The position numbers and the translations under genes are program-made. A stretch of DNA of 64,000 nucleotides from Streptomyces avermitilis MA-4680 = NBRC 14893 (GTDB taxonomy: Bacteria; Actinomycetota; Actinomycetes; Streptomycetales; Streptomycetaceae): NCBI RefSeq assembly GCF_000009765.2, contig NC_003155.5, positions 558,001 through 622,000 on the forward strand, written 5' to 3'. Positions 1 through 64,000 of this stretch are shown piece by piece; positions within the stretch are counted from its first letter, which is position 1; the number at the start of each line of letters is the position of its first letter. Below the pieces are notes generated by a model. That model was not told the DNA's origin, did no database searches, and worked only from the letters and a program-made list of their open reading frames with translations.

Positions 1-3000
1 GCCACTTCACTCTTTGCTGACAGCACCCACGGCACGGGCACCGGGCGGTGTTCCCGGGCCGGCTCGGCCGCGGCCGCGGCGGGCGCTTCCTCGATGATCG
101 TGTGCGCGTTGGTGCCGCCGATACCGAAGGAGGACACCGCGGCCCGGCGGGGCCCGGTGGTCCCGGGCCATTGCACCGGCTCGGTCAGCAGCCGCACGGC
201 GCCTGCCGACCAGTCGACGTGCGCGGTCGGCTCGTCCACATGGAGCGTCTGCGGCAGCACGCCGTGCCGCATCGCCAGCACCATCTTGATCACACCGGCG
301 ACACCCGCGGCGGCCTGCGTGTGACCGATGTTGGACTTGACCGAGCCCAGCCACACCGGCCGGTCGTCGGAGTGTTCCTGGCCGTACGTGGCGAGGAGCG
401 CCTGCGCCTCGATCGGGTCGCCGAGCCGCGTGCCCGTGCCGTGGGCCTCGACGGCGTCCACGTCGGCCGGCGTGAGCCCGGCGGACGCCAGCGCCTGCCG
501 GATCACCCGCTGCTGCGAGGGGCCGTTGGGCGCGGTCAGACCGTTGGACGCACCGTCCTGGTTCACCGCACTGCCGCGGACCAACGCCAGCACCTGGTGC
601 CCGTTCCGACGGGCGTCGGACAACCGTTCCACCAGCAACAGGCCCACGCCCTCGCCCCAGCCCGTGCCGTCGGCACCGGCCGCGAACGCCTTGCACCGGC
701 CGTCCGGCGACAGCCCGCGCTGCCGGCTGAACTCCACGAACAGGTCCGGCGTGGTCATGACGGTGACGCCCCCGACCAGGGCCATCGAGCACTCGCCGCT
801 CCGCAGTGCCTGGGCGGCCAGGTGCAGGGCCACGAGCGAAGACGAGCAGGCCGTGTCGACCGTGACCGCGGGACCCTCGAGGCCGAACGTGTAGGAGATG
901 CGTCCGGAGACGACCGAGGCCGCCTTGCCGGTGAGCGCGTAGCCCTCGATCTCCTCGGGCGCGTTGCGTAGCCCGTTGGCGTAGTCCTGGCCGTTGGTGC
1001 CGATGAAGACACCGGTGCGGCTGGCGCGGACGGACGCGAGGGCGATGCCGGCGCGCTCGAAGGCCTCCCACGCGGTCTCCAGCAGCAGCCGTTGCTGCGG
1101 GTCCATCGCCAGCGCCTCACGCGGCGAGATCCCGAAGAGACCGGCGTCGAAGCGGTCGGCGCCCTGGATGAAGCCGCCCTCGCGCGAGTACGTCTTGCCG
1201 GGCCGGTCGGGGTCGGGGTCGTAGAGCGCGTCGATGTCCCAGCCGCGGTCGGTGGGGAAGCCGGACATCGCGTCCCGGCCGGAGCTCAGCAGCTCCCACA
1301 GGTCCTCCGGCGACTGGACGCCGCCGGGGAGGCGGCAGCTCATGCCGACGATCGCGAGGGGCTCGTCGGCCGCAGCGGCGGCCGTCGCCTGCGCGGCGGC
1401 CGTCTCCAGCCCGTGCCGGCCGAGGAGTTCCTCGCCCAGGTGACGGGCGAGGGCGGTTGGGGTCGGGTGGTCGAAGACCAGGGTGGTGGGCAGCCTGAGG
1501 CCAGTGGCCGTGTTGAGCCTGTGACGCAGTTCGACGGCGGTGAGCGAGTCGAAGCCGGTCTCGCGGAACGTCCGGTCGGCTTCGAAGGCGCCCTTGCCCG
1601 TGTGGCCGAGCACCGTGGCGGCCTGCTCGCGGACCAGGTCCAGCAGGATGCGGCCCTGCTCCCCCGGCGTGGCGCCGAGGAGGCGCTGGACCAGCGCGGA
1701 CACGGGTACTTCGGGGCTCTGCGCGGCCCGGGCGCGTGCTTCGAGGGCCTCGCGGGCCTCGGGCACGCCGAGCAGCAGCGGGCAGGGCCGCGTGCCGACG
1801 AAGGCCGGGACGAAGCGCTCCCAGTCCACGTCCGCGACGGTCATGGAGGTCTCGCCGTGGGTCAGCGCACCGTGCAGCACGGAGATCGCGGGAAGGGCCG
1901 CGATCGCCCGTACGCCGCGCCGCCGCAGATGGTCACCGGCGGCGCCGTCGGCCATGCCTCCGTCCGCCCAGGATCCCCACGCGACGGCCAGCGCGGGCAC
2001 GCCCTGCGCCCGGCGGTGCTCGGCGAGGGCGTCGAGGAAGGCGTTCGCGGCACCGTAGGCGCCTTGGCCGCCGTTGCCCCAGACACCGGTCATCGAGGAG
2101 AAGAGCACGAAGGCGTCGAGGTCCTGACGGTCCCGGGTGAGCTCATGCAGATGGAGCGCTGCGTCCACCTTGGGGCGCAGCACGTGGTTGAGGCGCTCGG
2201 GCGTGAGCGATTCGACCAGGCCGTCGTCGAGTACGCCTGCGGTGTGCACCACGGCGTTCACGATGTACCGGCCGAACAACTCGGCGAGCGCGTCGCGGTC
2301 GGCCGCATCGCACGCGACGACGGTGACCTGAGCGCCCAGCTCCTCCAGCTCCGCCTTGAGTTCGGCGGCGCCCGGGGCGTCGGGGCCCCGGCGGCTGGTG
2401 AGCACCAGGTGCTCGGCACCCGCACCGGCGAGCCAGCGGGCCACCTGCCCGCCCAGCGCACCCGTACCACCGGTCACGAGCACGGTGCCGCGCGGCGACC
2501 AGGGTGCGTCCGCCGGTGCCGCGCTCAGCGGCGCGCGCACGAGGCGGCGGCCGTACACTCCGGAGGCGCGTACGGCGAGTTGGTCCTCGTCGGCCTGGGC
2601 CAGCAGGCCGGCCAGTCGTTCCAGCGCGCGGGAGTCCAGCTCGGCGGGCAGGTCGACGAGCCCGCCCCAGCGCTGCGGCTGTTCCAGGGCGACGATCCTG
2701 CCCAGGCCCCAGAGCTGGGCGGAGACGGGGTCGGTCAGCAGATCCGCCGTGCCGGTCGACACTGCGCCGCTGGTCAGGCACCACAGCGGGGCCTCGATCC
2801 CGGCGTCGCCGAGGGCCTGGACGAGCAGGACGAGCCGCTGGAGGGCGTTCGCCCCCGCTTCTCCCTGTGCTGCGGCGAACAGGATGCCGTCGGCCTGCTC
2901 TTGCCCGGCGTCGGCGAAGGCCCGGGCGAGCGCGTCACGGTCGGTGTCCTCGCCCACGGCGAACGGTACGAGCGCGACGCCGAGTTCCGTGAGCCCGGCG

Positions 3001-6000
3001 CGGATCGCCTCGGTCCACGCGGTCTCCTCGGAGACCACGTAGAGCCAGGTCCCCGACGGAGCGGCCCGGACCATGTCATCGAGCGGCTGCCAGGTGATCC
3101 GGTAGCGCCAGCCGTCGGTGGTGGACTGCTCGCGCCGCTTCCGGCGCCAGGCAGACAGCTTGGACGCGACCACGTCCAGTTCGGTGGGCTCCAGTCCCAG
3201 GAGCGCACCGAGAGATGCCCGGTCCTCGCTCTCGACGGAGTCCCAGAACTCGGCGTCCATCGCGTCCGGGGCGCCGGCGGTCGCCGCCCGAGGCGCGTCG
3301 AGCCAGTAGCGCTCGCGCTGGAAGGCGTACGTGGGCAGGTCGACACGCCGGGCGCCAGGGAACAACACCTGCCAGTCGGGTGAGATGCCGTGGGTGTGCA
3401 GCCGCCCGATTGCGGTGACGAGCGCGTACGGCTCGGGGCGGTCGGCGCGCAGGACGGGAACCGTGACGATGTCTGTGCCGTCGTCGAAGCAGCCCTGGGC
3501 GAGGGCGCTCAGCACGCCACCGGGGCCGACCTCGACGAACGTGGTCACGCCCAGCTCGCCGAGGGTCTCGATGCCGTCGGCGAAGCGCACCGCCTCGCGG
3601 ACGTGCCGCACCCAGTACTCGGGCGTGTACACCTCGGCCAACCGGCCGGTGAGATTCGAGACCACCGGGATCCGCGACTCACTGAACGTCAGACCGCGAA
3701 CAACCGCAGCGAACTCCTCGAGCATCGGATCCATCAACGGCGAGTGGAAGGCGTGACTGACCTTCAGCCGGGACGTCTTACGACCCCGACCGGCGAAGAT
3801 CTCACCGACTGCGGTGACCGCGTCCTCAGCGCCGGAAACCACAACTGACCGAGGCCCGTTGACCGCCGCAATCCCGACCCCGTCGGTCAGGTGCCGCAGC
3901 ACCTCGTCCTCCGTCGCCTGGACCGCGACCATCGCCCCGCCGTCGGGCAGCGCCTGCATCAGTGCGGCACGCGCCGACACCAGCTTCGCCGCATCCTCGA
4001 GCGACAACACACCCGCCACATGAGCAGCCGCAATCTCACCCACCGAATGACCGGCCACATAGTCCGGCCGGATGCCCCACGATTCGAGAAGCCGGAACAG
4101 GGCGACCTCGACGGCGAAGAGCGCGGGCTGCGTCGTACCCGTCTGGTTGAGCTCCTCGGAGTCGACGTCGACGGGCGCGTCCAGAAACGCGCAGACCTCG
4201 TCGTACGCCGCAGCGAAGACGGGGTACGCCGCGTACAGCTCACGCCCCATGCCGATCCGCTGCGAACCCTGACCCGAGAACAAGAACCCGACCCTGCCCC
4301 CGACGGCACCGCCCACCGGAGCAGCGCCGGAAGCGCCGGAAGCAAGCGCCTCCAGCCCCTGCCGGAGCTCCGCGAGATCCCCGCCCACGACCGCCGCACG
4401 GCGCTCCAGCACCGCACGCGACGTCGCCAGCGACAACGCCACGTCCTCCGGCCGAACCCCGGCACCCCCGACGCCCTCGGCGTCCAGGAAGGACAACAAC
4501 CGGCCCGCCTGCTCCCGCAGCGCCACATCACTCTTCGCCGACACCACCCACGGGACCGGTCCGGCAACGGCCGTCCCGCGGGCGGGCTCTTCGCTCGTCG
4601 CGGCCTGCTCGACGATGACGTGGGCGTTGGTACCGCTGATGCCGAAGGACGACACCGCCGCGCGGCGCGGCAGGTCGCGCGCGGGCCACTCCACCGCCTC
4701 GGTCAGCAGTCGTACGCCGCTTGCCGACCAGTCCACGTGCGGGGTCGGCTCGTCGACGTGCAGGGTCCGCGGCAGCACACCGTGTCGCATCGCCATGACC
4801 ATCTTGATCACGCCGGCGACGCCCGCCGCGGCCTGCGTGTGACCGATGTTCGACTTCAGCGAACCCAGCCACAGCGGCCGGTCGCCGTCCCGTCCCTGGC
4901 CGTAGGCGGCGATGAGGGCTTCCGCCTCGATCGGGTCGCCGAGCAGCGTGCCCGTACCGTGCGCCTCCACGGCGTCGACGTCCGCGGGCGCGAGTCCGGC
5001 GGCTGCCAGCGCCTGGCGGACGACGCGCTGCTGGGAGGGGCCGTTGGGCGCCGTGAGTCCGTTCGACGCGCCGTCCTGGTTGACCGCGCTGCCCCGCACG
5101 ACGGCCAGCACCTGGTGGCCGTTGCGCCGGGCGTCGCTGAGCCGCTCCACCAGGAGCATGCCGACGCCTTCGGCCCAGCCCGTACCGTCCGCGCCGGCCG
5201 CGAACGCCTTGCAGCGGCCGTCCGCCGACAGTCCGCGCTGACGGCTGAACTCCACGAACATGCCAGGCGTGGACATCACGGTGACGCCGCCGGCCAGGGC
5301 CATGGTGCACTCGCCGCTCCGCAGCGACTGGACGGCCAGGTGCAGGGCGACCAGAGACGACGAGCAGGCCGTGTCCACCGTGACCGCGGGGCCTTCGAGG
5401 CCGAACGAGTAGGCCACGCGCCCCGAGGCGACGCTGGTCGTCGTGCCGGTCAGCAGATAGCCCTCGACGCCGTCGGCCGGCTCGTGCAGCCGGGGGCCGT
5501 AGTCCTGTGCCGTCGCGCCGATGAACACGCCCGCCCGGCTCCCGCGCAGCGTGGCCGGGTCGATGCCGGCGCGCTCGAAGGCCTCCCACGCGGTCTCCAG
5601 GACCAGCCGCTGCTGCGGGTCGATCGCGGCGGCCTCGCGGGGGCTGATGCCGAAGAAGCCGGCGTCGAACTCGGCCGCCTCGTGCAGGAAGCCGCCGTGC
5701 CGCGTCGAGGACTTGCCGGGCGTGCCGGGCTCCGGGTCGTAGAGTGTTTCGACGTCCCAGCCACGGTCCGTCGGGAATCCGGAGATGCCGTCGCCACCGG
5801 AGGCGAGCAGCCGCCACAGGTCCTCGGGGGAGCTCACGCCGCCGGGCAGGCGGCAGCTCATGGCCACGATGGCGATGGGCTCGTGGGGGTCGGCCACCGT
5901 CGCGGGCGCGGCGGCCGCCGCGTCCCCGCCGCCCAGGGACTGGGCGGCGAGATGGCGGGCGAGCGCGGCAGGGGTCGGGTGGTCGAACAGCAGCCCGCTG

Positions 6001-9000
6001 GGCAGGCGCAGGCCGGTAGCCTCGCTGAGCTGGTTGCGCAGTTCCACCGAGCTGAGCGAGTCGAAACCGAGGTCCTTGAACGTCCACTCGGTCTCGACCT
6101 GGCGGGCTTCGGCGTGGCCGAGAACGGCGGCGATGTGTGCGCGGACCATGTCGAGCACGGCCTCGTCGCGCTCGGACTCGGCCAGTCCGGCCAGCCGCCG
6201 ACCCAGGGCTCCGACAGGCGCGCTGTCAGTCTCGGCGATGGCGTCCGGCTGCGGAGCCACAGGAGCCCAGCCGGTGGTGGCGACGGGCGACGTCGTGTCG
6301 CCGTCCAGCCAGTACCGCTGCCGTTCGAACGCGTAGGTGGGGAGCGCGACCTTGCGGCGTGCGCCTCGCCCGCCGCCGAACAGGGCGTCCCAGTCCGGCT
6401 CCACGCCGTGGACGTGCAGCGAGGCGACCGCCGCCAGCAGGGCCTGCGCCTCGGGGCGACGGGTGCGCAGGGCGGGGACGAACAGGGACTCGCTGTCAGC
6501 GCCGGCGCGGGCCATGGAGGCGAGCACGCCGCCAGGGCCGAGCTCCAGGTACGTGCGGACGCCCTGCTCGTCGAGGCGGGCGACGCCGTCGGCGAAGCGG
6601 ACCGCCTCGCGCACGTGGCGGACCCAGTACGCGGCCGTGCACCCTTCGTATCCCGAGGGCTCCTCGGACAGTCGGCCCGTCACGTTGGACACGATCGGGA
6701 TGCGCGGGGCGTGGAAGGTCAGGCCCTCGGCCACGTTGCGGAACTCCGCCAGCATGGGTTCCATGTGCGGGGAATGGAAGGCGTGGCTGACCCGCAGCCG
6801 GCTGGTCTTGCGGCCCAGGGCGGCGAAGGCGTCGGCGATCTCGGTGGCGAGGTCCTCGTCGCCGGAGACGACGACGGAGTCCGGGCCGTTCAGCGCGGCG
6901 ATGCTCACGCGGTCCGTGCGCTCGCCGATGCGGGCGCGCACCTCGTCCTCCGCGGCCTGGACGGCGATCATGGCGCCGCCGGCGGGCAGCGCCTGCATCA
7001 GGCGACCGCGCGCGGCCACGAGGGCGCAGGCGTCGGCGAGCGAGAGGACGCCGGCCACGTGCGCGGCGGCGAGTTCACCGATGGAGTGGCCCATCAGCAC
7101 GTCGGGGGTGATGTCCCAGCTCTCCAGCAGCCGGAACAAGGCCACCTCGACGGCGAACAGTGAGGTCTGCGTGTAGAGGGTCTGGTCGAGTTCGGCGGCT
7201 TCCCCAGTGCCTACGGGTGCGAACATGACCTCGCGCAGCGGCCGCGGCAGCAAGGGGTCGAGGTGTGCGCACACCTCGTCCAGGGCGGAGGCGAACGCCG
7301 GGACGGACTCTGCCAGTTCGCGGCCCATGCCGGCCCGCTGGCTGCCCTGGCCCGAGAAGAGGAAGGCGAGCTCGCCGCGCGGGCCCGCGCGGCCAGTGGT
7401 CAGTGCGGCGTCAATGCCGCCGGTGGACAGCTCGCGCAGGGCGCGCAGGAAGTCGTCACGAACCTCGCCCACGACGACGGCCCGGTGTTCGAAGGCGGTG
7501 CGGCCGGTGGCCAGCGACCAGCCGACGTCGGGCAGGGCGAGACCGAGGGGCGCCTCGGTGTGGGCGAGCAGTGCGGCGGCCTGGGCGCGCAGCCCGGATG
7601 CGGTCTTGGCGGACAGCGGCCAAAAGGTCGGAGCCGCGCCCCCGCCCGCCGTCGCACCCTCACCCGCCTCCACAGCCGCGCCCGACGCCAGCACGATGTG
7701 GCAGTTGGTGCCGCCCATGCCGAACGAGCTGACGCCGGCGAGCAGCGGGCGGCCGTCCTCGGCGGCCCATTCGCTGTGCTCGGTCTGCACCCTCAGGTTC
7801 AGCCGGTCCAGCGGGATCGCCGGGTTCGGCGTCCCGAAGTTGAGGCTGGCGGGCAGTTCACGGTGGTTGAGCGACAGGACCGCCTTCAGCAGGCCGGTGA
7901 TGCCCGCGGCGCCCTCCAGGTGGCCCACGTTGGTCTTGGCCGAGCCGACCCGCAGAGGGCGGCCGGGCTCACGTCCCGTGCCGAGCACTGCGCCGAGCGC
8001 GGCTGCCTCGATGGGGTCGCCGACCTTGGTGCCGGTCCCGTGCAGTTCCACGTAGCCGACATCGGCGGGGTTGACTCCGGCCCGTTCGTAGGCGAGCCGG
8101 AGCACCTGTTCCTGCCCGGACTGCAGGGGCACGGTCAACCCGTCGCCGCCACCGTCGTTGTTGACCGCACTGCCGCGGATCACGCAGTAGACAGGGTCGC
8201 CGTCCGCGACGGCCCGGGCAAGAGGTTTGAGGACGACGATGCCGCCGCCCTCGCCGCGAACGTAGCCGTTCGCGCGCGCGTCAAAGGTGAAGCAGCGGCC
8301 GTCCGGGGACAGGCCGCCGAACTTGGCGGCGCCCAGGGCGCTCTCGGGGACGATGTTCAGGTTCACGCCGCCCGCGAGAGCGATCGTCGATTCGCCCTTG
8401 CGGAGACTTTCGCAGGCCAGGTGGACCGAGACCAGAGAAGAGGACTGGCCGGAGTCCACGGTCAGGCTGGGGCCGTTCAGGCCAAGGAAGTACGAGACCC
8501 GGTTCGCGATGATGCTGCGGTGCAGGCCGGTGACGGTATGCGGGGAGATGGCCGTGAGTCCGGAGCGGTGGTGCAGCGTCGCGTAGTCGTCCCACATGGC
8601 GCCGACGAACACTCCGGTGCGGGTGGAGCGCAGCGTTGCGGCGCGCACGTGCGCGTCCTCCAGTGCTTCCCAGGCCAACTCCAGCACGAGCCGCTGCTGC
8701 GGGTCCATGGCGGCGGCCTCCTTGGGGGAGAGCCCGAAGAACCCGGCGTCGAAGTCGCCGATGCTGTCGAGGAAGCCGCCCCGGCGGATGCCGGTCCTGT
8801 CGGGTGCGGACGCGTCGGCCACCACCGCCCCGTCCCACCGGTCCGGAGGGACGTCGGTGATCGCGTCCGCGCCCTCGCTGAGCAGCCGCCAGAAGGCGGC
8901 CGGGTCGGCGGCCCCCGGCAGTCGGCACGCCAGGCCGATGACAGCTATGCCATCGGCCGAATCTGCCGAAGCCGAACAGTCCCGATTCCCCGTTGCGTTG

Positions 9001-9017
9001 AGCTCGGACTCGACCAT
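1..9017 (-). CDS. Modular type I PKS, first subunit: KSQ-AT-ACP / KS-AT-KR-ACP / KS... (3' end outside window)
   Basis: One open frame of 3005 codons that continues past the left edge. The ATG at 9017 follows GGTGGAG at a 6-nt spacing. In the loading module the ketosynthase active-site Cys is replaced by Gln (SGQSSS, Q191), which is the KSQ decarboxylase type. Its AT has GHSIGE (S645) and HAFH near residue 745, and its ACP has DSL (S987). Module 1 has a KS with TACSSS (C1218) and an AT with GHSVGE (S1658) and HAFH. It lacks a DH. Its KR has a GTGALG nucleotide site near residue 2180, an LDD motif and Tyr 2321, and its ACP Ser is residue 2491. Module 2 starts with a KS (C2724); its AT lies beyond the edge. 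By known rules, HAFH means malonyl-CoA and LDD means a B-type (D-hydroxy) ketoreductase. The inferred product is an acetyl starter plus one malonate reduced to 3-hydroxybutyryl. There is no N-terminal docking segment, as expected for the first subunit. The final product is unknown. Confidence 0.95.
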
Positions 9018-9389
9018 GTTGCGCTCCACCCACCCACACAGAGAACGAAAGGCACCGCACCAACGTCGGCCGCTACACGGGCGATCGGCTCGACCAGGCG
9101 GCAACAAGCTGCAGTGTGACCCTGGTTTCGCTCCCGCGGCAGCGCGCCGCCGCTGCAGCAGATCAGGTTTAGGGGAATCCCCAATGGGTGACGTGCACGA
9201 GCATTGACAGTCGGGAAAATCTCTAAGGAGAACCCTAGGCGCTAGCTGTGAGAGAAACACGGCATATATAGCCCTGGCCCGATTTCCTCTGATGAAGAGG
9301 TCCCACTTTCATGATGCATTTGCAAGCGGCCGAGAATCACTACCGACCTCGCCACCAAGATGATCTCCGCCTGCGAAAATCTCGCCAGA
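9018..9389. other. Intergenic region upstream of the PKS
   Basis: There is no convincing gene here. It holds the PKS ribosome binding site (GGTGGAG just upstream of 9017), the two dyads at 9172-9182 and 9223-9238, and an isolated TTGACA at 9204-9209 on the plus strand without a matching -10. Confidence 0.5.
9223..9238. promoter_or_regulatory. Candidate PAS-LuxR (PimM-type) operator upstream of the PKS
   Basis: CTAAGGAGAACCCTAG matches the published PimM-type consensus CTVGGGAWWTCCCBAG at 13 of 16 positions in this direction. It lies about 205 bp upstream of the PKS start. A second dyad, GGGGAATCCCC, sits at 9172-9182. PAS-LuxR regulators of this type control polyene macrolide PKS genes. No such regulator is in the window, so the assignment rests on motif resemblance only. 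Confidence 0.33.
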
Positions 9390-9556
9390 GCCACGTTCAC
9401 GTGTACGCCGACACCTGCATGAACGCCGACCCAGCCCTCCCGCACCTACTACGACAAGAACGAGCCCGCGGCAAGACCCACACCCAGGCCCTCCTCCGCC
9501 TCGCCCGCCAACGCATCAGCGTCCTGTTCGCCATGCTCCGAAACGGCACCTTCTAG
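9390..9556 (+). pseudogene. IS110-family transposase, C-terminal remnant
   Basis: The end of the frame (KTHTQALLRLARQRI, then VLFAMLRNGTF) is the conserved C-terminus of IS110/IS116/IS902 transposases. Just upstream the expected SRTYYDK is read in a different frame, so the copy is frameshifted as well as missing most of its length. No catalytic DEDD residues remain. It sits between the PKS promoter and the Tn3 remnant and marks the edge of the biosynthetic gene. Confidence 0.7.
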
Positions 9557-9662
9557 GCCCTCGGGGAGGATCGGAACGGCCAATAGCGACATCTGGCCGA
9601 TCTTGATTCCAGTTCGATGACTCGCCCTGTTTCCGCTGATCAGGGCCCCTACGTTCCGGGTC

Positions 9663-10697
9663 ATGCCAGTTGAATTTCTCTCTCATGACCAGGTCTCGCG
9701 CTACGGCCGGTTCGCTTCGGCTCCGACACCCGGGGAGCTGGAGCAGTTCTTCCGTCTGGACGCGAAGGCGTTGGAGTCGGCGCGGTCGAAGCGGGCGCCG
9801 GCGAACCGGCTGGGGTGGGCGGTGCAGTGGGGCTGCGTACGGATGCTCGGGGTGTTCCCCACCGAGGACCTGTCCGTGGTCCCGGAGGTGGTGGTCCGCT
9901 TCGCTGCCGAACAGCTGGGTGTCGATCCGGGCGAGTTCGCCGCGTACGGAGCCCGGCGGCAGAACCGGTACGAGCACGCATGGGAGATCCGGGACGCCTA
10001 CGCGTACCGGGAGTCCCCGGCGGCGGAGGCGCAGGTGCGGGAGTTTCTGGCGACGCGGGTGTGGGCGTCGTGGGAGGGGCCGCGGGCGTTGTTCGACCGG
10101 GCGGTGGGGTGGCTGGTGGACAACCGCGTGCTGCTGCCGGGGATTACGACGCTGACCCGGCTGGTGGCCGAGGTCCGCGCGCAGGAGAACGCTGCGTTGT
10201 ACCGGACGCTGGATGAGGCGGTGCCCGAGAAGCTGCGGCAGTCGATGCGGGATCTGCTGAAGGTCCCGGAGGGCAGACGGGTCTCGGAGCTGGAGCGGCT
10301 GCGGAGATCCCCGATGGGGGTGTCGGGGTCGGCGGACAGGCTGGCGTTCAGCGAGCGGATCCGGATGGAAGCAGTCGCAATGTTCACCGCTGGGCCGGGC
10401 AGCACGGACATCGCGAAGGAGTTACGGGTCAGCGTCCAGTCGGTCCAGCGGTGGCGTTCAGGCCTGGCGGGAGACCGGCCAGGACGGGGTGCGGTCCCGC
10501 AGCCCGTCTCGGTCGAGCTGAGCGAGACCCTGTTCGCCGCGCTCGATGAGGAACGGGCCAAGGGCTTCGCTCCCTCATGGACAATACGTTACCTTCACCA
10601 CGATTTCCCCATTTTTGGACAGAGGTATGCCTATAAATGGTCACAGGGCTGCTTGCACTCCTTCGGGCGATCAGCGCAGGGATACAGAGACCAGTGA
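9663..10697 (+). pseudogene. Chimeric transposase remnant: Tn3 TnpA N-terminus fused to IS630 N-terminus
   Basis: Residues 1 to about 220 match the N-terminal DUF4158 domain of Tn3-family TnpA: it opens MPVEFLS, has GWAVQWG, and ends VPEGRRVSELERLR. From about 10325 the frame changes to the helix-turn-helix N-terminus of an IS630-family transposase (RIRMEAVAMF, then TDIAKELRVSVQSVQRW). After about 10565 the similarity ends and the frame runs on into noncoding sequence. Neither catalytic domain is present, so it cannot transpose. The in-frame fusion probably arose by insertion or deletion between two elements. Confidence 0.8.
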
Positions 10698-10698
10698 C

Positions 10699-11952
10699 AT
10701 GGGAGAAGCTTTGATCACGCTGTGTACACGAAGCACCAGGCTGGCGGCTACGGCCGGCGTACTCGGCGGTGTACTCGCAGTCACGGCCCTCGGCGGTACG
10801 AGCAACGCTGCGACCAGCGGCAACGGTGCAGGGAACCACCCGACATCGCAGGCGAGGATAAATCAGGCGGGCGCCCAGGAAGCCTCCGACGCCCGCATCG
10901 AGATCACGCCCGGGCAAGGCACCTACAGCGTCGGGACCAACCACCCGGTCAGTGTCACCGTCACCAGCGGCAAGCTCACCAAGGTGACCATGACCGCCGT
11001 CGCGACCGGTGCCGAGATCCCGGGCACTCTGTCCACGGACGGCACCTCCTGGAAGCCAAACGGCCGGCTGGAGCGTGCCACCAAGTATCAGATCGCCGCA
11101 GAGGCTGGGGACGTCAAGGGCCGCTCCACCACCGGTAGCGCCACGATCACCACTGTCTCCCCGGCCAACGACTTCATCGGGCACCTCTCCCCCGAGGACG
11201 GCTCGACCGTCGGCGTGGCCATGCCGGTGACGGTCAACTTCGACAAGGCGATCAGCGACAAGGCGGCAGTGCAGTCGGAGATCCGGGTCAGCTCCAGCAG
11301 CGGCCAGCGGGTCGTCGGTCACTGGTTCAACGACCACCGCGTGGACTTCCGCCCCGAGAATTACTGGAGGCCCGGCTCCACCGTCACCGTTACGCTCAAC
11401 CGCCACGGCATCCAGAAGACGGTCACGTTCAAGATCGGCCGGAGCCAGATCAGCACCGTGGACGCCAAGACGAAGCAGATGACCGTCGTCCGGGACGGCA
11501 AGACGATCAAGACCATCCCGATCTCGTCAGGCAGCCCTGAGCACCCGACGTACAACGGTCAGATGGTGATCTCCGAAAAGTTCAGGCAGATCCATATGAA
11601 TGGTGCGAGCGTCGGCCTCACGGAGAAGAACGGCAAGCCCTCGTACGACATCAAGGCCGTACCGCACGCCATGCGCCTGACCGACTCGGGCACGTTCATC
11701 CATGGCAACTACTGGGGTACCGACTCTGTCTTCGGCGAGGCCAACACCAGCCACGGCTGCGTAGGCCTGAAGGATGTTCGAGGCGACAGCCACGGCAGGC
11801 AGCCCGCCGCGTGGTTCTTCGACCACTCGATAGTCGGTGACGTCGTGATCGTCAAGAACTCCGAGGAGAAGACCATGTTGGCCCCTGACAACGGCCTCAG
11901 CGATTGGAACATGTCGTGGAGCGAGTGGGTCGCGGGCAGCCCAGCCACCTGA
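10699..11952 (+). CDS. L,D-transpeptidase with Ig-like domains, secreted
   Basis: A 417-aa protein. An N-terminal hydrophobic export segment (residues 12-33) is followed by an Ala/Ser-rich linker and two beta-sandwich, Ig-like domains (about 60-150 and 150-245). A YkuD catalytic domain follows, with the SHGCVGL signature (Cys354) and an upstream HG pair (FIHGNYW). This family forms 3-3 cross-links in peptidoglycan and acts outside the membrane. The start is uncertain: ATG 10699 has no clear ribosome binding site, and TTG 10711 follows GGAGAA closely. An ATG at 10627 is also in frame but would place about 24 non-signal residues first. It is the only intact gene within a stretch of transposase remnants. 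Confidence 0.9.
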   Translation: MGEALITLCTRSTRLAATAGVLGGVLAVTALGGTSNAATSGNGAGNHPTSQARINQAGAQEASDARIEITPGQGTYSVGTNHPVSVTVTSGKLTKVTMTAVATGAEIPGTLSTDGTSWKPNGRLERATKYQIAAEAGDVKGRSTTGSATITTVSPANDFIGHLSPEDGSTVGVAMPVTVNFDKAISDKAAVQSEIRVSSSSGQRVVGHWFNDHRVDFRPENYWRPGSTVTVTLNRHGIQKTVTFKIGRSQISTVDAKTKQMTVVRDGKTIKTIPISSGSPEHPTYNGQMVISEKFRQIHMNGASVGLTEKNGKPSYDIKAVPHAMRLTDSGTFIHGNYWGTDSVFGEANTSHGCVGLKDVRGDSHGRQPAAWFFDHSIVGDVVIVKNSEEKTMLAPDNGLSDWNMSWSEWVAGSPAT

Positions 11953-11995
11953 CACCACGTCACCTCCACGCAGCCGAACCGGCATCCCTTCCGCC

Positions 11996-12028
11996 AGGCG
12001 GTGGCCGACACCATGTCGGCCACCGCCT
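11996..12028. terminator. Hairpin terminator after the L,D-transpeptidase
   Basis: A perfect 15-bp stem (AGGCGGTGGCCGACA and its complement) closes a 3-nt loop, 43 bp after the stop codon. It lacks a U-tract, as is common for Streptomyces terminators. Confidence 0.7.
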
Positions 12029-12199
12029 GCGGCGTCAGGACGCTTGAACAGCCCTCGGCCCGGGGGCCCCGCACCTGGTACGCGGGGAATGGGTAAGCCG
12101 GGTTCAGCGCGCGGCACGGAGAAGCGGACCGGTGGCAACACCGGCATCGCACTCAGTGTCGACTCAACAGGCACCCTCCCCGCAGGCGGCCGGTTGGTC

Positions 12200-13005
12200 G
12201 CCGCGCACACTGGATCAGATCAAGAGGAAGGCTGGGAGGGGGCGCCGCTCGGCCTCGTGCAACGTGACCAGCCCGGCACCTGCGGGCAGCCGCAAGCGCC
12301 GAAGCCGGTCACTCCGGTTGGCGCTCTGGGCCCCCGCAGTGAGGACTGTTCGGTCCGCCTCGGCGCGGATGGAGCTGAGGTAGGAGCCGTCGTCCAGAAC
12401 TTGGAGCCCGGGCACGGCCGCGCTGCTGCGGAGGCGCCACAGCAGGTCGGCGCCGGTGGCGCGGGCGGTCTGCCACAGCTCGAAGCCGTAAAAGCCCTGA
12501 TCGGCCAGCAGGAGCTTCCCCTCCCCGAGCTGGGGGAACAGCTGCCGGGACAGCTCTGCTCGCCCGCCGACAGCGGGTCCGATGACAGCCCCGAACACCG
12601 CATGGGTGCCGCATTCCGCCAGTGCCACCACCCTCGCCTGCGCGAACGCGCTCTCCCCGCGGCCGCCGGCCTGGCGGCCGAAGAACTCTTCGTTGGCCCA
12701 TGTCCGCCACATCCAGCGTCGTGCCGTCCACCGCGACCAGACGCCAGTGCCGGTACTCGGCACGCCGTCTCGGGCACAGCCACCGGCCGGCACACCCGGG
12801 CGAGCAACGCCTTCAACGGCTCCACGCCCAGCCGCCGACGAGCCCGCCCGATCACGGCGCCCGCCACGACCACCGGGCCTCGCCCAGCAGCCGGGCGACC
12901 TCTTCGTATCCCTGGCCGAAGAACAGGCACCTCGCGAGGATGAAGTACACCACCACCGCGCCGACAGCAGACTGCGCTGTTCGACCCAGCCGGTCTCGGC
13001 GATCA
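12200..13005 (-). pseudogene. IS4-family transposase, frameshifted remnant
   Basis: The conserved IS4 blocks are present but spread over several frames. The N-terminal block (VVVYFILARCLFFGQGYEEV) is in one frame near 12900-12960. The catalytic core (VDGTTLDVAD, GRGESAFAQAR, LLLADQGFYGFELW, DGSYLSSI) falls in two others. At least three frameshifts separate them. The 5' end meets the IS30 fragment at about 13005. Confidence 0.7.
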
Positions 13006-13008
13006 GAA

Positions 13009-13578
13009 CGCCCCGCCGAGGCCGCAGACCGCGCGGTCCCCGGACACTGGGAAGGCGATTTGATCATCGGGACGGGGCGCTCCGCGATCGGCACGCTGGT
13101 CGAGCGCAGCAGCCGCTCCACGCTCCTGGTGCACCTGCCCCGGCTCGAGGGCTGGGGTGAGAATCCGCCCGTGAAGAACGGCACCTCACTTGGGGGCTAT
13201 GGCGCGATCGCGATGAACACAGCGCTCACCGCCTCGATGACGCAGCTGCCCGAGCAGCTACGCAAAACCCTCACCTGGGACCGCGGGAAGGAACTCTCCG
13301 GCCATGCCCAGTTCGCCCTCGACACCGGGACGAAGGTGTTCTTCGCCGATCCCCACTCGCCCTGGCAACGACCGACGAACGAGAACACGAACGGGCTGCT
13401 GCGTCAGTACTTCCCGAAGGGCACCGATCTCTCCCGGTGGTCGTCCACGGACCTCGAAGCCGTCGCCATGGCGATCAACAACCGGCCCCGCAAGACCCTC
13501 GGTTGGCGGACGCCAGCCGAGGTCTTCGAAGAGCAGCTACGCTCGCTGCAACAGCCCGGTGTTGCAACGACCAATTGA
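13009..13578 (+). pseudogene. IS30-family transposase, C-terminal catalytic half
   Basis: Reads PGHWEGDLIIG, LTWDRGKE and PTNENTNGLLRQYFPKG, the three blocks that carry the DDE triad of IS30 transposases, and ends at a plausible natural C-terminus. The N-terminal DNA-binding half is missing: upstream sequence belongs to the antisense IS4 remnant. The catalytic residues are intact, but the protein has no proper start or DNA-binding domain. Confidence 0.8.
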
Positions 13579-13915
13579 ACTCGCCCAGTACACATCCGTG
13601 AAGCTGACAACTGGCCTTGTGAGAGCGGGAGTTGAGGCATCTATGGGCTCGGTCGGGGATTCGTACGATAACGCCCTCGCGGAGAACCTTTGGATGCTCA
13701 TCAAAACCGAGTGCATCCGTGGGCGCACCTTCACCACCCGCGCCGAGGCCAACCTCGCGCTCTTCGAGTACATCGACGGCTTCTATAACTCCCGGCGCAT
13801 CCAGAAGCGGCTCGGCTACCTCAGCCCCGTCGAGTTCGAGGAGAAGCACTACGCCGACCAGGCAACGGCCGAACGAACGAACCTGAAACCCCGTCAACCC
13901 GCCCTGGCCAGCTGA
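13575..13915 (+). pseudogene. IS3-family transposase (OrfB), C-terminal fragment
   Basis: The frame reads YTSVKLTTGLVRAG, MGSVGDSYDNALAE and FYNSRRIQKRLGYLSPVEFE, the C-terminal part of the IS3 integrase core including the last acidic catalytic residues. The N-terminal two thirds are absent. It abuts the IS30 fragment directly, so one element probably truncated the other. Confidence 0.8.
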
Positions 13916-14292
13916 TCAGCACCTCCCGCACACCGGGGGAAGCTCACGGCGGCCATGAGGTCGGTCATGGCGATGTGGGTCATGGCTTCGGAGTGGACGC
14001 GCAGGGTCTTGTAGTCGCGGGCAAGTCGACGGTTGAGCATGAGCCAGCCGTAGGTCCGCTCGACTGCCCAGCGTTTCGGGATCAAGTCCGGGGCTTGCGT
14101 TGATTTCCATGTCGATGCCGAGGGTGGCGGCGTGGTCGACGAGGTGCTGACGGTAGCCGCCGTCGACCCACCCCTTGCGGATGCCGGGGTGTTCGGCCGC
14201 GACCTGGTCCAGGAGTCTGGTGCCAGCGACGGAGTCCTGCACGCTCGCCGCTGTGACCAGCACGGATGGCATCCTCGAGAGGGCTGTGCCTG
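13916..14292 (-). pseudogene. IS5-family transposase, frameshifted remnant
   Basis: The 5' part (VLVTAASVQDSVAGTRLL, then GWVDGGYRQHLVDHA) and 3' part (KRWAVERTYGWLMLNRRLAR, then HIAMTDLMA) are clear IS5 DDE blocks, but they lie in different frames that switch near 14090. The N-terminal third is missing. Its end abuts the end of the IS3 fragment. Confidence 0.75.
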
Positions 14293-14299
14293 GGCTTTC

Positions 14300-14745
14300 A
14301 CCCCTGCTGCACGAGTGCCTCGCATCCGCGGTCGAGCGATGCCATGAACTCGCGGTTGGCCGCACGGGCAGCGGCAAGGTCGTCGTCGCGTTCCTGGACC
14401 TTCAGCTCGGGACGAATCACCTTCTGTTCGAGGGCGGCGATCCAGGCCTTGAGCTGCTCGGGGTCGTCAGGGCCGCCGATGCCGAACTCGCGGCAGACCT
14501 CAGCGGAGCGCTCTGCTCAGGCGCAGTTCAGGTCGGCGGACCTGGGCTGCGAGCCGTGCGGAACGGGCTTCGGCGGCTGCGCGGTCGGCCTTCAGCGAAG
14601 CGCGGTCGGCCCGTGCGTGACCGCCGACGGGTGACTCGGCGGCCTGGGCATGGACTCAGGTGGCTTCGTTCACTTTCGTCAGCAGCGTGGACCAATGAGC
14701 TCGAGCAACGCTTGGTAATCAACGGGCCGACAGATGTTCACGCGA
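14300..14745 (-). pseudogene. DUF6262-like (TnpC-type) coiled-coil protein remnant
   Basis: Two out-of-frame pieces. The 5' piece is an Ala/Arg/Glu-rich helix. The 3' piece contains CREFGIGGPDDPEQLKAWI and DDDLAAARAANREFMA, then stops at 14303. This resembles the coiled-coil partner protein (DUF6262) encoded with actinobacterial tyrosine-recombinase transposition modules. The match is from memory of the family, so the function is tentative. Confidence 0.35.
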
Positions 14746-14814
14746 AATGACCGCACATCCAGCGCGTGGCGGACCGAGGCCGCTACCGCAGTGTGTCGAC
14801 CCCGTAGAAGCCGG

Positions 14815-15114
14815 TCAGCTTCTGCGGGGTGACCACCGCATCTGCCCCACGCCCAGGAGAACCAGTCCAGAGAGCAGCAGCACGTTCATGCTGAAGAATC
14901 GGATCTCCCAGGACGGACTCGGCACGATTCCGAAGTAGAACAAGCCCTGCACAGTGCAGGGCGTGCCCACCAACAGTCCTCCAAGTCCATAGACCCGCGG
15001 TCGGGCGACATGGCGGCGCGCCCACGACAACGTCCACCCCGTGCGGATCGACACAGTTCCCAGGGCGATCGCCAGCACGCCCAGGACCATCCCAAGTCCA
15101 ACGAACCAATCCAC
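14815..15114 (-). CDS. Small hypothetical membrane protein
   Basis: About 99 aa with three hydrophobic segments (roughly residues 4-22, 42-62 and 72-92), the last preceded by a short amphipathic stretch. The GTG at 15114 is preferred because GGAGG lies 7 nt upstream; a GTG at 15120 would overlap that site. I recognise no family. It ends in a basic tail (WSPRRS), consistent with a cytoplasmic C-terminus. Confidence 0.6.
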   Translation of the reverse strand: MDWFVGLGMVLGVLAIALGTVSIRTGWTLSWARRHVARPRVYGLGGLLVGTPCTVQGLFYFGIVPSPSWEIRFFSMNVLLLSGLVLLGVGQMRWSPRRS

Positions 15115-15215
15115 GGCCACCCCTCCGGCTTGCGAACATGCCCACCCGGGGCCGCGTCGCCGCGCAAACGGTACACCTGCCGTGTCTCGCGAGTTCAGTG
15201 CAGTTGTGCGGGTAG

Positions 15216-15490
15216 TCAGTCCGATGCCGGATGGTGGGGTGTCGGTTCATCGGCCTCGGCCTGTTGAAAGGTGCTGTACAGCAGCCCGAGTGAGGGGACG
15301 AGCAGGACGGCACCGCAGGCCAGGACGATCAGGCACGCAGACAGGACGGCAGGCTGGGAGGCGGCCTCGTCCAGGGTGAGGCTGCCCACCAGCATGGCCG
15401 GGTATTGGGCCGCGCCCCAGGCTGCACCAGAGGATCGCCGCGACTGCAAGTGCGGCCGCTGCCTGGGCCGCCACGTATTGTTGTTTCCCC
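15216..15490 (-). pseudogene. Cytochrome bd oxidase subunit II (CydB) C-terminal remnant
   Basis: The last two helices of a CydB-like protein can be read in two frames. AQAAAALAVAAILW is in one; AAQYPAMLVGSLTLDEAASQ and VLLVPSLGLLYSTFQQA are in the next. The GSLTLDEAA and VPSLGLLY pattern is typical of the actinobacterial CydB C-terminus. The rest of the gene and cydA are absent, so this is a relic. Confidence 0.6.
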
Positions 15491-15499
15491 AACTGCCCG

Positions 15500-15663
15500 A
15501 CGACGAGGTGACCCCGCGCTGGCCCGCAACTTCGCGCGCCGAGCGACGCTCAGCGGGCTGGCCGGGCGGCCGGCTCTCCCTGACCAGCAGAACTCCGGCC
15601 ACCTTCACCCTGCTGGTCCCGGTCCACGGAGCCGACTCCGAGGCCGACGCCTCGACCGAGTAA
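15500..15663 (+). pseudogene. Possible sensor histidine kinase C-terminal remnant
   Basis: A short frame ending GGRLSLTSRTPATFTLLVPV followed by an acidic tail resembles the last strand of a HATPase_c domain (GG.L...S....TFTL.LP). The upstream part of the domain is not readable in frame. Similarity is limited to about 20 residues, so confidence is low. Confidence 0.3.
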
Positions 15664-15906
15664 GGACGCACCCCGGCAGCTCTACGACCCGTGTGGTGCT
15701 CGCCGCGGCAGTGCGGTCCGCGGCAGCAGGCGGGGCCATGCCGGTGGTCACCAATGGGGTGGTGCTCTCGCGGTCCCCATAAACACAGCGCACTGCGCTC
15801 GCTTCGCGCTGTCGAGCATGCGAGACGACTTCGCCCGCGCCACCGCGATCTGAGCGGTGGCAAAAGCACCGCTCCGACTCAGGTCACTGGATGCCGGTGG
15901 CTCGGG

Positions 15907-16845
15907 TCACCATGCGTTGATGGCTGGCGCGTCGGGTTCGTGCTGCCGCCACGCCTCGTTGAGGCGCGCGAGCCGGTCCGCGGCGGCGATGCCGCGCAGG
16001 GACGCGACCTTGCCGTCGCTGACTTCGAACGCCACGGCGCCCACGACCCGGTCGTCGACCACGGCGAGGACGGCCGGGGAGCCGTTGACCAGCGCGATAT
16101 AGAACGCGGGCGAGCCGCCGGCCAGCCGGCGCTTCGCCGGCGTGGGCTTGAAGCCGGCCCGCACGTAGGAGGCGACCCGCTCGCGCGTCTTGTAGTGCAG
16201 CAGCCGCTTGCTCAGTCCGGCGCCGTCCGAGACCGCCGTCACGTCGTCGGTGAGCAGCGCCACCAGCCGTTCGGTGCGCCCCGACGTGGCGGCGGCGAGG
16301 AACTCCTCGACGACCCGGCGCGCGGACGCGGGGTCGGTCTCGCTGCCTCGGCGGCGCTCGGCGGCGACCCGGATCCGGGCCCGGTGGACGTGCTGCTGGC
16401 TCGCGGACTCGGTGATGTCGAGGATCCCGGCGATCTCGGCGTGGCTGTACGAGAAGGCCTCACGCAGAACGTAGACGGCCCGCTCGACCGGCGAGAGGCG
16501 CTCCAAGAGGGTCAGTACGGCCAAGGACACCGATTCGCGCTGCTCGAAGGTGTCGGCCGGGCCGAGCATCGGGTCGCTATCGAGGAGCGGCTCGGGCAGC
16601 CAGGCACCGGCCGCCTGCTCGTGGCGCGCCTGCGCCGAGCGGAGCCGGTCGAGGCAGAGATTGGTGACGACCTTGGTCAGCCACGCCTCCGGCACCTCAA
16701 CCCGTTCGCGGTATGGGGCCTGCCAGCGCAGGAACGTGTCCTGCACGGCGTCCTCGGCGTCGGCGGCCGAGCCGAGCAGACGGTACGCGAGCGAGGCCAG
16801 CCGGCCCTGGCTAGCCTCGAACCGATCGATGGCTGCGATGTCCAT
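15907..16845 (-). CDS. ECF41-type RNA polymerase sigma factor with SnoaL-like C-terminal domain
   Basis: A 312-aa protein. Sigma region 2 (residues 1-75, DAEDAVQDTFLRW) and region 4 (about 105-160, LSPVERAVYVLREAF, then HAEIAGIL) are followed by a SnoaL-like domain (about 175-300). The linker carries WLPEPLL, the hallmark between sigma-2 and sigma-4 in the ECF41 group, in which the fused C-terminal domain modulates activity instead of an anti-sigma factor. The usual DGGGK and NPDKL motifs are altered here (DGAGLS, AADRLARL). The gene follows an oxidoreductase gene by 10 bp, the typical ECF41 partner arrangement, and is probably co-transcribed with it. Confidence 0.9.
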   Translation of the reverse strand: MDIAAIDRFEASQGRLASLAYRLLGSAADAEDAVQDTFLRWQAPYRERVEVPEAWLTKVVTNLCLDRLRSAQARHEQAAGAWLPEPLLDSDPMLGPADTFEQRESVSLAVLTLLERLSPVERAVYVLREAFSYSHAEIAGILDITESASQQHVHRARIRVAAERRRGSETDPASARRVVEEFLAAATSGRTERLVALLTDDVTAVSDGAGLSKRLLHYKTRERVASYVRAGFKPTPAKRRLAGGSPAFYIALVNGSPAVLAVVDDRVVGAVAFEVSDGKVASLRGIAAADRLARLNEAWRQHEPDAPAINAW

Positions 16846-16855
16846 GCGGAGCAGC

Positions 16856-18046
16856 CTAGGCGGCGACCTTCACACCGGCCCGGTCAGGCGCGGTGGCCAG
16901 GCGGCGCTTGCGCTTCGGCATGCCGAAGGTCGGGTGGGCGATGCTCCACCCGGCGCCCTTGAGCACGCCCGACTTGAGCCGCGCGGCGGTCCGGCCGCCC
17001 AGGTACCAGGGCTTCGACCGGCCGTCCCCGTCCACCATCTGGAAGATCGCGTCCCGCCGCCCGAGGCTGATGTGGTTGCCGTGGTACTTCAGCCCGGTGG
17101 TCGGGACCTCACTACCCGTCAGGCGCGCGATGATCGCGGCGGTTGCCTGCATGTTGGTGAAGCCGGCCGAGGCGCAGGACATCGGCAGCGGCCGGCCGTT
17201 GTCGCCGATCGCGTAGGCGCAGTCACCGGCGGCGTAGACGTCCGGGTGCGAGACCGAGCGCATGGTGCGGTCGACGACGATCTGGCCGGTCTCGGCGACC
17301 TCCAGGCCGCTGGCGGCCGCCATGGGGTGCACGGCGAACCCGGCCGACCACATGGTCACGTCGGCCGGGATGGACGTACCGTCGGCGGCGATCGCCCGTG
17401 TCGGCTCCACGGCTTCGATGCCGGTGTGCTCGTGGACGGTGATGCCGAGCCGGTCGAACGCCTGGCGCAGGTGACGGCGGGCCTTCGGGGAGAGCCAGGC
17501 GCCCAGCTCGCCGCGGGCGGCGAGGGCGACCGAGAGGTCGGGCCGGGACTCGGCGAACTCGGTGGCGCTCTCGATGCCGGTCAGCCCCTCACCGACGACC
17601 AGCACGGTGCCGCCCTCGCCCAGGCCGGCCAGGCGCTCGCGCAGACGCAGCGCCGAGGACCGGCCGGTCACATCGAAGGCGTACTCGGCCACGCCGGGGA
17701 CGCCATGGTGGGCGACGGAGCTGCCGAGCGCGTAGAGAAGCGTGTCGTAGGCGAGCTCGCCGTCGCCGTCCTCGCCGGTCACGGCGACGGTCCTGCGGTC
17801 GGGGTCGACGCCGGTGACGCGCGCCAGGCGCAGCCGCACCCCGGTGCTCGCGAATACGTCGGCGAGGTTGCAGAACGCGAGGTCCTGGCCGATCGCGAGC
17901 TGGTGGAGCCGCATCCGCTCAACGAAGTCGGGCACGGCGTTGACGACGGTGATCTCGGTGTCGGCGGGGGAGAGTCGGCGGGCCAGGTTTCCGGCGGCGA
18001 AGGCCCCAGCGTATCCGGCGCCGAGTACGACGATGCGGTGCTTCAT
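16856..18046 (-). CDS. FAD-dependent NADH dehydrogenase-like oxidoreductase (ECF41 partner)
   Basis: A 396-aa protein of the NDH-2/pyridine nucleotide-disulfide oxidoreductase type. The N-terminal FAD Rossmann motif is VVLGAGYAG, the central NAD(P) motif is VLVVGEGLTGIESA, and the C-terminal FAD-binding block reads VYAAGDCAYA. ATG 18046 has an AGGAG about 7 nt upstream. There is no obvious C-terminal membrane anchor beyond a basic tail (PKRKRR). Genes of this class are standard regulatory targets of the adjacent ECF41 sigma factor. TGTCAGC and CGTC elements lie in the upstream region (about 18070-18115), but their spacing is shorter than I expect for ECF41. Confidence 0.9.
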   Translation of the reverse strand: MKHRIVVLGAGYAGAFAAGNLARRLSPADTEITVVNAVPDFVERMRLHQLAIGQDLAFCNLADVFASTGVRLRLARVTGVDPDRRTVAVTGEDGDGELAYDTLLYALGSSVAHHGVPGVAEYAFDVTGRSSALRLRERLAGLGEGGTVLVVGEGLTGIESATEFAESRPDLSVALAARGELGAWLSPKARRHLRQAFDRLGITVHEHTGIEAVEPTRAIAADGTSIPADVTMWSAGFAVHPMAAASGLEVAETGQIVVDRTMRSVSHPDVYAAGDCAYAIGDNGRPLPMSCASAGFTNMQATAAIIARLTGSEVPTTGLKYHGNHISLGRRDAIFQMVDGDGRSKPWYLGGRTAARLKSGVLKGAGWSIAHPTFGMPKRKRRLATAPDRAGVKVAA

Positions 18047-18231
18047 GGCGTTGCTCCTGTCTCGTTCGCGTGCCCCTTGAACGAGACGGCGTCCCGATTG
18101 CTGACAGGAGCCGGGTGTGACGCGGGTCACCGAACTGAGACGTGCGGATGAGCCTCCGACAGGCGCTCGGCCACACATCTGCCGTTTGAGCATCTTGATC
18201 CGGTCGCGTGTCCTTCGACGACGCCGGAGCT

Positions 18232-18640
18232 CTAGGTGCTCGGCGCGGAGCCGGGCCGCTGGGCGTCGTTGCGCTCGATGCGGCCGGTGCCGTGCCGGGC
18301 GGAGGTGCGGCCGGACTGGACCAGGGTGCGAGCCAGCTCGACCGGTTCGGCCCCCCACCAGGACGTACGCCCTGGGATCTGTTCGGGATCGGCATACGGG
18401 ACGGCGATGTGCCGGGGTGCGCCGAGCCCGAAGCCCGCCTGTAACAGGGCGTGCGCGTCCTCGTCGCTCGCACAGGAGGTGAACCAGTCGGCGTGGTGGC
18501 GCAGCTGGCTCTCCCGGCTCACCCCGCCACGGCGCGCCTCGGTGACGCGGCGCAGCAGGGCAAGGACGGAGCGGATCGCGGTGACGGTGGCGTCCTGCAG
18601 CATGTAGTCCCGTGGCCACGTACTCCCGTGACCACACCGG
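18232..18640 (-). pseudogene. DUF2397 (Wadjet JetA-like) C-terminal remnant
   Basis: The frame reads LLRRVTEARRGGVSRESQLR, ADWFTS, GFGLGAPRHIAVPY and IPGRTSWWGAEPVEL, which matches the C-terminal region of DUF2397 proteins, including the P..SWW.A motif. DUF2397 is the JetA component of one type of the Wadjet anti-plasmid SMC system. The N-terminal half, and jetB, jetC and jetD, are absent from the window. The frame upstream of about 18640 is unrelated. Confidence 0.6.
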
Positions 18641-18829
18641 TCAGCGACTCCCGTACGACAGAAGCTGTTTCGACCGCGCCGTAGACCCAGGCCGGTCCTG
18701 CTCCCCGCATTAGCCCGTACTACAACCAGGGTCGTCGCATTCCCCTCCAACGTGCCGTCGAGGGGAGGTCGGTGGACAGGGTGTAGACGGCGGCCTCGAG
18801 GTTCTCCAACAGCGGTTCGGTGGTGTGCC

Positions 18830-19222
18830 TTACTTGTTCCGATGCCCGCCGGGCAGCATCTCCTGCACCTTCGCCTTGAAGCCCTGCTTCACCACGCCCG
18901 CCCGGTCGCTGTCACCCTCGAGGATCGCGGTGGCCGCCGCTTCGATCTGCTCCAGCGTGGCGTGCGGCGGGATCGGTGGCACCGCCGGGTCCGTGCGGAA
19001 GTCGAGCACGAATGGCCGGTCGCAAGCCAGCGCCTGGCGCCACGCACTCTCCACGTCGCCCGGCTTCTCCACCCGCACGCCGCCCAGGCCGAGGGAGCGT
19101 GCGAAGTCCGCGTACGGCACCTCCGGAAGCGACTGCGAGGGCAGGAATTGCGGTGCCCCGGACATGGCGCGCATCTCCCAGGTGACCTGGTTGAGGTCCT
19201 GGTTGTTGAGGACGAAAGTGGT
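18830..19222 (-). pseudogene. Thiamine-diphosphate enzyme (pyruvate oxidase-like), C-terminal fragment
   Basis: From FVLNNQDLNQVTWEMR the frame continues with VPYADFARSLGLGGVRVEKP, then FVLDFRTDPAVPPIPPH, the C-terminal ThDP-binding domain of PoxB/acetolactate synthase-like proteins. It ends in a plausible natural C-terminus. The N-terminal about 450 residues are missing. At 19222 the sequence switches abruptly to the start of a different gene. Confidence 0.75.
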
Positions 19223-19331
19223 CGGAGATCGCCAGTGGCTCGAAGCCAGTCCGCTCGGCCGCGCGGGCCTAGGAGAGCAGTTCGGCCGGAGTGAACTCCT
19301 CGGAGGAGAGGAAGTAGCCGTACGTCGCCAT
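19209..19331 (-). pseudogene. LLM-class F420-dependent oxidoreductase, N-terminal fragment with an internal stop
   Basis: From ATG 19331 the frame reads MATYGYFLSSEEFTPAELLS, a TAG stop at 19271-19269, then ARAAERTGFEPLAISDHFRP. This is the canonical N-terminus of luciferase-like oxidoreductases (residues 1 to about 40), with the expected Gln codon mutated to amber. Immediately after ISDHFRP the sequence becomes the C-terminus of an unrelated ThDP enzyme. Confidence 0.7.
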
Positions 19332-19459
19332 GCGTCGCCGTTCCAGGAACTGGTCGCGCGGTCTCGGGTCCTGCTGTGGGTGGCGGGTACCCGCCCGAGG
19401 CTGAGCCGAACGGGGGGCACAGTACGGACTCGCGTCGCGGCGTCGTGCCGCAGTCCATG

Positions 19460-19615
19460 CGACAACCGAGCGTGAGGCCCGCATCGCCGCGTTTCGCCGG
19501 CTCCCTTGCTACAACAGCCGACGCCTTCATTCCCGGCTCGGACAACGCAGTCCGATCGCCTACGAAACGCCCTGGGCTGCTGTACCGCTGGATGAAACCG
19601 ACCGGTCGGACCACC
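19460..19615 (+). pseudogene. IS3-family transposase C-terminal remnant
   Basis: The plus strand reads TEREARIAAFRRLPCYNSRR, then LHSRLGQRSPIAYET, the last part of an IS3 OrfB integrase domain. It has several substitutions in the normally invariant YN.RR.H..L stretch. There is no start codon and no catalytic residues. Confidence 0.55.
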
Positions 19616-19718
19616 CCGTGGATGTGAGAAGCCGGGAGGAGCGGGATTCCTCACGTCCACGGGGCGTGGAGCATCGGTGGCTCCATGGACCGTCGGTCGT
19701 GTCCGAGCTGGTTTCGGG

Positions 19719-20168
19719 TCAGACCTGCCCGCGCCAGGCGCCGCTTTCCTGGCCCCGATTTTCGATGAAGGACTTGAACCGCTTCAGGTCCTCGGAGACT
19801 TGGTGCTTCACCACGCCAAGCTTGTCCCCGACGGCGTCGACGACACCCTTGGAGTCGTGGTCCATTTGCAGCATGACCTTGGTGCGCCGGTCGTCCAGTC
19901 GGTGGAAGGTGACCACGCCCGCTTGGTGTACATCACCGCCGACCGTCGTCCATGACACCTGTTCGTCCGGGATCTGTTCGACGATTTCCGCATCGAACTC
20001 CCTGGTCACGCCGCCTACCTTCGTCACCCAGTGGGTGAGCGTCGCGGTCTGCTGTTCAATCCGCTCCACACCACCCATGAACTGCGGGAACTCCTCGAAT
20101 TGCGTCCACTGGTTGTACGCGGTGCTGACGGGTACGGCGACCTCGATGGATTCCTCGACCTTGGACAC
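19719..20168 (-). CDS. SRPBCC-superfamily (polyketide cyclase/dehydrase-like) protein
   Basis: About 149 aa. It shows the START-fold pattern of the COQ10/cyclase group: an early SIEVAVPVSTAYNQWTQFE, a central WTTVGGDVHQAGVVTFHRL and a C-terminal helix (VSEDLKRFKSFIENR). The GTG at 20168 is chosen because GAGGAG lies 4 nt upstream. The protein should be cytosolic and bind a hydrophobic ligand; its substrate cannot be inferred. It stands alone, with a remnant downstream and almost 1 kb without genes upstream. Confidence 0.85.
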   Translation of the reverse strand: MSKVEESIEVAVPVSTAYNQWTQFEEFPQFMGGVERIEQQTATLTHWVTKVGGVTREFDAEIVEQIPDEQVSWTTVGGDVHQAGVVTFHRLDDRRTKVMLQMDHDSKGVVDAVGDKLGVVKHQVSEDLKRFKSFIENRGQESGAWRGQV

Positions 20169-21135
20169 AGCACTCCTCAAGTTTGGGGACGCTTACCTGA
20201 ATCCGCCGCGTACCCCGCAGGCATACACGTACACGTGGCCACCCTCGGTACCCGGCCCGCACGGTCGCTCGGTTGAGCGTTTTTGCCGTGCGGGCCCGAC
20301 AGCAACGGAGTGGGCATGGCACAGCGCAGTGTTCGGAATCTCCGTCGCTGAACCGCCGCCGGAGAAATCGACCGGCACGAGGGTGCGGGGAGCCGCTCCT
20401 CCTCGCCCGAAAGGCTGCTTCGAGGGGGCAGCTCTGTCTGGGCCCACCGCCACCGCAGGGATATTCCGCTGTCCTGACCGGTAAAGAGAGATCGGGGGGG
20501 CCGCCCCAGCACGCTCTTTGCGCCGGGGAACGTGCTCCCGACTGGCTACGCTTGAGACGCAGAGCCTCCTGGTGGCAACCAGGCTGGACTTCATGGCCGA
20601 AGTGCGTCGCACGCGCGCAAGGAAGTACTCGACGCCATCCGGCCGCCGCGCATCGTCCACCGCGGACCCATACACGCCGTGCGCGCAGCCCACCACAGTC
20701 TGCAGGAACTGACCGATGCGTCCAGCCAGGTGGTGCAACGGATCAAGGCTGGTGAGCGCGCGGGTATCTGCTCGGGGCGTGCACCCGTCGGCGCGACTGC
20801 TCCCTGAATGATCAGGGCTCACCGCCGCTCGAGCTCTGATTTTGTCGAACGAGGGGACTTCGAGGAACACCTTCGATGACCTGCGCTCCTGGCGGGCATC
20901 GAGCTGGGTGGTTCTTCGTTGCGGATGCCGGTCAGGCGGAGGACCTCGATCGTGGATCGTGGCGAAGGCCCCAACGCTTCCTCTACTTCTCGAGCTTCTC
21001 GACCGTTCGCTGAATGATCCGGCGGGCAGCCCAGAAACCGAACATCGCTCGGGGCGATGGAGGCCGGTCATGCGCATTGACTTGCTAAGCGTTCAGCCAG
21101 TCTCCTAGGGTGAACGCCACACGTTGGAGGTCGCC
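20169..21135. other. Long gene-poor region
   Basis: No gene can be supported. Codon bias appears weakly on the plus strand around 20600-20790 (a stretch reading EVLDAIRPPRIVHRGPIHAV), which may be an unrecognised gene remnant. GGAGG at 21125-21129 serves the next gene. Confidence 0.4.
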
Positions 21136-21753
21136 ATGTCAGAGCGCCACGAACCCCGCCACGAACCCGCCGGACAGACCCGTCCGCGGCTGGTGCCCCT
21201 CCCCGAGGAGCACTGGGATGCAAGGACCCGGAAGCTGTTGGCCGGCGCAGCCCACGACCCCGGAGGGCGGATCCCGAACATCTTCACGACACTGGTGCGC
21301 CATCCCGATCTCTACGAGCAGTTCATGCCCTTCGGAGGCCAGTTGCTCCGCAGGGGCCGACTACCAGCGAGGCTCCGAGAACTGCTGATCCTGCGCACCT
21401 CCTGCAACACCGGCACCCGGTACGAGTGGGGACGGCACCTTACGCTGGCCAAGGCCGCGGGCGTCACGGATGGGGACATCAACCGCATCACCGAGGGACC
21501 GGAAGCGCCCGGCTGGACGGACCTCGAGAGGCACCTGATCCGGGCGGCGGACGAGCTGAACAGCGGTGCAACACTGTCCGACGCCACCTGGGAGGCGCTG
21601 ACCGAACACTTCGGCGACGCCGAGCTGATCGAGATCGTCATGCTGGTGGGGCAGTACCACATGGTGGCCTTCTTCCTGAACGCCACCGGTGTGGAATTGG
21701 ACCCCGGTTTCGACAGCACAGGCTTCACGGAAGGGGACCGGAACCATGGGTGA
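21136..21753 (+). CDS. Carboxymuconolactone decarboxylase (AhpD-like) family protein
   Basis: A 205-aa protein starting at ATG 21136 behind GGAGG. It has the CMD fold pattern: an RLRELLILRTSC segment, then YEWGRHLTLAKAAGV, and a C-terminal helix (ELIEIVMLVGQYHMVAFFLN). The AhpD-type CxxC is missing; only one Cys lies in RTSCNTG, so thiol peroxidase activity is unlikely. It overlaps the following SDR gene by 8 nt, indicating translational coupling. The pair probably acts on one small aromatic or lactone-type substrate, which cannot be named from sequence. Confidence 0.9.
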   Translation: MSERHEPRHEPAGQTRPRLVPLPEEHWDARTRKLLAGAAHDPGGRIPNIFTTLVRHPDLYEQFMPFGGQLLRRGRLPARLRELLILRTSCNTGTRYEWGRHLTLAKAAGVTDGDINRITEGPEAPGWTDLERHLIRAADELNSGATLSDATWEALTEHFGDAELIEIVMLVGQYHMVAFFLNATGVELDPGFDSTGFTEGDRNHG

Positions 21754-22549
21754 AGGACACCCGGAGCAGGCGGCCCCTCGGCTGGCCGGCCGCAAAGTGC
21801 TGGTGGTCGGTGCGGGCACCCGCCCCGACGGCGACCCGCGGGCACCCGTCGGCAACGGCCGGGCGATCGCCGTGCTCGCCGCCCGTGAGGGCGCCGACGT
21901 GGCATGTGCCGACGTGGCCGCCCCGGCCGCCGCCGCGACCGCCGAACTGGTCCACTCGGAGGGGGCATTGAGCGTGGCCGTCGTGGGTGACGCGACGGAT
22001 GCCAAGCAGTCGGCCGCCATGGTCGCCGAGGCGGTCCGCCGTCTGGGCGGACTGGATGCGCTCGTGGTCAACGTCGGAGTCGGTCTCGGCACCGGGCTGG
22101 ATGGCTCATCACCCGAGGACTGGGACCAGGTGCTCTCGCTGAATCTGCGTGCGCCCTTTCTGGCCGCCAAGCACGCCCTGCCGGCGATGGCCGACGGAGG
22201 CGCCGTCGTCTTCATCGGATCGGTCGCAGGACTGCGCGCCGCCACGAACTCGCCGGCCTACGACAGTTCCAAGGCCGGCCTGTTCGGCCTCACCCGCCAT
22301 GTCGCCAAAGAGGGCGGGGCGCGCCGGATCCGCGCCAACCTGGTCGTCCCCGGTCTGATCGACACCCCCATGGGACGACAGGCCTCGGCCCAACGGGCCT
22401 CCAGGACCGCCTCGTTCGAGCGCATCCCGTTGGGCCGCCAGGGCACCGCCTGGGAGGTCGCGGAGGCCGTCGCGTTCCTGCTCTCCGACCGCGCCTCCTA
22501 CATCACGGGCCAGAGCCTGGTGGTGGACGGCGGACTCAGCGCCGTATGA
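21746..22549 (+). CDS. Short-chain dehydrogenase/reductase (SDR)
   Basis: A 267-aa classical SDR. The nucleotide-binding region reads LVVGAGT, then GNGRAIA, longer than the usual TGxxxGxG because of a PDGDPRAP insert. NVGVG replaces NNAG. The catalytic Ser is in IGSVAG and the YxxxK is AYDSSKAG (Tyr172, Lys176). The C-terminal SYITGQSLVVDGG is typical of the FabG-like branch. It overlaps the CMD gene by 8 nt with the same orientation. A tetR gene converges from the other strand. Confidence 0.93.
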   Translation: MGEGHPEQAAPRLAGRKVLVVGAGTRPDGDPRAPVGNGRAIAVLAAREGADVACADVAAPAAAATAELVHSEGALSVAVVGDATDAKQSAAMVAEAVRRLGGLDALVVNVGVGLGTGLDGSSPEDWDQVLSLNLRAPFLAAKHALPAMADGGAVVFIGSVAGLRAATNSPAYDSSKAGLFGLTRHVAKEGGARRIRANLVVPGLIDTPMGRQASAQRASRTASFERIPLGRQGTAWEVAEAVAFLLSDRASYITGQSLVVDGGLSAV

Positions 22550-22609
22550 CGCACGGCGCCCCGGCCCCCGGCCGGCCACCGCCCAACCCGGGCGCGGTCG
22601 ACCGGGGGC

Positions 22610-23269
22610 TCAGTCGGCGCCCCGCGTGGCCGTGAGTCCGAGCACCAGCGTCTCGCGGGCAGCCCGTGCGATGTCCACCAGACGGGTTCGGGCGGAGTCC
22701 AGTTGATACTGAAGGAGCACGCCGCGGGCGATGCTCTCCACCAGGAACGCCTGCGCGACCACGTCCACGTCCGGGCGGATGCTCCCATCCGCGATCCCCC
22801 GCCTGAGGTCCTCCTCGACGCCGGTGCGCACGAGACTGAGATGCTCGGCCATCAAGTCCTTCATCCCGTCGGCGCTGCCGACCGCCTCGACGAGGAGCAC
22901 CAGCAACGCCCGCGCCCGCACCCCCGGCTCCGGCTCCGCCAGCCGGGCGAAGAGCTGGTCGAGCTTGGCCAAAACTGATTCGAGCCCGTTCATCCGGGCG
23001 TACCCGGGCTGCGACCGGAGCAGGTCGATGAACGTCTCACGAATGTCGGCGACCACGGCTTCGACGAGCCCGGCCTTGGACATGAAGTGGTAGTTGACCA
23101 TGCCCCGGCTGACTCCGGCACGGTCGCCGACCTTCTTCACCGTCAGGCCGCGGTAGCCCTCCTCCGCGAGGATCTCCAGTGCCGCGTTCAGGAGCCTTCG
23201 GCGGGAGGCCTCTCGCTGGTCATCGCGCTTGGTCGGGGGGCGTCGGGCCGCCACGGTTGGTTCGCTCAT
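22610..23269 (-). CDS. TetR/AcrR-family transcriptional regulator
   Basis: A 219-aa protein. The N-terminal helix-turn-helix (about residues 15-62) reads RRRLLNAALEILAEEGYRGL, then VSRGMVNYHFMSKAGLVEAV. The C-terminal ligand and dimer domain contains the TetR_C-like VEAVGSADGMKDL. ATG 23269 begins the conserved MSEPTVAARR leader; a longer frame upstream is low quality. It converges on the CMD-SDR pair and is the likely candidate regulator for it or for the divergent secreted protein at 23635. Confidence 0.92.
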   Translation of the reverse strand: MSEPTVAARRPPTKRDDQREASRRRLLNAALEILAEEGYRGLTVKKVGDRAGVSRGMVNYHFMSKAGLVEAVVADIRETFIDLLRSQPGYARMNGLESVLAKLDQLFARLAEPEPGVRARALLVLLVEAVGSADGMKDLMAEHLSLVRTGVEEDLRRGIADGSIRPDVDVVAQAFLVESIARGVLLQYQLDSARTRLVDIARAARETLVLGLTATRGAD

Positions 23270-23634
23270 CGGACCTGCAGTATGCCATCGACGGGGCGGC
23301 CCTCTGGCCTGTGGCGACCGCGCCAGTGGTCCTGCCGCTACCTCAAGCGGACGGTAACCGCCTCGGCCGTCGTCGTGGCCGACGCCCATGGCACTCAAGC
23401 AGCTGCCGCTCCGTACAGCCGCGCCACCTCCATTCGGCCATTCTCCCCGTCGGTCGTGGACACACGGCGTTCTGAATGGAACGCTCGCTCCAGACCGCGG
23501 GCGGTCTCACGTGGCACAGTCCGTCGGCCCACGCCGACCGCGTTCCTCGCACGAGCCGCACATCGCGCACCACACGAAGTCCTCGCGGCAGCCGAGTCCC
23601 GGCACGCCCATGCCTCGCGTGAAAGGTGCACCGC
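23270..23634. other. Intergenic region between divergent tetR and secreted-protein genes
   Basis: 365 bp without a supported gene. It should hold the divergent promoters. No clean palindromic operator was found. GAAAGG ahead of 23635 is the only clear signal. Confidence 0.4.
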
Positions 23635-24858
23635 ATGAAGGTCAGAGCCATCCCGACAGCAGTCACCGCCGCTCTCCTTGTCACTGCGGCGCATCCCGCC
23701 GCCGGTGCCGCCGCCCCCGCCGAAGCCGTGCCGACGAGGTTCACCGTCGACACCACATCCGACGCGGTGGACGCCGACCCGTCGGACGGCCGGTGCCGCA
23801 CCGCGTCCGGCACGTGCAGCCTGCGCGCCGCGGTGATGGCCGCCAACTCCCGGCCGGGCAGCACGATCGCGCTGCCTTCCGGCCGCTACCGGCTGACGAT
23901 CCCGCCTGACCCCCGGCTGATCACCGGCGACCATCCCGACCCGACCACTGGCGACTTGAACGTCGACGCGCCCACCACGATTACCGGCGCCGGTGCGCGG
24001 GCTACCGTCATCGACGCCAACCACCTGGACCGGGCCTTCCGCCTGCGGGCGGACACCCGTATGTCCGATGTGACGATCACGGGGGGAGAGGCAAGGCAGC
24101 GGGAACTTCCCTTCACCGACACCGGGGGCGGCGGCATCGCCAACGAACGGCATCTGACGCTGCGTCGGGTCGCGGTGACCGGGAATTCCGCCGGCTATGG
24201 GGGCGGCGTCTTCAACGTCCCGGACTCCCACCTGGATCTCGTCGACAGCACGGTCAGCGGGAACGCCGCCGGAGAGGCCGGAGGCATCAGGTTCGACGAC
24301 AGCGGCACTGTGACGAACTCGACGATCGCCGGCAACCGCGTGACGGACCCCGGCGACCGCCCCGGCAGCCTCGGCGGCTACGGCGGAGGCATCGACATCC
24401 GCGGACTGGGAACCGTGGAAATCCTCGACTCGACCATCACGGGGAACCGTTCCAGCCACCACGGGGGCGGAATCAACATCGCCCCCGCCTACCTCGACAG
24501 CCTGCCCGCACCGATCCCCGACATCGTCGATCTGCCTCTTGGACGTCTGGTCCTGCGCAACTCCATCGTCGCGGGCAACACCGCCGACTGCGCGAAGGCC
24601 TTCGCCATCATCGCGTCTCGAGGCCACAACATCGACGGCGACGGCAGCTGCCGGCTGACCGCCACGGGCGATCTGCCCCGCCGTGACCCGCTGGTGGGGC
24701 CGCTCGCGGACAACGGCGGCCCCACAGACACCACGGCGCTGCTGCCGGGCAGCCCCGCCCTCGACGCGGCCGACGGCTGCCCAGCCACCGATCAGCGCGG
24801 CGTCGCCCGCCCCCAGGGCACCGCCTGCGACATCGGCGCCTACGAGTACACGCCATGA
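23635..24858 (+). CDS. Secreted right-handed beta-helix protein (choice-of-anchor Q / CSLRAA type)
   Basis: A 407-aa protein. A Sec-type signal peptide (residues 1-25, ending AAGAAAPA) is followed by the TCSLRAAVMAAN motif, typical of secreted parallel beta-helix proteins. Repeated short coils then recur as STxxGN-type repeats (VTGNSAGYGGG, VSGNAAGEAGG, ITGNRSSHHGGG). The tail (NGGPTDTTALLPGSPALDAA, then RGVARPQG, IGAYEY) is the standard choice-of-anchor Q ending. It is exported; the carbohydrate target is unknown. The next gene (carboxylesterase, also exported) starts 34 bp later behind AGGAGG, so they may form an operon. Confidence 0.9.
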   Translation: MKVRAIPTAVTAALLVTAAHPAAGAAAPAEAVPTRFTVDTTSDAVDADPSDGRCRTASGTCSLRAAVMAANSRPGSTIALPSGRYRLTIPPDPRLITGDHPDPTTGDLNVDAPTTITGAGARATVIDANHLDRAFRLRADTRMSDVTITGGEARQRELPFTDTGGGGIANERHLTLRRVAVTGNSAGYGGGVFNVPDSHLDLVDSTVSGNAAGEAGGIRFDDSGTVTNSTIAGNRVTDPGDRPGSLGGYGGGIDIRGLGTVEILDSTITGNRSSHHGGGINIAPAYLDSLPAPIPDIVDLPLGRLVLRNSIVAGNTADCAKAFAIIASRGHNIDGDGSCRLTATGDLPRRDPLVGPLADNGGPTDTTALLPGSPALDAADGCPATDQRGVARPQGTACDIGAYEYTP

Positions 24859-24892
24859 CCCCCTGTCTCCGCACCGGCATCAGGAGGATGCG

Positions 24893-26755
24893 ATGAGATC
24901 TTCGAGCTCGCGCCCCGCCCTGGCCACCGCCGTGACCGTCGTAGCGGCCCTGCTGCTGTCCCTCACCACTCCCCCAGTCACGGCGCATGCCGATGCCGAC
25001 CATGACTCCCTGGTCGTGCGCACCGACCGCGGCTGGGTGCGCGGGGCAGCCGGCCGCGACCGCGGGCGAATCTTTCAGGGGATTCCGTTCGCCGCCCCGC
25101 CGACGGGTGACTTGCGCTGGCGTCCACCCCGACCCGCCGCACGGTGGTCCGGCGTACGGGACGCCACCGCGTCCGCCCATCCCTGTCCGCAACTGCCGCT
25201 GACCCTGCTCCCCGACGGCGGCCCCGTCCTGCCCGGCGAGTCCAACCGCACCGGCAGCACCACAGAGGACTGCCTGTACCTCAATGTGTGGACGCCCGCC
25301 CGCACCATGGTCCGGCCCCTCCCGGTGCTGGTGTGGCTGCACGGCGGCGGCAACGCCTACGGCGCGGGCAGCGACTACGACGGCTCGGCGCTTGCTGCGC
25401 GCGGTGTGGTCGTGGTGACCGTTAACTACCGCCTCGGAGCACTGGGGTTCCTCGCCCACTCCGCCCTGTCGGCCGAGAGTGCGGACCGTGCCTCCGGCGA
25501 CTACGCCCTGATGGACCAGCAGGCCGCATTGCGCTGGGTACGGCGCAACATCGGCGCCTTCGGCGGCGACCGCAGCCGGGTGACGCTCGGCGGTCAGTCC
25601 GCCGGATCGTCGGACGCCTGCGTCCACATCGCCTCGCCGACCGCGAAGGGCCTGTTCCACCGGGCGATCCAGCAGAGCGGAAGCTGCGCAGCGGACGGCG
25701 GACTGACACCGCCCACGCTCGACGCTGCAGAGCGGAAGGGAAGCGACTTCGCGGCCACGGTCGGCTGCACCGACCCGGCGACCGCGGCGGCCTGTCTGCG
25801 AGCCGTACCCACCACCGAGCTCATCCGCAGCACAGGAACCGGGGCCGCGTCCTTGTGGGGCCCGAACACCGGGCCCCACATCCTTCCGCGCACGCCGCAC
25901 GCGGCGTGGGCCGAGGGACGGGTGAACGCGGTGCCGACGCTGAGCGGCAACACCCACGACGAGTACCGCTACTTCACCGCCCTGTACGTGGATCTGCTCG
26001 GCGGCGGCCCGCTGACCCCTGCCTCGTACGCGGCACTGATCACGCTTCAGCACGGCGACCGTGCGGCCGCGGTCCTCGGCACGTACCCGGCTGCGGCGTA
26101 CCCGTCGCCCAACCTGGCCTATTCCACCGTCGGCACCGACCAGCGGTTCGCCTGCCCGGCACGGGCCGACAGCCGGCTGTACAGCAGCCGAGCGCCCGTG
26201 TACGCCTACGAGTTCGCCGACTCCCAGGCACCACCGTTCATTCCCGCCCCGCACACACCGCAGGGCGCTTTCCACGCCTCCGAACTCGCCTTTCTCTTCC
26301 CCACGGACGCGGTGCCACCCCTGACGCCGGCCCAGCGCCGTCTGTCCGCCATGATGACCGCCTACTGGGCCCGCTTCGCGGCCACCGGCGACCCCAACGT
26401 GCCCTGGGCTCCCACCTGGCCGCGCTACACGGCCGACGGAGACCGCATCCAAGTGCTGACGCCGGACCGGACGGGCCCCACCACCGGGTTCGCGGCCGAC
26501 CATCACTGCACATTCTGGCAGCCCCCCACTCCCCGGGGGCGGTGCGGTGACGTCGACGTGGGCCCTGGTCCGGGACGGGTGCCGGAGCGTGCGGCAGGGC
26601 CCCTGACGCCCTGGCCAACCGTCAGCGGGAGCGTTTGGTCGCGACGGTCGCCTTCGCCCGCGCTCACTCCCCGTACTACCGCGAGCTGTACCGGACCCTG
26701 CCGGAACGCGTCGAGGACCCGGCCCTGCTGCCGGTCACGCGCAAAGAGATACTGA
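24893..26755 (+). CDS. Secreted type-B carboxylesterase
   Basis: ATG 24893 lies behind AGGAGG. A signal peptide (residues 1-34) precedes an alpha/beta hydrolase core. The oxyanion loop is WLHGGGN, TEDCLYLNVWTP is the family signature, and the nucleophile elbow is GGQSAGS. An acidic residue (THDEYRY) and a His (FHASELAFLF) complete the triad. It hydrolyses carboxylic esters outside the cell. The conserved family region ends at HHCTFW near 26517. The last roughly 80 codons are low-complexity and read out of frame across the next gene's start, so the natural stop has probably been lost by a frameshift near 26520. Confidence 0.9.
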   Translation: MRSSSSRPALATAVTVVAALLLSLTTPPVTAHADADHDSLVVRTDRGWVRGAAGRDRGRIFQGIPFAAPPTGDLRWRPPRPAARWSGVRDATASAHPCPQLPLTLLPDGGPVLPGESNRTGSTTEDCLYLNVWTPARTMVRPLPVLVWLHGGGNAYGAGSDYDGSALAARGVVVVTVNYRLGALGFLAHSALSAESADRASGDYALMDQQAALRWVRRNIGAFGGDRSRVTLGGQSAGSSDACVHIASPTAKGLFHRAIQQSGSCAADGGLTPPTLDAAERKGSDFAATVGCTDPATAAACLRAVPTTELIRSTGTGAASLWGPNTGPHILPRTPHAAWAEGRVNAVPTLSGNTHDEYRYFTALYVDLLGGGPLTPASYAALITLQHGDRAAAVLGTYPAAAYPSPNLAYSTVGTDQRFACPARADSRLYSSRAPVYAYEFADSQAPPFIPAPHTPQGAFHASELAFLFPTDAVPPLTPAQRRLSAMMTAYWARFAATGDPNVPWAPTWPRYTADGDRIQVLTPDRTGPTTGFAADHHCTFWQPPTPRGRCGDVDVGPGPGRVPERAAGPLTPWPTVSGSVWSRRSPSPALTPRTTASCTGPCRNASRTRPCCRSRAKRY

Positions 26756-27874
26756 TGGCCCGATTCGACGACTGGGTTACCGACCCGGAGGTGACGCTCG
26801 ACCGCGTACGTGCCTTCGTCGCCGACCCCGGCCGGGTCGGCGAGCGCTTCCTGTACAGGTACCTGGTCACCACCACGTCCGGAACCACCGGACACCGCGG
26901 CGTGTTCCTTCTCGACGACCGGGCGGCGGCGGTGGCCAGGGCCCTATCGCTGCGGGCCGCCCGGCGCACTTTGACCGCCTCGGCGACGGCCCGTTTACTC
27001 GCCCACCGCGAGCGGTCGGCGCACATCGTCGCCACCAGCGGCCATCTGGCCGCCTGCACGCCCGGGGCAGCCGGGTGCTGTCGGCGCACAGCCCGCTGCC
27101 CGACCTGGTGGACCAACTCAACCGGTACCGGCCCGTGTTCCTGAGCGGCTACGCCACGGTGATCTCGCTGCTCGCCGGTGAGCAGCTGGCCGGCCGCCTG
27201 CGCATCGCTCCGGCCGTGGTGCCCCTGGTGGCTGAGGGCCCCGGTGACCGCGACCACCGCCGGATCCGCTCTGCCTTCCGGGCGCCTGTGGTCAACACCT
27301 ACGGCTGCAACGAGAGCCTCGCCCTGGCCTACGGCTGCGCGTTCGGATGGCTCCACGTCCACAGTGACTGGCTGATCCTGGAACCCGTCGACGCCGACCA
27401 CCGCCCCACTTCGCCGGGGGAGTCCTTCACCGTGCTCCTGACCAGCCTGTGCCAATGGGCGCAGCCGATCCTGCGCTACGACCTCGGCGACAGGGTCTGC
27501 TGCGCCCGGACGCGTGCGCGTGCGGAGACCCGCTCCCCTCCATCAAGGTCCGTGGCCGCGTGGCCGACCTGCTGTCCTTCCCGCGCCGGGGCGGCGGCAC
27601 CGTCCGGATCGTGCCCATGGCCTTCGAGACCCTCCTGGAAAGCATCCCGGACATCGACCTGTTCCAGATCGTCCAGACGTCGCCCACCACCCTCCGGGTG
27701 AGGATCCGGTCCACCACCGGAGCCGATCGAGAACGGCTGTGGACGGCGGTGCGCCAGGAGCTGGCCGCCCTCCTCGGCGCCCACGGGGCGGACCAGGTCA
27801 GTGTCGAACGGGCCCACGAGCCACCCGAGCAGTCGCCGGGCGGCAAGTACCGTGTCGTCATGCCCCATTCGTGA
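26547..27874 (+). pseudogene. Phenylacetate-CoA ligase-like (CoF synthetase) gene with three frameshifts
   Basis: The product can be followed across three frame changes. GTG 26547 opens VTSTWALVRDG; a single extra C in CCCC near 26601 shifts to ARQRERL-like sequence (ANRQRERLVATVAF). The ATP-binding TTTSGTTGHRG follows. Near 27062 the frame moves to VLSAHSPLPDLVDQLNRY, then VVNTYGCNESLALAYG, and near 27492 to LLRPDACACGDPLPSIKVRGR. Each switch is explained by one base. The AMP-forming ligase motifs are otherwise well conserved, so this is either a recent pseudogene or affected by sequencing errors. Its end overlaps the convergent tetR by 17 bp. Confidence 0.8.
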
Positions 27875-28517
27875 CGCCGCGCGACGGGGCGTCCTCACCC
27901 GGGGCGTCCCGTACCGGAACGCCGTGGTGAGCGGCCAGTGCCAGCAACGCCACACGCAACGACCCGGTCTCCAGGGCGGTGCCCGGATCGAACCAGAGGG
28001 CCACGGCTGTTCCGCTCGCCATCCTGAGCGTGAAGCGCGCCAACTCGTCCGCCACCTCCGGGCGGTCACGCAACCCGAAGACGGCGCTCACCGATTCCCG
28101 TGCCCAGACCACCAGCGCGTCGCGGTACTGACGCACCTCGGCCACGGCCGCCGCACTGGCATCCTGCTGCACCATGCCCAGCCCCAGCAGCAACCGCAGA
28201 CCGTGCGGATGACGCTCGAACGCGTCCCTGACCTCGGCCAGGAAGGTGTCCAGGCGCTGGATGACGTCGGCGCCCGGCACCTCGGCCGGAGGCAGGGCAG
28301 CCAGCAGCTCGGTCCTGGCGCGCTCCAGCACCGCGATATAAATCCCGTCCTTGCTCCCGAAGTGCCAGTAGAGGGAGCTGGTCGGCAGACCGCACGCGGC
28401 GGAGATCATCGAGATGGAGGTGGCGGCGTAGCCGTACCGCGCCATCAGTTCGCCGGCGGTGTCGAGAATCGCGTCCCGGGACCGTGCGCCGCGGTTCTGG
28501 ACCGGTGCCTCCGTCAT
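27858..28517 (-). CDS. TetR/AcrR-family transcriptional regulator
   Basis: A 219-aa protein. ATG 28517 opens MTEAPVQNRGARS. The HTH (about residues 12-58) reads RDAILDTAGELMARYGYAAT, then GLPTSSLYWHFGSKDGIY. The C-terminal domain is of the TetR_C_33-like type with a long amphipathic helix pair. It converges on, and overlaps by 17 bp, the broken CoA-ligase gene, so it probably once regulated that gene and the esterase. Confidence 0.92.
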   Translation of the reverse strand: MTEAPVQNRGARSRDAILDTAGELMARYGYAATSISMISAACGLPTSSLYWHFGSKDGIYIAVLERARTELLAALPPAEVPGADVIQRLDTFLAEVRDAFERHPHGLRLLLGLGMVQQDASAAAVAEVRQYRDALVVWARESVSAVFGLRDRPEVADELARFTLRMASGTAVALWFDPGTALETGSLRVALLALAAHHGVPVRDAPGEDAPSRGVTNGA

Positions 28518-29624
28518 ACCGCTGACTTTAGACGACACGATGGCCAACGGGCCCATGCGTGGATTCAGCCATAATCGCTTGCATTCGGAGCCGCGCTGAT
28601 CGGCTCTGTAGCGGGTCCGCAAAAGGGTTCGGAACGTCTCTGGAACAGCCGGTCCGCGGTGACCTGCGTACTCAGCGAGCTGGTGAGGTCGGACCGGGAC
28701 GCCCGGCCGACGTTGCCATCGGCGGGTTTGCCCAGCCCGCATCCCGAACCGGACGTGCCCGATCTCCAGGCATCTCCACAAGCCCCTCTCAGACGGCCGC
28801 CGCCCATGGTCCCGCTGGGCCAGGGCGAGGGGATCTTGTTTTCGCGATACAAGTAGCGATCGGCCCGGACCTTCGCGCGCCTGAACAAGACCACCTCATC
28901 GTCGGCAGGCCACCACCGGCCCGCACAATAGCGACGGCGCGGACTCTTCCAGCTGGACCAACAGTGCAGCTTGGTCCGCATCTCCCGTACCCGGCGCTCG
29001 GCCTTGAGCAGCGCGCACCCCAGCGCATCGGCATTCACCAGCGGCCTCCCGGCATTGCAGCATCCTCCCTGCCGACTTACCGGCCCCCTTCGCCATGCAC
29101 GGAGCTTTCCTCAGCTCGGACTACTACGGAACCTCCGCCCCGCCTGCGGACCTCAGCCGGCAACGGGCCTGCCCTCGGTCTCCGGATCGGACGCCCGGAA
29201 ATGAGCGCGACCGCAGGCGGTTCCCGCGTTCACCACGTGCCGATCGGTCAGGTCGGCGTCCCGCAAAACGGTGCGACTCGATCTTTCCGTGCAGCAGGGA
29301 GAGTGCGTACCAGCCCTGAGCGAGGACGGTGAGCGCGCCGGGTCTGGCGGTCATGGGCGAGCGCGCCTGCAAGTACGCGGCTCCGTCCACGCAACCAACT
29401 CCGCCTCACTGCTACTCGGTATCACCCAGTTCGAGAAGGACTGCCAAGGCTTCCGCTGACCGCTCAGCAGGCTTGATCAGTCGGCCTTGCGTGCGCGGAC
29501 TCCGCGGGCTGGCGGGTGTGGCGGAAGACCGCAGTGCCTGCGCGACAGCGTCAACGGGCCTGTCCAGTGTGGTCTTTCGCCTGGTAGGGATCGACCGACG
29601 GCGCCGTCCGTGCGTGTCGCGCTG
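28518..29624. other. Gene-poor region with a retroelement remnant
   Basis: About 1.1 kb with no intact gene. A short group II intron RT-like fragment is annotated at 28920-29045. A minus-strand stretch near 29260-29330 (ALTVLAQGWYALSLLHGKIE) looks protein-like, but I cannot assign it. Confidence 0.4.
28920..29045 (-). pseudogene. Group II intron reverse transcriptase, N-terminal remnant
   Basis: VNADALGCALLKAERRVREM, then TKLHCW matches the opening of bacterial group II intron RT/maturases (usually ...AERRVREMQTKLHRW). Similarity ends after the Trp. No RT catalytic YADD block is present. The intron RNA 5' region would lie at about 29046-29130 but was not verified. Confidence 0.4.
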
Positions 29625-32051
29625 TCAGCAGCGTAGTGGCTGTTCGGCCCAGATGGTTTTGCCGCGTTCGCCGTACCGGGTTCCCCAGCTCCGGGTCAGC
29701 TGGGTTATGAGGTAGAGACCGCGTCCGCCCTCGTCCGTGTCCTGGGCCCGTCTGACGTGGGGAGATGTGCTGCTGCCGTCCGACACCTCGCAGATCACGT
29801 TGCGGTCGAGGATCAGCCGTAGCGTGATCGGTTCTTCGCCGTAGCGGATCGCGTTCGTCACCAGCTCGCTGACGATCAGCTCGGTGGTGAACGACTCCTC
29901 CTCCAGCCCCCACCGGGCCATCTGCTGCGTCGTCAGGTCGCGTGCCCGGCCGACCAGTTCGTCCTGAGCCTCTATCTTCCAGGTGACATGGCGGTCCGAA
30001 GCCAGGCCGCTGACCCGGGCCGTCAGAACGGCCACGTCGTCCTTGTGGCATGTCGGCAGCAGTTCGCGGACCAGCGTGTCGCACACCTCTTGAGGCGTGG
30101 CGGATGGAGGAGTCCGCGAAAGGGTGTCGCGCATGCGGTGCAGTCCGGCATCGAGATCCTGGGCGCGCGGCTGCAGCAGGCCGTTGGTGTACAGCACCAG
30201 AACGTCCCCGTCGTCCATGGCGATCTCACGCTTTTCGAACACGATACCTCCCAGGCCCAGTGGGGGGCCGCCAGGCAGTTCCACGAAGTCGACGGCGCCG
30301 TTCACCGAGAGCACAGCCGGCGGTGGATGACCGGCGCGTGCCAGGAGACAGCGGCGGGACACGGGGTCGTACACCGCGTACAGGCACGTCGCTCCTGTCG
30401 CCAGGGGCCCTTCGTCACTCCGTTCGTCGAGGAAGCGGTTCATCTGGTCGTCGAGATGGGTGAGAAGCTCGTCGGGGGCCAGATCGAGATCCGCGAGCGT
30501 ACGTACGGCGCTGCGCAGGCGGCCCATGGTCACAGCGGACTGCAGGTCGTGTCCGGTCACGTCGCCCACCACGAGCGCCACTCGTGCGCCGGACAGAGGG
30601 ATGACGTCGAACCAGTCGCCGCCCAGCCCGGTGTGCCCGCTCGCGGGCAGGTAGCAGGACGCCGTCCGCACCGCCGACGCCGACGGCAGCCGCTGAGGAA
30701 GGAGACTGCGCTGGAGGGTCAGCGCGGTCGTCCGCTCGCGGTGGTATCGGCTGGCGTTGTCGACGCACACCGCCGCTCTGGTCACGATCTCCTCCGCCAG
30801 CAGCACGTCGTCGGGCTCGAACCGGCGGGGGTTGCCGGAGCGCAGGAAGACGACAGCGCCCAGGACGACGCCGCGGGCGAACATCGGGACGAGCAGCCAC
30901 GAATGGATCTTCGGTCCGTCGTCCGGGGAGTGGCGGAGGCCGACTGCGGCGGGGCAGTTCTGGAGTTGATCGTCCGCCAGGAGGACGGATTCACCCTTCG
31001 TGAGAGCGTCGAGGAACGGCGAGCCGGGCGCCGTCGCCCACAAATTGGCATCCCCCACCTTCACTTCCCCGGCAGCGTCTGACCCCGTGTCTTCGGCTGC
31101 CCCACTGCAAGCGGCCCTGCGGAACAGCGGGGGACGCGGTGGTCGGCCTTCGGTCGGTTCGCGGCCGGGGAAGACTGAGTCCAACAGGTCGACAAAGCAG
31201 ATGTCGGCGAAGCGCGGTACCGCGACCTCGGCCAGTTCCCGGGCGGTGCGCCAAAGGTCCAGGGTGGTGCCGATCCCGATGGCCGCCTCGTTCGTCAGGA
31301 CCAGCCGCTCGCGCGATCGGACCCGTTGGGTCACGTCGGAGACGACATGACCCAACGCGATCACCCTCCCGGACGGGTCCCTCAGGGGCAGGATGGACTC
31401 CGACCACACGTACTCCCGCGGCGAGTTGGCCACGGGGTGGCCGACCACCTCGGTGTCGATGAGCGCCTTGCCGGTCTCAAGGACCCGCCGCTGGCGGGCT
31501 TCGAGGGCATCGACGTCCAGCAGGCCGGGCGGCGCCATCTCGCGCATGGTGTGCCCGGAGTACTCGGTCCCCTGGAACACGCCGGCGCGCCGCTCGGCGA
31601 TGTTCAGGCCGACGAAGCGCAGCTGCGTGTCGAAGATGTCGATGTTGAACGGCGAGTCGGTGAACAGCCCCTTCAGCAGGGCGCGCCCGTATTCGTACGT
31701 GCGGAGTACGGCGGTACGGGCCGCCTGCACCAGCCACTGCGGATCACCGTTCGCGGACGTGAGGGCACGGACCCAGATCTGGGCCGCCAGCGGCTTCCCG
31801 CTGCGCTGTCGCAGGACCAGAGACCCCCGGCGGGCGCCCTTCTCCCAGCGCCTGACGATGTCCGCCGCGTCGGCGGGGTCGTAGAGGAACTCGTCCGCAC
31901 TACGGCCCACAGCCTCGCGCGCCGGACAGCCGAGCATCTGCTGCGCTCCCGGACCCCAGGCCGCGACCCGACCGCAGGCGTCCAGCAGGACGTCCGCCTC
32001 GCTTCCCGGTTCCGGAAATTCACCGTCGCCGCGAAAGGTGATGTCATGCAT
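29625..32051 (-). CDS. PAS-GAF-PP2C (SpoIIE-type) phosphatase with C-terminal HATPase domain
   Basis: A protein of about 808 aa. ATG 32051 opens MHDITFRGDG. PAS domains occupy about 20-110 and 120-250. A GAF domain covers about 260-440, and a SpoIIE PP2C-like phosphatase about 455-670, with metal-ligand motifs LGGDWFDV and VVGDVTGHD. An RsbW-type HATPase covers about 690-805 (ELIVSELVTNAIRYG N-box, DEGGRGLYLITQL G-box). Such proteins act in partner-switching control of sigma factors: the phosphatase dephosphorylates an anti-anti-sigma factor and the kinase domain can phosphorylate it. There is no membrane segment, so it should sense a cytosolic signal. It is transcribed alone. A STAS partner exists at 47005-47373, but linkage is only a guess. 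Confidence 0.93.
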   Translation of the reverse strand: MHDITFRGDGEFPEPGSEADVLLDACGRVAAWGPGAQQMLGCPAREAVGRSADEFLYDPADAADIVRRWEKGARRGSLVLRQRSGKPLAAQIWVRALTSANGDPQWLVQAARTAVLRTYEYGRALLKGLFTDSPFNIDIFDTQLRFVGLNIAERRAGVFQGTEYSGHTMREMAPPGLLDVDALEARQRRVLETGKALIDTEVVGHPVANSPREYVWSESILPLRDPSGRVIALGHVVSDVTQRVRSRERLVLTNEAAIGIGTTLDLWRTARELAEVAVPRFADICFVDLLDSVFPGREPTEGRPPRPPLFRRAACSGAAEDTGSDAAGEVKVGDANLWATAPGSPFLDALTKGESVLLADDQLQNCPAAVGLRHSPDDGPKIHSWLLVPMFARGVVLGAVVFLRSGNPRRFEPDDVLLAEEIVTRAAVCVDNASRYHRERTTALTLQRSLLPQRLPSASAVRTASCYLPASGHTGLGGDWFDVIPLSGARVALVVGDVTGHDLQSAVTMGRLRSAVRTLADLDLAPDELLTHLDDQMNRFLDERSDEGPLATGATCLYAVYDPVSRRCLLARAGHPPPAVLSVNGAVDFVELPGGPPLGLGGIVFEKREIAMDDGDVLVLYTNGLLQPRAQDLDAGLHRMRDTLSRTPPSATPQEVCDTLVRELLPTCHKDDVAVLTARVSGLASDRHVTWKIEAQDELVGRARDLTTQQMARWGLEEESFTTELIVSELVTNAIRYGEEPITLRLILDRNVICEVSDGSSTSPHVRRAQDTDEGGRGLYLITQLTRSWGTRYGERGKTIWAEQPLRC

Positions 32052-32677
32052 TCCGCACCTCGAGCACATCCGTGCAGGAATGTGGATTTGAGCGGCTTAG
32101 TCCAATTTAGCAATAGATGATACCCGTGACGTGGTCATCTTTCTCGTCACTCCACGGCCTGGGCGGTCTTCTGCCGTAATCACCGAGTCTTGGGCGATCT
32201 GATCCGGGCGCCCCGCGTGGCCAGGCTCCGGATCTGCGGCAGCCGGGACGGATGTCAGCGGACGGGTAATCCTGGCAGCGCCGCGCCGCACCATAGTCAC
32301 CATCGCCAGCATCAGCTCTCGCGTCTCGCGCAAATCTTGCCCTTGATCGTTGCCGCCCGGCCCCGACCCTGCGAAGGTTTCGGCCACTCCCCCAAACCCC
32401 CAGGTCATCGGAGGCCCCTTGGCTGCCCGTCGTGCCGTTGTCGCTGCCGCGTCAGCGGCACTCGTCGTCCCGCTCCGCGGAGGCGCGGCCGCCAGCGGCT
32501 GCGGGGCCGCCGCGCCCCGGCGATTGGCTGCGTGCCCTTTACACCGGGCAACCAAGTGGCCAGCCGTCGCCACCCCGTCCGGTGCTACGTGCACCACCTT
32601 CACAGCATCTGCCGTAGCCGACGTACCGGAAGCACCCCGTACTCGCACCCTTTGCCCTGTAACGGAGCGGCGGCTGG
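32052..32677. other. Intergenic region
   Basis: About 620 bp. Several overlapping frames exist on both strands, but none has a family resemblance, a good ribosome binding site or consistent codon bias. I see no gene here. Confidence 0.4.
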
Positions 32678-33778
32678 TCAGAAGATGACCACGTGGCCGG
32701 TGCGCGGCGCGGTCCGGCCCGACTGGACCTCGCGCCAGACCTGCGTCAGGGCCTGCGGGCCCTGGCCATGGACGACGTCGACCCATCCCTCGGCCACGGG
32801 GGCGAACCGCTGCCATGCGTCGGCGAACCGCCGGTCCAGCCCTGCGCGCCCCCACTCGCCGGTGCGCTTGCGCATCTGGTCGGGGGCAAAGAACATGCCC
32901 GGACCGGTTTCGGCCAGTGTGCCGGCCGGCCCGGGCTCCTGGTTGGTGATACCGACGACCACGTGGTGCACCAGGGCGTCGCCCAGATGGGCGCTCAGCG
33001 AGGCGGTCAGCCGCTCGTCGCCGGCGAAGTCTGCGTACAGAGTGGGCCGGTTGGGCAGTTGCACGACGTCCTCATAGGCGAGCACCCGGTCGTAACAGCC
33101 CAAGCTTTCAGTGAAGGCTACGTTGCGCCGGGAAGTAAGGCCGACGATCTCGCACCCCCGGCCCTGCAGCAGGAAGGCGGCACCGTAGGCCGTCTTGCTC
33201 GACGCTGACGACAGGACGGCCGTCGCAGCCCCCAGCCAGGCATTGTCGACGAGCCAGTCGGCCAGCATGAACGAGGTCCAGAACAGCGGGCGGTACAGGA
33301 TCTGGAGGTCCTCGCGGTCGGCCTCGTAGGCGAGATCACCCGTGGTGAGGGCGTACGCATTGTAGGGCCGGGGCAGTGTCTGCCGGTGGGGGCTCGCGTC
33401 CCGGAAGCCGCGCTCGTCCACCCGGCCGGGGCGGACCAACAGGTGGCTCGCGGACGGCAGATAGCCGTAGTAGCGGCTGCCCGGCTCGATGCCCTCCACA
33501 CGCGAGTCGACGACCTCTGCAAAGCCCCACAGGGGGACGATCCCCCAGCCCTCGCGGGAAGCGGGGAAGAACTGCCAGTAGCGGAAGGAGTCGCCGAGCG
33601 CGGCGTAGGTGACGTTGTTCGCGGTGAGGCCGACCTGGTCGACCCGAAGCAGCGCCTCGCCGTCACGAACCTCGGGAACCGGTGCGTCGGCGAGTTCGGC
33701 GATCGACAGATCGTCGCGGGCGATCAGCAGGTTCCAGCCGACGGCAGCGGCGGTAGCAGTAGTGGTGGTGGTGTCCAT
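32678..33778 (-). CDS. DUF2855-family protein (medium-chain reductase-like)
   Basis: A 366-aa protein. It opens with a Thr/Ala-rich leader and then LLIARDDLSIAELADAPVPE. The core reads GEALLRVDQVGLTANNVTYA and FPASREGWGIVPLWGFAEVV, the DUF2855 pattern. The fold resembles quinone oxidoreductases, but the GxGxxG nucleotide motif is replaced by SSASSKTAYG. Activity is not established for the family. A perfect 22-bp palindrome lies 15 bp upstream of the ATG, and a truncated divergent tetR follows, so repression by that TetR was the likely original control. Confidence 0.9.
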   Translation of the reverse strand: MDTTTTTATAAAVGWNLLIARDDLSIAELADAPVPEVRDGEALLRVDQVGLTANNVTYAALGDSFRYWQFFPASREGWGIVPLWGFAEVVDSRVEGIEPGSRYYGYLPSASHLLVRPGRVDERGFRDASPHRQTLPRPYNAYALTTGDLAYEADREDLQILYRPLFWTSFMLADWLVDNAWLGAATAVLSSASSKTAYGAAFLLQGRGCEIVGLTSRRNVAFTESLGCYDRVLAYEDVVQLPNRPTLYADFAGDERLTASLSAHLGDALVHHVVVGITNQEPGPAGTLAETGPGMFFAPDQMRKRTGEWGRAGLDRRFADAWQRFAPVAEGWVDVVHGQGPQALTQVWREVQSGRTAPRTGHVVIF

Positions 33779-33792
33779 GGCCCGGAACGTAC

Positions 33793-33814
33793 TTGAATCC
33801 GAATTCGGATTCAA
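33793..33814. promoter_or_regulatory. Perfect 22-bp palindromic operator
   Basis: TTGAATCCGAATTC and its mirror form an uninterrupted 11+11 palindrome between the divergent DUF2855 gene and the truncated tetR. Size and placement are those of a TetR-family operator. The repressor beside it retains its HTH domain only. Confidence 0.75.
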
Positions 33815-33823
33815 TAGTGGGCC

Positions 33824-33836
33824 TAGAATGCGCGCA
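33824..33836 (+). promoter_or_regulatory. Leaderless promoter of the tetR remnant
   Basis: TAGAAT at 33824-33829 is a good -10 hexamer. The A of ATG 33836 lies 7 nt after it, at the expected transcription start, so the mRNA would be leaderless, as is common in Streptomyces. Confidence 0.5.
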
Positions 33837-34046
33837 TGCCCTCCCCCCAGCACGAACGTGCCCCCACCCCGCCGCGCCCGCGGCGAGCCCACGGCGCACC
33901 CGGCGCGGTGTCCGCACCCGCGACGCCCTGGTGGCCGCAGCGCGGCGGATCTTCGAACGGGACGGCTATCTTGAGGCCCGCATCGTCGACATCGCGGCCG
34001 AGGCCGGGGTCGCCGCCGGCAGCTTCTACACACACTTCACCGGTAG
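33836..34046 (+). pseudogene. TetR-family regulator, truncated to its HTH and frameshifted
   Basis: From ATG 33836 the first about 20 codons read MPSPQHERAPTPPRPRR. The HTH (TRDALVAAARRIFERDGYLE, then AGVAAGSFYTHF) is in another frame, so one base has been gained or lost in the C-rich leader. At FTG (about 34046) the protein ends and the 3' end of an antisense gene begins. The ligand domain is completely absent. Confidence 0.75.
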
Positions 34047-34071
34047 CGGCGGTGCTCGGGCAGCGCGTTCA

Positions 34072-34829
34072 TCAGCACGCGATACCGCGGTGCAGGATCA
34101 AGGACAGCAGGGCCGCGCGGCGGGTGCGGGGCGGGCTGAAGCGCTCGCGAAAGGCTTCCGGCAGGTCTGCGATGGTCAGCGCACCGATCACGTGGGCGGC
34201 CACCGTGCGCACAAGCGGCCAGGCCGGCTTCAGGTGGCCGAGGCGGCGGGGTGCGGGAGCTTCACGGAGCATGTCGAAGAGCAGGTAGCGCACGGGTTCG
34301 CTGTATTCGAGGCGCTCGCGGATCGTGCGGTCCATATACGCGGGTACGTCAGCGGCCGTGACCGGGAACAGGTCGTCGGACAGGCCGAACTCGGTACACA
34401 CCGCACGGAATTCTCCGTATATCTGATCCAGTTCAGGCGGCGCCAGCGGGCGTCCCGACAGTTCTCGCATCGCCGTCATGCACTCGTACAAGGTGACCAG
34501 CACCCACACCCGCACCGCCGGGTCCAACGCTGTGAATGGCCTGCCCTGCTCGTCGGTCCCTGCCAGACGGCGGTGCGTGCGCTCCAGACGGGCGACCTCA
34601 CGGCGTAGCCCTTCACGGTCGGAGAAGAACAGCCGCTTCCCGCTGTCCATCGTGTGCTCGCTACGCCGCCACGGGTGCGCGCGGTAGGTGGAGAAGTTGT
34701 CATGCCGGCGGCGACCGCCGGATCTGCAGTCTGCAGAACCAGCAGCCGCCACGCCACCAACCCGATCCGCCACTCCCCCAGCGTGCGGCGTAGCAGCGAA
34801 TCAGGACCAGGAAGATCAGCGGTAGCCAA
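34072..34829 (-). pseudogene. MpaB/DUF2236-family oxygenase-like gene, frameshifted
   Basis: The start (MATADLPGPDSLLRRTLGEW) is in one frame. From about 34697 the product continues in another (NFSTYRAHPWRRSEHTMDSG, then FTALDPAVRVWVLVTLYE). The order LDP..W V..TL and the later PVRYLLFDMLRE block are typical of DUF2236 proteins such as the latex-clearing/MpaB group. A single missing G after ATG-GTC explains the shift. The C-terminus stops about 20-30 residues early, at the junction with the tetR remnant. Confidence 0.65.
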
Positions 34830-35134
34830 GGGGACGTCTCCTCAAGTACGTGCACAGGAATGAGCAGGGGACGACCGGAAGAGGGATCATCCGGCTATCC
34901 GCCCAGCCCAACGGCCCTACTGGAATCCGGGAGCGGCCAGGTTCCCGAGTTCAACCATCCGGGAAGCGCCTCAGGGCTCTGCTGAGCGAACACGACACGG
35001 TGGATGGAGGGGTGGATGGCAGCGAGGACCAGGCGCCAGAGCTCGGCCGGCCCCGTACTCGGAGCAGGCCTCCCCCCTCGGCTATCGCGCGGGAAGAGGT
35101 GTCCTCCTCGCCGGGAGGCTTACCCGCGGGAGAT
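34830..35134. other. Intergenic region between gene remnants
   Basis: About 300 bp with no recognisable gene on either strand. Confidence 0.35.
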
Positions 35135-35285
35135 GACTGGCAACAACGGGCGGCGTCCGAGCGGTCGCGGGCGTATTGGATCTTGTTGGTGAGCAGGACC
35201 GCGGAGTGCCCGCATTGCGAGGAGATCCACATGCCGGTGCTGGTGAAGCCGTAGTGCAGCCAGACGTCCTGGTCGGAGCCGGTGC
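35135..35285 (-). pseudogene. Beta-lactamase-family serine hydrolase, C-terminal fragment
   Basis: The frame reads LHYGFTSTGMWISSQCGHSA, then VLLTNKIQYARDR, matching the end of class C-like serine hydrolases (GHTGFTGT..W.DP......LLTNR...). The SxxK and YxN motifs are absent. It is one of several unrelated gene tips packed between 34 and 36 kb. Confidence 0.5.
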
Positions 35286-35394
35286 CGGGTGCCAGAACAG
35301 ACCGCGGGCCGGTGCCGTCACCGGTCCGGACGGCCAAGGACACCTCCGCCCAGGCCGGGCCGAAGCCGGGCCGGGCAGGTGCGGTCGCGGGGGC

Positions 35395-35516
35395 GAGCAG
35401 GCAGGACCTCATCCTGCGCGGCGGCCAAGACGTCTACCCCACCGAGATCGAACACGTCCGGCGCACCCTCGAATGGGTCACCGACGCCGCCATCGTTCCC
35501 GCCCCCTGCGAAAGCC
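35395..35516 (+). pseudogene. AMP-dependent acyl-CoA ligase, C-terminal fragment
   Basis: RQDLILRGGQDVYPTEIEHV, then DAAIVPAPCE is the hinge and C-terminal lid motif (G+.KD.I..GG.NVYP.E+E) of acyl-CoA synthetases. Only about 40 residues survive. It meets the antisense LysE fragment at about 35512. Confidence 0.65.
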
Positions 35517-35787
35517 GAGCGACGCCAGGAGGTCCACAGCAGCCTGCCGCCCATCCACACCAGGTAGGCGGCCCCGCCCCAGCGGAGTGCCTCGTACGCG
35601 AAGTGAGAGGCAGTCAGCAGAGCGGTCACACCGACCGAGGTGAGCACTCCCCAGACCAGCGTGCCGCTCTGGATGCCGAGGACCACGCCCCAGGCGCGAC
35701 GGCGGTGCGCAGGACGAGCGCGGTGTCCAGTCCGGGAGTGACGGTGAGCAGTCCCACCATCAGGGAGAAGGTCCACAAGGCATCCAT
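35510..35787 (-). pseudogene. LysE-family amino-acid exporter, N-terminal fragment
   Basis: From ATG 35787 it reads MDALWTFSLMVGLLTVTPGL, then DTALVLRTAVA. After a frame change near 35700 it continues with AWGVVLGIQSGTLVWGVLTS and YLVWMGGRLLW. This is the first half of the LysE fold (two to three helices, the G...G motif in helix 2). The rest is cut off at the acyl-CoA ligase remnant. Confidence 0.7.
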
Positions 35788-36231
35788 GGCGATCACGAAC
35801 GATCACCCTAGGCCGGGCGTCACGCAACCTCTACTCTTCTGCCCGGAATCGGGCAAGAGTTGCAGCAATCTCTGATCTACGACCGCGGGCCACACCTCAG
35901 AACGGTGAACCCGGAAAATCCTCAAACCAGCCGTGGCGCCCCAGCCAACGGTGCACGCCACCTGCCACTCGCCCCGTCCAACGTCGTGATCACGACACGG
36001 CCAGGTCCGCGCATGCCTGCCTGGCGGTCGTGCGCGCCCGCGACCTGGACGCGGGCAAGGTGGAAACGCGTGGGGGCGGCAGGCGAAAGGAGAGGCCCGA
36101 AGCCTCCTCGCTGGGTTGGGAAGAGAGGCGGTTCGGCCTCTGCGGAGGCCGTATTGCCCGCACTGCCCCGTACCCTTCGTGGTGTCTACGGCGTCACTTA
36201 GCGGGCGCCAAACCACTGGAGGCAACACCCC
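35788..36231. other. Region upstream of the extra rpoA
   Basis: About 440 bp. No gene is recognised. The last about 45 bp (TTAGCGGGCGCCAAACCACT, then GGAGGCAACACCCC) look like the leader that precedes rpoA inside Streptomyces ribosomal-protein operons. A dedicated promoter could not be identified with confidence. Confidence 0.45.
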
Positions 36232-37248
36232 GTGCTGATTGCTCAGCGTCCGTCCCTGACCGAAGAGGTCGTCGACGAGTTCCGCTCCCGGTTCGTGATC
36301 GAGCCGCTGGAGCCGGGCTTCGGCTACACCCTCGGCAACTCCCTCCGCCGGACCCTCCTGTCCTCGATCCCGGGTGCGGCGGTCACGTCCATCCGCGTCG
36401 ACGGCGTTCTGCACGAGTTCACCACCGTGCCGGGTGTCAAGGAGGACGTCACCGACCTGATCCTCAACATCAAGCAGCTGGTCGTCTCCTCGGAGCACGA
36501 CGAGCCGGTCGTGATGTACCTGCGCAAGCAGGGTCCGGGTCTGGTCACCGCCGCCGACATCGCGCCCCCGGCCGGTGTCGAGGTGCACAACCCCGACCTC
36601 GTCCTCGCCACGCTCAACGGCAAGGGCAAGCTGGAGATGGAGCTGACCGTCGAGCGCGGTCGCGGCTACGTCTCCGCCGTTCAGAACAAGCAGGTCGGTC
36701 AGGAGATCGGGCGCATCCCGGTCGACTCGATCTACTCGCCGGTGCTGAAGGTCACGTACAAGGTCGAGGCGACCCGTGTCGAGCAGCGCACCGACTTCGA
36801 CAAGCTGATCGTCGACGTCGAGACCAAGCAGGCCATGCGTCCCCGTGACGCCATGGCGTCGGCCGGCAAGACGCTGGTCGAGCTGTTCGGTCTCGCCCGC
36901 GAGCTCAACATCGACGCCGAGGGCATCGACATGGGCCCGTCCCCGGTGGACGCCGCCCTCGCCGCCGACCTGGTGATGCCGATCGAGGAGCTGGAGCTCA
37001 CGGTCCGGTCGTACAACTGCCTCAAGCGCGAGGGCGTCCACTCCGTGGGTGAGCTCGTCGCCCGCTCCGAGGCCGACCTCCTGGACATCCGCAACTTCGG
37101 TGCGAAGTCCATCGACGAGGTCAAGGCGAAGCTGGCCGGCATGGGCCTGGGCCTCAAGGACAGCCCGCCCGGATTCGACCCGACCGCCGCCGCACTCGGT
37201 GCGGACGACGACGCGGACGCGGGTTTCCTGGAGACGGAGCATTACTGA
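36232..37248 (+). CDS. rpoA: RNA polymerase alpha subunit, out of its usual operon
   Basis: A 338-aa complete protein starting at GTG 36232, with GGAGG 9 nt upstream. The N-terminal dimerisation domain ([20 protein letters not shown]) and the C-terminal domain ([20 protein letters not shown], then [19 protein letters not shown]) are intact, including the Arg and Asn-Cys-Leu-Lys stretch that contacts UP-element DNA. From memory it is nearly identical to Streptomyces RpoA, with changes concentrated in the last third ([32 protein letters not shown]). The usual neighbours (rpsM, rpsK, rpsD before; rplQ after) are absent; an ISL3 fragment follows instead. It is probably a second copy, though the window cannot show whether another exists. 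Confidence 0.97.
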
Positions 37249-37470
37249 ACGCTGCGCTGCGCTGGTCATAGAGACACGTCGCGACGGGGACAGCACCCGT
37301 AGCTCCTTGAGTGACGGTGCCGCTGTTCCTGCCGGCAGCACGTAGGACTCCACCTGCAGATCTGCGGGATCTTCGGCTCTCGCCAGGGATGGCGCTGCCG
37401 CGGACAGGAGGCGACAGTCGTCATCATCGTCAGTACCCGTCTGCGGGCACAGCGGAGCAAGGCCGAAGAC

Positions 37471-37892
37471 GTGCTGTTTCCCGGGATCGACGTGCGGTTG
37501 GAGGGCGTGGTGGTCACCGGTACGCTGCTGTTCGTCGATGCCGCAGCGTGCGGGCGACCACCGTACTGCCCGAACTGCCGGTGGCGGGGGCGCAGAATCC
37601 ACTCGCCCTACCACCGCAGCTTGTCCGAACGCCCCCTGGCTGGCCAGAAGTCGGTCGTGCGCCTGCGGGTGCGGCGCTTCTTCTGCGACCGGAAGTCGTG
37701 CGCCCGCAGGACCTTCGTCAAGCAGGTCGACCGGCTGACGGAACGCCACCGCCGCTCCAGCCTCGGGCTGAAGGAATGGCTGACGACGGTAGCCGTCGAG
37801 CTCGGCGGCCGGCCTGGGGAACGGGTTTGCCGCAAGCTGAACCTGGCGGCGGGTCGGACCCACCTGGTGGGGCTGCTGGAGGAGCCGCCGGT
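37471..37892 (+). pseudogene. ISL3-family transposase, N-terminal fragment
   Basis: From GTG 37471 it reads MLFPGIDVRLEGVVVTG. A zinc-finger segment follows (CGRPPYCPNCRWRGRRIHSP), then FFCDRKSCARRTFVKQV and ERHRRSSLGLKEWL, the N-terminal HTH and Zn-ribbon half of ISL3 transposases. Similarity stops at [12 protein letters not shown]; the DDE half is missing. It lies 220 bp downstream of rpoA and may be connected with its relocation. Confidence 0.8.
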
Positions 37893-37894
37893 GC

Positions 37895-38022
37895 CAGGCC
37901 CGCGCTCTGCTGGACGAGCACACCGCTGTGCGCGGCCCGGGGACCGGCTGGGACCTGCACCGCCACACTCCGTCCTCACCCCCTCGGCGAGCAGGGTGCC
38001 TCCCTGCTGGTACTTGTTTCCC
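37895..38022 (+). pseudogene. Tyrosine recombinase (integrase), C-terminal fragment
   Basis: [20 protein letters not shown], then [13 protein letters not shown] resembles the region around the catalytic HxLR of phage-type and transposon-type integrases (ARALLDEHT....DLHE.RHS..THLGE.GASL..LM). Two frames are needed, and the Arg-His box is destroyed. The active Tyr is absent. Confidence 0.45.
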
Positions 38023-38537
38023 ATCCTCTGATGCGGCTCGGTGGACGGCCTAGCCTTGTGGGGGGGTTGTCTGGCTCTGGACCGGAATTGGGGTCTGACA
38101 CCAGTGATGCGGGCCGTGTCCCGTCACGGCTGGGGAGCCGTGACCGGCCCGTTTGGTGTGTGAAACACATGCTCGAAGGTGCTACGGCAACGCTCTCGCC
38201 TGTAGACAGATGGCCGGGCGCGGGGCGCCGATCAGGTGAACTGACACCCGGGTCCAGGAAGCCGGAGGCGGTTTCCCGAGCTGCGGACTCATGATGGCCG
38301 TATGCCTTCCGCTGGGCGCGTCCGACGACATGCCGGGCAGGCAGTCGACACCAGACCTATCCGCATGCAGAACGGCAGGCAACGGCCCCCGGCCGACAGG
38401 GCCGTGGGGCCACCCGTCCGAGTGACATTCCATCGAATAGGCGTATTGGTCCAGCCATACTGGCGCCGTTCGATGCCAACCGGTCACGGTAGTGCCCGGG
38501 CGCTCGCGGGCGGCCGAGCACCGAAAGGAGTCCCCTC
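38023..38537. other. Intergenic region
   Basis: About 515 bp without a gene. It contains the hairpin at 38123-38144 and the ribosome binding site (AAGGAG) of the next gene. Confidence 0.4.
38123..38144. terminator. Short hairpin
   Basis: GTCACGGCT-GGGG-AGCCGTGAC is a perfect 9-bp stem with a 4-nt loop. It may be a terminator or a remnant of an element end; no U-tract follows. Confidence 0.4.
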
Positions 38538-38843
38538 ATGGCAGACGTCAAAGTCGGGCTGTACGTATCTCTCCAGGCCAAGCCCGGCAAGGAGGAAGAC
38601 GTCGCTGACTTTCTCCGCAAGGGCCTTGACCTCGTGCAGGAGGAGCCCGGCACCGTCGCCTGGTTCGCCGTGCGCCTGAACGCGACCGCCTTCGCGATCT
38701 TCGACGCCTTCCCCGACGTCTCCGGACGCCAGGCCCACCTCGCAGGCCGGCTGGCCGCGGCCCTGATGGAACGAGCCCCCGATCTGCTCGCCCAGCCGCC
38801 TTCCATCGAGCAACTCGACATTCTCGCCCACAAACTGCCCTGA
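38538..38843 (+). CDS. Antibiotic biosynthesis monooxygenase (ABM)-domain protein
   Basis: A 101-aa single-domain protein behind AAGGAG. The ferredoxin-like ABM pattern is clear: GLYVSLQAKPGKEEDVADFL, EEPGTVAWFAVRLNATAFAI and FDAFPDVSGRQAHLAG. These small dimers act on quinols or serve as stress-related monooxygenases; no cofactor motif is expected. It stands alone between noncoding stretches, so its role cannot be inferred from context. Confidence 0.9.
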   Translation: MADVKVGLYVSLQAKPGKEEDVADFLRKGLDLVQEEPGTVAWFAVRLNATAFAIFDAFPDVSGRQAHLAGRLAAALMERAPDLLAQPPSIEQLDILAHKLP

Positions 38844-38924
38844 AACCGAAGGCGGCTGGTCGGCCCGGCGTGGCCGCCTCTGTCCCCGATGCTCGCACTC
38901 TCTGACCAAACAGCTGGAGCACAC

Positions 38925-39150
38925 CCACCAAGATCGCCACGCATAAGACCACCCGCCGGCCCGCCCTCGCCGTGTTCAACGACCGTCTGCACCTGGTCCA
39001 CCGCGGGCAGGCCAACGACAGCCTGTGGGAGTCGGTCTACGACGGCAGCAGCTGGACCACCGACACTCCCATCCCCGGCCGGCACAGCTGGCGCGGACCC
39101 GCCCTCGCCACCTACCGAGGCGCCCTCCACTGTCTCGCCACCGGATAACA
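38925..39150 (+). pseudogene. Beta-propeller (lectin-like repeat) fragment
   Basis: RPALAVFNDRLHLVHRGQAN, then SLWESVYDGSSWTTDTPIPG and GPALATYRGALHCLATG match one and a half blades of the actinobacterial propeller repeat (PALAVFN..L.CVHRG....LWW..YDG..WS.D..IP). It ends in a stop at about 39147 and has no start or export signal. Confidence 0.45.
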
Positions 39151-39337
39151 CCACCGCCCCGGCGGCCCGCCACCCAGGTGGCCCGCCCCGCCGGACGAGC
39201 GAGCAGCGGGGGCCTCCACCAGGACAAGACCTGCGGACGAGCTGGCACGGGTCAGGAGCTGTGTCATATCTGGTTGAGGCACAGCCAGCCGAACTCGGTG
39301 GTTCAGCGGGGGCGGGACTGATGAGCTTGATCAGGCG

Positions 39338-39775
39338 TCATCCGTAACTCAAGATGTCTGCGTTCAACTCGGCAGCGCCTACACCGACAGCACAGGAGAC
39401 AATGACCGACCCGACGGTCCCCGCTGGACCGAAGAGAGTGGTTGCGGCCATAGTGACGCCGGTTTCAGATGCTGCGCCGATACCTGCCAGGCAGCCAGCG
39501 AAATCCCCGACAATACGGCTGCCTATGTCAAGAAAATCCGAGAAGCTGAACAGTCCGCTCGGGTCGATGCGGTTGACTGGGCCGTCTTCGGCGTAGAGGT
39601 GGGGGTTCCCCTCTTGTCCGGAGGGGTCGGGGCTGTTGAAGCGGCCGACGTTGGGGTCGTGGTAGCGGGCGCCGGGGTGGTAGAGGCTCGTGGGATCCTG
39701 GTAATTGCCGGTGAAGCGGTAGGGCTGGCAGCACCCCGGGATGTAGCCGAGGTCCAGGTCGCCCGAGGCCCACGA
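39338..39775 (-). pseudogene. Displaced RHS C-terminal tip
   Basis: The frame reads VSWASGDLDLGYIPGCCQPY, YRFTGNYQDPTSLYHPGARY, VGRFNSPDPSGQEGNPHLYA and VNRIDPSG, then a 75-residue tip (LFSFSDFLDIGSRIVGDFAG to ELNADILSYG). The first part copies the end of the RHS core at 40312. The tip is a homologous but diverged version of that protein's tip. No start codon lies in frame. Displaced core-plus-tip cassettes downstream of an RHS gene are typical of polymorphic toxin loci. Confidence 0.75.
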
Positions 39776-40013
39776 GACAGTGCACCCAGTCGGCGAACCA
39801 TGGCCGACGCCTCGCCGTAGCGGTCGACGTGGTCGAACACCGACTGGCGGTCGTGGGCGGCAGACGAGCCACTTGCTTCTGCCCTCAATTCCTTGCAGGA
39901 CAACCCTATTCGACCCCTGTCTCGCATTTCGGATTCCCTCAGGCGAACCGGTCTCCGGCCATCCGCATCGTCGGGATCAGTACGGCGCGCGAAATCGGAT
40001 CCGAATCACCGCG

Positions 40014-40199
40014 TTAGGAGCGATTCTTCCGACGAGCCAAGAAGGCGAAGCCCGCCAAAACAACTCCGCTGACTGCGGCGATCACTCCCAGTACGAGCGG
40101 AACAGCATCGTCAGTAGCCGTTCCTGCGACGCACGCGCATATTCCTCCTACGATCAAGACCGCAGAGAAGATTCGCACTCCTCTGATTGCGTCATCCAT
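40014..40199 (-). CDS. Small two-helix membrane protein, candidate RHS immunity protein
   Basis: 61 aa from ATG 40199 (GGAAGG upstream). Two hydrophobic helices (about residues 10-28 and 33-54) flank a short acidic loop (TATDDAVP), and the tail is basic (ARRKNRS). It lies 112 bp downstream of the RHS gene in the same orientation and immediately ahead of the displaced tip. This is the position of immunity genes in RHS loci, and the RHS tip is itself hydrophobic. Function is inferred from position only; the sequence matches no family I know. Confidence 0.6.
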   Translation of the reverse strand: MDDAIRGVRIFSAVLIVGGICACVAGTATDDAVPLVLGVIAAVSGVVLAGFAFLARRKNRS

Positions 40200-40311
40200 C
40201 GATGCACCCTTCCGCCGCACTCGTAGGAGAACCGTTGGGCCGAGAATGAGTTCCCGACCCAACAGCCATCTAGAGAGGCCGTAGCCTCCTGTTCAATCTA
40301 TTCTTCACGTA

Positions 40312-43045
40312 TTACCCGTAGGTGAGAATCTCCGCTCCATAGAAGCCTGCGGCACCTCCAAGCGCGCAGCTGCCGACTACGGCGAGACCAACGCCTACAG
40401 CACTGCCAACTCCGGCGCCCACCACGCCGCCGACGGCGGCGGCGTATGCGATGGATCCGGTCTCTGCTGCAGCTGTAACTCCCGCGAGGCAGCCAGTAAC
40501 GACTCCGAAAATGTCGCTGCCCGTGTCGAGTGCGTCGGAGAAGCTGAACAGCCCGTTGGGGTCGATGCGGTTGACGGGGTCGCCTTCGGCGTAGAGGTAG
40601 GGGTTCTCCTCCTGTCCGGAGGGGTCGGGGCTGTTGAAGCGGCCGATGTTGGGGTCGTAGTAGCGGGCGCCGTAGTGGTAGAGGCCCGTGACGTCTTGGT
40701 AGCCGCCGGCGAAGCGGTAGGGCTGGGGGTTCTTCTCGCTGGTGGAGGCCCTGGTGACGCCGCGGGGGCTGTAGGCGTAGGTGTTGACCTTGGCGCCTGT
40801 CTCGTCGGTGAGGGCGATGACGGAGCCGAGTGCGTCGGTGAGGTAGCAGTACGCCTTGCCCCCGGTCGTCATGGAGTTCAGGGTGCCCCCGGGTTCGCGG
40901 TTGAATCCCGTGTCCACACCGGCAGTTGAGGTGCCGGCCAGGCCGATCGGCCCGTTGTGGAAGTAGGTGTCTCCGAGGCGGATGCGTTCGCTCTGGTCGG
41001 TGGAACCGTACTGCCCGGTGTATGTCTTTCCGCCCACGGTCAGCGACGTCAGCTGGGAGTGGTCGGTCCACTTCTCGGCCGTGCGGGTGCCCTCCGGAGT
41101 CGACGCGCCGGCGGTCTCGTTGCCGATCTTGTCGTAGGACCAGTTCGTCGTGGAGCCGTTCTTCGCGGTCAGCTGCTGGGCGTCGTTGACGGTGTAGGTG
41201 GTGGCGCCGGGGCAGCCGGCCGCAGTGCCCTGGCTGGTGAGGTTGCCGGCGAGGTCGTAGCAGTAGAGCCAGGAGGAGTTGAGGGTGGTGCCCTTCTTCT
41301 CCTCGGCGTACGAGAAGCGGCCCGCGCCGTCGTAGGTGTAGGTCGTCTTCAGGCCGGTGACGTTGTCGGTGGACGAGCGGATCTTGCTGCCTTCCGTCGT
41401 CCCGCTGGTGCCGTATCCGTAGGAGTAGGCCAGGTCGACCGGGGTGCCCTTGGGGGAGGTGGTCTTGATGGTCTTGGGGCGGCTGGAGTTGTCGGGATCG
41501 ACCTTCTGCACCGTGCCACCCGGATAGGTGGTCGTGGTACGGACGTCGTTGTTGTTGTACTTGTACGTCGTCACCCGGCCCGCGGGGTCCTTCAGCTCGG
41601 CGAGCTTGTTGACCTCGTTCCAGGTGTAGTCGACCGTGCCGGCCGGGTCCTGGTAGTAGTCGACGTTCCCGGACGGGGTGTACGCGAGCAGGGTCTGCGA
41701 GCCGTCCTGCAGGGTGCGGATCGTCTCGCGTTGCAGCGGGTCGAAGTCGTACTTGATGGTGCCGGTGCTGTCGGTGCGCTGGGTGAGGTTGCCGTCGCCG
41801 TCGTACCAGTACTCGACACGTGCCTTGTTGGTCGTGTCGACGATGCGGGTGCGATCGCGGTTGTCGTAGGTATAGGTGACGGTCACACCGCGGGCGTCGG
41901 TGACGGTCTTGGTGCGGCCCAGCGCGTCGTAGGTGTAGGTGATCTTGGCCAGCGGGGCGGGCGGAGTGACGGTGTCCAGGTTGCCCGCGCTGTCGTAGTG
42001 GAAAGTGGTGGTGACCGTCTTCGCCGCGGTCATCTTCGTCTTCTCGGTGCAGCGCTGGCCTGCGAAGCCGCCGCACGTCGGGGAGGCGGGGTTGTAGGTG
42101 TAGGAGACGTTGCCGCCGCCGGTACCGGTCTGTGCCACCGACATCGTGTTGCCGACCGCGTCGTAGGTGAAGTCCGTCTTTTCACCGTCGGGGTTGGTGG
42201 AGTCCTTGGGGACGTCTGCGCCGGCGATGGTCTGCCAGTGGTTGACCGTCTTGCCGCCCGTTGGCTGAGTGATGGTCTCGAGGTTGTTACGGGTGTTGAA
42301 GCCGTAGTCGGTGACGTTGCCCGGTGTGGTGCCCGAGCCCATCGCATCCGTGCTGGTGTCGATGCTGTGGTTCGCGTCGAACTTGGTCGAGCGCTTGTGG
42401 CCCATCGCGTCGGTGACGTCGGAGACCTGACCGTCGCTGTCGTGCTGGTACTTCGTCGCGTGCGTCTCCGGGTCGGTGGCCGTGGTCGTACCGGCCGCGG
42501 TCACAGAGTCGCTGGTGTAGGCGTAGGTCCAGGTCGGGCCGGTGTGGCCGTCGCTGTTGAAGCCGGTGCCGCGCAGCATGGAGGTGACGCGGTTGGCGTC
42601 GTCGTAGGTGAAGACCGTGACACGGCCCTCGGCGGTGGTGATCTTGTCGACGCGGCCCCAGGCGTCGTAGCGGAAGACGGTCGTCTTGCCCTCGGTGTCG
42701 GTGGTGGAGGCCAGGTTGCCGTTCGCGTCAGGTGGAAGACGGCGGTGCGGCCGGTGTTGTCCTTGGCCTGCCACTGCGAGGCGTCCGTCTTGGCCAGGTC
42801 CACCCAGCGGCCCGAACGGGTCTCGGTGAGCTTGAAGCCCTTGTTCTCGCCGCTCTCGTCGTGCTGAGTGACGGTGACCGAGCCCTTGTTGCGATCGGTG
42901 ACCTTCGTCAGCGTCCCGTTGGCGTCGTAGGTGTCCTTGGAGTGGGACTTCCAGTTCGTCAGCGTGTAGGTGCCGTCACTGTTCTTCTTCAGCTCCTGCG
43001 AATACCACTTCGGGGTGGTGAACGTACCGTCACTCCAGGTCGGGA
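40312..43045 (-). pseudogene. RHS/YD-repeat protein with a glycine-rich C-terminal tip, 5'-truncated and frameshifted
   Basis: The main frame (40312-42774) carries about twelve YD repeats of the type YTYDALGRTKTVTDARG, then the RHS core end (YHYGARYYDPNIGRFNSPDP, then LYAEGDPVNRIDPNG). A tip of about 80 residues follows, rich in Gly, Ala and Val (AAVGGVVGAGVGSAVGVGLA). Upstream repeats (SDGTYTLTNWKSHSKDTYDA and others) continue in another frame to 43045; one lost base near 42733 separates them. At 43045 the gene is cut by a Tn3 transposase end, so the signal and N-terminal regions are gone. RHS proteins form a shell that delivers a C-terminal toxin. Confidence 0.85.
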
Positions 43046-43470
43046 AGCTGGAAGGAGTACCGGCCGAGCACGTTGATGTGGTGGCGCATGAACGGGGAGA
43101 GCCGGGCGACGTCCTCGTCGCGCACCTCGAAGCCGTCGGCGCGGAGCTGGGTGAGGGCGGCGTCCATGTAGCGGGTGTTGAACAGCACGAGCGCGTTGAG
43201 GACCAGGCCGAGCGCCCCGATCTGGTCCTCCATGCCGTCCTGGTAGCGCTGGTAGAGCTGCCCCGCCCGCCGGGCGAGCGCGTGGTGGCCTTCCTGGAGG
43301 TTGGCCTGCACCTTGATCTGCCGCCGGTAGCCGGGCTCGTCGGCACGGTCAGGCGCAGGATGTGCAGAGTCTTCGCGATCCGCCGTAGTACGTGATCGCG
43401 TCGCCGAGCGGGGTGGGCCGGCCATCGCGGGAGAGCATCCGGATGACGTCGTAGGCGCGGACGGCTCCGA
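43030..43470 (-). pseudogene. Tn3-family transposase (TnpA), C-terminal fragment
   Basis: In up to three frames it reads AVRAYDVIRMLSRDGRPTPL, DEPGYRRQIKVQANLQEGHH, YQRYQDGMEDQIGALGLVLN and SPFMRHHINVLGRYSFQLPD, the conserved end of Tn3 TnpA. Frame changes occur near 43365 and 43390. The last codons abut RHS sequence, so the transposon end or a deletion destroyed the RHS 5' region. Confidence 0.8.
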
Positions 43471-43511
43471 GGCTTCCAGGCTCTCGTCGGCGCCCCGGGC
43501 TAGGAGGAGCC

Positions 43512-43544
43512 ATGACCGGCGAGGTCGGCGCCATCATCGAGTAG
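43512..43544 (+). other. Very short ORF with a strong ribosome binding site
   Basis: AGGAGGAGCC-ATG is followed by 10 codons (MTGEVGAIIE) and TAG. The reading frame then continues for about 25 codons as TEPAVLTAAAVTLVEGPAF. It looks like the start of a lost gene with a premature stop. No function is assigned. Confidence 0.25.
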
Positions 43545-43694
43545 ACGGAACCGGCCGTACTCACGGCGGCCGCCGTCACACTGGTCGAGGGGCCGGCGTT
43601 CTGCGTATCGGGCACCTCTTGACCGCGTAGGTTCGCCGGGTTGGTGGTCGTGGCGGTTGGATGTGCACTGACGTCCGTCCCGACCGCTGGGGGT

Positions 43695-43934
43695 GTGGTG
43701 GCCGAGCCTGTCTGCGTGCGCAGGTTGACCGATCAGGAGGGTCAGAAGCTGCAGCAGATCGTGCGCCGGGGCAGCGCCAGTTCGGTGCGGTTCCGGCGGG
43801 CGATGATGCTGCTGGCCTCGGCCGGCGGGAACCGGGTGCCGGTGATCGCCCAGCTGGTGTAGGCCGACGAGGACACCGTCAGGGATGTGATCCACGCGTT
43901 CAATGAGAAGGGCCTGGCCTGCCTTGGACCCTAA
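43695..43934 (+). pseudogene. IS630-family transposase, N-terminal fragment with internal stop
   Basis: Reads VCVRRLTDQEGQKLQQIVRR, then VRFRRAMMLLASAGGNRVPV, IAQLV, TAG (43860-43862), then ADEDTVRDVIHAFNEKGLAC. The stop replaces the usual Gln codon. Sequence ends after GLACLGP; the catalytic domain is missing. Confidence 0.75.
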
Positions 43935-44399
43935 TTCGTTGATAGCAGCACCGGCGCGTGACTAGGAGCGTTGCCGGACTGTTCGAGTACGGGACTGTGA
44001 CGCCTTCCTGGACCCCGGCCGATGAGGCCTCCACTGAGAGGGGCGGCAGTCCCATGACTCGGGTGTTGGCAGCCGTGTGGGCGTCGGGCGGACAAGCTAT
44101 ACAAGCCCCGGCCCGCGAGGCCTCCTAGGTAGAGCGGTGACGCCTGACGTCGTCACGGTCGCCACCACAGGAGTGAACCTCCGCTCTTTGGAGTTGGAGG
44201 TGCGAGCCCGTTTCACGGCGACCTCTTGCCAGCCCTGAACCACCGAGTTCTGGGCAAGACCGAGGCCCGTGAGGCGCGCTGGTGCCGCGAACGGCTTGTG
44301 AGATGTCGGACGGAAGAGTCCTGGAATTAGGGAGCCGCGCGGCCCGCATTCGCTCGTGCCTAGCGCATATGTCAGCGCCAAGGGGAGGAAACACCGTGA
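43935..44399. other. Gene-poor region after the IS630 fragment
   Basis: No gene supported. The stretch appears to be debris of mobile elements between the IS630 N-terminus and a possible transposase C-terminus. Confidence 0.35.
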
Positions 44400-44545
44400 T
44401 CAGACCCGGGCCCTCCACGCCTGTCTCCGCTGGCGCAACGCCAACGCCCGCCACCCCGACGTCTGCCGCCCAGCGTCGAGAGTGCGCCCGCAGCCGCAGT
44501 GAGAAGGGCATCCGATGGGGCGGACGAGCGAGGACGGCGGCTTGA
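44400..44545 (+). pseudogene. Possible transposase C-terminal remnant
   Basis: ALHACLRWRNANARHPDV, then (after a frame change) AAQRRECARSRSEKGIRWGG resembles the Arg-rich end seen in some Streptomyces transposases. The family was not determined, and the call rests on recalled pattern only. Confidence 0.28.
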
Positions 44546-44559
44546 TCATTCGCTGACGT

Positions 44560-44783
44560 TCAACGTCGCGCAGTCCCCGACTCCAGTTCGGACAGCACCG
44601 CCCGGAGCCGCTCCAGGGCCGCGGTCGTGTCCGGCTCTCCGCGATTTCAAGGTCAAGATGGCAGCGACCCATGCCGCTGCCCGCGCCGGTGACCTCAGCG
44701 CCGAGCTCGAACGCCGTCTCCAGAGCCTCCTCGACGTCGTCACGATCGATCGGCAGCCCCACGAAGACGATCTCGACTAACAC
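44560..44783 (-). pseudogene. Small hypothetical protein gene with one frameshift
   Basis: GTG 44783 follows AGGGAGGA. The product MLVEIVFVGLPIDRDDVEEA, then GSGMGRCHLDLEIAE continues in a shifted frame as EPDTTAALERLRAVLSELES and stops at 44560. The shift is one missing G after GCGGAG. Together it would be a roughly 73-residue alpha/beta protein with an ACT-like or ferredoxin-like pattern. I recognise no family. It is either a pseudogene or a base-call error. Confidence 0.5.
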
Positions 44784-44828
44784 TCCGGTCCTCCCTCTAA
44801 ACCCGGCGAACCACAGCGGTCAGAGCAC

Positions 44829-45446
44829 CTAGCTGCTCGCCGGTCGACCGTTCGCCGGCGTCTCGGTTCGCCAGCCGAGGAGGATCGTGTGAAGCGCCTG
44901 TTCGGCGAGGTAGCGGGCGCGATCGTTGCCGACGCTGCCGAGGTAACTGAGCGACGCGATGCCGTACAGCGTGCCCCAGAGGATCTCACAAGCCTGGTCG
45001 AAATCGGCCAGGACCACGTCGTGCGCAGCCGACCAGGAGGTGAGCAGCTCCTTGAGGACGTCGATGACCGGTTCCGCGACGCGCCGACGTTCGTCCGCGT
45101 CGACCATCGGGTCGTTCATGACCTGGAAGAGGTGGGGGTGCTCGCCGGCGAACCGGACGTACTGCGACGCAATGCGCGTCATACGCCGGTCCGTATCGGG
45201 CTCCTGCGCGGCTTGGCTGAACTCGCTCAGCATCAGGCGGTGACCGTGCGCGACCAGCTCCAGTACGAGCGCGTCCTTGTTGGCGAAGTGCTGGTAGACG
45301 ACGGGCGCGGAATATTCGACGTCGGTGGCGATGCGCCGGATCGTCAGGGCCGCGATGCCCTCGGTCTCGAGGACGTGCAGCGCGGCCTCGATGATCCGCT
45401 CCCGGGTGTTCGCCCGTTCGCGGGCCCGTCTCGTGCTGGTCGGCAT
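44829..45446 (-). CDS. TetR/AcrR-family transcriptional regulator
   Basis: 205 aa. The HTH (about residues 14-60) reads RERIIEAALHVLETEGIAAL, then RRIATDVEYSAPVVYQHFAN. The C-terminal domain is of the TetR_C_13/WHG type (FAGEHPHLFQVMND, then LGSVGNDRARYLAEQALHTI). It is divergent from the Dabb-epimerase pair, and two matching dyads lie in the shared intergenic region, so it most likely represses that operon and itself. Confidence 0.93.
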   Translation of the reverse strand: MPTSTRRARERANTRERIIEAALHVLETEGIAALTIRRIATDVEYSAPVVYQHFANKDALVLELVAHGHRLMLSEFSQAAQEPDTDRRMTRIASQYVRFAGEHPHLFQVMNDPMVDADERRRVAEPVIDVLKELLTSWSAAHDVVLADFDQACEILWGTLYGIASLSYLGSVGNDRARYLAEQALHTILLGWRTETPANGRPASS

Positions 45447-45493
45447 GGTCCGTCACTTCGCTTCGATGGTGTTCTCGAACACTAGTCACCGCC

Positions 45494-45522
45494 TTGACCG
45501 CGTCGGCGACGCGCGTCATAGT
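45494..45522 (+). promoter_or_regulatory. Promoter of the Dabb-epimerase operon
   Basis: TTGACC (45494-45499), a 17-bp spacer and CATAGT (45517-45522) give a plausible sigma-70-type promoter. The -10 abuts the first operator repeat. Confidence 0.5.
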
Positions 45523-45553
45523 TAACGCCGTTAGGAAATCTAACGACGTTAGG
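45521..45553. promoter_or_regulatory. Tandem TetR operator half-palindromes
   Basis: Two copies of TAACG-N-CGTTAG occur as GTTAACGCCGTTAGG (45521-45535) and TCTAACGACGTTAGG (45539-45553), spaced 18 bp start to start. They lie directly downstream of the -10, between divergent tetR and Dabb genes, where a bound TetR would block transcription. Confidence 0.7.
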
Positions 45554-45568
45554 AACGAGTAGTAAGTC

Positions 45569-45973
45569 ATGATTTACCACATCAACAGAGTCACGATGAA
45601 GGCCACTGCGACGCCTGAGCAGATCGAAGGGGTGCTGGAGAGCTGGCGCAATCAGGGCCGGTCGAACCCCGCCATCAAGTCCTTCGTGGTCGGCCGCAAC
45701 CACGGCGGCGACTACACGTACGGCGCGGTGTTCGTCGTCGAACATCTCGACGGGCTCTTCGCCTACCTGACGCACCCGACCACCTACCAGACCGACCACC
45801 TCGGGCTGCACCTGGTCGAACGGCTGGAGATCTTCGACGTCAGTGACGACGACGACCCTGACCTGAACGCCAAGATCCAGGAACTGCACCGGCGCCGCAA
45901 CGAGCTCAACCCGCAGATCGCCGGCATGCTCGCGGACGTGCCCACCTACACCGGCTCCGGCGTGGACGACTGA
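45569..45973 (+). CDS. Dabb (stress-responsive A/B barrel) domain protein
   Basis: 134 aa. The Dabb pattern is clear: MIYHINRVTMKATATPEQIE, AIKSFVVGRNHGGDYTYGAV, FVVEHLDGLFAYLTHPTTYQTDH split by short loops. The fold is a dimeric ferredoxin-like barrel found in small stress or polyketide-processing enzymes. The ATG has only a weak ribosome binding site. The epimerase gene follows after 28 bp, so both are likely co-transcribed under TetR control. Confidence 0.88.
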   Translation: MIYHINRVTMKATATPEQIEGVLESWRNQGRSNPAIKSFVVGRNHGGDYTYGAVFVVEHLDGLFAYLTHPTTYQTDHLGLHLVERLEIFDVSDDDDPDLNAKIQELHRRRNELNPQIAGMLADVPTYTGSGVDD

Positions 45974-46001
45974 CCGATCCCCCGGAGAAGGAGAAACCGT
46001 C

Positions 46002-46904
46002 ATGGCCAAGCACGTCATCATCGGTGCCGGTTCCATCGGTACCAACGTCGCTCGTCTGCTCGCCGAGGGCGGCGAGAGCGTCCGGATCGTCACCCGCAGC
46101 GGCTCCGGCCCCGAGCACCCGCTGGTCGACCGGGTCGCCGCGGACGCATCCGACCCCTCCCGCCTGACCGAGCTGTCCCGCGGCGCGGGAGTGATCTACC
46201 ACTGCGCCAATCCACCCTCATACACGGTGTGGGAGCGCCTGTTGCCGCCCCTGCAGACGGCGGCCATCACCGCCGCCAAGGCGAACGACGCCGTCCTCGC
46301 GCTGACCGGCAGCCTTTACGCCTACGGTCCGCAGCCCGGCGGCCGGATGAACGAACACACCCCCATGGCCGCCACCGGGCACAAGGGCCGCCTGCGCAGA
46401 CGCATGTGGGAACAGGCCCTCGCCGGGGGGATCCGCACCGTCGAGGTCCGCGGCTCCGACTACATCGGCAAGGACGCCAACGGCATCTACTCCCTGCTCA
46501 TCAAGTCGGCCCTGCAGAAGGGAAAAGCGGCCTGGATCACCGGCCACCTGGACATGCCGCACACCTTCACCTTCAACGGCGACATGGCACAGGCCCTCAT
46601 CACGCTGGCCTCGGAAGAACGCGCGTGGGGCCGACCCTGGCACGTGCCGTCCGCGCCGGCCGTCACCATTCGCGAGCTGGCGCGGCGCTACGCCGTCGCG
46701 GCAGGCCGGCCACCGATCAAACTAATCCAGATACCGCGCTCCGTGACGCGTACGGCCGGGCTGATCGTGCCGATCGCCCGCGAGATGGCCGAGATGGACT
46801 ACCAGTGGTATGCGCCGTTCCACATGGACGCGACGGAGACCACCGAGACCTTCGGCCTGACCGCCACCGACCTCGACACCGCCGTCCGCAACGAGGTCGG
46901 CTGA
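46002..46904 (+). CDS. NAD(P)-dependent epimerase/dehydratase family protein
   Basis: 300 aa behind GGAGAAGGAG. The N-terminal Rossmann motif is VIIGAGSIGTNVA. An atypical extended SDR, it has SLYAYG in place of the YxxxK block, and the catalytic Tyr is ambiguous. NPPSYTVWERL and SDYIGKDANGIYSLLI are typical of actinobacterial NAD-dependent epimerases paired with TetR. It is probably a reductase or isomerase of a small metabolite acting with the Dabb protein; the substrate is unknown. Confidence 0.9.
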   Translation: MAKHVIIGAGSIGTNVARLLAEGGESVRIVTRSGSGPEHPLVDRVAADASDPSRLTELSRGAGVIYHCANPPSYTVWERLLPPLQTAAITAAKANDAVLALTGSLYAYGPQPGGRMNEHTPMAATGHKGRLRRRMWEQALAGGIRTVEVRGSDYIGKDANGIYSLLIKSALQKGKAAWITGHLDMPHTFTFNGDMAQALITLASEERAWGRPWHVPSAPAVTIRELARRYAVAAGRPPIKLIQIPRSVTRTAGLIVPIAREMAEMDYQWYAPFHMDATETTETFGLTATDLDTAVRNEVG

Positions 46905-47004
46905 ACTCCCACCGCCCCACCGGCAGGCCGACGGCATGGCCGCCGACACCGTGCACGTTCGTGGTCACGGCACTAGCCAGCTACTGACTGGCGAGCGAGG
47001 GGTT

Positions 47005-47373
47005 TCAGGCGGTGGTGCGGTTGCCTTGGCGTGCGGCGAGCGCGGCGTCGGCGCTGGAGTAGGCGGGCAGGAAGGCGTCCATCCCGGTGACGCTGAGCAG
47101 GCGGCTCAGCCGGTCGGGGATGGCCGCCAGGGTCAGGGAGCCGTCGGCGTCCTTGGCGCAGCGCCAGATGCCGACGAGGGCGCCCAGTCCTGAGGAGTCG
47201 CAGAAGGTGACGCCTGAGAGGTCGGCGACCAGGTCAGGGTGGCCGTTCGCGATGAGTTCCAGGGCGCGGGCCCGTACGGCGGGTGCGGCGGCGATGTCGA
47301 ACTCGCCGGACAGGGCGATCACGGCCAGGGCAGCGTCGGTGTGCGGGACGTCGATGTGGAATGCGTCGGTCAT
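47005..47373 (-). CDS. STAS-domain anti-anti-sigma factor
   Basis: 122 aa from ATG 47373. The SpoIIAA-like pattern is VIALSGEFDIAAAPAVRARA, then DLVADLSGVTFCDSSGLGAL, with the phosphorylatable Ser in the CDSSGLG motif. It binds and sequesters an anti-sigma kinase when unphosphorylated. A phosphatase remnant lies directly upstream, its stop overlapping this ATG (ATGA), so the gene has lost its cognate partner. The intact SpoIIE-type protein at 29625 is a possible functional partner. Confidence 0.92.
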   Translation of the reverse strand: MTDAFHIDVPHTDAALAVIALSGEFDIAAAPAVRARALELIANGHPDLVADLSGVTFCDSSGLGALVGIWRCAKDADGSLTLAAIPDRLSRLLSVTGMDAFLPAYSSADAALAARQGNRTTA

Positions 47374-47500
47374 GGGCGTGGGTTCTCCTGCCCGACGGAG
47401 ACGTCGGCGGTCGGGGCGGCGGCGCTGTGGGCGGTGGTGGTGATGCCGACGGGAGCAGCATCGGGGGTGGGGACGGACAGGGCCAGCAGGGCCACGTCGT
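47371..47500 (-). pseudogene. SpoIIE/PP2C-type phosphatase C-terminal remnant
   Basis: The frame reads NDVALLALSVPTPDAAPVG and ends in a TGA overlapping the STAS start. DDVALL.L is the closing motif of PP2C-like SpoIIE domains. Everything upstream of about 47500 belongs to a gene on the other strand, so the remainder was deleted. Confidence 0.5.
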
Positions 47501-47504
47501 TTCG

Positions 47505-48020
47505 CCGAGGTGTTCGCGGTCAAGGAGAGCCGCGTACGCGTGGTGGGCGAGATCGCGGCCACGCCCACCGGCGAGGCTCTGGAACTCGTGTTGCACTTGG
47601 GTGAATCCCTGCGCGGCGTGCGGGTGGAGAGCAGCGATGCCACCGCGCGGCCGGACGGGCTGGATTTCCTGGCCGAGCTTCCGGCGCGCGGCGAATGGCA
47701 CACCACCGCCCTGGTCCGCCCCAGCGTCGAGGGCGAGGAGGCCGGCGGCCTCTTCCACCCGGGGGCGGAGCCCGGCGAGTCCGGGCCGGCGCGCCGCCTG
47801 TGTGCCTGGCGCGAGAGCGCCCCGCGCATCACCGACATCGAGGACCCGGAAGTGCACAGGACGCTGCGGCGGAGCCTGGAGGACCTGGGCGCCCCTGCGC
47901 ATCTTCGACCCGCGGCACCCCGAACACACGGCGGTCGCCGCCGGTGCCCCCTGGTTCATGGCCCTGTTCGGCCGCGACTCGCTGCTGTCCTCGTACATGG
48001 CACTGCCGCTGGACCCTGCA
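47505..48020 (+). pseudogene. Glycogen-debranching (amylo-alpha-1,6-glucosidase) family, internal fragment
   Basis: FAVKESRVRVVGEIAATPTG and PDGLDFLAELPARGEWHTT belong to the N-terminal debrancher domain (PF14742-like). After a frame change near 47890, LRIFDPRHPEHTAVAAGAPW and FMALFGRDSLLSSYMALPLD continue into the catalytic domain. Both the start and the main catalytic part are missing. It is joined head to head with the phosphatase remnant. Confidence 0.75.
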
Positions 48021-48159
48021 CACCACGGTGAACGCAGGCGTCAAGCTGTGGATGCTCGTGGTCACCGCCGTCCGTGCGCGGGCGCGGGCCGGGTCGGCGT
48101 GGCAGGCTTGCAGGGGGGCGCGCCGTTCGTCGCAACACAGCAGCGAAGGGGTACGCCGC

Positions 48160-48540
48160 ATGGATGAGAAGGAATTCCTCCGTACCGTCGCCGAGCGCAC
48201 CGGACTGAGCCGGCAGGAGGCGGCGGACCTGACCTGGGCCACACTCGAGACGCTGGCCCGCCGACTGAGCCCGGGGGAAGCCAGGGACCTGATCACCGAG
48301 CTCCCCGAGGGCCTCGCGGAGGCGGTGCGCCGGGGAACCACGGACCGCATCGAGCGCTTCGGCCACCACGACAGCGTGCGGCGCGTGGCCGAACGCACCA
48401 TGCTCAAGGAGGAGGAAGCCGACCGGGGTGTGCGGACCGTACTGGCCGTGCTCCGGGAGGCGATCAGCGAGAAGGAGTTCAACGACCTGATGTCGCAGCT
48501 CGGAACTGACTTCTCCCAGGCCCTCGAATCCGCCGGGTGA
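48160..48540 (+). CDS. DUF2267-domain protein
   Basis: 126 aa, ATG 48160 after GAAGGGG. All-helical DUF2267 pattern: MDEKEFLRTVAERTGLSRQE, then TWATLETLARRLSPGEARDL and LPEGLAEAVRRG. A second related gene lies at 55088. Members are associated with stress and envelope genes, but the biochemical role is unknown. Confidence 0.88.
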   Translation: MDEKEFLRTVAERTGLSRQEAADLTWATLETLARRLSPGEARDLITELPEGLAEAVRRGTTDRIERFGHHDSVRRVAERTMLKEEEADRGVRTVLAVLREAISEKEFNDLMSQLGTDFSQALESAG

Positions 48541-48690
48541 CCCCGGATCCTTCGGCCCGCCGACCGCGCCACGGCGGCAGCGGCCCGCACGCTGCGTGTG
48601 CGCCGGGGACGGACGGCACGGTGAGTGACACCCGCGGACCGCTGGTACCTCGCGGCCGCCATGGCGTGAGGCGCACACGAAGGTGTGATC

Positions 48691-49839
48691 ATGACAGCTG
48701 ACGTGCCCGAGACATCCTCCGGCAGATCCGTGCGCGTCGCGCTGGTGGCCGACCCCGGCCTGCCGTCGGAGATCGCCCGGGCTCTCGCCCCCCGGTTGCC
48801 CGACCATCTCCGCCGGGCAGTCGGTGCTCGGGTCAGATGGCAGGTCGACACGATGACCGCCCCGCTCAGCGTGAGCGAGCAGGCCGACGTCTCCGACATC
48901 GCCGAGGCCGTCAGAAGCCACCTGGACGGTGCCGAATGGGACGTGGCGATCTTTCTCACCGACTTTCCGCGGCGGGCCCGGCTCTACCCGATCAGCGTCG
49001 AGGTCGACACCGCGCTCCGGGCCGCGCTCATCTCCCTTCCCGCCCTTGGGGTCCGCCGCCTTCGGCGCCGGGTGCGGCAGGCCGTCGTGGATGTCGTTCG
49101 AGAGCTGGTCGCGCACGAGGAGACGCCCAGGCACCCGGAGGTGATCGGCCGCCCGCCGCGCGAACCGGTACCGGACACCCGTCCCGGCCCCGAGCAGCCC
49201 CAGCGCTACGTCGTGCCCGGCCTGCGCGGCCACACCCGACTCGTCGCCGGCATGGTGTACGCCAACCGCCCCTGGCGGCTGTTCGGCTCCCTCTCCCGGG
49301 CCCTGGCGGGCGTGTTCGCCACGGCTACGGTGCTGTTCATCAACAGCGCCACCTGGAACCTCGCCACCGCACTCGGCGCCGTGCAGCATGCCGTCATCAC
49401 CGCTGGGTCCGCCGTCGCGCTCACCCTGTGGATCATCGTCGACCACCAGCTCTGGGAGCGCGGCACCCACCTCCCCGCACGGCACCATCCCCTGTACCCC
49501 TACAACCTGGTCACCCTGGTCACCATCGCGCTCGCGGTGGTGGTGCTGGCCGCGGCGCTGTTCGCGACTCTGGTCGCCGTCTCCTTCCTGCTGCTGGACG
49601 CGTCCGTCCTGCGCAAGTTCATCGGACGGCAGGTCGGCGTCGGCGACTACCTCTTCCTGGCCTGGTTCATCACCGCCATCGCGATGATCGGCGGGGCCTT
49701 CGGCACCAGCCTCGAAGGGGACGAGAAGGTGTCCGACGCCGCCTATGGACGACGGCAGCGTGAACGTCAGCGGATGCTGCGGCAGATGCCGCGGCCGGAA
49801 CGAGGCGAACGCAGGGGGCCGGACACCACCGACGGGTGA
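48691..49839 (+). CDS. Conserved actinobacterial multi-pass membrane protein
   Basis: 382 aa. ATG 48691 is preferred (GAAGG 7 nt upstream) over GTG 48685. A soluble N-terminal half (residues 1-170) with an alpha/beta pattern (VRVALVADPGLPSEIARALA, then DVAIFLTDFPRRARLYPISV) precedes four hydrophobic segments at about 205-225, 235-250, 270-300 and 320-345. The tail is strongly basic (GRRQRERQRMLRQMPR). No transporter or enzyme motif is recognised. Confidence 0.8.
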   Translation: MTADVPETSSGRSVRVALVADPGLPSEIARALAPRLPDHLRRAVGARVRWQVDTMTAPLSVSEQADVSDIAEAVRSHLDGAEWDVAIFLTDFPRRARLYPISVEVDTALRAALISLPALGVRRLRRRVRQAVVDVVRELVAHEETPRHPEVIGRPPREPVPDTRPGPEQPQRYVVPGLRGHTRLVAGMVYANRPWRLFGSLSRALAGVFATATVLFINSATWNLATALGAVQHAVITAGSAVALTLWIIVDHQLWERGTHLPARHHPLYPYNLVTLVTIALAVVVLAAALFATLVAVSFLLLDASVLRKFIGRQVGVGDYLFLAWFITAIAMIGGAFGTSLEGDEKVSDAAYGRRQRERQRMLRQMPRPERGERRGPDTTDG

Positions 49840-49860
49840 CGCCCGGGCCGCGGCCGGGCG

Positions 49861-50373
49861 TCACAGGGCGATGACGTGGAGGTCGACCAGCTCGAGCAGC
49901 GCCCGCAGGGCCGAGCTGGGCCGCCGGGTCGACGACGTGCCGAGATGCATGCTCCAGCGGAGCATGGTGCCGTGGACGTCCAGGACGTCCAGGACGTGCA
50001 GACCGGGGGTGCGCGCACCGCAGCGTGGTTGCGCGTCATTCGCAGCGGCACGGCGGCGGGCGGAGTTGCCGAGGGCCGAGGTGGCCATGCTTGCCATGCT
50101 GCCGAGTACGAATGCGGGGCTGCCGAAGGCAACGGCGTTTTGGTGCATGTATCTGCCGTCGCCGAGGGCCCGCCAGGTCACACGTTGTGCGGGGCCGACC
50201 GCGAGTACTCGTTCTCCGGCCTCGAGCCGGGCGACGGTTGCGACCAGCGGCCGCTGCTCCAGCCGTCCTTCGGCCAGGTCGGCGATGATGTCGCACGAAC
50301 ACCACAGGTACTCGTCGAGCCAGGACCACCCCGGCCGTTGCTCGATGCCGGAGGCAGGAGCATAGGGGTTCAC
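49861..50373 (-). CDS. Hypothetical protein
   Basis: About 170 aa. GTG 50373 is chosen because GGAGAG precedes it closely; a longer frame starts at 50430. The N-terminal part (GWSWLDEYLWCSCDIIADLA) is Trp-rich. A middle Ala/Gly/Ser segment (FVLGSMASMATSALGN) could be a short membrane-associated helix. The C-terminus repeats HVLDVLDVHGTMLRWSMHLG, which looks like a PH-like strand pair. No family is recognised. Confidence 0.5.
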   Translation of the reverse strand: MNPYAPASGIEQRPGWSWLDEYLWCSCDIIADLAEGRLEQRPLVATVARLEAGERVLAVGPAQRVTWRALGDGRYMHQNAVAFGSPAFVLGSMASMATSALGNSARRRAAANDAQPRCGARTPGLHVLDVLDVHGTMLRWSMHLGTSSTRRPSSALRALLELVDLHVIAL

Positions 50374-50430
50374 GTTCTCTCCGTTCTCTGCAGGCTGACG
50401 TGCCATCAACTGCGCGCGTGCTATGGCCAC

Positions 50431-51035
50431 TTTGCTGAGGCGCGTGTGCCCTCACGAGGGCGTCCGAATTGCGGCAGTGCCGGCAGGGTTCGTGCTGTCG
50501 AGGCGTCCGTGGACGGCGTCGGTGTATCGCTGTGCGGTGGTGGGGCCGCAGTCCGAAGACCGCCGCGAGGTGGAGGGGTCTCGGACACCGGTGGCTTCGG
50601 CTTCGTCGAGGCTGCGGCCCTGTCGCAGGCGGCTGAGTGTGGTCCGCTGTCCGCGAAGGGCGGTCCCGAGCCAGGCCGTACGGAGCCGATTCAGGCCCGG
50701 CACCACACGCTTCCTCGGCGATGTGCTCGTCTATCAACGCCACCGAGACGCTCTCCACGCCCGCGTACGCCATGTCATCGACGATGTGCATCCCGGCCTC
50801 GGGCGCGGTGCCGCCCGCCCGGTGCGCATCGCGACCCACAGCCTGGGGGGTGTCATCGCCGTCGACATGGCCACCGCCAACGTGCCGTTGTGGACCGAGT
50901 CCCTGGTCACGTTCGGCTCCCAGGCGACCTTCTTCCATCAGCCCGTGCCGGGCGACCTGCTATGCCAGATGATTGCGTTCCGCATGCGCAAGCACCAGGA
51001 AGCGGAAACGGGCGCTCTTCCTCCGGAGACAGGGT
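50431..51035. other. Region holding a hydrolase remnant
   Basis: No complete gene. The alpha/beta hydrolase fragment at 50690-50960 is annotated separately; the rest shows nothing recognisable. Confidence 0.35.
50690..50960 (+). pseudogene. Alpha/beta hydrolase (lipase-like) internal fragment
   Basis: RFLGDVLVYQRHRDALHARV, VRIATHSLGGVIAVDMATAN and LVTFGSQATFFHQPVPGD span the nucleophile elbow (HSLGG) of a PGAP1-like hydrolase. No acid/His catalytic partners and no start are present. The frame then runs on without similarity. Confidence 0.5.
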
Positions 51036-52703
51036 TCATAGCCCATGCCGGTCAAGGATGGTGATCAGTTTGCGCCTGCGTTTCAGCTCGGCCCGCAGAT
51101 CGGCGACATACGCGGTGAACTCATCCTCTGTACCCAGCGACCGGTGGCAAGAGCGGACGTCGAGCAACAGCCTCGCCATCTGCTCGTAGACGCGGTCCCC
51201 GGTGGGTCCCTTCAGCAGCTCGACGAGCCGCAGGTACACCGCAAGCGCGTCTGCCGGGCGCGTCTCGCGCGAGAGGTCGGCGAGCTGCTGCCACTGCCGG
51301 TCGTCGGCACGGTCGGCCGCCTCCCGCCAAGCGGTGTCCAGGTCACCGTCGTCGAGGAGCGCGTCGATCAGTACGGGCCCGCGGTGCCAGCCGCCGCGCT
51401 CCTGGCGAGTGCCCTCGCGCAGAGCGGCCAGCGCCGCCGCCCGCTCGGTCTCCCAACAGTCCGCGGCCCGGGCAGCAGCACGCAGTTGCTGGTAGGCGGC
51501 GAGGGATCGCTCGGCCAGGAGGCGGTCTCGACGGACTGCGACGGTCTCGGCCTTCCGGCCTGTCCGCGTGTAGCGGGCGCACACGTAGTCGACCAGGCGA
51601 CCGTCGACGTGTGCCTCGTCGACGGTGTCCCGGAGTCCGCGTTCCGCCCACGAGAGCGCGTCCTCGGGGCGGCCGGCCGCACCCAGCTCCTCGGCAATGC
51701 GCAGATGCGTGGCACCAGAGGGCACCAGATCTTTCATGTACAGGGCGACCAGCGCGTCCACGTCGCCCTCCGCCTTGGCCAGGCGCTCCATCAGGTACTT
51801 CTCCGCCCAGCCCCGTGGGCTGCGCCGCCGAGCCTCGGCCGCCAGCTGCCGCAGGCGGGCCAGCCCGGCCTGCCCCAACACGTCGGCGTAGTCGAGCGGA
51901 TCGAGGTCCGTCGCATCATTCCACTCACCGAGCACGTGACCGACCAGCCATTCGGCCAGGCGCTCCGGATCGGGGCGAGCGACTCCGCACGCTTCCAGGT
52001 GGGCCCCGGCCACCGCGGCAATGGCCTGCCCGACTACGCCGTCCGAGTCATCGATCTCCTCGTACGCCTCGCCGAGCGCCCGGATCGCGTCCTCGGCCAG
52101 GCCGACCGCGCGCGCCGCCTGTCCGCTGGTGGTCAGGGCACACAGCGCGTCCGCCGTCTCCGCCACCTGCCTCGCGTACCCGGCGGCGTCCGCGTACGTG
52201 ACGTAGCCGTACCGGGCGAAGGGCCGCGGATCGATCAGCGCCAGGACGCGCTCCCGGACGGTGCCAAAATCGGAGCGCGCGGCCGCGGCCCGCAGCTCCA
52301 GCCGTCGGCGCAACTCCCGGTCGTCGGCGACCTGTTCCCGCACCAGCGCCAGGAGCTCGTCCCTGGACAGCGCCGTGAGCCACGCCTCTAGGCCGGAGGC
52401 CCGCGTCCGGGCGTCGGCCCGCTGCCGCGGGATCGCCTCCGCCTGCCGCAGCACGGTCAGCCCCACCGCCACGCAGTGCTTGCAGAAGTTGCCCTCCTGC
52501 CCGTACGGGCAGTCGCACCGCCCGGAAACTCCGGCGCCTGCGCCGAGGGCGAGCTCCACCTCGTAGATGTCCGTGCCGTGCACCACGGCAGTGACTGAGC
52601 CGTCGCCCACCTCCAGACCCCTCACCGCGTCCACATACCCCGACCCCCGCTCGAAGGACCGAGTCCCTGCGAGGGCCCGCAGTTCGTCTTCGCCGAATCC
52701 CAT
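51036..52703 (-). CDS. SWIM zinc-finger domain protein
   Basis: About 555 aa. ATG 52703 opens MGFGEDELRALAGTRSFERG; a GTG at 52772 would add 23 residues, and the GGAAGG before 52703 is unusually close. The SWIM finger (CDCPYGQEGNFCKHCVA, roughly residues 62-79) binds zinc and probably nucleic acid or protein. The remainder is a long helical-repeat domain (TPR/HEAT-like), rich in Ala, Arg and Glu. Related actinobacterial proteins are uncharacterised. Confidence 0.88.
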   Translation of the reverse strand: MGFGEDELRALAGTRSFERGSGYVDAVRGLEVGDGSVTAVVHGTDIYEVELALGAGAGVSGRCDCPYGQEGNFCKHCVAVGLTVLRQAEAIPRQRADARTRASGLEAWLTALSRDELLALVREQVADDRELRRRLELRAAAARSDFGTVRERVLALIDPRPFARYGYVTYADAAGYARQVAETADALCALTTSGQAARAVGLAEDAIRALGEAYEEIDDSDGVVGQAIAAVAGAHLEACGVARPDPERLAEWLVGHVLGEWNDATDLDPLDYADVLGQAGLARLRQLAAEARRRSPRGWAEKYLMERLAKAEGDVDALVALYMKDLVPSGATHLRIAEELGAAGRPEDALSWAERGLRDTVDEAHVDGRLVDYVCARYTRTGRKAETVAVRRDRLLAERSLAAYQQLRAAARAADCWETERAAALAALREGTRQERGGWHRGPVLIDALLDDGDLDTAWREAADRADDRQWQQLADLSRETRPADALAVYLRLVELLKGPTGDRVYEQMARLLLDVRSCHRSLGTEDEFTAYVADLRAELKRRRKLITILDRHGL

Positions 52704-52929
52704 CGCCTTCCGTGCCACACCGGTATCCAACCGCTCCCACAGAGCGGCTGGCGCGAAAACCGCCGACCTCACAAAAACCGTAGGGCGCTACACAGTGGCA
52801 CCTGACAGCACACAACGGCCGCTGTGGAACCATGACCACCCAACCCGAGACCGCCCAACGCGACCTGCGCACAAAATCCAAAGAGATCACGGACGCCGCC
52901 CAAAGCACCCAGTCCTTCACCATCACCCG

Positions 52930-53225
52930 CGAACCGCTCGCCGGCAGGTAGCTGCGGTGGATCACGGGCCGGATGAGCCGGTAGGCGCGCTCGGTCGGGG
53001 TCATCGTGCCAACGCTGTAAAGGCGGTAGCCGTCGTGGAGGGGCACCAGTCCTTCGGTGGCGAGCCGTTCCAGAGCGGACCGGACCACGGGCACGGACAG
53101 CTGGAGATCCCTCGCAATCTTGTCCAGCGCGGGCAGATGGGAGCCCGGCTCGGTGCACGAGAGCCGCGCCCACCGGCGCACCGACTGCACGTCTTCGTCC
53201 GCTGGCCACCACGCTGCCCGCAACT
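52930..53225 (-). pseudogene. GntR-type HTH regulator remnant
   Basis: RRWARLSCTEPGSHLPALDK, then IARDLQLSVPVVRSALERLA and TEGLVPLHDGYRLYSVG is a GntR winged HTH. After RPVIHRSYLPASGSR the similarity ends without a stop, and the frame runs through the SWIM gene out of phase. It was probably fused or joined to the DUF6087-like protein just upstream. Confidence 0.55.
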
Positions 53226-53235
53226 GTCATTCCTA

Positions 53236-53612
53236 TGCTCCCCGTTCCGGTCGGTCAGCGCAGGGCTTGGGTCACGCGATGTCGCAGACGGGGCAGGGAG
53301 TTCTTGCCCATGACCGAGAGACGGAGCCTCATCCGGACTCGCGGGCGCCGACTCGATAACCCATCGCTGGGCTGCGGCGAGATCAGGTGCCGTTCCGGCT
53401 GGGATGAAGGTGAAGCCGTCCCACTCTTCCAGCGCGCGTGGTTCGTCGGGGCGGAGGTGGCCAGCGTCGCCGTGCAGGGGCCGGTGACGACGGTAGACGT
53501 CCAGCGGCCGGCGGCGCCGCTTGCTGTACGCGGCAAGCGGATTGGTGGCGTCGACGCGCGGGACGGCGCGGGACGGCTGGTTCGGTGGGCCGGGTCGGCG
53601 GTGCTTGCCCAT
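53236..53612 (-). CDS. DUF6087-like small protein
   Basis: About 125 aa from ATG 53612. It opens MGKHRRPGPPNQPSRAVPRV, has a basic N-terminus and contains ALEEWDGFTFIPAGTAPDLA, then AAAQRWVIE, the pattern of Streptomyces DUF6087 proteins. The frame does not stop at the expected end and continues to 53001, so a lost stop or frameshift toward the adjacent GntR remnant is likely. Function unknown. Confidence 0.4.
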
Positions 53613-53753
53613 GCGCTCGATGGTCTCAGGCGGCGATCGTAGTCGGTCGGCCGGCGGGGAGATCCCTCGCTCTGCTGCGCAACGCTCGTCGCCTCCCGGC
53701 TCAACACGCTGCTGGACGCCGCCCGCCTGCAAGTAGTCCGCGCTGATCAAGAG

Positions 53754-54434
53754 TCAGGGTTGGTTTCGGCGCTGGTTTCCGCTGTTCTGACGGAGTTGGT
53801 CGATGCGACGGGTGAGGTCGTCGACGCGTGCGGCAAGGTCGGGGTGGCCGGATGCCAGATAGGGGTGCGTGTCCTTCAGGCGAGGGACGAGGGCGGCGGG
53901 GTCGTTGTCGGCGAGGGCGGCGGTGAGATCAGCGAGTGGGGCGTGGGCGGCGGCGGGGAGGTCGGGGAGTGCGGTGATCTGGCCGGCGAGCTGGCGCAGG
54001 GTGGCGGCGTTGGTGCGGGCCCAGGCGGAGACGGTGCGGTCGGCGGCGCGGCGGTCCCGGGTGGCCTGGACCCGCTGTTCGCCCGTGGCTCCCGGCTTTC
54101 CGGGGCGTACGCGCAGGTAGCGGCGTTCGGCGGCCTGACGGCTGGCGACACCGAGGGGGTGGGCGAGGTCGGCCCAGCTGGCGCCCGCCTCCCGTGCGGC
54201 TTCGATCAGGCCCGGCTCCCAGTCGGCCAGTTGATCGCGCACTTCGCGCAGCAGTAGGAGCGCGGCGAGCGCCTGCTCCGAGCTGGCCTGGCCGGGCTTG
54301 GAGGGCTCGCCGTCCCGAGTGGTCTGGGCAGCGCGCAGGGCATCGTCGATCGTGTCCAGGGCCGCGGCGGCGGCGAGGAATGACGCCGGCGCGGGACCGC
54401 ATACGCGGGGGTCGGGCTGATCGTCCCTGGTCAT
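53754..54434 (-). CDS. HSP18-type transcriptional regulator (heat-shock repressor, RheA-like context)
   Basis: 226 aa, ATG 54434 behind GGAGG. A helical N-terminal region (LDTIDDALRAAQTTRDGEPS) precedes a HTH-like segment (GASWADLAHPLGVASRQAAE, then RRYLRVRPG). The C-terminal helices are rich in Ala and Leu. It is divergent from an Hsp20 gene with two dyads between them, as for regulators of hsp18 in Streptomyces, which repress the chaperone at normal temperature. Assignment to RheA itself is not proven. Confidence 0.75.
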   Translation of the reverse strand: MTRDDQPDPRVCGPAPASFLAAAAALDTIDDALRAAQTTRDGEPSKPGQASSEQALAALLLLREVRDQLADWEPGLIEAAREAGASWADLAHPLGVASRQAAERRYLRVRPGKPGATGEQRVQATRDRRAADRTVSAWARTNAATLRQLAGQITALPDLPAAAHAPLADLTAALADNDPAALVPRLKDTHPYLASGHPDLAARVDDLTRRIDQLRQNSGNQRRNQP

Positions 54435-54455
54435 CGGGCCTCCAATGGCCATGTC

Positions 54456-54495
54456 GTCATCTTGATGACGTCAAACTTGTCATCGCTTGGATGAC
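54456..54495. promoter_or_regulatory. Two inverted-repeat operators controlling hsp20 and its repressor
   Basis: GTCATC-TT-GATGAC (54456-54469) and GTCATC-GCTTG-GATGAC (54479-54495) share the same half-site with different spacing. They lie between the divergent regulator and Hsp20 genes; the second overlaps the hsp20 promoter. Confidence 0.75.
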
Positions 54496-54505
54496 ATGTT
54501 ACAAC
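54477..54505 (+). promoter_or_regulatory. hsp20 promoter
   Basis: TTGTCA (54477-54482), 17 bp, TACAAC (54500-54505). The -35 and spacer overlap the second operator, so bound repressor would exclude polymerase. Confidence 0.55.
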
Positions 54506-54564
54506 GATGTCAGGTGAACGCATTGGCAGCACTGCCTGACCTTGAACCCTGGAGGTGTTTCACG

Positions 54565-54999
54565 ATGTTGATGCGTACCGACCCTTTCCGTGAGCTGGAC
54601 CGGCTCACCCAGCAGCTCCTGAACACGACCGGAACGTGGTCGCGGCCGTCGGCGATGCCAATGGACGCCTACCGTGAGGGCGAGGAGTATGTGATCGCCT
54701 TCGACCTGCCCGGTGTCTCGGCGGACGCGATCGACATCGACGTCGAACGGAACATGCTGACCGTCAAGGCCGAGCGCCGCCCCGTCACCAAGGCGGACGA
54801 CGCGCAGATGGAGCTCTCCGAGCGGCCCCTGGGCGCCTTCTCCCGCCAGCTCGTGCTGGCCGACACCCTGGACACCGAGCACATCAAGGCCGACTACGAC
54901 GCCGGGGTGCTGACCCTGCGCATCCCGATCGCCGAGCGCGCCAAGCCCCGCAAGATCGCCATCGGGGGCAGGACGGAACGCAAGGAGATCAGCGGCTGA
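54565..54999 (+). CDS. Small heat-shock protein, Hsp20/alpha-crystallin family
   Basis: 144 aa, ATG 54565 behind GGAGGTG. The alpha-crystallin domain (about residues 32-130) includes [20 protein letters not shown], then [10 protein letters not shown] and [16 protein letters not shown], with the closing GVLTLRIP motif. [12 protein letters not shown] is the C-terminal extension with the I-x-I-like anchor. It is an ATP-independent holdase for unfolded proteins. It is controlled from the divergent repressor and two operators upstream. Confidence 0.96.
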
Positions 55000-55087
55000 G
55001 GCCCCTCCCAGCCGCACCGCGGGACGGGGGCGGCGCGCACCGAAGCCACCCCCTTTCTGCGTCCGCCGCACACGTACGGGAGCAGCG

Positions 55088-55483
55088 ATGGTGATGCGAT
55101 GGGAGGCGTTCCTTCACCAGGTCAAGGAACGCGGCGACTACGAGACCACCAGGGAAGCCGAGCGGGCGGCCCGCACCGTGCTGGCGCTGCTGGGCGCGCA
55201 CCTGGTGGGCGAGGTGCGGGCGGAACTGGCCGCTCGGCTGCCGGAGAGTCTGGCGCTCGTGCTGCTCAATCCGCTCCAGGCGCGCGAGCCGCTATCCCCC
55301 GAGCGGTTCGTCAGGGCTACTGCGGCATGGATCGAGGGAGCCACCGAACAGACCGCGGCCTGGGACGTGAGCGCCGTGCTCAGCGTCGCAGCGGATGCGG
55401 CGGGCGACGAACTCACCCGCCACATCCTGCTCCAGCTCCCAGCGGGCTACGACCTGCTGTTCGGCCACCCCCACCCCGTCTGA
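55088..55483 (+). CDS. DUF2267-domain protein downstream of hsp20
   Basis: 131 aa, ATG 55088 after GGGAG. It contains the DUF2267 helices WEAFLHQVKERGDYETTREA and TVLALLGAHLVGEVRAELAA, then ARLPESLALVLLNPLQ. It lies 88 bp after the Hsp20 gene and ahead of a strong terminator, so it is probably heat-inducible with it. A paralogue lies at 48160. Confidence 0.88.
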   Translation: MVMRWEAFLHQVKERGDYETTREAERAARTVLALLGAHLVGEVRAELAARLPESLALVLLNPLQAREPLSPERFVRATAAWIEGATEQTAAWDVSAVLSVAADAAGDELTRHILLQLPAGYDLLFGHPHPV

Positions 55484-55511
55484 CCCACGCACAGGCAGTA
55501 CCCCTCCTTCT

Positions 55512-55541
55512 GCCCCCCGGGCCGCCGGCGGCCCGGGGGGC
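55512..55541. terminator. Strong GC hairpin terminator of the hsp20 operon
   Basis: A perfect 30-bp palindrome (GCCCCCCGGGCCGCC and its complement, no loop bases unpaired beyond the centre) lies 28 bp after the DUF2267 stop. It can serve both strands. Confidence 0.8.
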
Positions 55542-55562
55542 CTCATGAGAAAGACAACCGCG

Positions 55563-56054
55563 TCAGCGATGATCCCCCAGCAGCAGCCACACCGCCTGAA
55601 GCTGCGTGCGCTGCTCAGAGCCGGCGTTCGCCAACTCGGTGCGCAGAGCGTCGCGTTCCTGCTGGCGCTGGTCGATCTCAGGGAATTCGCCGGCCGTGCC
55701 TGGATTCATGAGGTCGCGGGCGGCTGCCTCATCATGCTCCAGGCCGGGGGCGGAGGTGGCCGCGTCCACGTCGGTCCCAGGCCAGTACCAGCCGTACTCG
55801 GCCATCGCCTCTCCCGTCCATTCCATCAGCAGTCGGGCGCCCTCCTCGCTCCGTTCCGTGTCGTGCCCGCCGCCCGAGGCGAACCAGAACAGAAGTGCGC
55901 CGGCTGCGGGCTTCTCAGCGTCGCACGCACTGCACAGCTGGAGTTGGATCGGCCGACCGTCGGTGTCGTTCTTTGGCGCGACGACGCTCACGATCAGGTC
56001 TCCGCCGCACCGGGAGCACTGCGGTAGCAGGCCAGACGTCTCAAGACGGTACAC
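55563..56054 (-). CDS. DUF6300-like zinc-ribbon protein
   Basis: 163 aa. GTG 56054 has AAGGAG 4 nt upstream and begins VYRLETSGLLPQCSRCGG; a longer open frame to 56240 has poor coding quality. The paired CSRCGG and CSACD motifs make a zinc ribbon. ARLLMEWTGEAMAEYGWYW is the conserved DUF6300 block. Function unknown, probably a DNA- or protein-binding small factor. Confidence 0.75.
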   Translation of the reverse strand: MYRLETSGLLPQCSRCGGDLIVSVVAPKNDTDGRPIQLQLCSACDAEKPAAGALLFWFASGGGHDTERSEEGARLLMEWTGEAMAEYGWYWPGTDVDAATSAPGLEHDEAAARDLMNPGTAGEFPEIDQRQQERDALRTELANAGSEQRTQLQAVWLLLGDHR

Positions 56055-56385
56055 TCCGCTCCTTACTGAACGCGTGAGCACCACCCAAGGTCCTGTGACA
56101 TGCAACGTCAACCCTTGCGGCCGCGGGTTATGTCGCCCGCCCGGCGCCGAACACCCTGTCAGGCAGGGGCGTCGGCGGCCGCAGGCTGCCCGGTGCTGTC
56201 GTCTTTCGGGGCAAGGGCGGTGGTCATGGTTCGGAACCAAGTTCTAGTCACCAACATTGCCCCGTGAGAGCGGGGCCTGGGCGCGGCCGTTGTGACTGAG
56301 CGCCCTAGTGGCCCGCCTGGCCAGATGCGGGCTCAGTTGGGTGCGATGTCCCGTCCGCTGCCCAAGGCCTCGAAGACGCTGGCCG

Positions 56386-56700
56386 TCAGATTCCGGCGGC
56401 CTGCAGTTGGGCGAAGGTGCCGACCTTCGCCGACCATGCCTGCTGATCCGGTACAGCACGCCAGCCGATCAGCGAGTCGGGGGTGACAGTGTCGGGCCAG
56501 ATCATGTAGCCGAGCATGACGAGTTCGCACCCCGCCGCATGTGCGGCGTCGACCGGGAATGTCGGCCAGTCGGGCCAGTGTGAGAGGTCCTTCTGGGCGA
56601 GGGGCTCGAAGCTGCCATCCCGGATCACTTGCAGGAGATAGCCGCTGTCCGCGGCCTTGCAGATGGCAGTGAGATCACGGCGGCAGTTCTCAGTTGTCAT
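56386..56700 (-). CDS. Hypothetical protein
   Basis: 104 aa from ATG 56700 with only a weak ribosome binding site. Cys-containing N-terminus (MTTENCRRDLTAICKAADSG), a central LSHWPDWPTFPVDAAHAAGC and WRAVPDQQAWSAKVG near the end. Composition is protein-like with good codon bias, but I do not recognise the family. Confidence 0.5.
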   Translation of the reverse strand: MTTENCRRDLTAICKAADSGYLLQVIRDGSFEPLAQKDLSHWPDWPTFPVDAAHAAGCELVMLGYMIWPDTVTPDSLIGWRAVPDQQAWSAKVGTFAQLQAAGI

Positions 56701-57204
56701 GGCAGAACGCTAAGGGAAACGCCGTGCTGGCGGAGCGTCGGGTACATGCCCCTGCATGAGTCCCCGATGCCGGAGCCGTGTCGAGAGCGCCGTCAGCAGC
56801 AAGGGGACATGGGCGGCTGCGCCATCTGCCGCATCGCGTTCAGCGGCCGACGGCAGTTGGCGATCGCGTCGTACGCGCTGCCCAGAGGCTGATAGCAGTA
56901 GGCCTGGTGGCGAGCGGACCACAACCCTCTCCAGGCTGCGTACGGTGCCATGGCGTCCAACCATGAGCAGGTGCCGAGCTCCCGGACACCCGTACCGGAC
57001 CAGCGGGGGCGCCGCCGTTACCCGGCGCTGGTCCGCGGTAGCCGGTCACCGCCGTGGCTTGGAACGTGGCTGTAGCGTTCCCGGTGTCGGTCACCGTCAC
57101 CTACGCATCGGGGGCGCCGCGGGGCTTGGGGGACGCTTGTCTCCTCCGCCCACGCGACAACCCTCCCCCTTGCCTTGGGCCGTGCTTTAGCCGAACCGAA
57201 CTGG
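56701..57204. other. Gene-poor region
   Basis: About 500 bp. Open frames exist on both strands but with no family pattern or ribosome binding site. I see no gene. Confidence 0.35.
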
Positions 57205-57528
57205 TCAGGTGTAGTCGATGCTGCTGACAGCGCTGCTGCCGTCGCCACCGGCGGTAGCGTTGCCGGTCCTCTCCGTCTGCGCCGATCCGCTGCCCCGGCC
57301 CTGCGGGCACTCAACGCCGGTGACAGCCGTGCCTCCGCCGCTCGCGCGCGCCACTCCGGTCCGCGCGGCCGTGTCGTCCGTGCGGCTTGCCGGGTGCTGG
57401 AACAGCGCCCCGATCAGGGCCGCGACGCCGACGGCGGCCTGGATGGAGGCCCCGACCAGCTGCCCCGCATCGGGGCTGTCCAGCAGCCAGATCAACGGCA
57501 TGGAGAGAACCCCGGCCGCCGCCAGCAC
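57205..57528 (-). CDS. Small membrane-associated hypothetical protein
   Basis: 107 aa. Two hydrophobic segments (about residues 2-16 and 23-43: LAAAGVLSMPLIWLL, then VGASIQAAVGVAALIGALF) are followed by a hydrophilic, Thr/Gly-rich tail. GTG 57528 has no good ribosome binding site. An ATG about 30 nt upstream is in frame with a TAA, so the 5' end may be damaged. Confidence 0.4.
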   Translation of the reverse strand: MLAAAGVLSMPLIWLLDSPDAGQLVGASIQAAVGVAALIGALFQHPASRTDDTAARTGVARASGGGTAVTGVECPQGRGSGSAQTERTGNATAGGDGSSAVSSIDYT

Positions 57529-57880
57529 GATGACCGTGACTTACCGCCCCTGTGACATGCCGCCCCTCCCTCGCCCCAACGCATCCGCTGCCAGTCGGCT
57601 GACGGTCCACTCCTTGTGGCGGGGTGTAGTCGGATGGGCGCCCCTGTTTCATGACATGGGCCGGGGCCTGGAGGACAAGGGCTCTACGCACGTGGGGAAG
57701 TTCTCCGAGGACGCGGACTCCGTCGGCCATGCCCTCGATGCGCGCCCCGCGCACCGGCCGCTAGATTGACCCATGATTTCACGCCTTCAATGCACCCTCA
57801 CATGGGTCTCTCCGGAGCCTAGATTCAGTGGTGTCGCCGGGAACACCGGTCGGCGCAACTACTGAGCCCCAGGAGTGACC
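57529..57880. other. Intergenic region upstream of the cupin gene
   Basis: About 350 bp. TTGACC (57766-57771) with a 17-bp spacer and AATGCA is a weak promoter candidate. AGGAG at 57871-57875 is the ribosome binding site. Confidence 0.35.
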
Positions 57881-58378
57881 ATGACGTTCACCAGTGCCCC
57901 GAAGCCCGTCCTCGTCCGCGCCGGCGAGGCCGAGACACTGCAGGACGGTGCAACCAGCCTGATCACGCTGCTGGCCGACGCGAACACCACCGGCAGTGCG
58001 CTGACCGCCAACCGCGCGACGCTGCACAAGGGCTCGCCCGGTGCTCCCGCACACTTCCACACCCGGGCAACCGAGATGTTCTACGTGCTCAGCGGATCCA
58101 TGCGGATCCTGCTCGACGACCAGGTCCTCACGCTCGGCCAGGGCGACTTTCTGACCGTCCCGCCGACCGTGCCGCATGCCTTCGCCCCGGCCCCGGACAG
58201 CGAGGCCGAGATGCTCGTCGTCTTCACTCCGGGGATGGACCGGTTCGACTACTACCGGCTGCTGGAGCGGGTGTACCAGGGCGAGGCCTCGGTACAGGAC
58301 ATCCGCGACAGCTCCGAGCAGTTCGACAACCACTACTTCGAGAGCCCCGTCTGGCAGCAGGAACTCGCCCGGCGCTGA
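57881..58378 (+). CDS. Cupin-domain protein
   Basis: 165 aa, ATG 57881 with AGGAG 5 nt upstream; an in-frame GTG at 57875 is inside that site. The two cupin motifs are present: GAPAHFHTRATEMFYVLSGS (metal ligands His, His, Glu) and VPPTVPHAFAPAP (His). The single-domain barrel is typical of quercetinase- or isomerase-like cupins in which iron or manganese is bound; the substrate is unknown. It stands alone. Confidence 0.92.
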   Translation: MTFTSAPKPVLVRAGEAETLQDGATSLITLLADANTTGSALTANRATLHKGSPGAPAHFHTRATEMFYVLSGSMRILLDDQVLTLGQGDFLTVPPTVPHAFAPAPDSEAEMLVVFTPGMDRFDYYRLLERVYQGEASVQDIRDSSEQFDNHYFESPVWQQELARR

Positions 58379-58493
58379 ACTCACGATCCGATCGCCTCCC
58401 GCAGAGCCCGGGCAAGGGCGGCCCGGCATGAACCCGTCCCGGCCGGCTCAAGGGCGGTGGCGTCCGGGTCGCAGGCCGGGGCCGCAGGTGTGG
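58379..58493. other. Intergenic region before the tRNA fragment
   Basis: No gene or 5' half of a tRNA can be recognised here, which supports the view that only the 3' part of the tRNA is present. Confidence 0.4.
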
Positions 58494-58527
58494 TGAGGTC
58501 GCAGGTTCAAATCCTGCCCCGCTACCA
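58494..58527 (+). other. 3' fragment of an initiator tRNA-Met gene (attachment-site scar)
   Basis: GAGGTCGCAGGTTCAAATCC, then TGCCCCGCTACCA is the T-arm and acceptor 3' strand with CCA of the actinobacterial tRNA-fMet. The 5' three quarters of the gene are absent. Tyrosine integrases use tRNA 3' ends as att sites and leave such copies at element junctions. Confidence 0.65.
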
Positions 58528-58845
58528 ACGCACCGGCCCCCTCGACACCAACGTCGAGCGGGCCGCAAGCCATGTTCGTTGGCATAGCGCAGCCTCACCG
58601 CCTGGTCATCGTCGGCCGGGGCCGTCCGCCGGCGACGTCGCCGCCGAGGTGGAATTGGCCGAAGCCGGTGCCGTGGGTGAGGCCCAGGCGTCGGAGCAGA
58701 AGTCGCGCCCCGCGCGCCAAGCCGCACGCACGATCGGATCCCCCTCAGTCGGCAACACGAGTCAGCTGCTCATCAGGTCCCCGTCAGCAAGCCCTGCCAC
58801 TGTGGTTCACGTGAGCGGCGCCGGCACCACCGGGGGCGCGAACGA

Positions 58846-58943
<98 letters not shown>

Positions 58944-59006
58944 CCACAGAACACCCGGTCGGGCCTCACCTTGCCTCCGCAGGGCCGTGGCGGTGCCGGC
59001 CGCTGG

Positions 59007-59448
59007 TCAGTTCGTACAGGTGTCGAGCATGGTCGACAGCGCCGACTTCTCGTCGTCGGTGGTGGTCAGCTTGAAGACGGATTTGATGTGCGTGTAGTCC
59101 TTGGCGTACGTGCACCAGAAGGCATGGTTCGTCGGCTTTCAGTCCGCCGGCCCACTGTCCGACTTCGAACTGTTTGACGACCCGAAGGCGATCAGCAGCA
59201 GCGGGATCCTTCAGGCGTTCCCGAAGGCCTTGCGCTGATCAGCGGTCCAGGTGTCGGCGCCGGAGCGCCAGGCCTCGGCGAGAGGGACCATGTGGTCGAT
59301 CGTGGCCTGGGCGACGTCGGTGACCGTGGTGTCGCCGTAGACCGAGTACCAGGACCCGGACGCCGGCTGGCAGTGGTCGGGCTTGTCCTGGACGTCCTTG
59401 CCGTCACGAGCCAGGACAGCCTGGCGGTCGTGCAGCCGTCGGCTAGCC
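59007..59448 (-). pseudogene. Secreted HNH-endonuclease-family (DUF1524-like) gene remnant
   Basis: Across two frames it reads LARDGKDVQDKPDHCQPASG, TVTDVAQATIDHMVPLAEAW, RSGADTWTADQRKAFGN, then KPTNHAFWCTYAKDYTHIKS and TTTDDEKSALSTMLDTC. The HMVPLAEAW block is the HNH-like catalytic centre. A stop after FGNA and missing sequence near 59190 break the frame. The N-terminal signal is absent. Confidence 0.75.
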
Positions 59449-59489
59449 GCCTGAAGCCCCTACTGTCTCCGTCACCTCTGCCACGCACT

Positions 59490-59740
59490 CTGAAGGGGGA
59501 ATAAAGGACTGGGCCCCCTCGTCGGTGGTGAACTCGGCCTCAGCCAGGACCAGACTCTGCAGGGGACCGTCGAAGACGTCGACGCCCAAGGGAGGCACGC
59601 TGAAACGCGTCTTTGTCGGCGATCACACGGGTGACCGTTACCGTCCACGGCTTCGGAGGTTCAGCCAGCAGGAACCGTCTCTCACGCTCAACGCGTCCAT
59701 ACTTCCCCGGGCAAACCGACTGACCTTGAACTCCACCGGC
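59490..59740 (-). pseudogene. CYTH-domain protein remnant
   Basis: KYGRVERERRFLLAEPPKPW, then VTVTRVIADKDAF opens with the CYTH ExExK-type signature (VERERRFL). After a frame change it continues VDVFDGPLQSLVLAEAEFTT, then DEGAQSF. The middle of the barrel is deleted. CYTH proteins hydrolyse triphosphates; this copy is too short to fold properly. Confidence 0.6.
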
Positions 59741-60188
59741 CTTGTCCATCATGAGCACAGCTTCTCAGCTGCTTCTCCCTGCGCGGCCACATCAAGACCA
59801 CAGACCCCGATCTCGCGCCCTTCCGGATACTGCCAAGTCCAGTGAGAAGAGCCCGAGGCCAGTATCGGCGAAGATGACGAACCACAGCTCAGCGATCCGC
59901 CCCTCACCATGCTCGATGACACACTCGTGCTCTGCTGATCATTCGTCAGAGCACGTGACACTCCAGCGGCGGAACCGTGTCACCCCAAGATGACAACTCC
60001 CAGCTCAGAGACCTTCGGTCAGCGAACCTCGATGAGAACGGACACTGACCAAGTCAGCTCCCCCGGCCGACAGTTCACCCGATAGAAGGCATCTCCGATC
60101 TTCACGCAGTATCGCCTGGCGGGCGCCCTTACAGTCTGTGTGCCGTCCGGATGAGACGGCGTCCGTCGCTGACACATGGGAGTGGGAC
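59741..60188. other. Gene-poor region
   Basis: About 450 bp. A minus-strand frame near 59800-59920 (ECVIEHGEGRIAELWFVIFA) looks protein-like but has no start or family match. Confidence 0.35.
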
Positions 60189-60728
60189 GTGAGGTCTTCG
60201 GGGCGTATGGCTGTCTCGGCAATGGCCGTGGCTATGGCGGCGCTGGGAGTAGGAAGTGGTGCCCCCGCGTCCGCCGCCCCCACGGCGACGCCGTCGTGCA
60301 GCGGGACGGAATGCCTCAGTCTGAAGCCGACCAGGCTCACGGCCAGCCAGGCCAGCCTGAATGTCACTCAGATGCAATTGGAGAACATCAACGCGATGGC
60401 GTCCGACGCGGTGACCGGGGAGCCCATTCGCGGCGCGAAGATCGTGTTCGCCACCACGGGCGGCAGGACGCTGGGGACGGCCTACACGGACTACGACGGC
60501 ATCGCTGCGATCGCTGCTCCGGAGAACCTGGGCCCCGGAACCCTCCAGGAACTGCTGGGCGGCTACGAAGCCGCAATGGTCGGCGACGGCGTTCACGCCC
60601 CGGCCGGGGCCCACGGAGCGATCACGATCGGCACTGACCAGGGCCCCGGTGTCCCGGGCAGCCCATGCGCCGTCTGCAGCGACCGTGCGCTCAAGCAAGA
60701 CGTGGTCCCGGTCGACTGGAGCCGGTAG
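60189..60728 (+). CDS. Secreted protein with a transthyretin/Ig-like fold, S74-type C-terminus begins
   Basis: 179 aa. GTG 60189 is chosen because GGGAG lies 6 nt upstream. Signal peptide (residues 7-29, ending GAPASAAPTA). A Ca-rich-looking carboxypeptidase-like domain contains TGEPIRGAKIVFATTGGRTL and AYTDYDGIAAIAAP. It ends CSDRALKQDVVPVDWSR, the opening of a peptidase S74 (intramolecular chaperone) domain, then stops. The rest of that domain is in the next frame (60731), so the two may be one gene split by a frameshift. Confidence 0.7.
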   Translation: MRSSGRMAVSAMAVAMAALGVGSGAPASAAPTATPSCSGTECLSLKPTRLTASQASLNVTQMQLENINAMASDAVTGEPIRGAKIVFATTGGRTLGTAYTDYDGIAAIAAPENLGPGTLQELLGGYEAAMVGDGVHAPAGAHGAITIGTDQGPGVPGSPCAVCSDRALKQDVVPVDWSR

Positions 60729-60730
60729 CG

Positions 60731-61111
60731 GTGCGAATCTTCCGTCGGCGGTCTCGGACGGCTGACCGCGGTGACCCGGCACGGCTTCGAGCCGAGACGC
60801 GGGAGAGCAGCGGTGTGGCGCCGGTCGGCCCGGTCAACGGCTACGCGGTCCTGGAGACCGTGGCCGCGCTGCCCATCAGTACCTGGCGCTACCTCTGGGA
60901 GCCAGAAGGCGTACGTCACTTGGGGCCGATGGCCCAGGACTGGCACGCCGCCTTCGGCTTCAACCAGGACGACACCACCATCCCCGTCGTCGACGGCCTC
61001 GGCGTCGCCCTGGTGTGCATCCAGGCACTGCACCGCCGCGTGGAAGAGCTCACGGCTGAAATGGATCGTCTGCGACAAGCCGCGAGCGTGAACACGTCCG
61101 GGGCCGCGTGA
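60731..61111 (+). CDS. Peptidase S74-type chaperone domain protein (second half)
   Basis: 126 aa. GTG 60731 follows GGAG at about 8 nt. VLETVAALPISTWRYLWEPE, then VRHLGPMAQDWHAAFGFN and VALVCIQALHRRVEELTAEM match the S74 domain (L..V..LP...W.Y......RH+GPMAQD) with its final coiled coil. These domains trimerise tail-fibre or surface proteins and then cleave themselves off. It follows directly after the frame that ends in the S74 start, so a frameshift near 60728 is likely. Confidence 0.65.
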   Translation: MRIFRRRSRTADRGDPARLRAETRESSGVAPVGPVNGYAVLETVAALPISTWRYLWEPEGVRHLGPMAQDWHAAFGFNQDDTTIPVVDGLGVALVCIQALHRRVEELTAEMDRLRQAASVNTSGAA

Positions 61112-61279
61112 CGACGCCAGATGGCCTGTTGTGATGTTCCAGCACTCGGCCGGGGAAGGCCAGTGGCCACAGTCGCCCGCCCTCGCCGAGCGCGGCCCGC
61201 GGTCGCCATCTCTTCCCTCAGAAGGCTGGAGGAGTCGGCCCCTGCGGAACACTCATCGCGATCCAGAAGGCAGGACACC

Positions 61280-61990
61280 TTGGCACGACACGACACTGTG
61301 ACGGGACCATCCCAGGCGATGGATCACCGGTCACCGGTGTGTACGGACGCGGTCTGGCGGCTTCCGGTGACGGTCTGTCGCATCACACAGTTCCTGGGTG
61401 AGCAGACGGCCGGCGCCCTACTGGAGCGCGCCATCGACTCCGCCGGCGACACGTTGCAGCCCTCCATGATCCGCGACCGAGAGGTGGTCCCCGACTTTCG
61501 CCGGTCCCGCTCGCGCCACGACTTCGCCGCACCCGAGCTGATGGCAGCCATCGACGAGGTGCTGGAGGCGGTCGAGCACACTCTCGGAGTCTCCTGCCAG
61601 CACACCGAACCCAGCTACAGCCTCAACGCGCACAACGACGGCGACTTTTACCGGCCGCACCAGGACACCAGCGCCGAGTTCGCCCCCCGTCGTCTGCTCA
61701 CATTCGTGTACTACCTGCATCGCACACCCCGGCCTTTCGATGGGGGCGAGCTGCGTGTGTTCGACGCGGCTCTGCCACTGCACACCGAGACAGCCGGGAG
61801 ATGGCAGGAACGCACCTGGCGGGACTGGGAACCCGAGCACGACAGCATCGTGTTCTTCCTCCCCACTGCCTGGCATGAGGTACGGCCGGTCAGCTGCCCG
61901 AGCAAGCAGCACGCGGACAGCCGATTCGCCATCAACGGCTGGCTGTGCAGCCCCGACCCCGCGAACCGCGGGAATGACGCGAGCCCGTGA
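61280..61990 (+). CDS. 2OG-Fe(II) oxygenase (prolyl-4-hydroxylase-like)
   Basis: About 236 aa. The start is uncertain: TTG 61280 or ATG 61319. Iron ligands are HxD in FYRPHQDTS and a distal His in WHEVRPV; the 2-oxoglutarate Arg is probably in the later SRFAINGW. The core LLTFVYYLHRTPRPFDGGEL is the P4Hc pattern. It hydroxylates a protein or small-molecule substrate that cannot be named. No partner gene is adjacent except the S74 protein upstream. Confidence 0.88.
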   Translation: MARHDTVTGPSQAMDHRSPVCTDAVWRLPVTVCRITQFLGEQTAGALLERAIDSAGDTLQPSMIRDREVVPDFRRSRSRHDFAAPELMAAIDEVLEAVEHTLGVSCQHTEPSYSLNAHNDGDFYRPHQDTSAEFAPRRLLTFVYYLHRTPRPFDGGELRVFDAALPLHTETAGRWQERTWRDWEPEHDSIVFFLPTAWHEVRPVSCPSKQHADSRFAINGWLCSPDPANRGNDASP

Positions 61991-62211
61991 GACACATCGT
62001 CGCCGAGTCCGACTGGCGGGATGCGTCCCGTCAGCCGGGCTCGTTCGAGACGAGGGCACGTGAGCTCCCGGGACTCGAGCGTCCGGCCCGTTGGCCCGGT
62101 CGGTCAACCTTCAGTGGCAGAAACACGCGCCGGTCAACGTTCGGTGTCAATCGGTCAAGGTTCAGTGTCACGGGACACAGGGCGTACGGAGGTGGCCTCT
62201 GACACGAGATC
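61991..62211. other. Intergenic region holding the transposon end
   Basis: No gene. It contains the three 18-bp direct repeats described at 62102-62170. Confidence 0.45.
62102..62170 (+). repeat. Three 18-bp direct repeats: Tn7-like transposon end
   Basis: GGTCAACCTTCAGTGGCA (62102-62119), GGTCAACGTTCGGTGTCA (62132-62149) and GGTCAAGGTTCAGTGTCA (62153-62170) share GGTCAA..TTC.GTG.CA. Multiple spaced copies of a roughly 20-bp site next to an end are typical of Tn7-like TnsB binding sites. A TnsA-like fragment lies 42 bp away. Confidence 0.65.
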
Positions 62212-62424
62212 TTGACCGTTTGCCAAACGATCTTGACGCGATTTCCGCTGGCCAAAGGTGGCCACCTTCGCGGGCTCTGCTCCTCAGCGACGGTGAGCGA
62301 CCACGTGGGGTACGAGTCGTGGCTGGAGCGGGACCGGTTGATCCTGCTGGACCGCGAGCTCGAGGTGATCGGGATGGCCTCACAACCGGATGACACCGCC
62401 GACCGCATCAGCCCCAGGGTGTAA
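62212..62424 (+). pseudogene. TnsA-like endonuclease, N-terminal fragment
   Basis: The 70-aa frame ends in HVGYESWLERDRLILLDREL, then EVIGMASQP, the conserved N-terminal core of actinobacterial TnsA-like transposition endonucleases (H..ES.LE...L...D....V....QP). Upstream GGHLRGLCSSATVS also fits. After SQP the rest of the nuclease domain is missing. With the repeats it marks the relic of a Tn7-like element. Confidence 0.6.
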
Positions 62425-62529
62425 ACCCGTGGGCCGATGCTGCGCGGGAGGGGCACGTGACAGCGTTCCCCTGTGCCCACGGACCAGCCGCAGCGGCACG
62501 GTTGACGATCCGTCACCACGGGAGGGGCC

Positions 62530-63735
62530 ATGACCACCACGCCGTTCATCAGCCGGAAGGGCATGACGCGCCGGAGCATGCTGGGAGCCGCGCTGGCCGC
62601 TGTGCCGCTCGCCGCCGTTGCCGGCCCCGCGTGGGCCGACCCGGCCGCCCCCGCCGTGACGCGGCTCATGCTGCCCGTGCCGACCGGGCCGCACCCGGTG
62701 GGCACGGTCCAGCTGCACCTCGTCGACCGGTCGCGTCCGGACGACATCGCGGGCCCCGGGCACTTCCGCGAGCTGATGGCCACCGTCTGGTACCCCGCCC
62801 GGGACGTTCAGCGGTACCCGGTGGCGCCCTGGATGCCAGCCGGCGCACTTCAGGCGTTCCTCGCCGACGCCGGGTTCAGCGCTCTGGTCCGCCTGGGGCC
62901 GCTCACTGCCGGCCACGTGGGCGCTCCGGTGCGGCGATCGGGCCGACGGCTGCCCGTCGTCGTGTTCTCGCATGGCGCGCACAGCCACCAGGGCGACCAC
63001 ACCGTCATGGTCCAAGAGCTCGCCAGCCATGGATACGCGGCTGTGACGGTGGCTCACCAATACGACACGTACACCGAGTTCCCCGACGGCCGGATAGCCG
63101 TCCCGCTCCACGACGGGCAGGCGCCGACGCTGCCCGGGGACTTCGCTGCTGACCTGCGCTTCGTCCTCGACTGCGTCGAGCAGCTCGCCGCCGGGTGCAA
63201 TCCCGACGTCGACCACAGGGAGCTGCCGGCCGGGCTGCTCGGCTCCCTCGACCCGCGGCGCGTGGGCGCGTTCGGCTGGTCGAAGGGCGGGACGGCCACC
63301 GCCTGCGCCACGCTCGCGGACGAGCGCATCCGGGCCGGGCTGAGCCTCGACGGCCCGATGCAGATGAACCCGCCACTGGCCGGCGACTTGGACCGGCCGT
63401 TCATGATGATGTCCGCCGTGTTTACCCGGGCCACGGATCCCGAGGCCGCCGCATTCTGGTCGCACCTGCGGGGCTGGCGGCTGAACATTCAGGCCCAGGG
63501 CGCCGTCCACGTCTCGTACGGCGACAATGAGGCGCTGTTCCCGCAGGTGGCGAAGCTGCTCGGATGGAGCGGGCAGCAGCTCCAGGACGTGATCGGCACC
63601 CTCGATCCCGACCAGGCGGTGAAGATCCAGCAGGCATACCCGCTCGCGTTCTTCGACGAGCACCTGCGCCACCGTCGGGGGCACCTGCTCGACGGCCCGT
63701 CCCCAGCCTTCCCGGCAGTGACGTTCCTCCCCTGA
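62530..63735 (+). CDS. Tat-exported alpha/beta hydrolase (PAF-acetylhydrolase-like)
   Basis: 401 aa, ATG 62530 behind GGGAGGGG. The Tat signal is TRRSMLGAAL with an A-rich h-region. The hydrolase core has VVVFSHGAHSHQGDH and the nucleophile elbow GAFGWSKGGTATA (Ser in G-W-S-K-G). A likely acid lies in SLDGPMQMNPP, and the His is in AVHVSYGDNEAL. Esterase or lipase activity is expected outside the membrane; the substrate is unknown. Confidence 0.9.
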   Translation: MTTTPFISRKGMTRRSMLGAALAAVPLAAVAGPAWADPAAPAVTRLMLPVPTGPHPVGTVQLHLVDRSRPDDIAGPGHFRELMATVWYPARDVQRYPVAPWMPAGALQAFLADAGFSALVRLGPLTAGHVGAPVRRSGRRLPVVVFSHGAHSHQGDHTVMVQELASHGYAAVTVAHQYDTYTEFPDGRIAVPLHDGQAPTLPGDFAADLRFVLDCVEQLAAGCNPDVDHRELPAGLLGSLDPRRVGAFGWSKGGTATACATLADERIRAGLSLDGPMQMNPPLAGDLDRPFMMMSAVFTRATDPEAAAFWSHLRGWRLNIQAQGAVHVSYGDNEALFPQVAKLLGWSGQQLQDVIGTLDPDQAVKIQQAYPLAFFDEHLRHRRGHLLDGPSPAFPAVTFLP

Positions 63736-63759
63736 GTACCGCAGCACCGCGTTTTCTCA

Positions 63760-64000
63760 CAGGCTCTTGAGGGAGCAGGACGACGCTGTGCGCCTCACAG
63801 GAGCGGGAGCGGTGGGCTACAGGACGGTGCCGTGCTGGGCGCGGCGGTCGCCGGACGTAGCGGCGGGCGACGAGGCCGTTCTCGAGGGTCTCGCCGATCT
63901 GCTCGCACAGCGGCGCCAGGACGTCGGCCGCGTCGGTGTCGGAGAGGTAGGCCGGGGCGACTTCGAGCATCAGCTCCCCGATCGCGTGCGTACTGCAGCG
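63760..64000 (-). CDS. Partial gene at the right edge, hypothetical
   Basis: The minus-strand frame entering from the right reads LMLEVAPAYLSDTDAADVLA, PLCEQIGETLENGLVARRYV, then a basic stretch. Codon bias is good, but no family was recognised. The frame continues under the hydrolase gene to 63422, so its true end is unclear. The start lies outside the window. Confidence 0.4.

Follow-up and report, generated by a model that had tools for sequence, protein, structure and literature searches.

A damaged RHS locus of Streptomyces avermitilis and its relatives point to a secreted polymorphic toxin with a putative membrane-active tip and two-helix immunity protein

An RHS protein that ends in a short Gly/Ala/Val-rich tip, followed by a small membrane protein and then by a second, displaced tip, raises the question of whether a toxin and its immunity are encoded there, and how such a tip might act. 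This arrangement was found in a window of 64,000 nucleotides of the chromosome of Streptomyces avermitilis MA-4680 = NBRC 14893 (NC_003155.5, positions 558,001 to 622,000), where a first-pass annotation had recognized the layout of a polymorphic toxin. Described RHS tips are mostly enzymes, and the proven pore-forming RHS example that we found is a Gram-negative T6SS effector. Our analysis makes it probable that a secreted polymorphic toxin of a Streptomyces type is encoded here in decayed form, with a tip that would be closed by a disulfide and depolarise membranes and a two-helix protein that would confer immunity.

Anatomy and decay of the window copy

The whole locus lies on the minus strand, in the order RHS core, tip, 61-aa ORF and displaced core-plus-tip. 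Its features, in window positions, are:

40555..43067, minus strand: RHS/YD-repeat core, 5'-truncated, frameshifted near 42730, ending in the DPNGL junction
40315..40554, minus strand: tip, subtype A, 80 aa counted from the junction G; proposed membrane-active toxin
40014..40199, minus strand: 61-aa two-helix membrane protein, proposed immunity, subtype A (coding 40017-40199, stop 40014)
39557..39727, minus strand: displaced 3' end of an RHS core (orphan cassette), the core lacking its own start codon
39338..39556, minus strand: displaced tip, subtype B, 72 aa, Cys 22 and 55
43030..43425, minus strand: C-terminal remnant of a Tn3-family transposase (PF01526, E 4.3e-26; NF033527, E 5.9e-28)

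The open frame of the RHS protein spans 40312-42774 (minus strand) and continues upstream in another frame to about 43067. RHS_repeat is matched 11 times in it (E 2.2e-40), an Rhs_assc_core match (E 5.8e-22) ends at residue 742 of 820, and the DPNGL sequence at the end of the core fits the DPxG junction of the RHS system. The core is 77 % identical over 725 aa to that of S. physcomitrii (L032). The elements listed in the first-pass annotation were all recovered: a core followed by a tip of roughly 80 residues (40315-40554, 57 % Gly+Ala+Val), a 61-residue two-helix membrane protein in the same orientation (ORF 40017-40199, minus strand) that AlphaFold2 predicts as a hairpin with a mean pLDDT of 86, and a displaced core-plus-tip (39341-39727) with a homologous but diverged tip, 50 % identical to the main one. 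About 115 nt separate the main tip from the 61-aa ORF, which has a ribosome-binding-like GGAAGG site just upstream of its ATG. The displaced core-plus-tip is 65 % identical over 137 aa to the main copy (83 % over 246 nt for the core DNA), and its tip is 64 % identical to that of S. aureocirculatus (L038).

The first reading did not recognize that this RHS gene is damaged and that the weapon is no longer intact in the window. Alignment to L033 (S. swartbergensis), an intact relative, starts only at residue 202; both the signal peptide and the DUF6531 domain are lacking, the first ~200 residues of the intact relatives being gone, and the Tn3 transposase remnant abuts the cut 5' end. No immunity ORF lies behind the displaced tip, and a subtype-B immunity gene was not found in this genome, although the displaced tip belongs to subtype B. 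As a weapon, the window copy has most likely ceased to function; its RHS protein lacks the export region, so that a use is likely for the immunity gene alone. We propose that the displaced copy is a stored or relic cassette.

Tip-immunity pairing and cassette exchange

A tip was counted as paired if an ORF of 45-130 aa with two TM helices started within 500 nt after it. This held for 14 of the 15 discovery tips and for six of the seven tips found later by profile, giving 20/22 overall, compared with 0.8 % at random positions in the same DNA. The two exceptions, the displaced window tip and a tip in genome G855 (G855a) whose frame is broken upstream, look like relic cassettes. Tip and immunity distances were closely correlated over 20 pairs (Mantel r=0.87, a value reached in 0 of 5000 permutations). 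On the 15 loci with an intact core the corresponding value was r=0.88, tip and core distances gave r=0.08, and a partial correlation of 0.89 remained between tip and immunity once the core was allowed for. The tips fall into four subtypes (A-D), each matched by an immunity subtype of its own, and the same tip-immunity pair, which it had been suggested to seek in other Streptomyces, recurs there with strict co-segregation. An immunity gene directly downstream that co-varies with the tip is a criterion for RHS polymorphic toxins and was found here; the pairing, the co-variation and the variation of tips on a conserved core uphold the layout originally recognized, and the tip/immunity reading is well supported.

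Substitutions in the immunity ORF point the same way, as dN/dS values of 0.14-0.30 (window pairs) reveal purifying selection and so indicate a real gene family; the comparison with L033 showed 7 nonsynonymous against 16 synonymous substitutions. Assignment of the small protein to DUF308 (21.1 bits, cut-off 25) or to SLATT_1 (11.4 bits, cut-off 41) was rejected, both scores falling below their cut-offs.

A single-sequence search found the tip in 7/296 genomes of the genus and a profile search found it in 12/298 family-level genomes, all of them Streptomyces. Outside Streptomyces, no tip match was obtained in 395 class-level genomes (137 genera) or in the 298 family-level genomes (17 genera), nor was there a match in the plasmid records searched. 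A scan of 84,980 species genomes returned seven named Streptomyces loci; a closer alignment was used for the contig scan, the first, mixed alignment being too diverse. The intact relatives are proteins of ~1,100-1,175 aa with a signal-peptide-like N-terminus (judged by eye, without a predictor), RHS repeats and then the tip, and two of the three tested carry DUF6531. It had been anticipated that the tip might turn out to be a common, non-toxic C-terminus of intact RHS proteins; the low counts above, and the presence of 27 tip clusters on the same core, argue against this.

Several loci indicate that tip and immunity gene are exchanged together. L037 carries a tip 84 % identical to that of the window, along with type-A immunity, on a core that is only 29-30 % identical, and in L057 (genome G229) an unrelated tip stands on a core that shares 89 % identity with the L033 core over 1,038 aa. 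L057 also possesses a three-ORF immunity array of types A, C and B, ~2 kb from the RHS gene. In L116 (genome G916) the RHS core reads straight into an immunity-gene remnant, as if the tip had been deleted. Arrangements such as these are typical of the polymorphic toxin loci described previously (PMC3482391).

Type-A immunity without a detected tip was seen in 6/296 genomes, which bears on the earlier proviso that occurrence of the small protein independently of RHS tips would weaken the reading. That proviso applies in part; three of the copies lie near RHS genes or remnants (L057 near a complete RHS gene, L058 and L059 near remnants) and these fit orphan immunity genes. No RHS gene or remnant was seen near the copies at L055, L056 and L060.

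Some further arrangements were observed. The polyimmunity array of L057 occupies ORFs at 7.7-8.3 kb, and each of its three subtypes has a tip subtype of its own as partner at other loci. L111 (G113 contig 299) and L144 (G135 contig 66) have three to four core-plus-tip cassettes in tandem within about 6-9 kb, with a tip or tip variant that differs per cassette. Extra small membrane ORFs stand in tandem behind the first immunity gene in L021/L034 and L025, one of which is a homologue of the immunity protein of another subtype.

The tip family and the repertoire on this core

The subtype A tip runs GLFSFSD...ILTYG, contains two invariant Cys (22, 63) and is devoid of Lys, Arg and Trp. It is highly hydrophobic and nearly uncharged, with no recognizable binding domain, and its AlphaFold2 model is poor (mean pLDDT 51). 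The initial impression that the tip matches no known RHS toxin family was borne out when HMM libraries were searched as had been proposed, with nothing usable for the tip in Pfam, NCBIfam, PADLOC or the PDB by sequence or profile. As judged from these comparisons, the tip appears to belong to no described toxin family that could be found, and we class it as a new family, and probably a new class, within the RHS polymorphic toxins.

Four more specific assignments were considered. A glycine zipper is not established as the defining motif: GxxxG spacing is barely above the expectation from composition (zipper p 0.01-0.12 for subtype A, without significance for the majority of the remaining subtypes), the Pfam Gly-zipper models did not match the tip, and glycine-zipper assembly is unsupported because the motif spacing is close to the level that composition gives. 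Homology to class IIb bacteriocins was suggested by the look of the tips; no bacteriocin model matched them, and this remains a lead. Membership of Tox-WTIP was discarded, the RxxR and W-TIP motifs being absent from the tip. Homology to Tse5 by sequence was likewise discarded, given that no PDB chain, Tse5 entries included, matches the tip or its profile; the PDB search reaches the Tse5 entry 8cp6 through the core.

The C-terminal piece of this core was found in 64/393 genomes, and the loci fetched yielded 79 intact tips in 27 sequence clusters. The clustering was corrected for composition, as the uncorrected version merged most tips into one cluster. Two observations are new, namely that tips on this core subclass form at least 27 clusters, most of them short and hydrophobic, and that none of the intact tips has an odd number of Cys. 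Most of the tips are 55-117 residues long and Gly/Ala/Val-rich. Their Cys counts are 2 (59 tips), 4 (15 tips) or 0 (5 tips) and never odd; under random placement an even count has a chance of about 0.51 per cluster, or about 1e-8 for all 27, a figure that is optimistic in that the clusters may share distant ancestry. The simplest interpretation of these even counts is that the tips would be exported and disulfide-bonded. The L037-type core was too rare to serve as a control for tip composition (1/179 genomes).

A two-TM ORF lies behind 45 of the 81 short tips of this core, and the tips without one may have other types of immunity. Among ten cluster representatives, none reached the cut-off of a Pfam family and one had a weak score against glycine-zipper models. 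Some tips on this core, such as those of L104, L118 and L135, are polar or basic and not Gly-rich. Cluster 1 (e.g. L133, L098) comprises 13 four-Cys, polar, beta-looking tips on the same RHS core, for which no family match was obtained.

Proposed action, comparison with known systems and alternatives

We propose that the signal-peptide-like N-terminus of the intact relatives exports the ~1,110-aa RHS shell and that a cut at the DPxGL junction, as in Tse5 and other RHS proteins, frees a tip of 55-117 residues. The freed tip would be a hydrophobic, Gly/Ala/Val-rich peptide with one disulfide (two in some families), and, acting from outside on a competitor that is probably a related bacterium, would insert into its cytoplasmic membrane and depolarise that membrane. 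The downstream two-helix protein would be the cognate immunity, acting inside the producer's membrane. Tip and immunity gene travel as one cassette between RHS cores.

Such an action would resemble that of Tse5/Tsi5 and of the T7SS glycine-rich depolarising toxins, with no sequence relation found to either. In Tse5 of Pseudomonas aeruginosa the tip is a membrane protein inside the RHS shell, which cleaves it off at the C-terminal plug and delivers it to the membrane of the target; there it forms ion-selective pores. The immunity protein Tsi5 has two predicted TM regions (PMC10684867, PMC9637101). Common to both systems are the RHS shell with its C-terminal cleavage plug (predicted for the Streptomyces proteins), a short tip without enzyme motifs that in Streptomyces would be membrane-active, and the small two-TM immunity protein, the last being a likeness of kind and not of sequence. 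However, Tse5 belongs to the T6SS effectors, its N-terminus is PAAR-like and its tip has 149 residues, whereas the relatives studied here are Gram-positive proteins with a signal-peptide-like N-terminus and a tip of ~78 residues with paired Cys. The T7SS toxins EsxX, TelE and TspA would also be alike, in their secreted, antibacterial, glycine-rich depolarising C-termini, membrane-bound immunity and orphan immunity genes in arrays (PMC12744356), but they are LXG-domain T7SS substrates and not RHS proteins; compared with these glycine-zipper toxins, the Streptomyces tips have paired Cys and, for most subtypes, no significant zipper spacing.

Three further systems share part of this picture. Tox-WTIP is a small, hydrophobic polymorphic-toxin tip, RHS proteins included, with two predicted helices and a predicted pore-forming action, but its family is defined by the RxxR and W-TIP motifs and is restricted to proteobacteria (PMC3482391). 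CDI ionophore toxins are polymorphic and ion-dissipating, with highly variable, tip-specific CdiI immunity; they differ in being Gram-negative, in using CdiA two-partner secretion and in consisting of a five-helix bundle plus an entry domain (PMC11630599). The bacterial teneurin-like protein (BiTLP) is a YD-shell protein in which disulfides are involved and whose small polymorphic C-terminus is membrane-active when exported and inhibits growth only then; however, its architecture is of the teneurin FN-plug/NHL type and its Cys bonds the tip to the FN-plug (PMC13018210), whereas the Cys of the Streptomyces tips appear, from their sequences, to be paired inside the tip. Literature searches for Streptomyces RHS proteins with disulfides and for YD repeats with bacteriocins returned nothing on point, most subscription papers lying outside the search.

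One alternative is a polymorphic toxin with cognate two-TM immunity whose tip, in place of forming pores itself, binds a specific membrane protein or the cell-wall precursor machinery. The tips are short, bacteriocin-like and apparently disulfide-closed, their immunity is membrane-embedded, the strict matching of subtypes fits a specific interface, and CDI ionophores require membrane-protein receptors (PMC11630599); the very hydrophobic, almost uncharged nature of the tip and its want of a recognizable binding domain make this alternative unlikely. We regard it as very improbable that the tip is no toxin and serves for entry or anchoring at the end of a structural RHS adhesin, with the small protein as its membrane partner or chaperone. 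Hydrophobic C-termini can anchor proteins and the T6SS effector Tde1 is reported to use a glycine zipper segment for translocation (PMC10240207), but here no cargo follows the tip, wholly different tips stand on near-identical cores (L057 against L033), and the existence of orphan tips and immunity arrays represents variation that would be unexpected for a conserved anchor.

A different kind of alternative concerns this genome only, namely that the whole locus is dead debris in which neither the tip nor the small ORF functions any longer. The Tn3 remnant, the missing 200-residue N-terminus, the frameshift and the displaced tip without immunity give it substance, and we rate it a serious possibility, if somewhat short of an even chance, as the immunity ORF and both tips, main and displaced, retain intact frames and the immunity substitutions are mostly synonymous. 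Those substitution rates largely record the history before the damage, and decay in the window is compatible with a membrane-depolarising toxin as the explanation of the family.

If depolarising tips of this kind are indeed what the core delivers, the system would connect peptide bacteriocins with RHS polymorphic toxins, provide many ready toxin-immunity pairs for studies of specificity and hint at how filamentous antibiotic producers distinguish kin from rivals by contact. We give about an even chance to the broader suggestion that the exported Streptomyces RHS subclass is a scaffold delivering disulfide-closed, bacteriocin-like membrane peptides. This would amount to a Gram-positive arsenal, distinct from the nuclease-type tips of RHS/WapA proteins, in which short hydrophobic tips, unrelated to one another and numbering in the dozens, nearly always have 2 or 4 Cys and mostly two-helix immunities. 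A DPxGL junction, an even Cys count and a two-TM ORF behind the tip together form a search rule for more such systems.

The surroundings of the locus in the window resemble a decayed mobile-element island, with transposase-like fragments, classified by eye, flanking it at 37471-38031 (plus strand, ISL3-type) and 43641-43906 (plus strand, helix-turn-helix type). A complete second gene for the RNA polymerase alpha subunit (rpoA) lies at 36232-37248 (plus strand), with no ribosomal-protein genes recognized around it. The same chromosome carries another copy, at 6.0 Mb and 97 % identical, and a duplicated rpoA is unusual.
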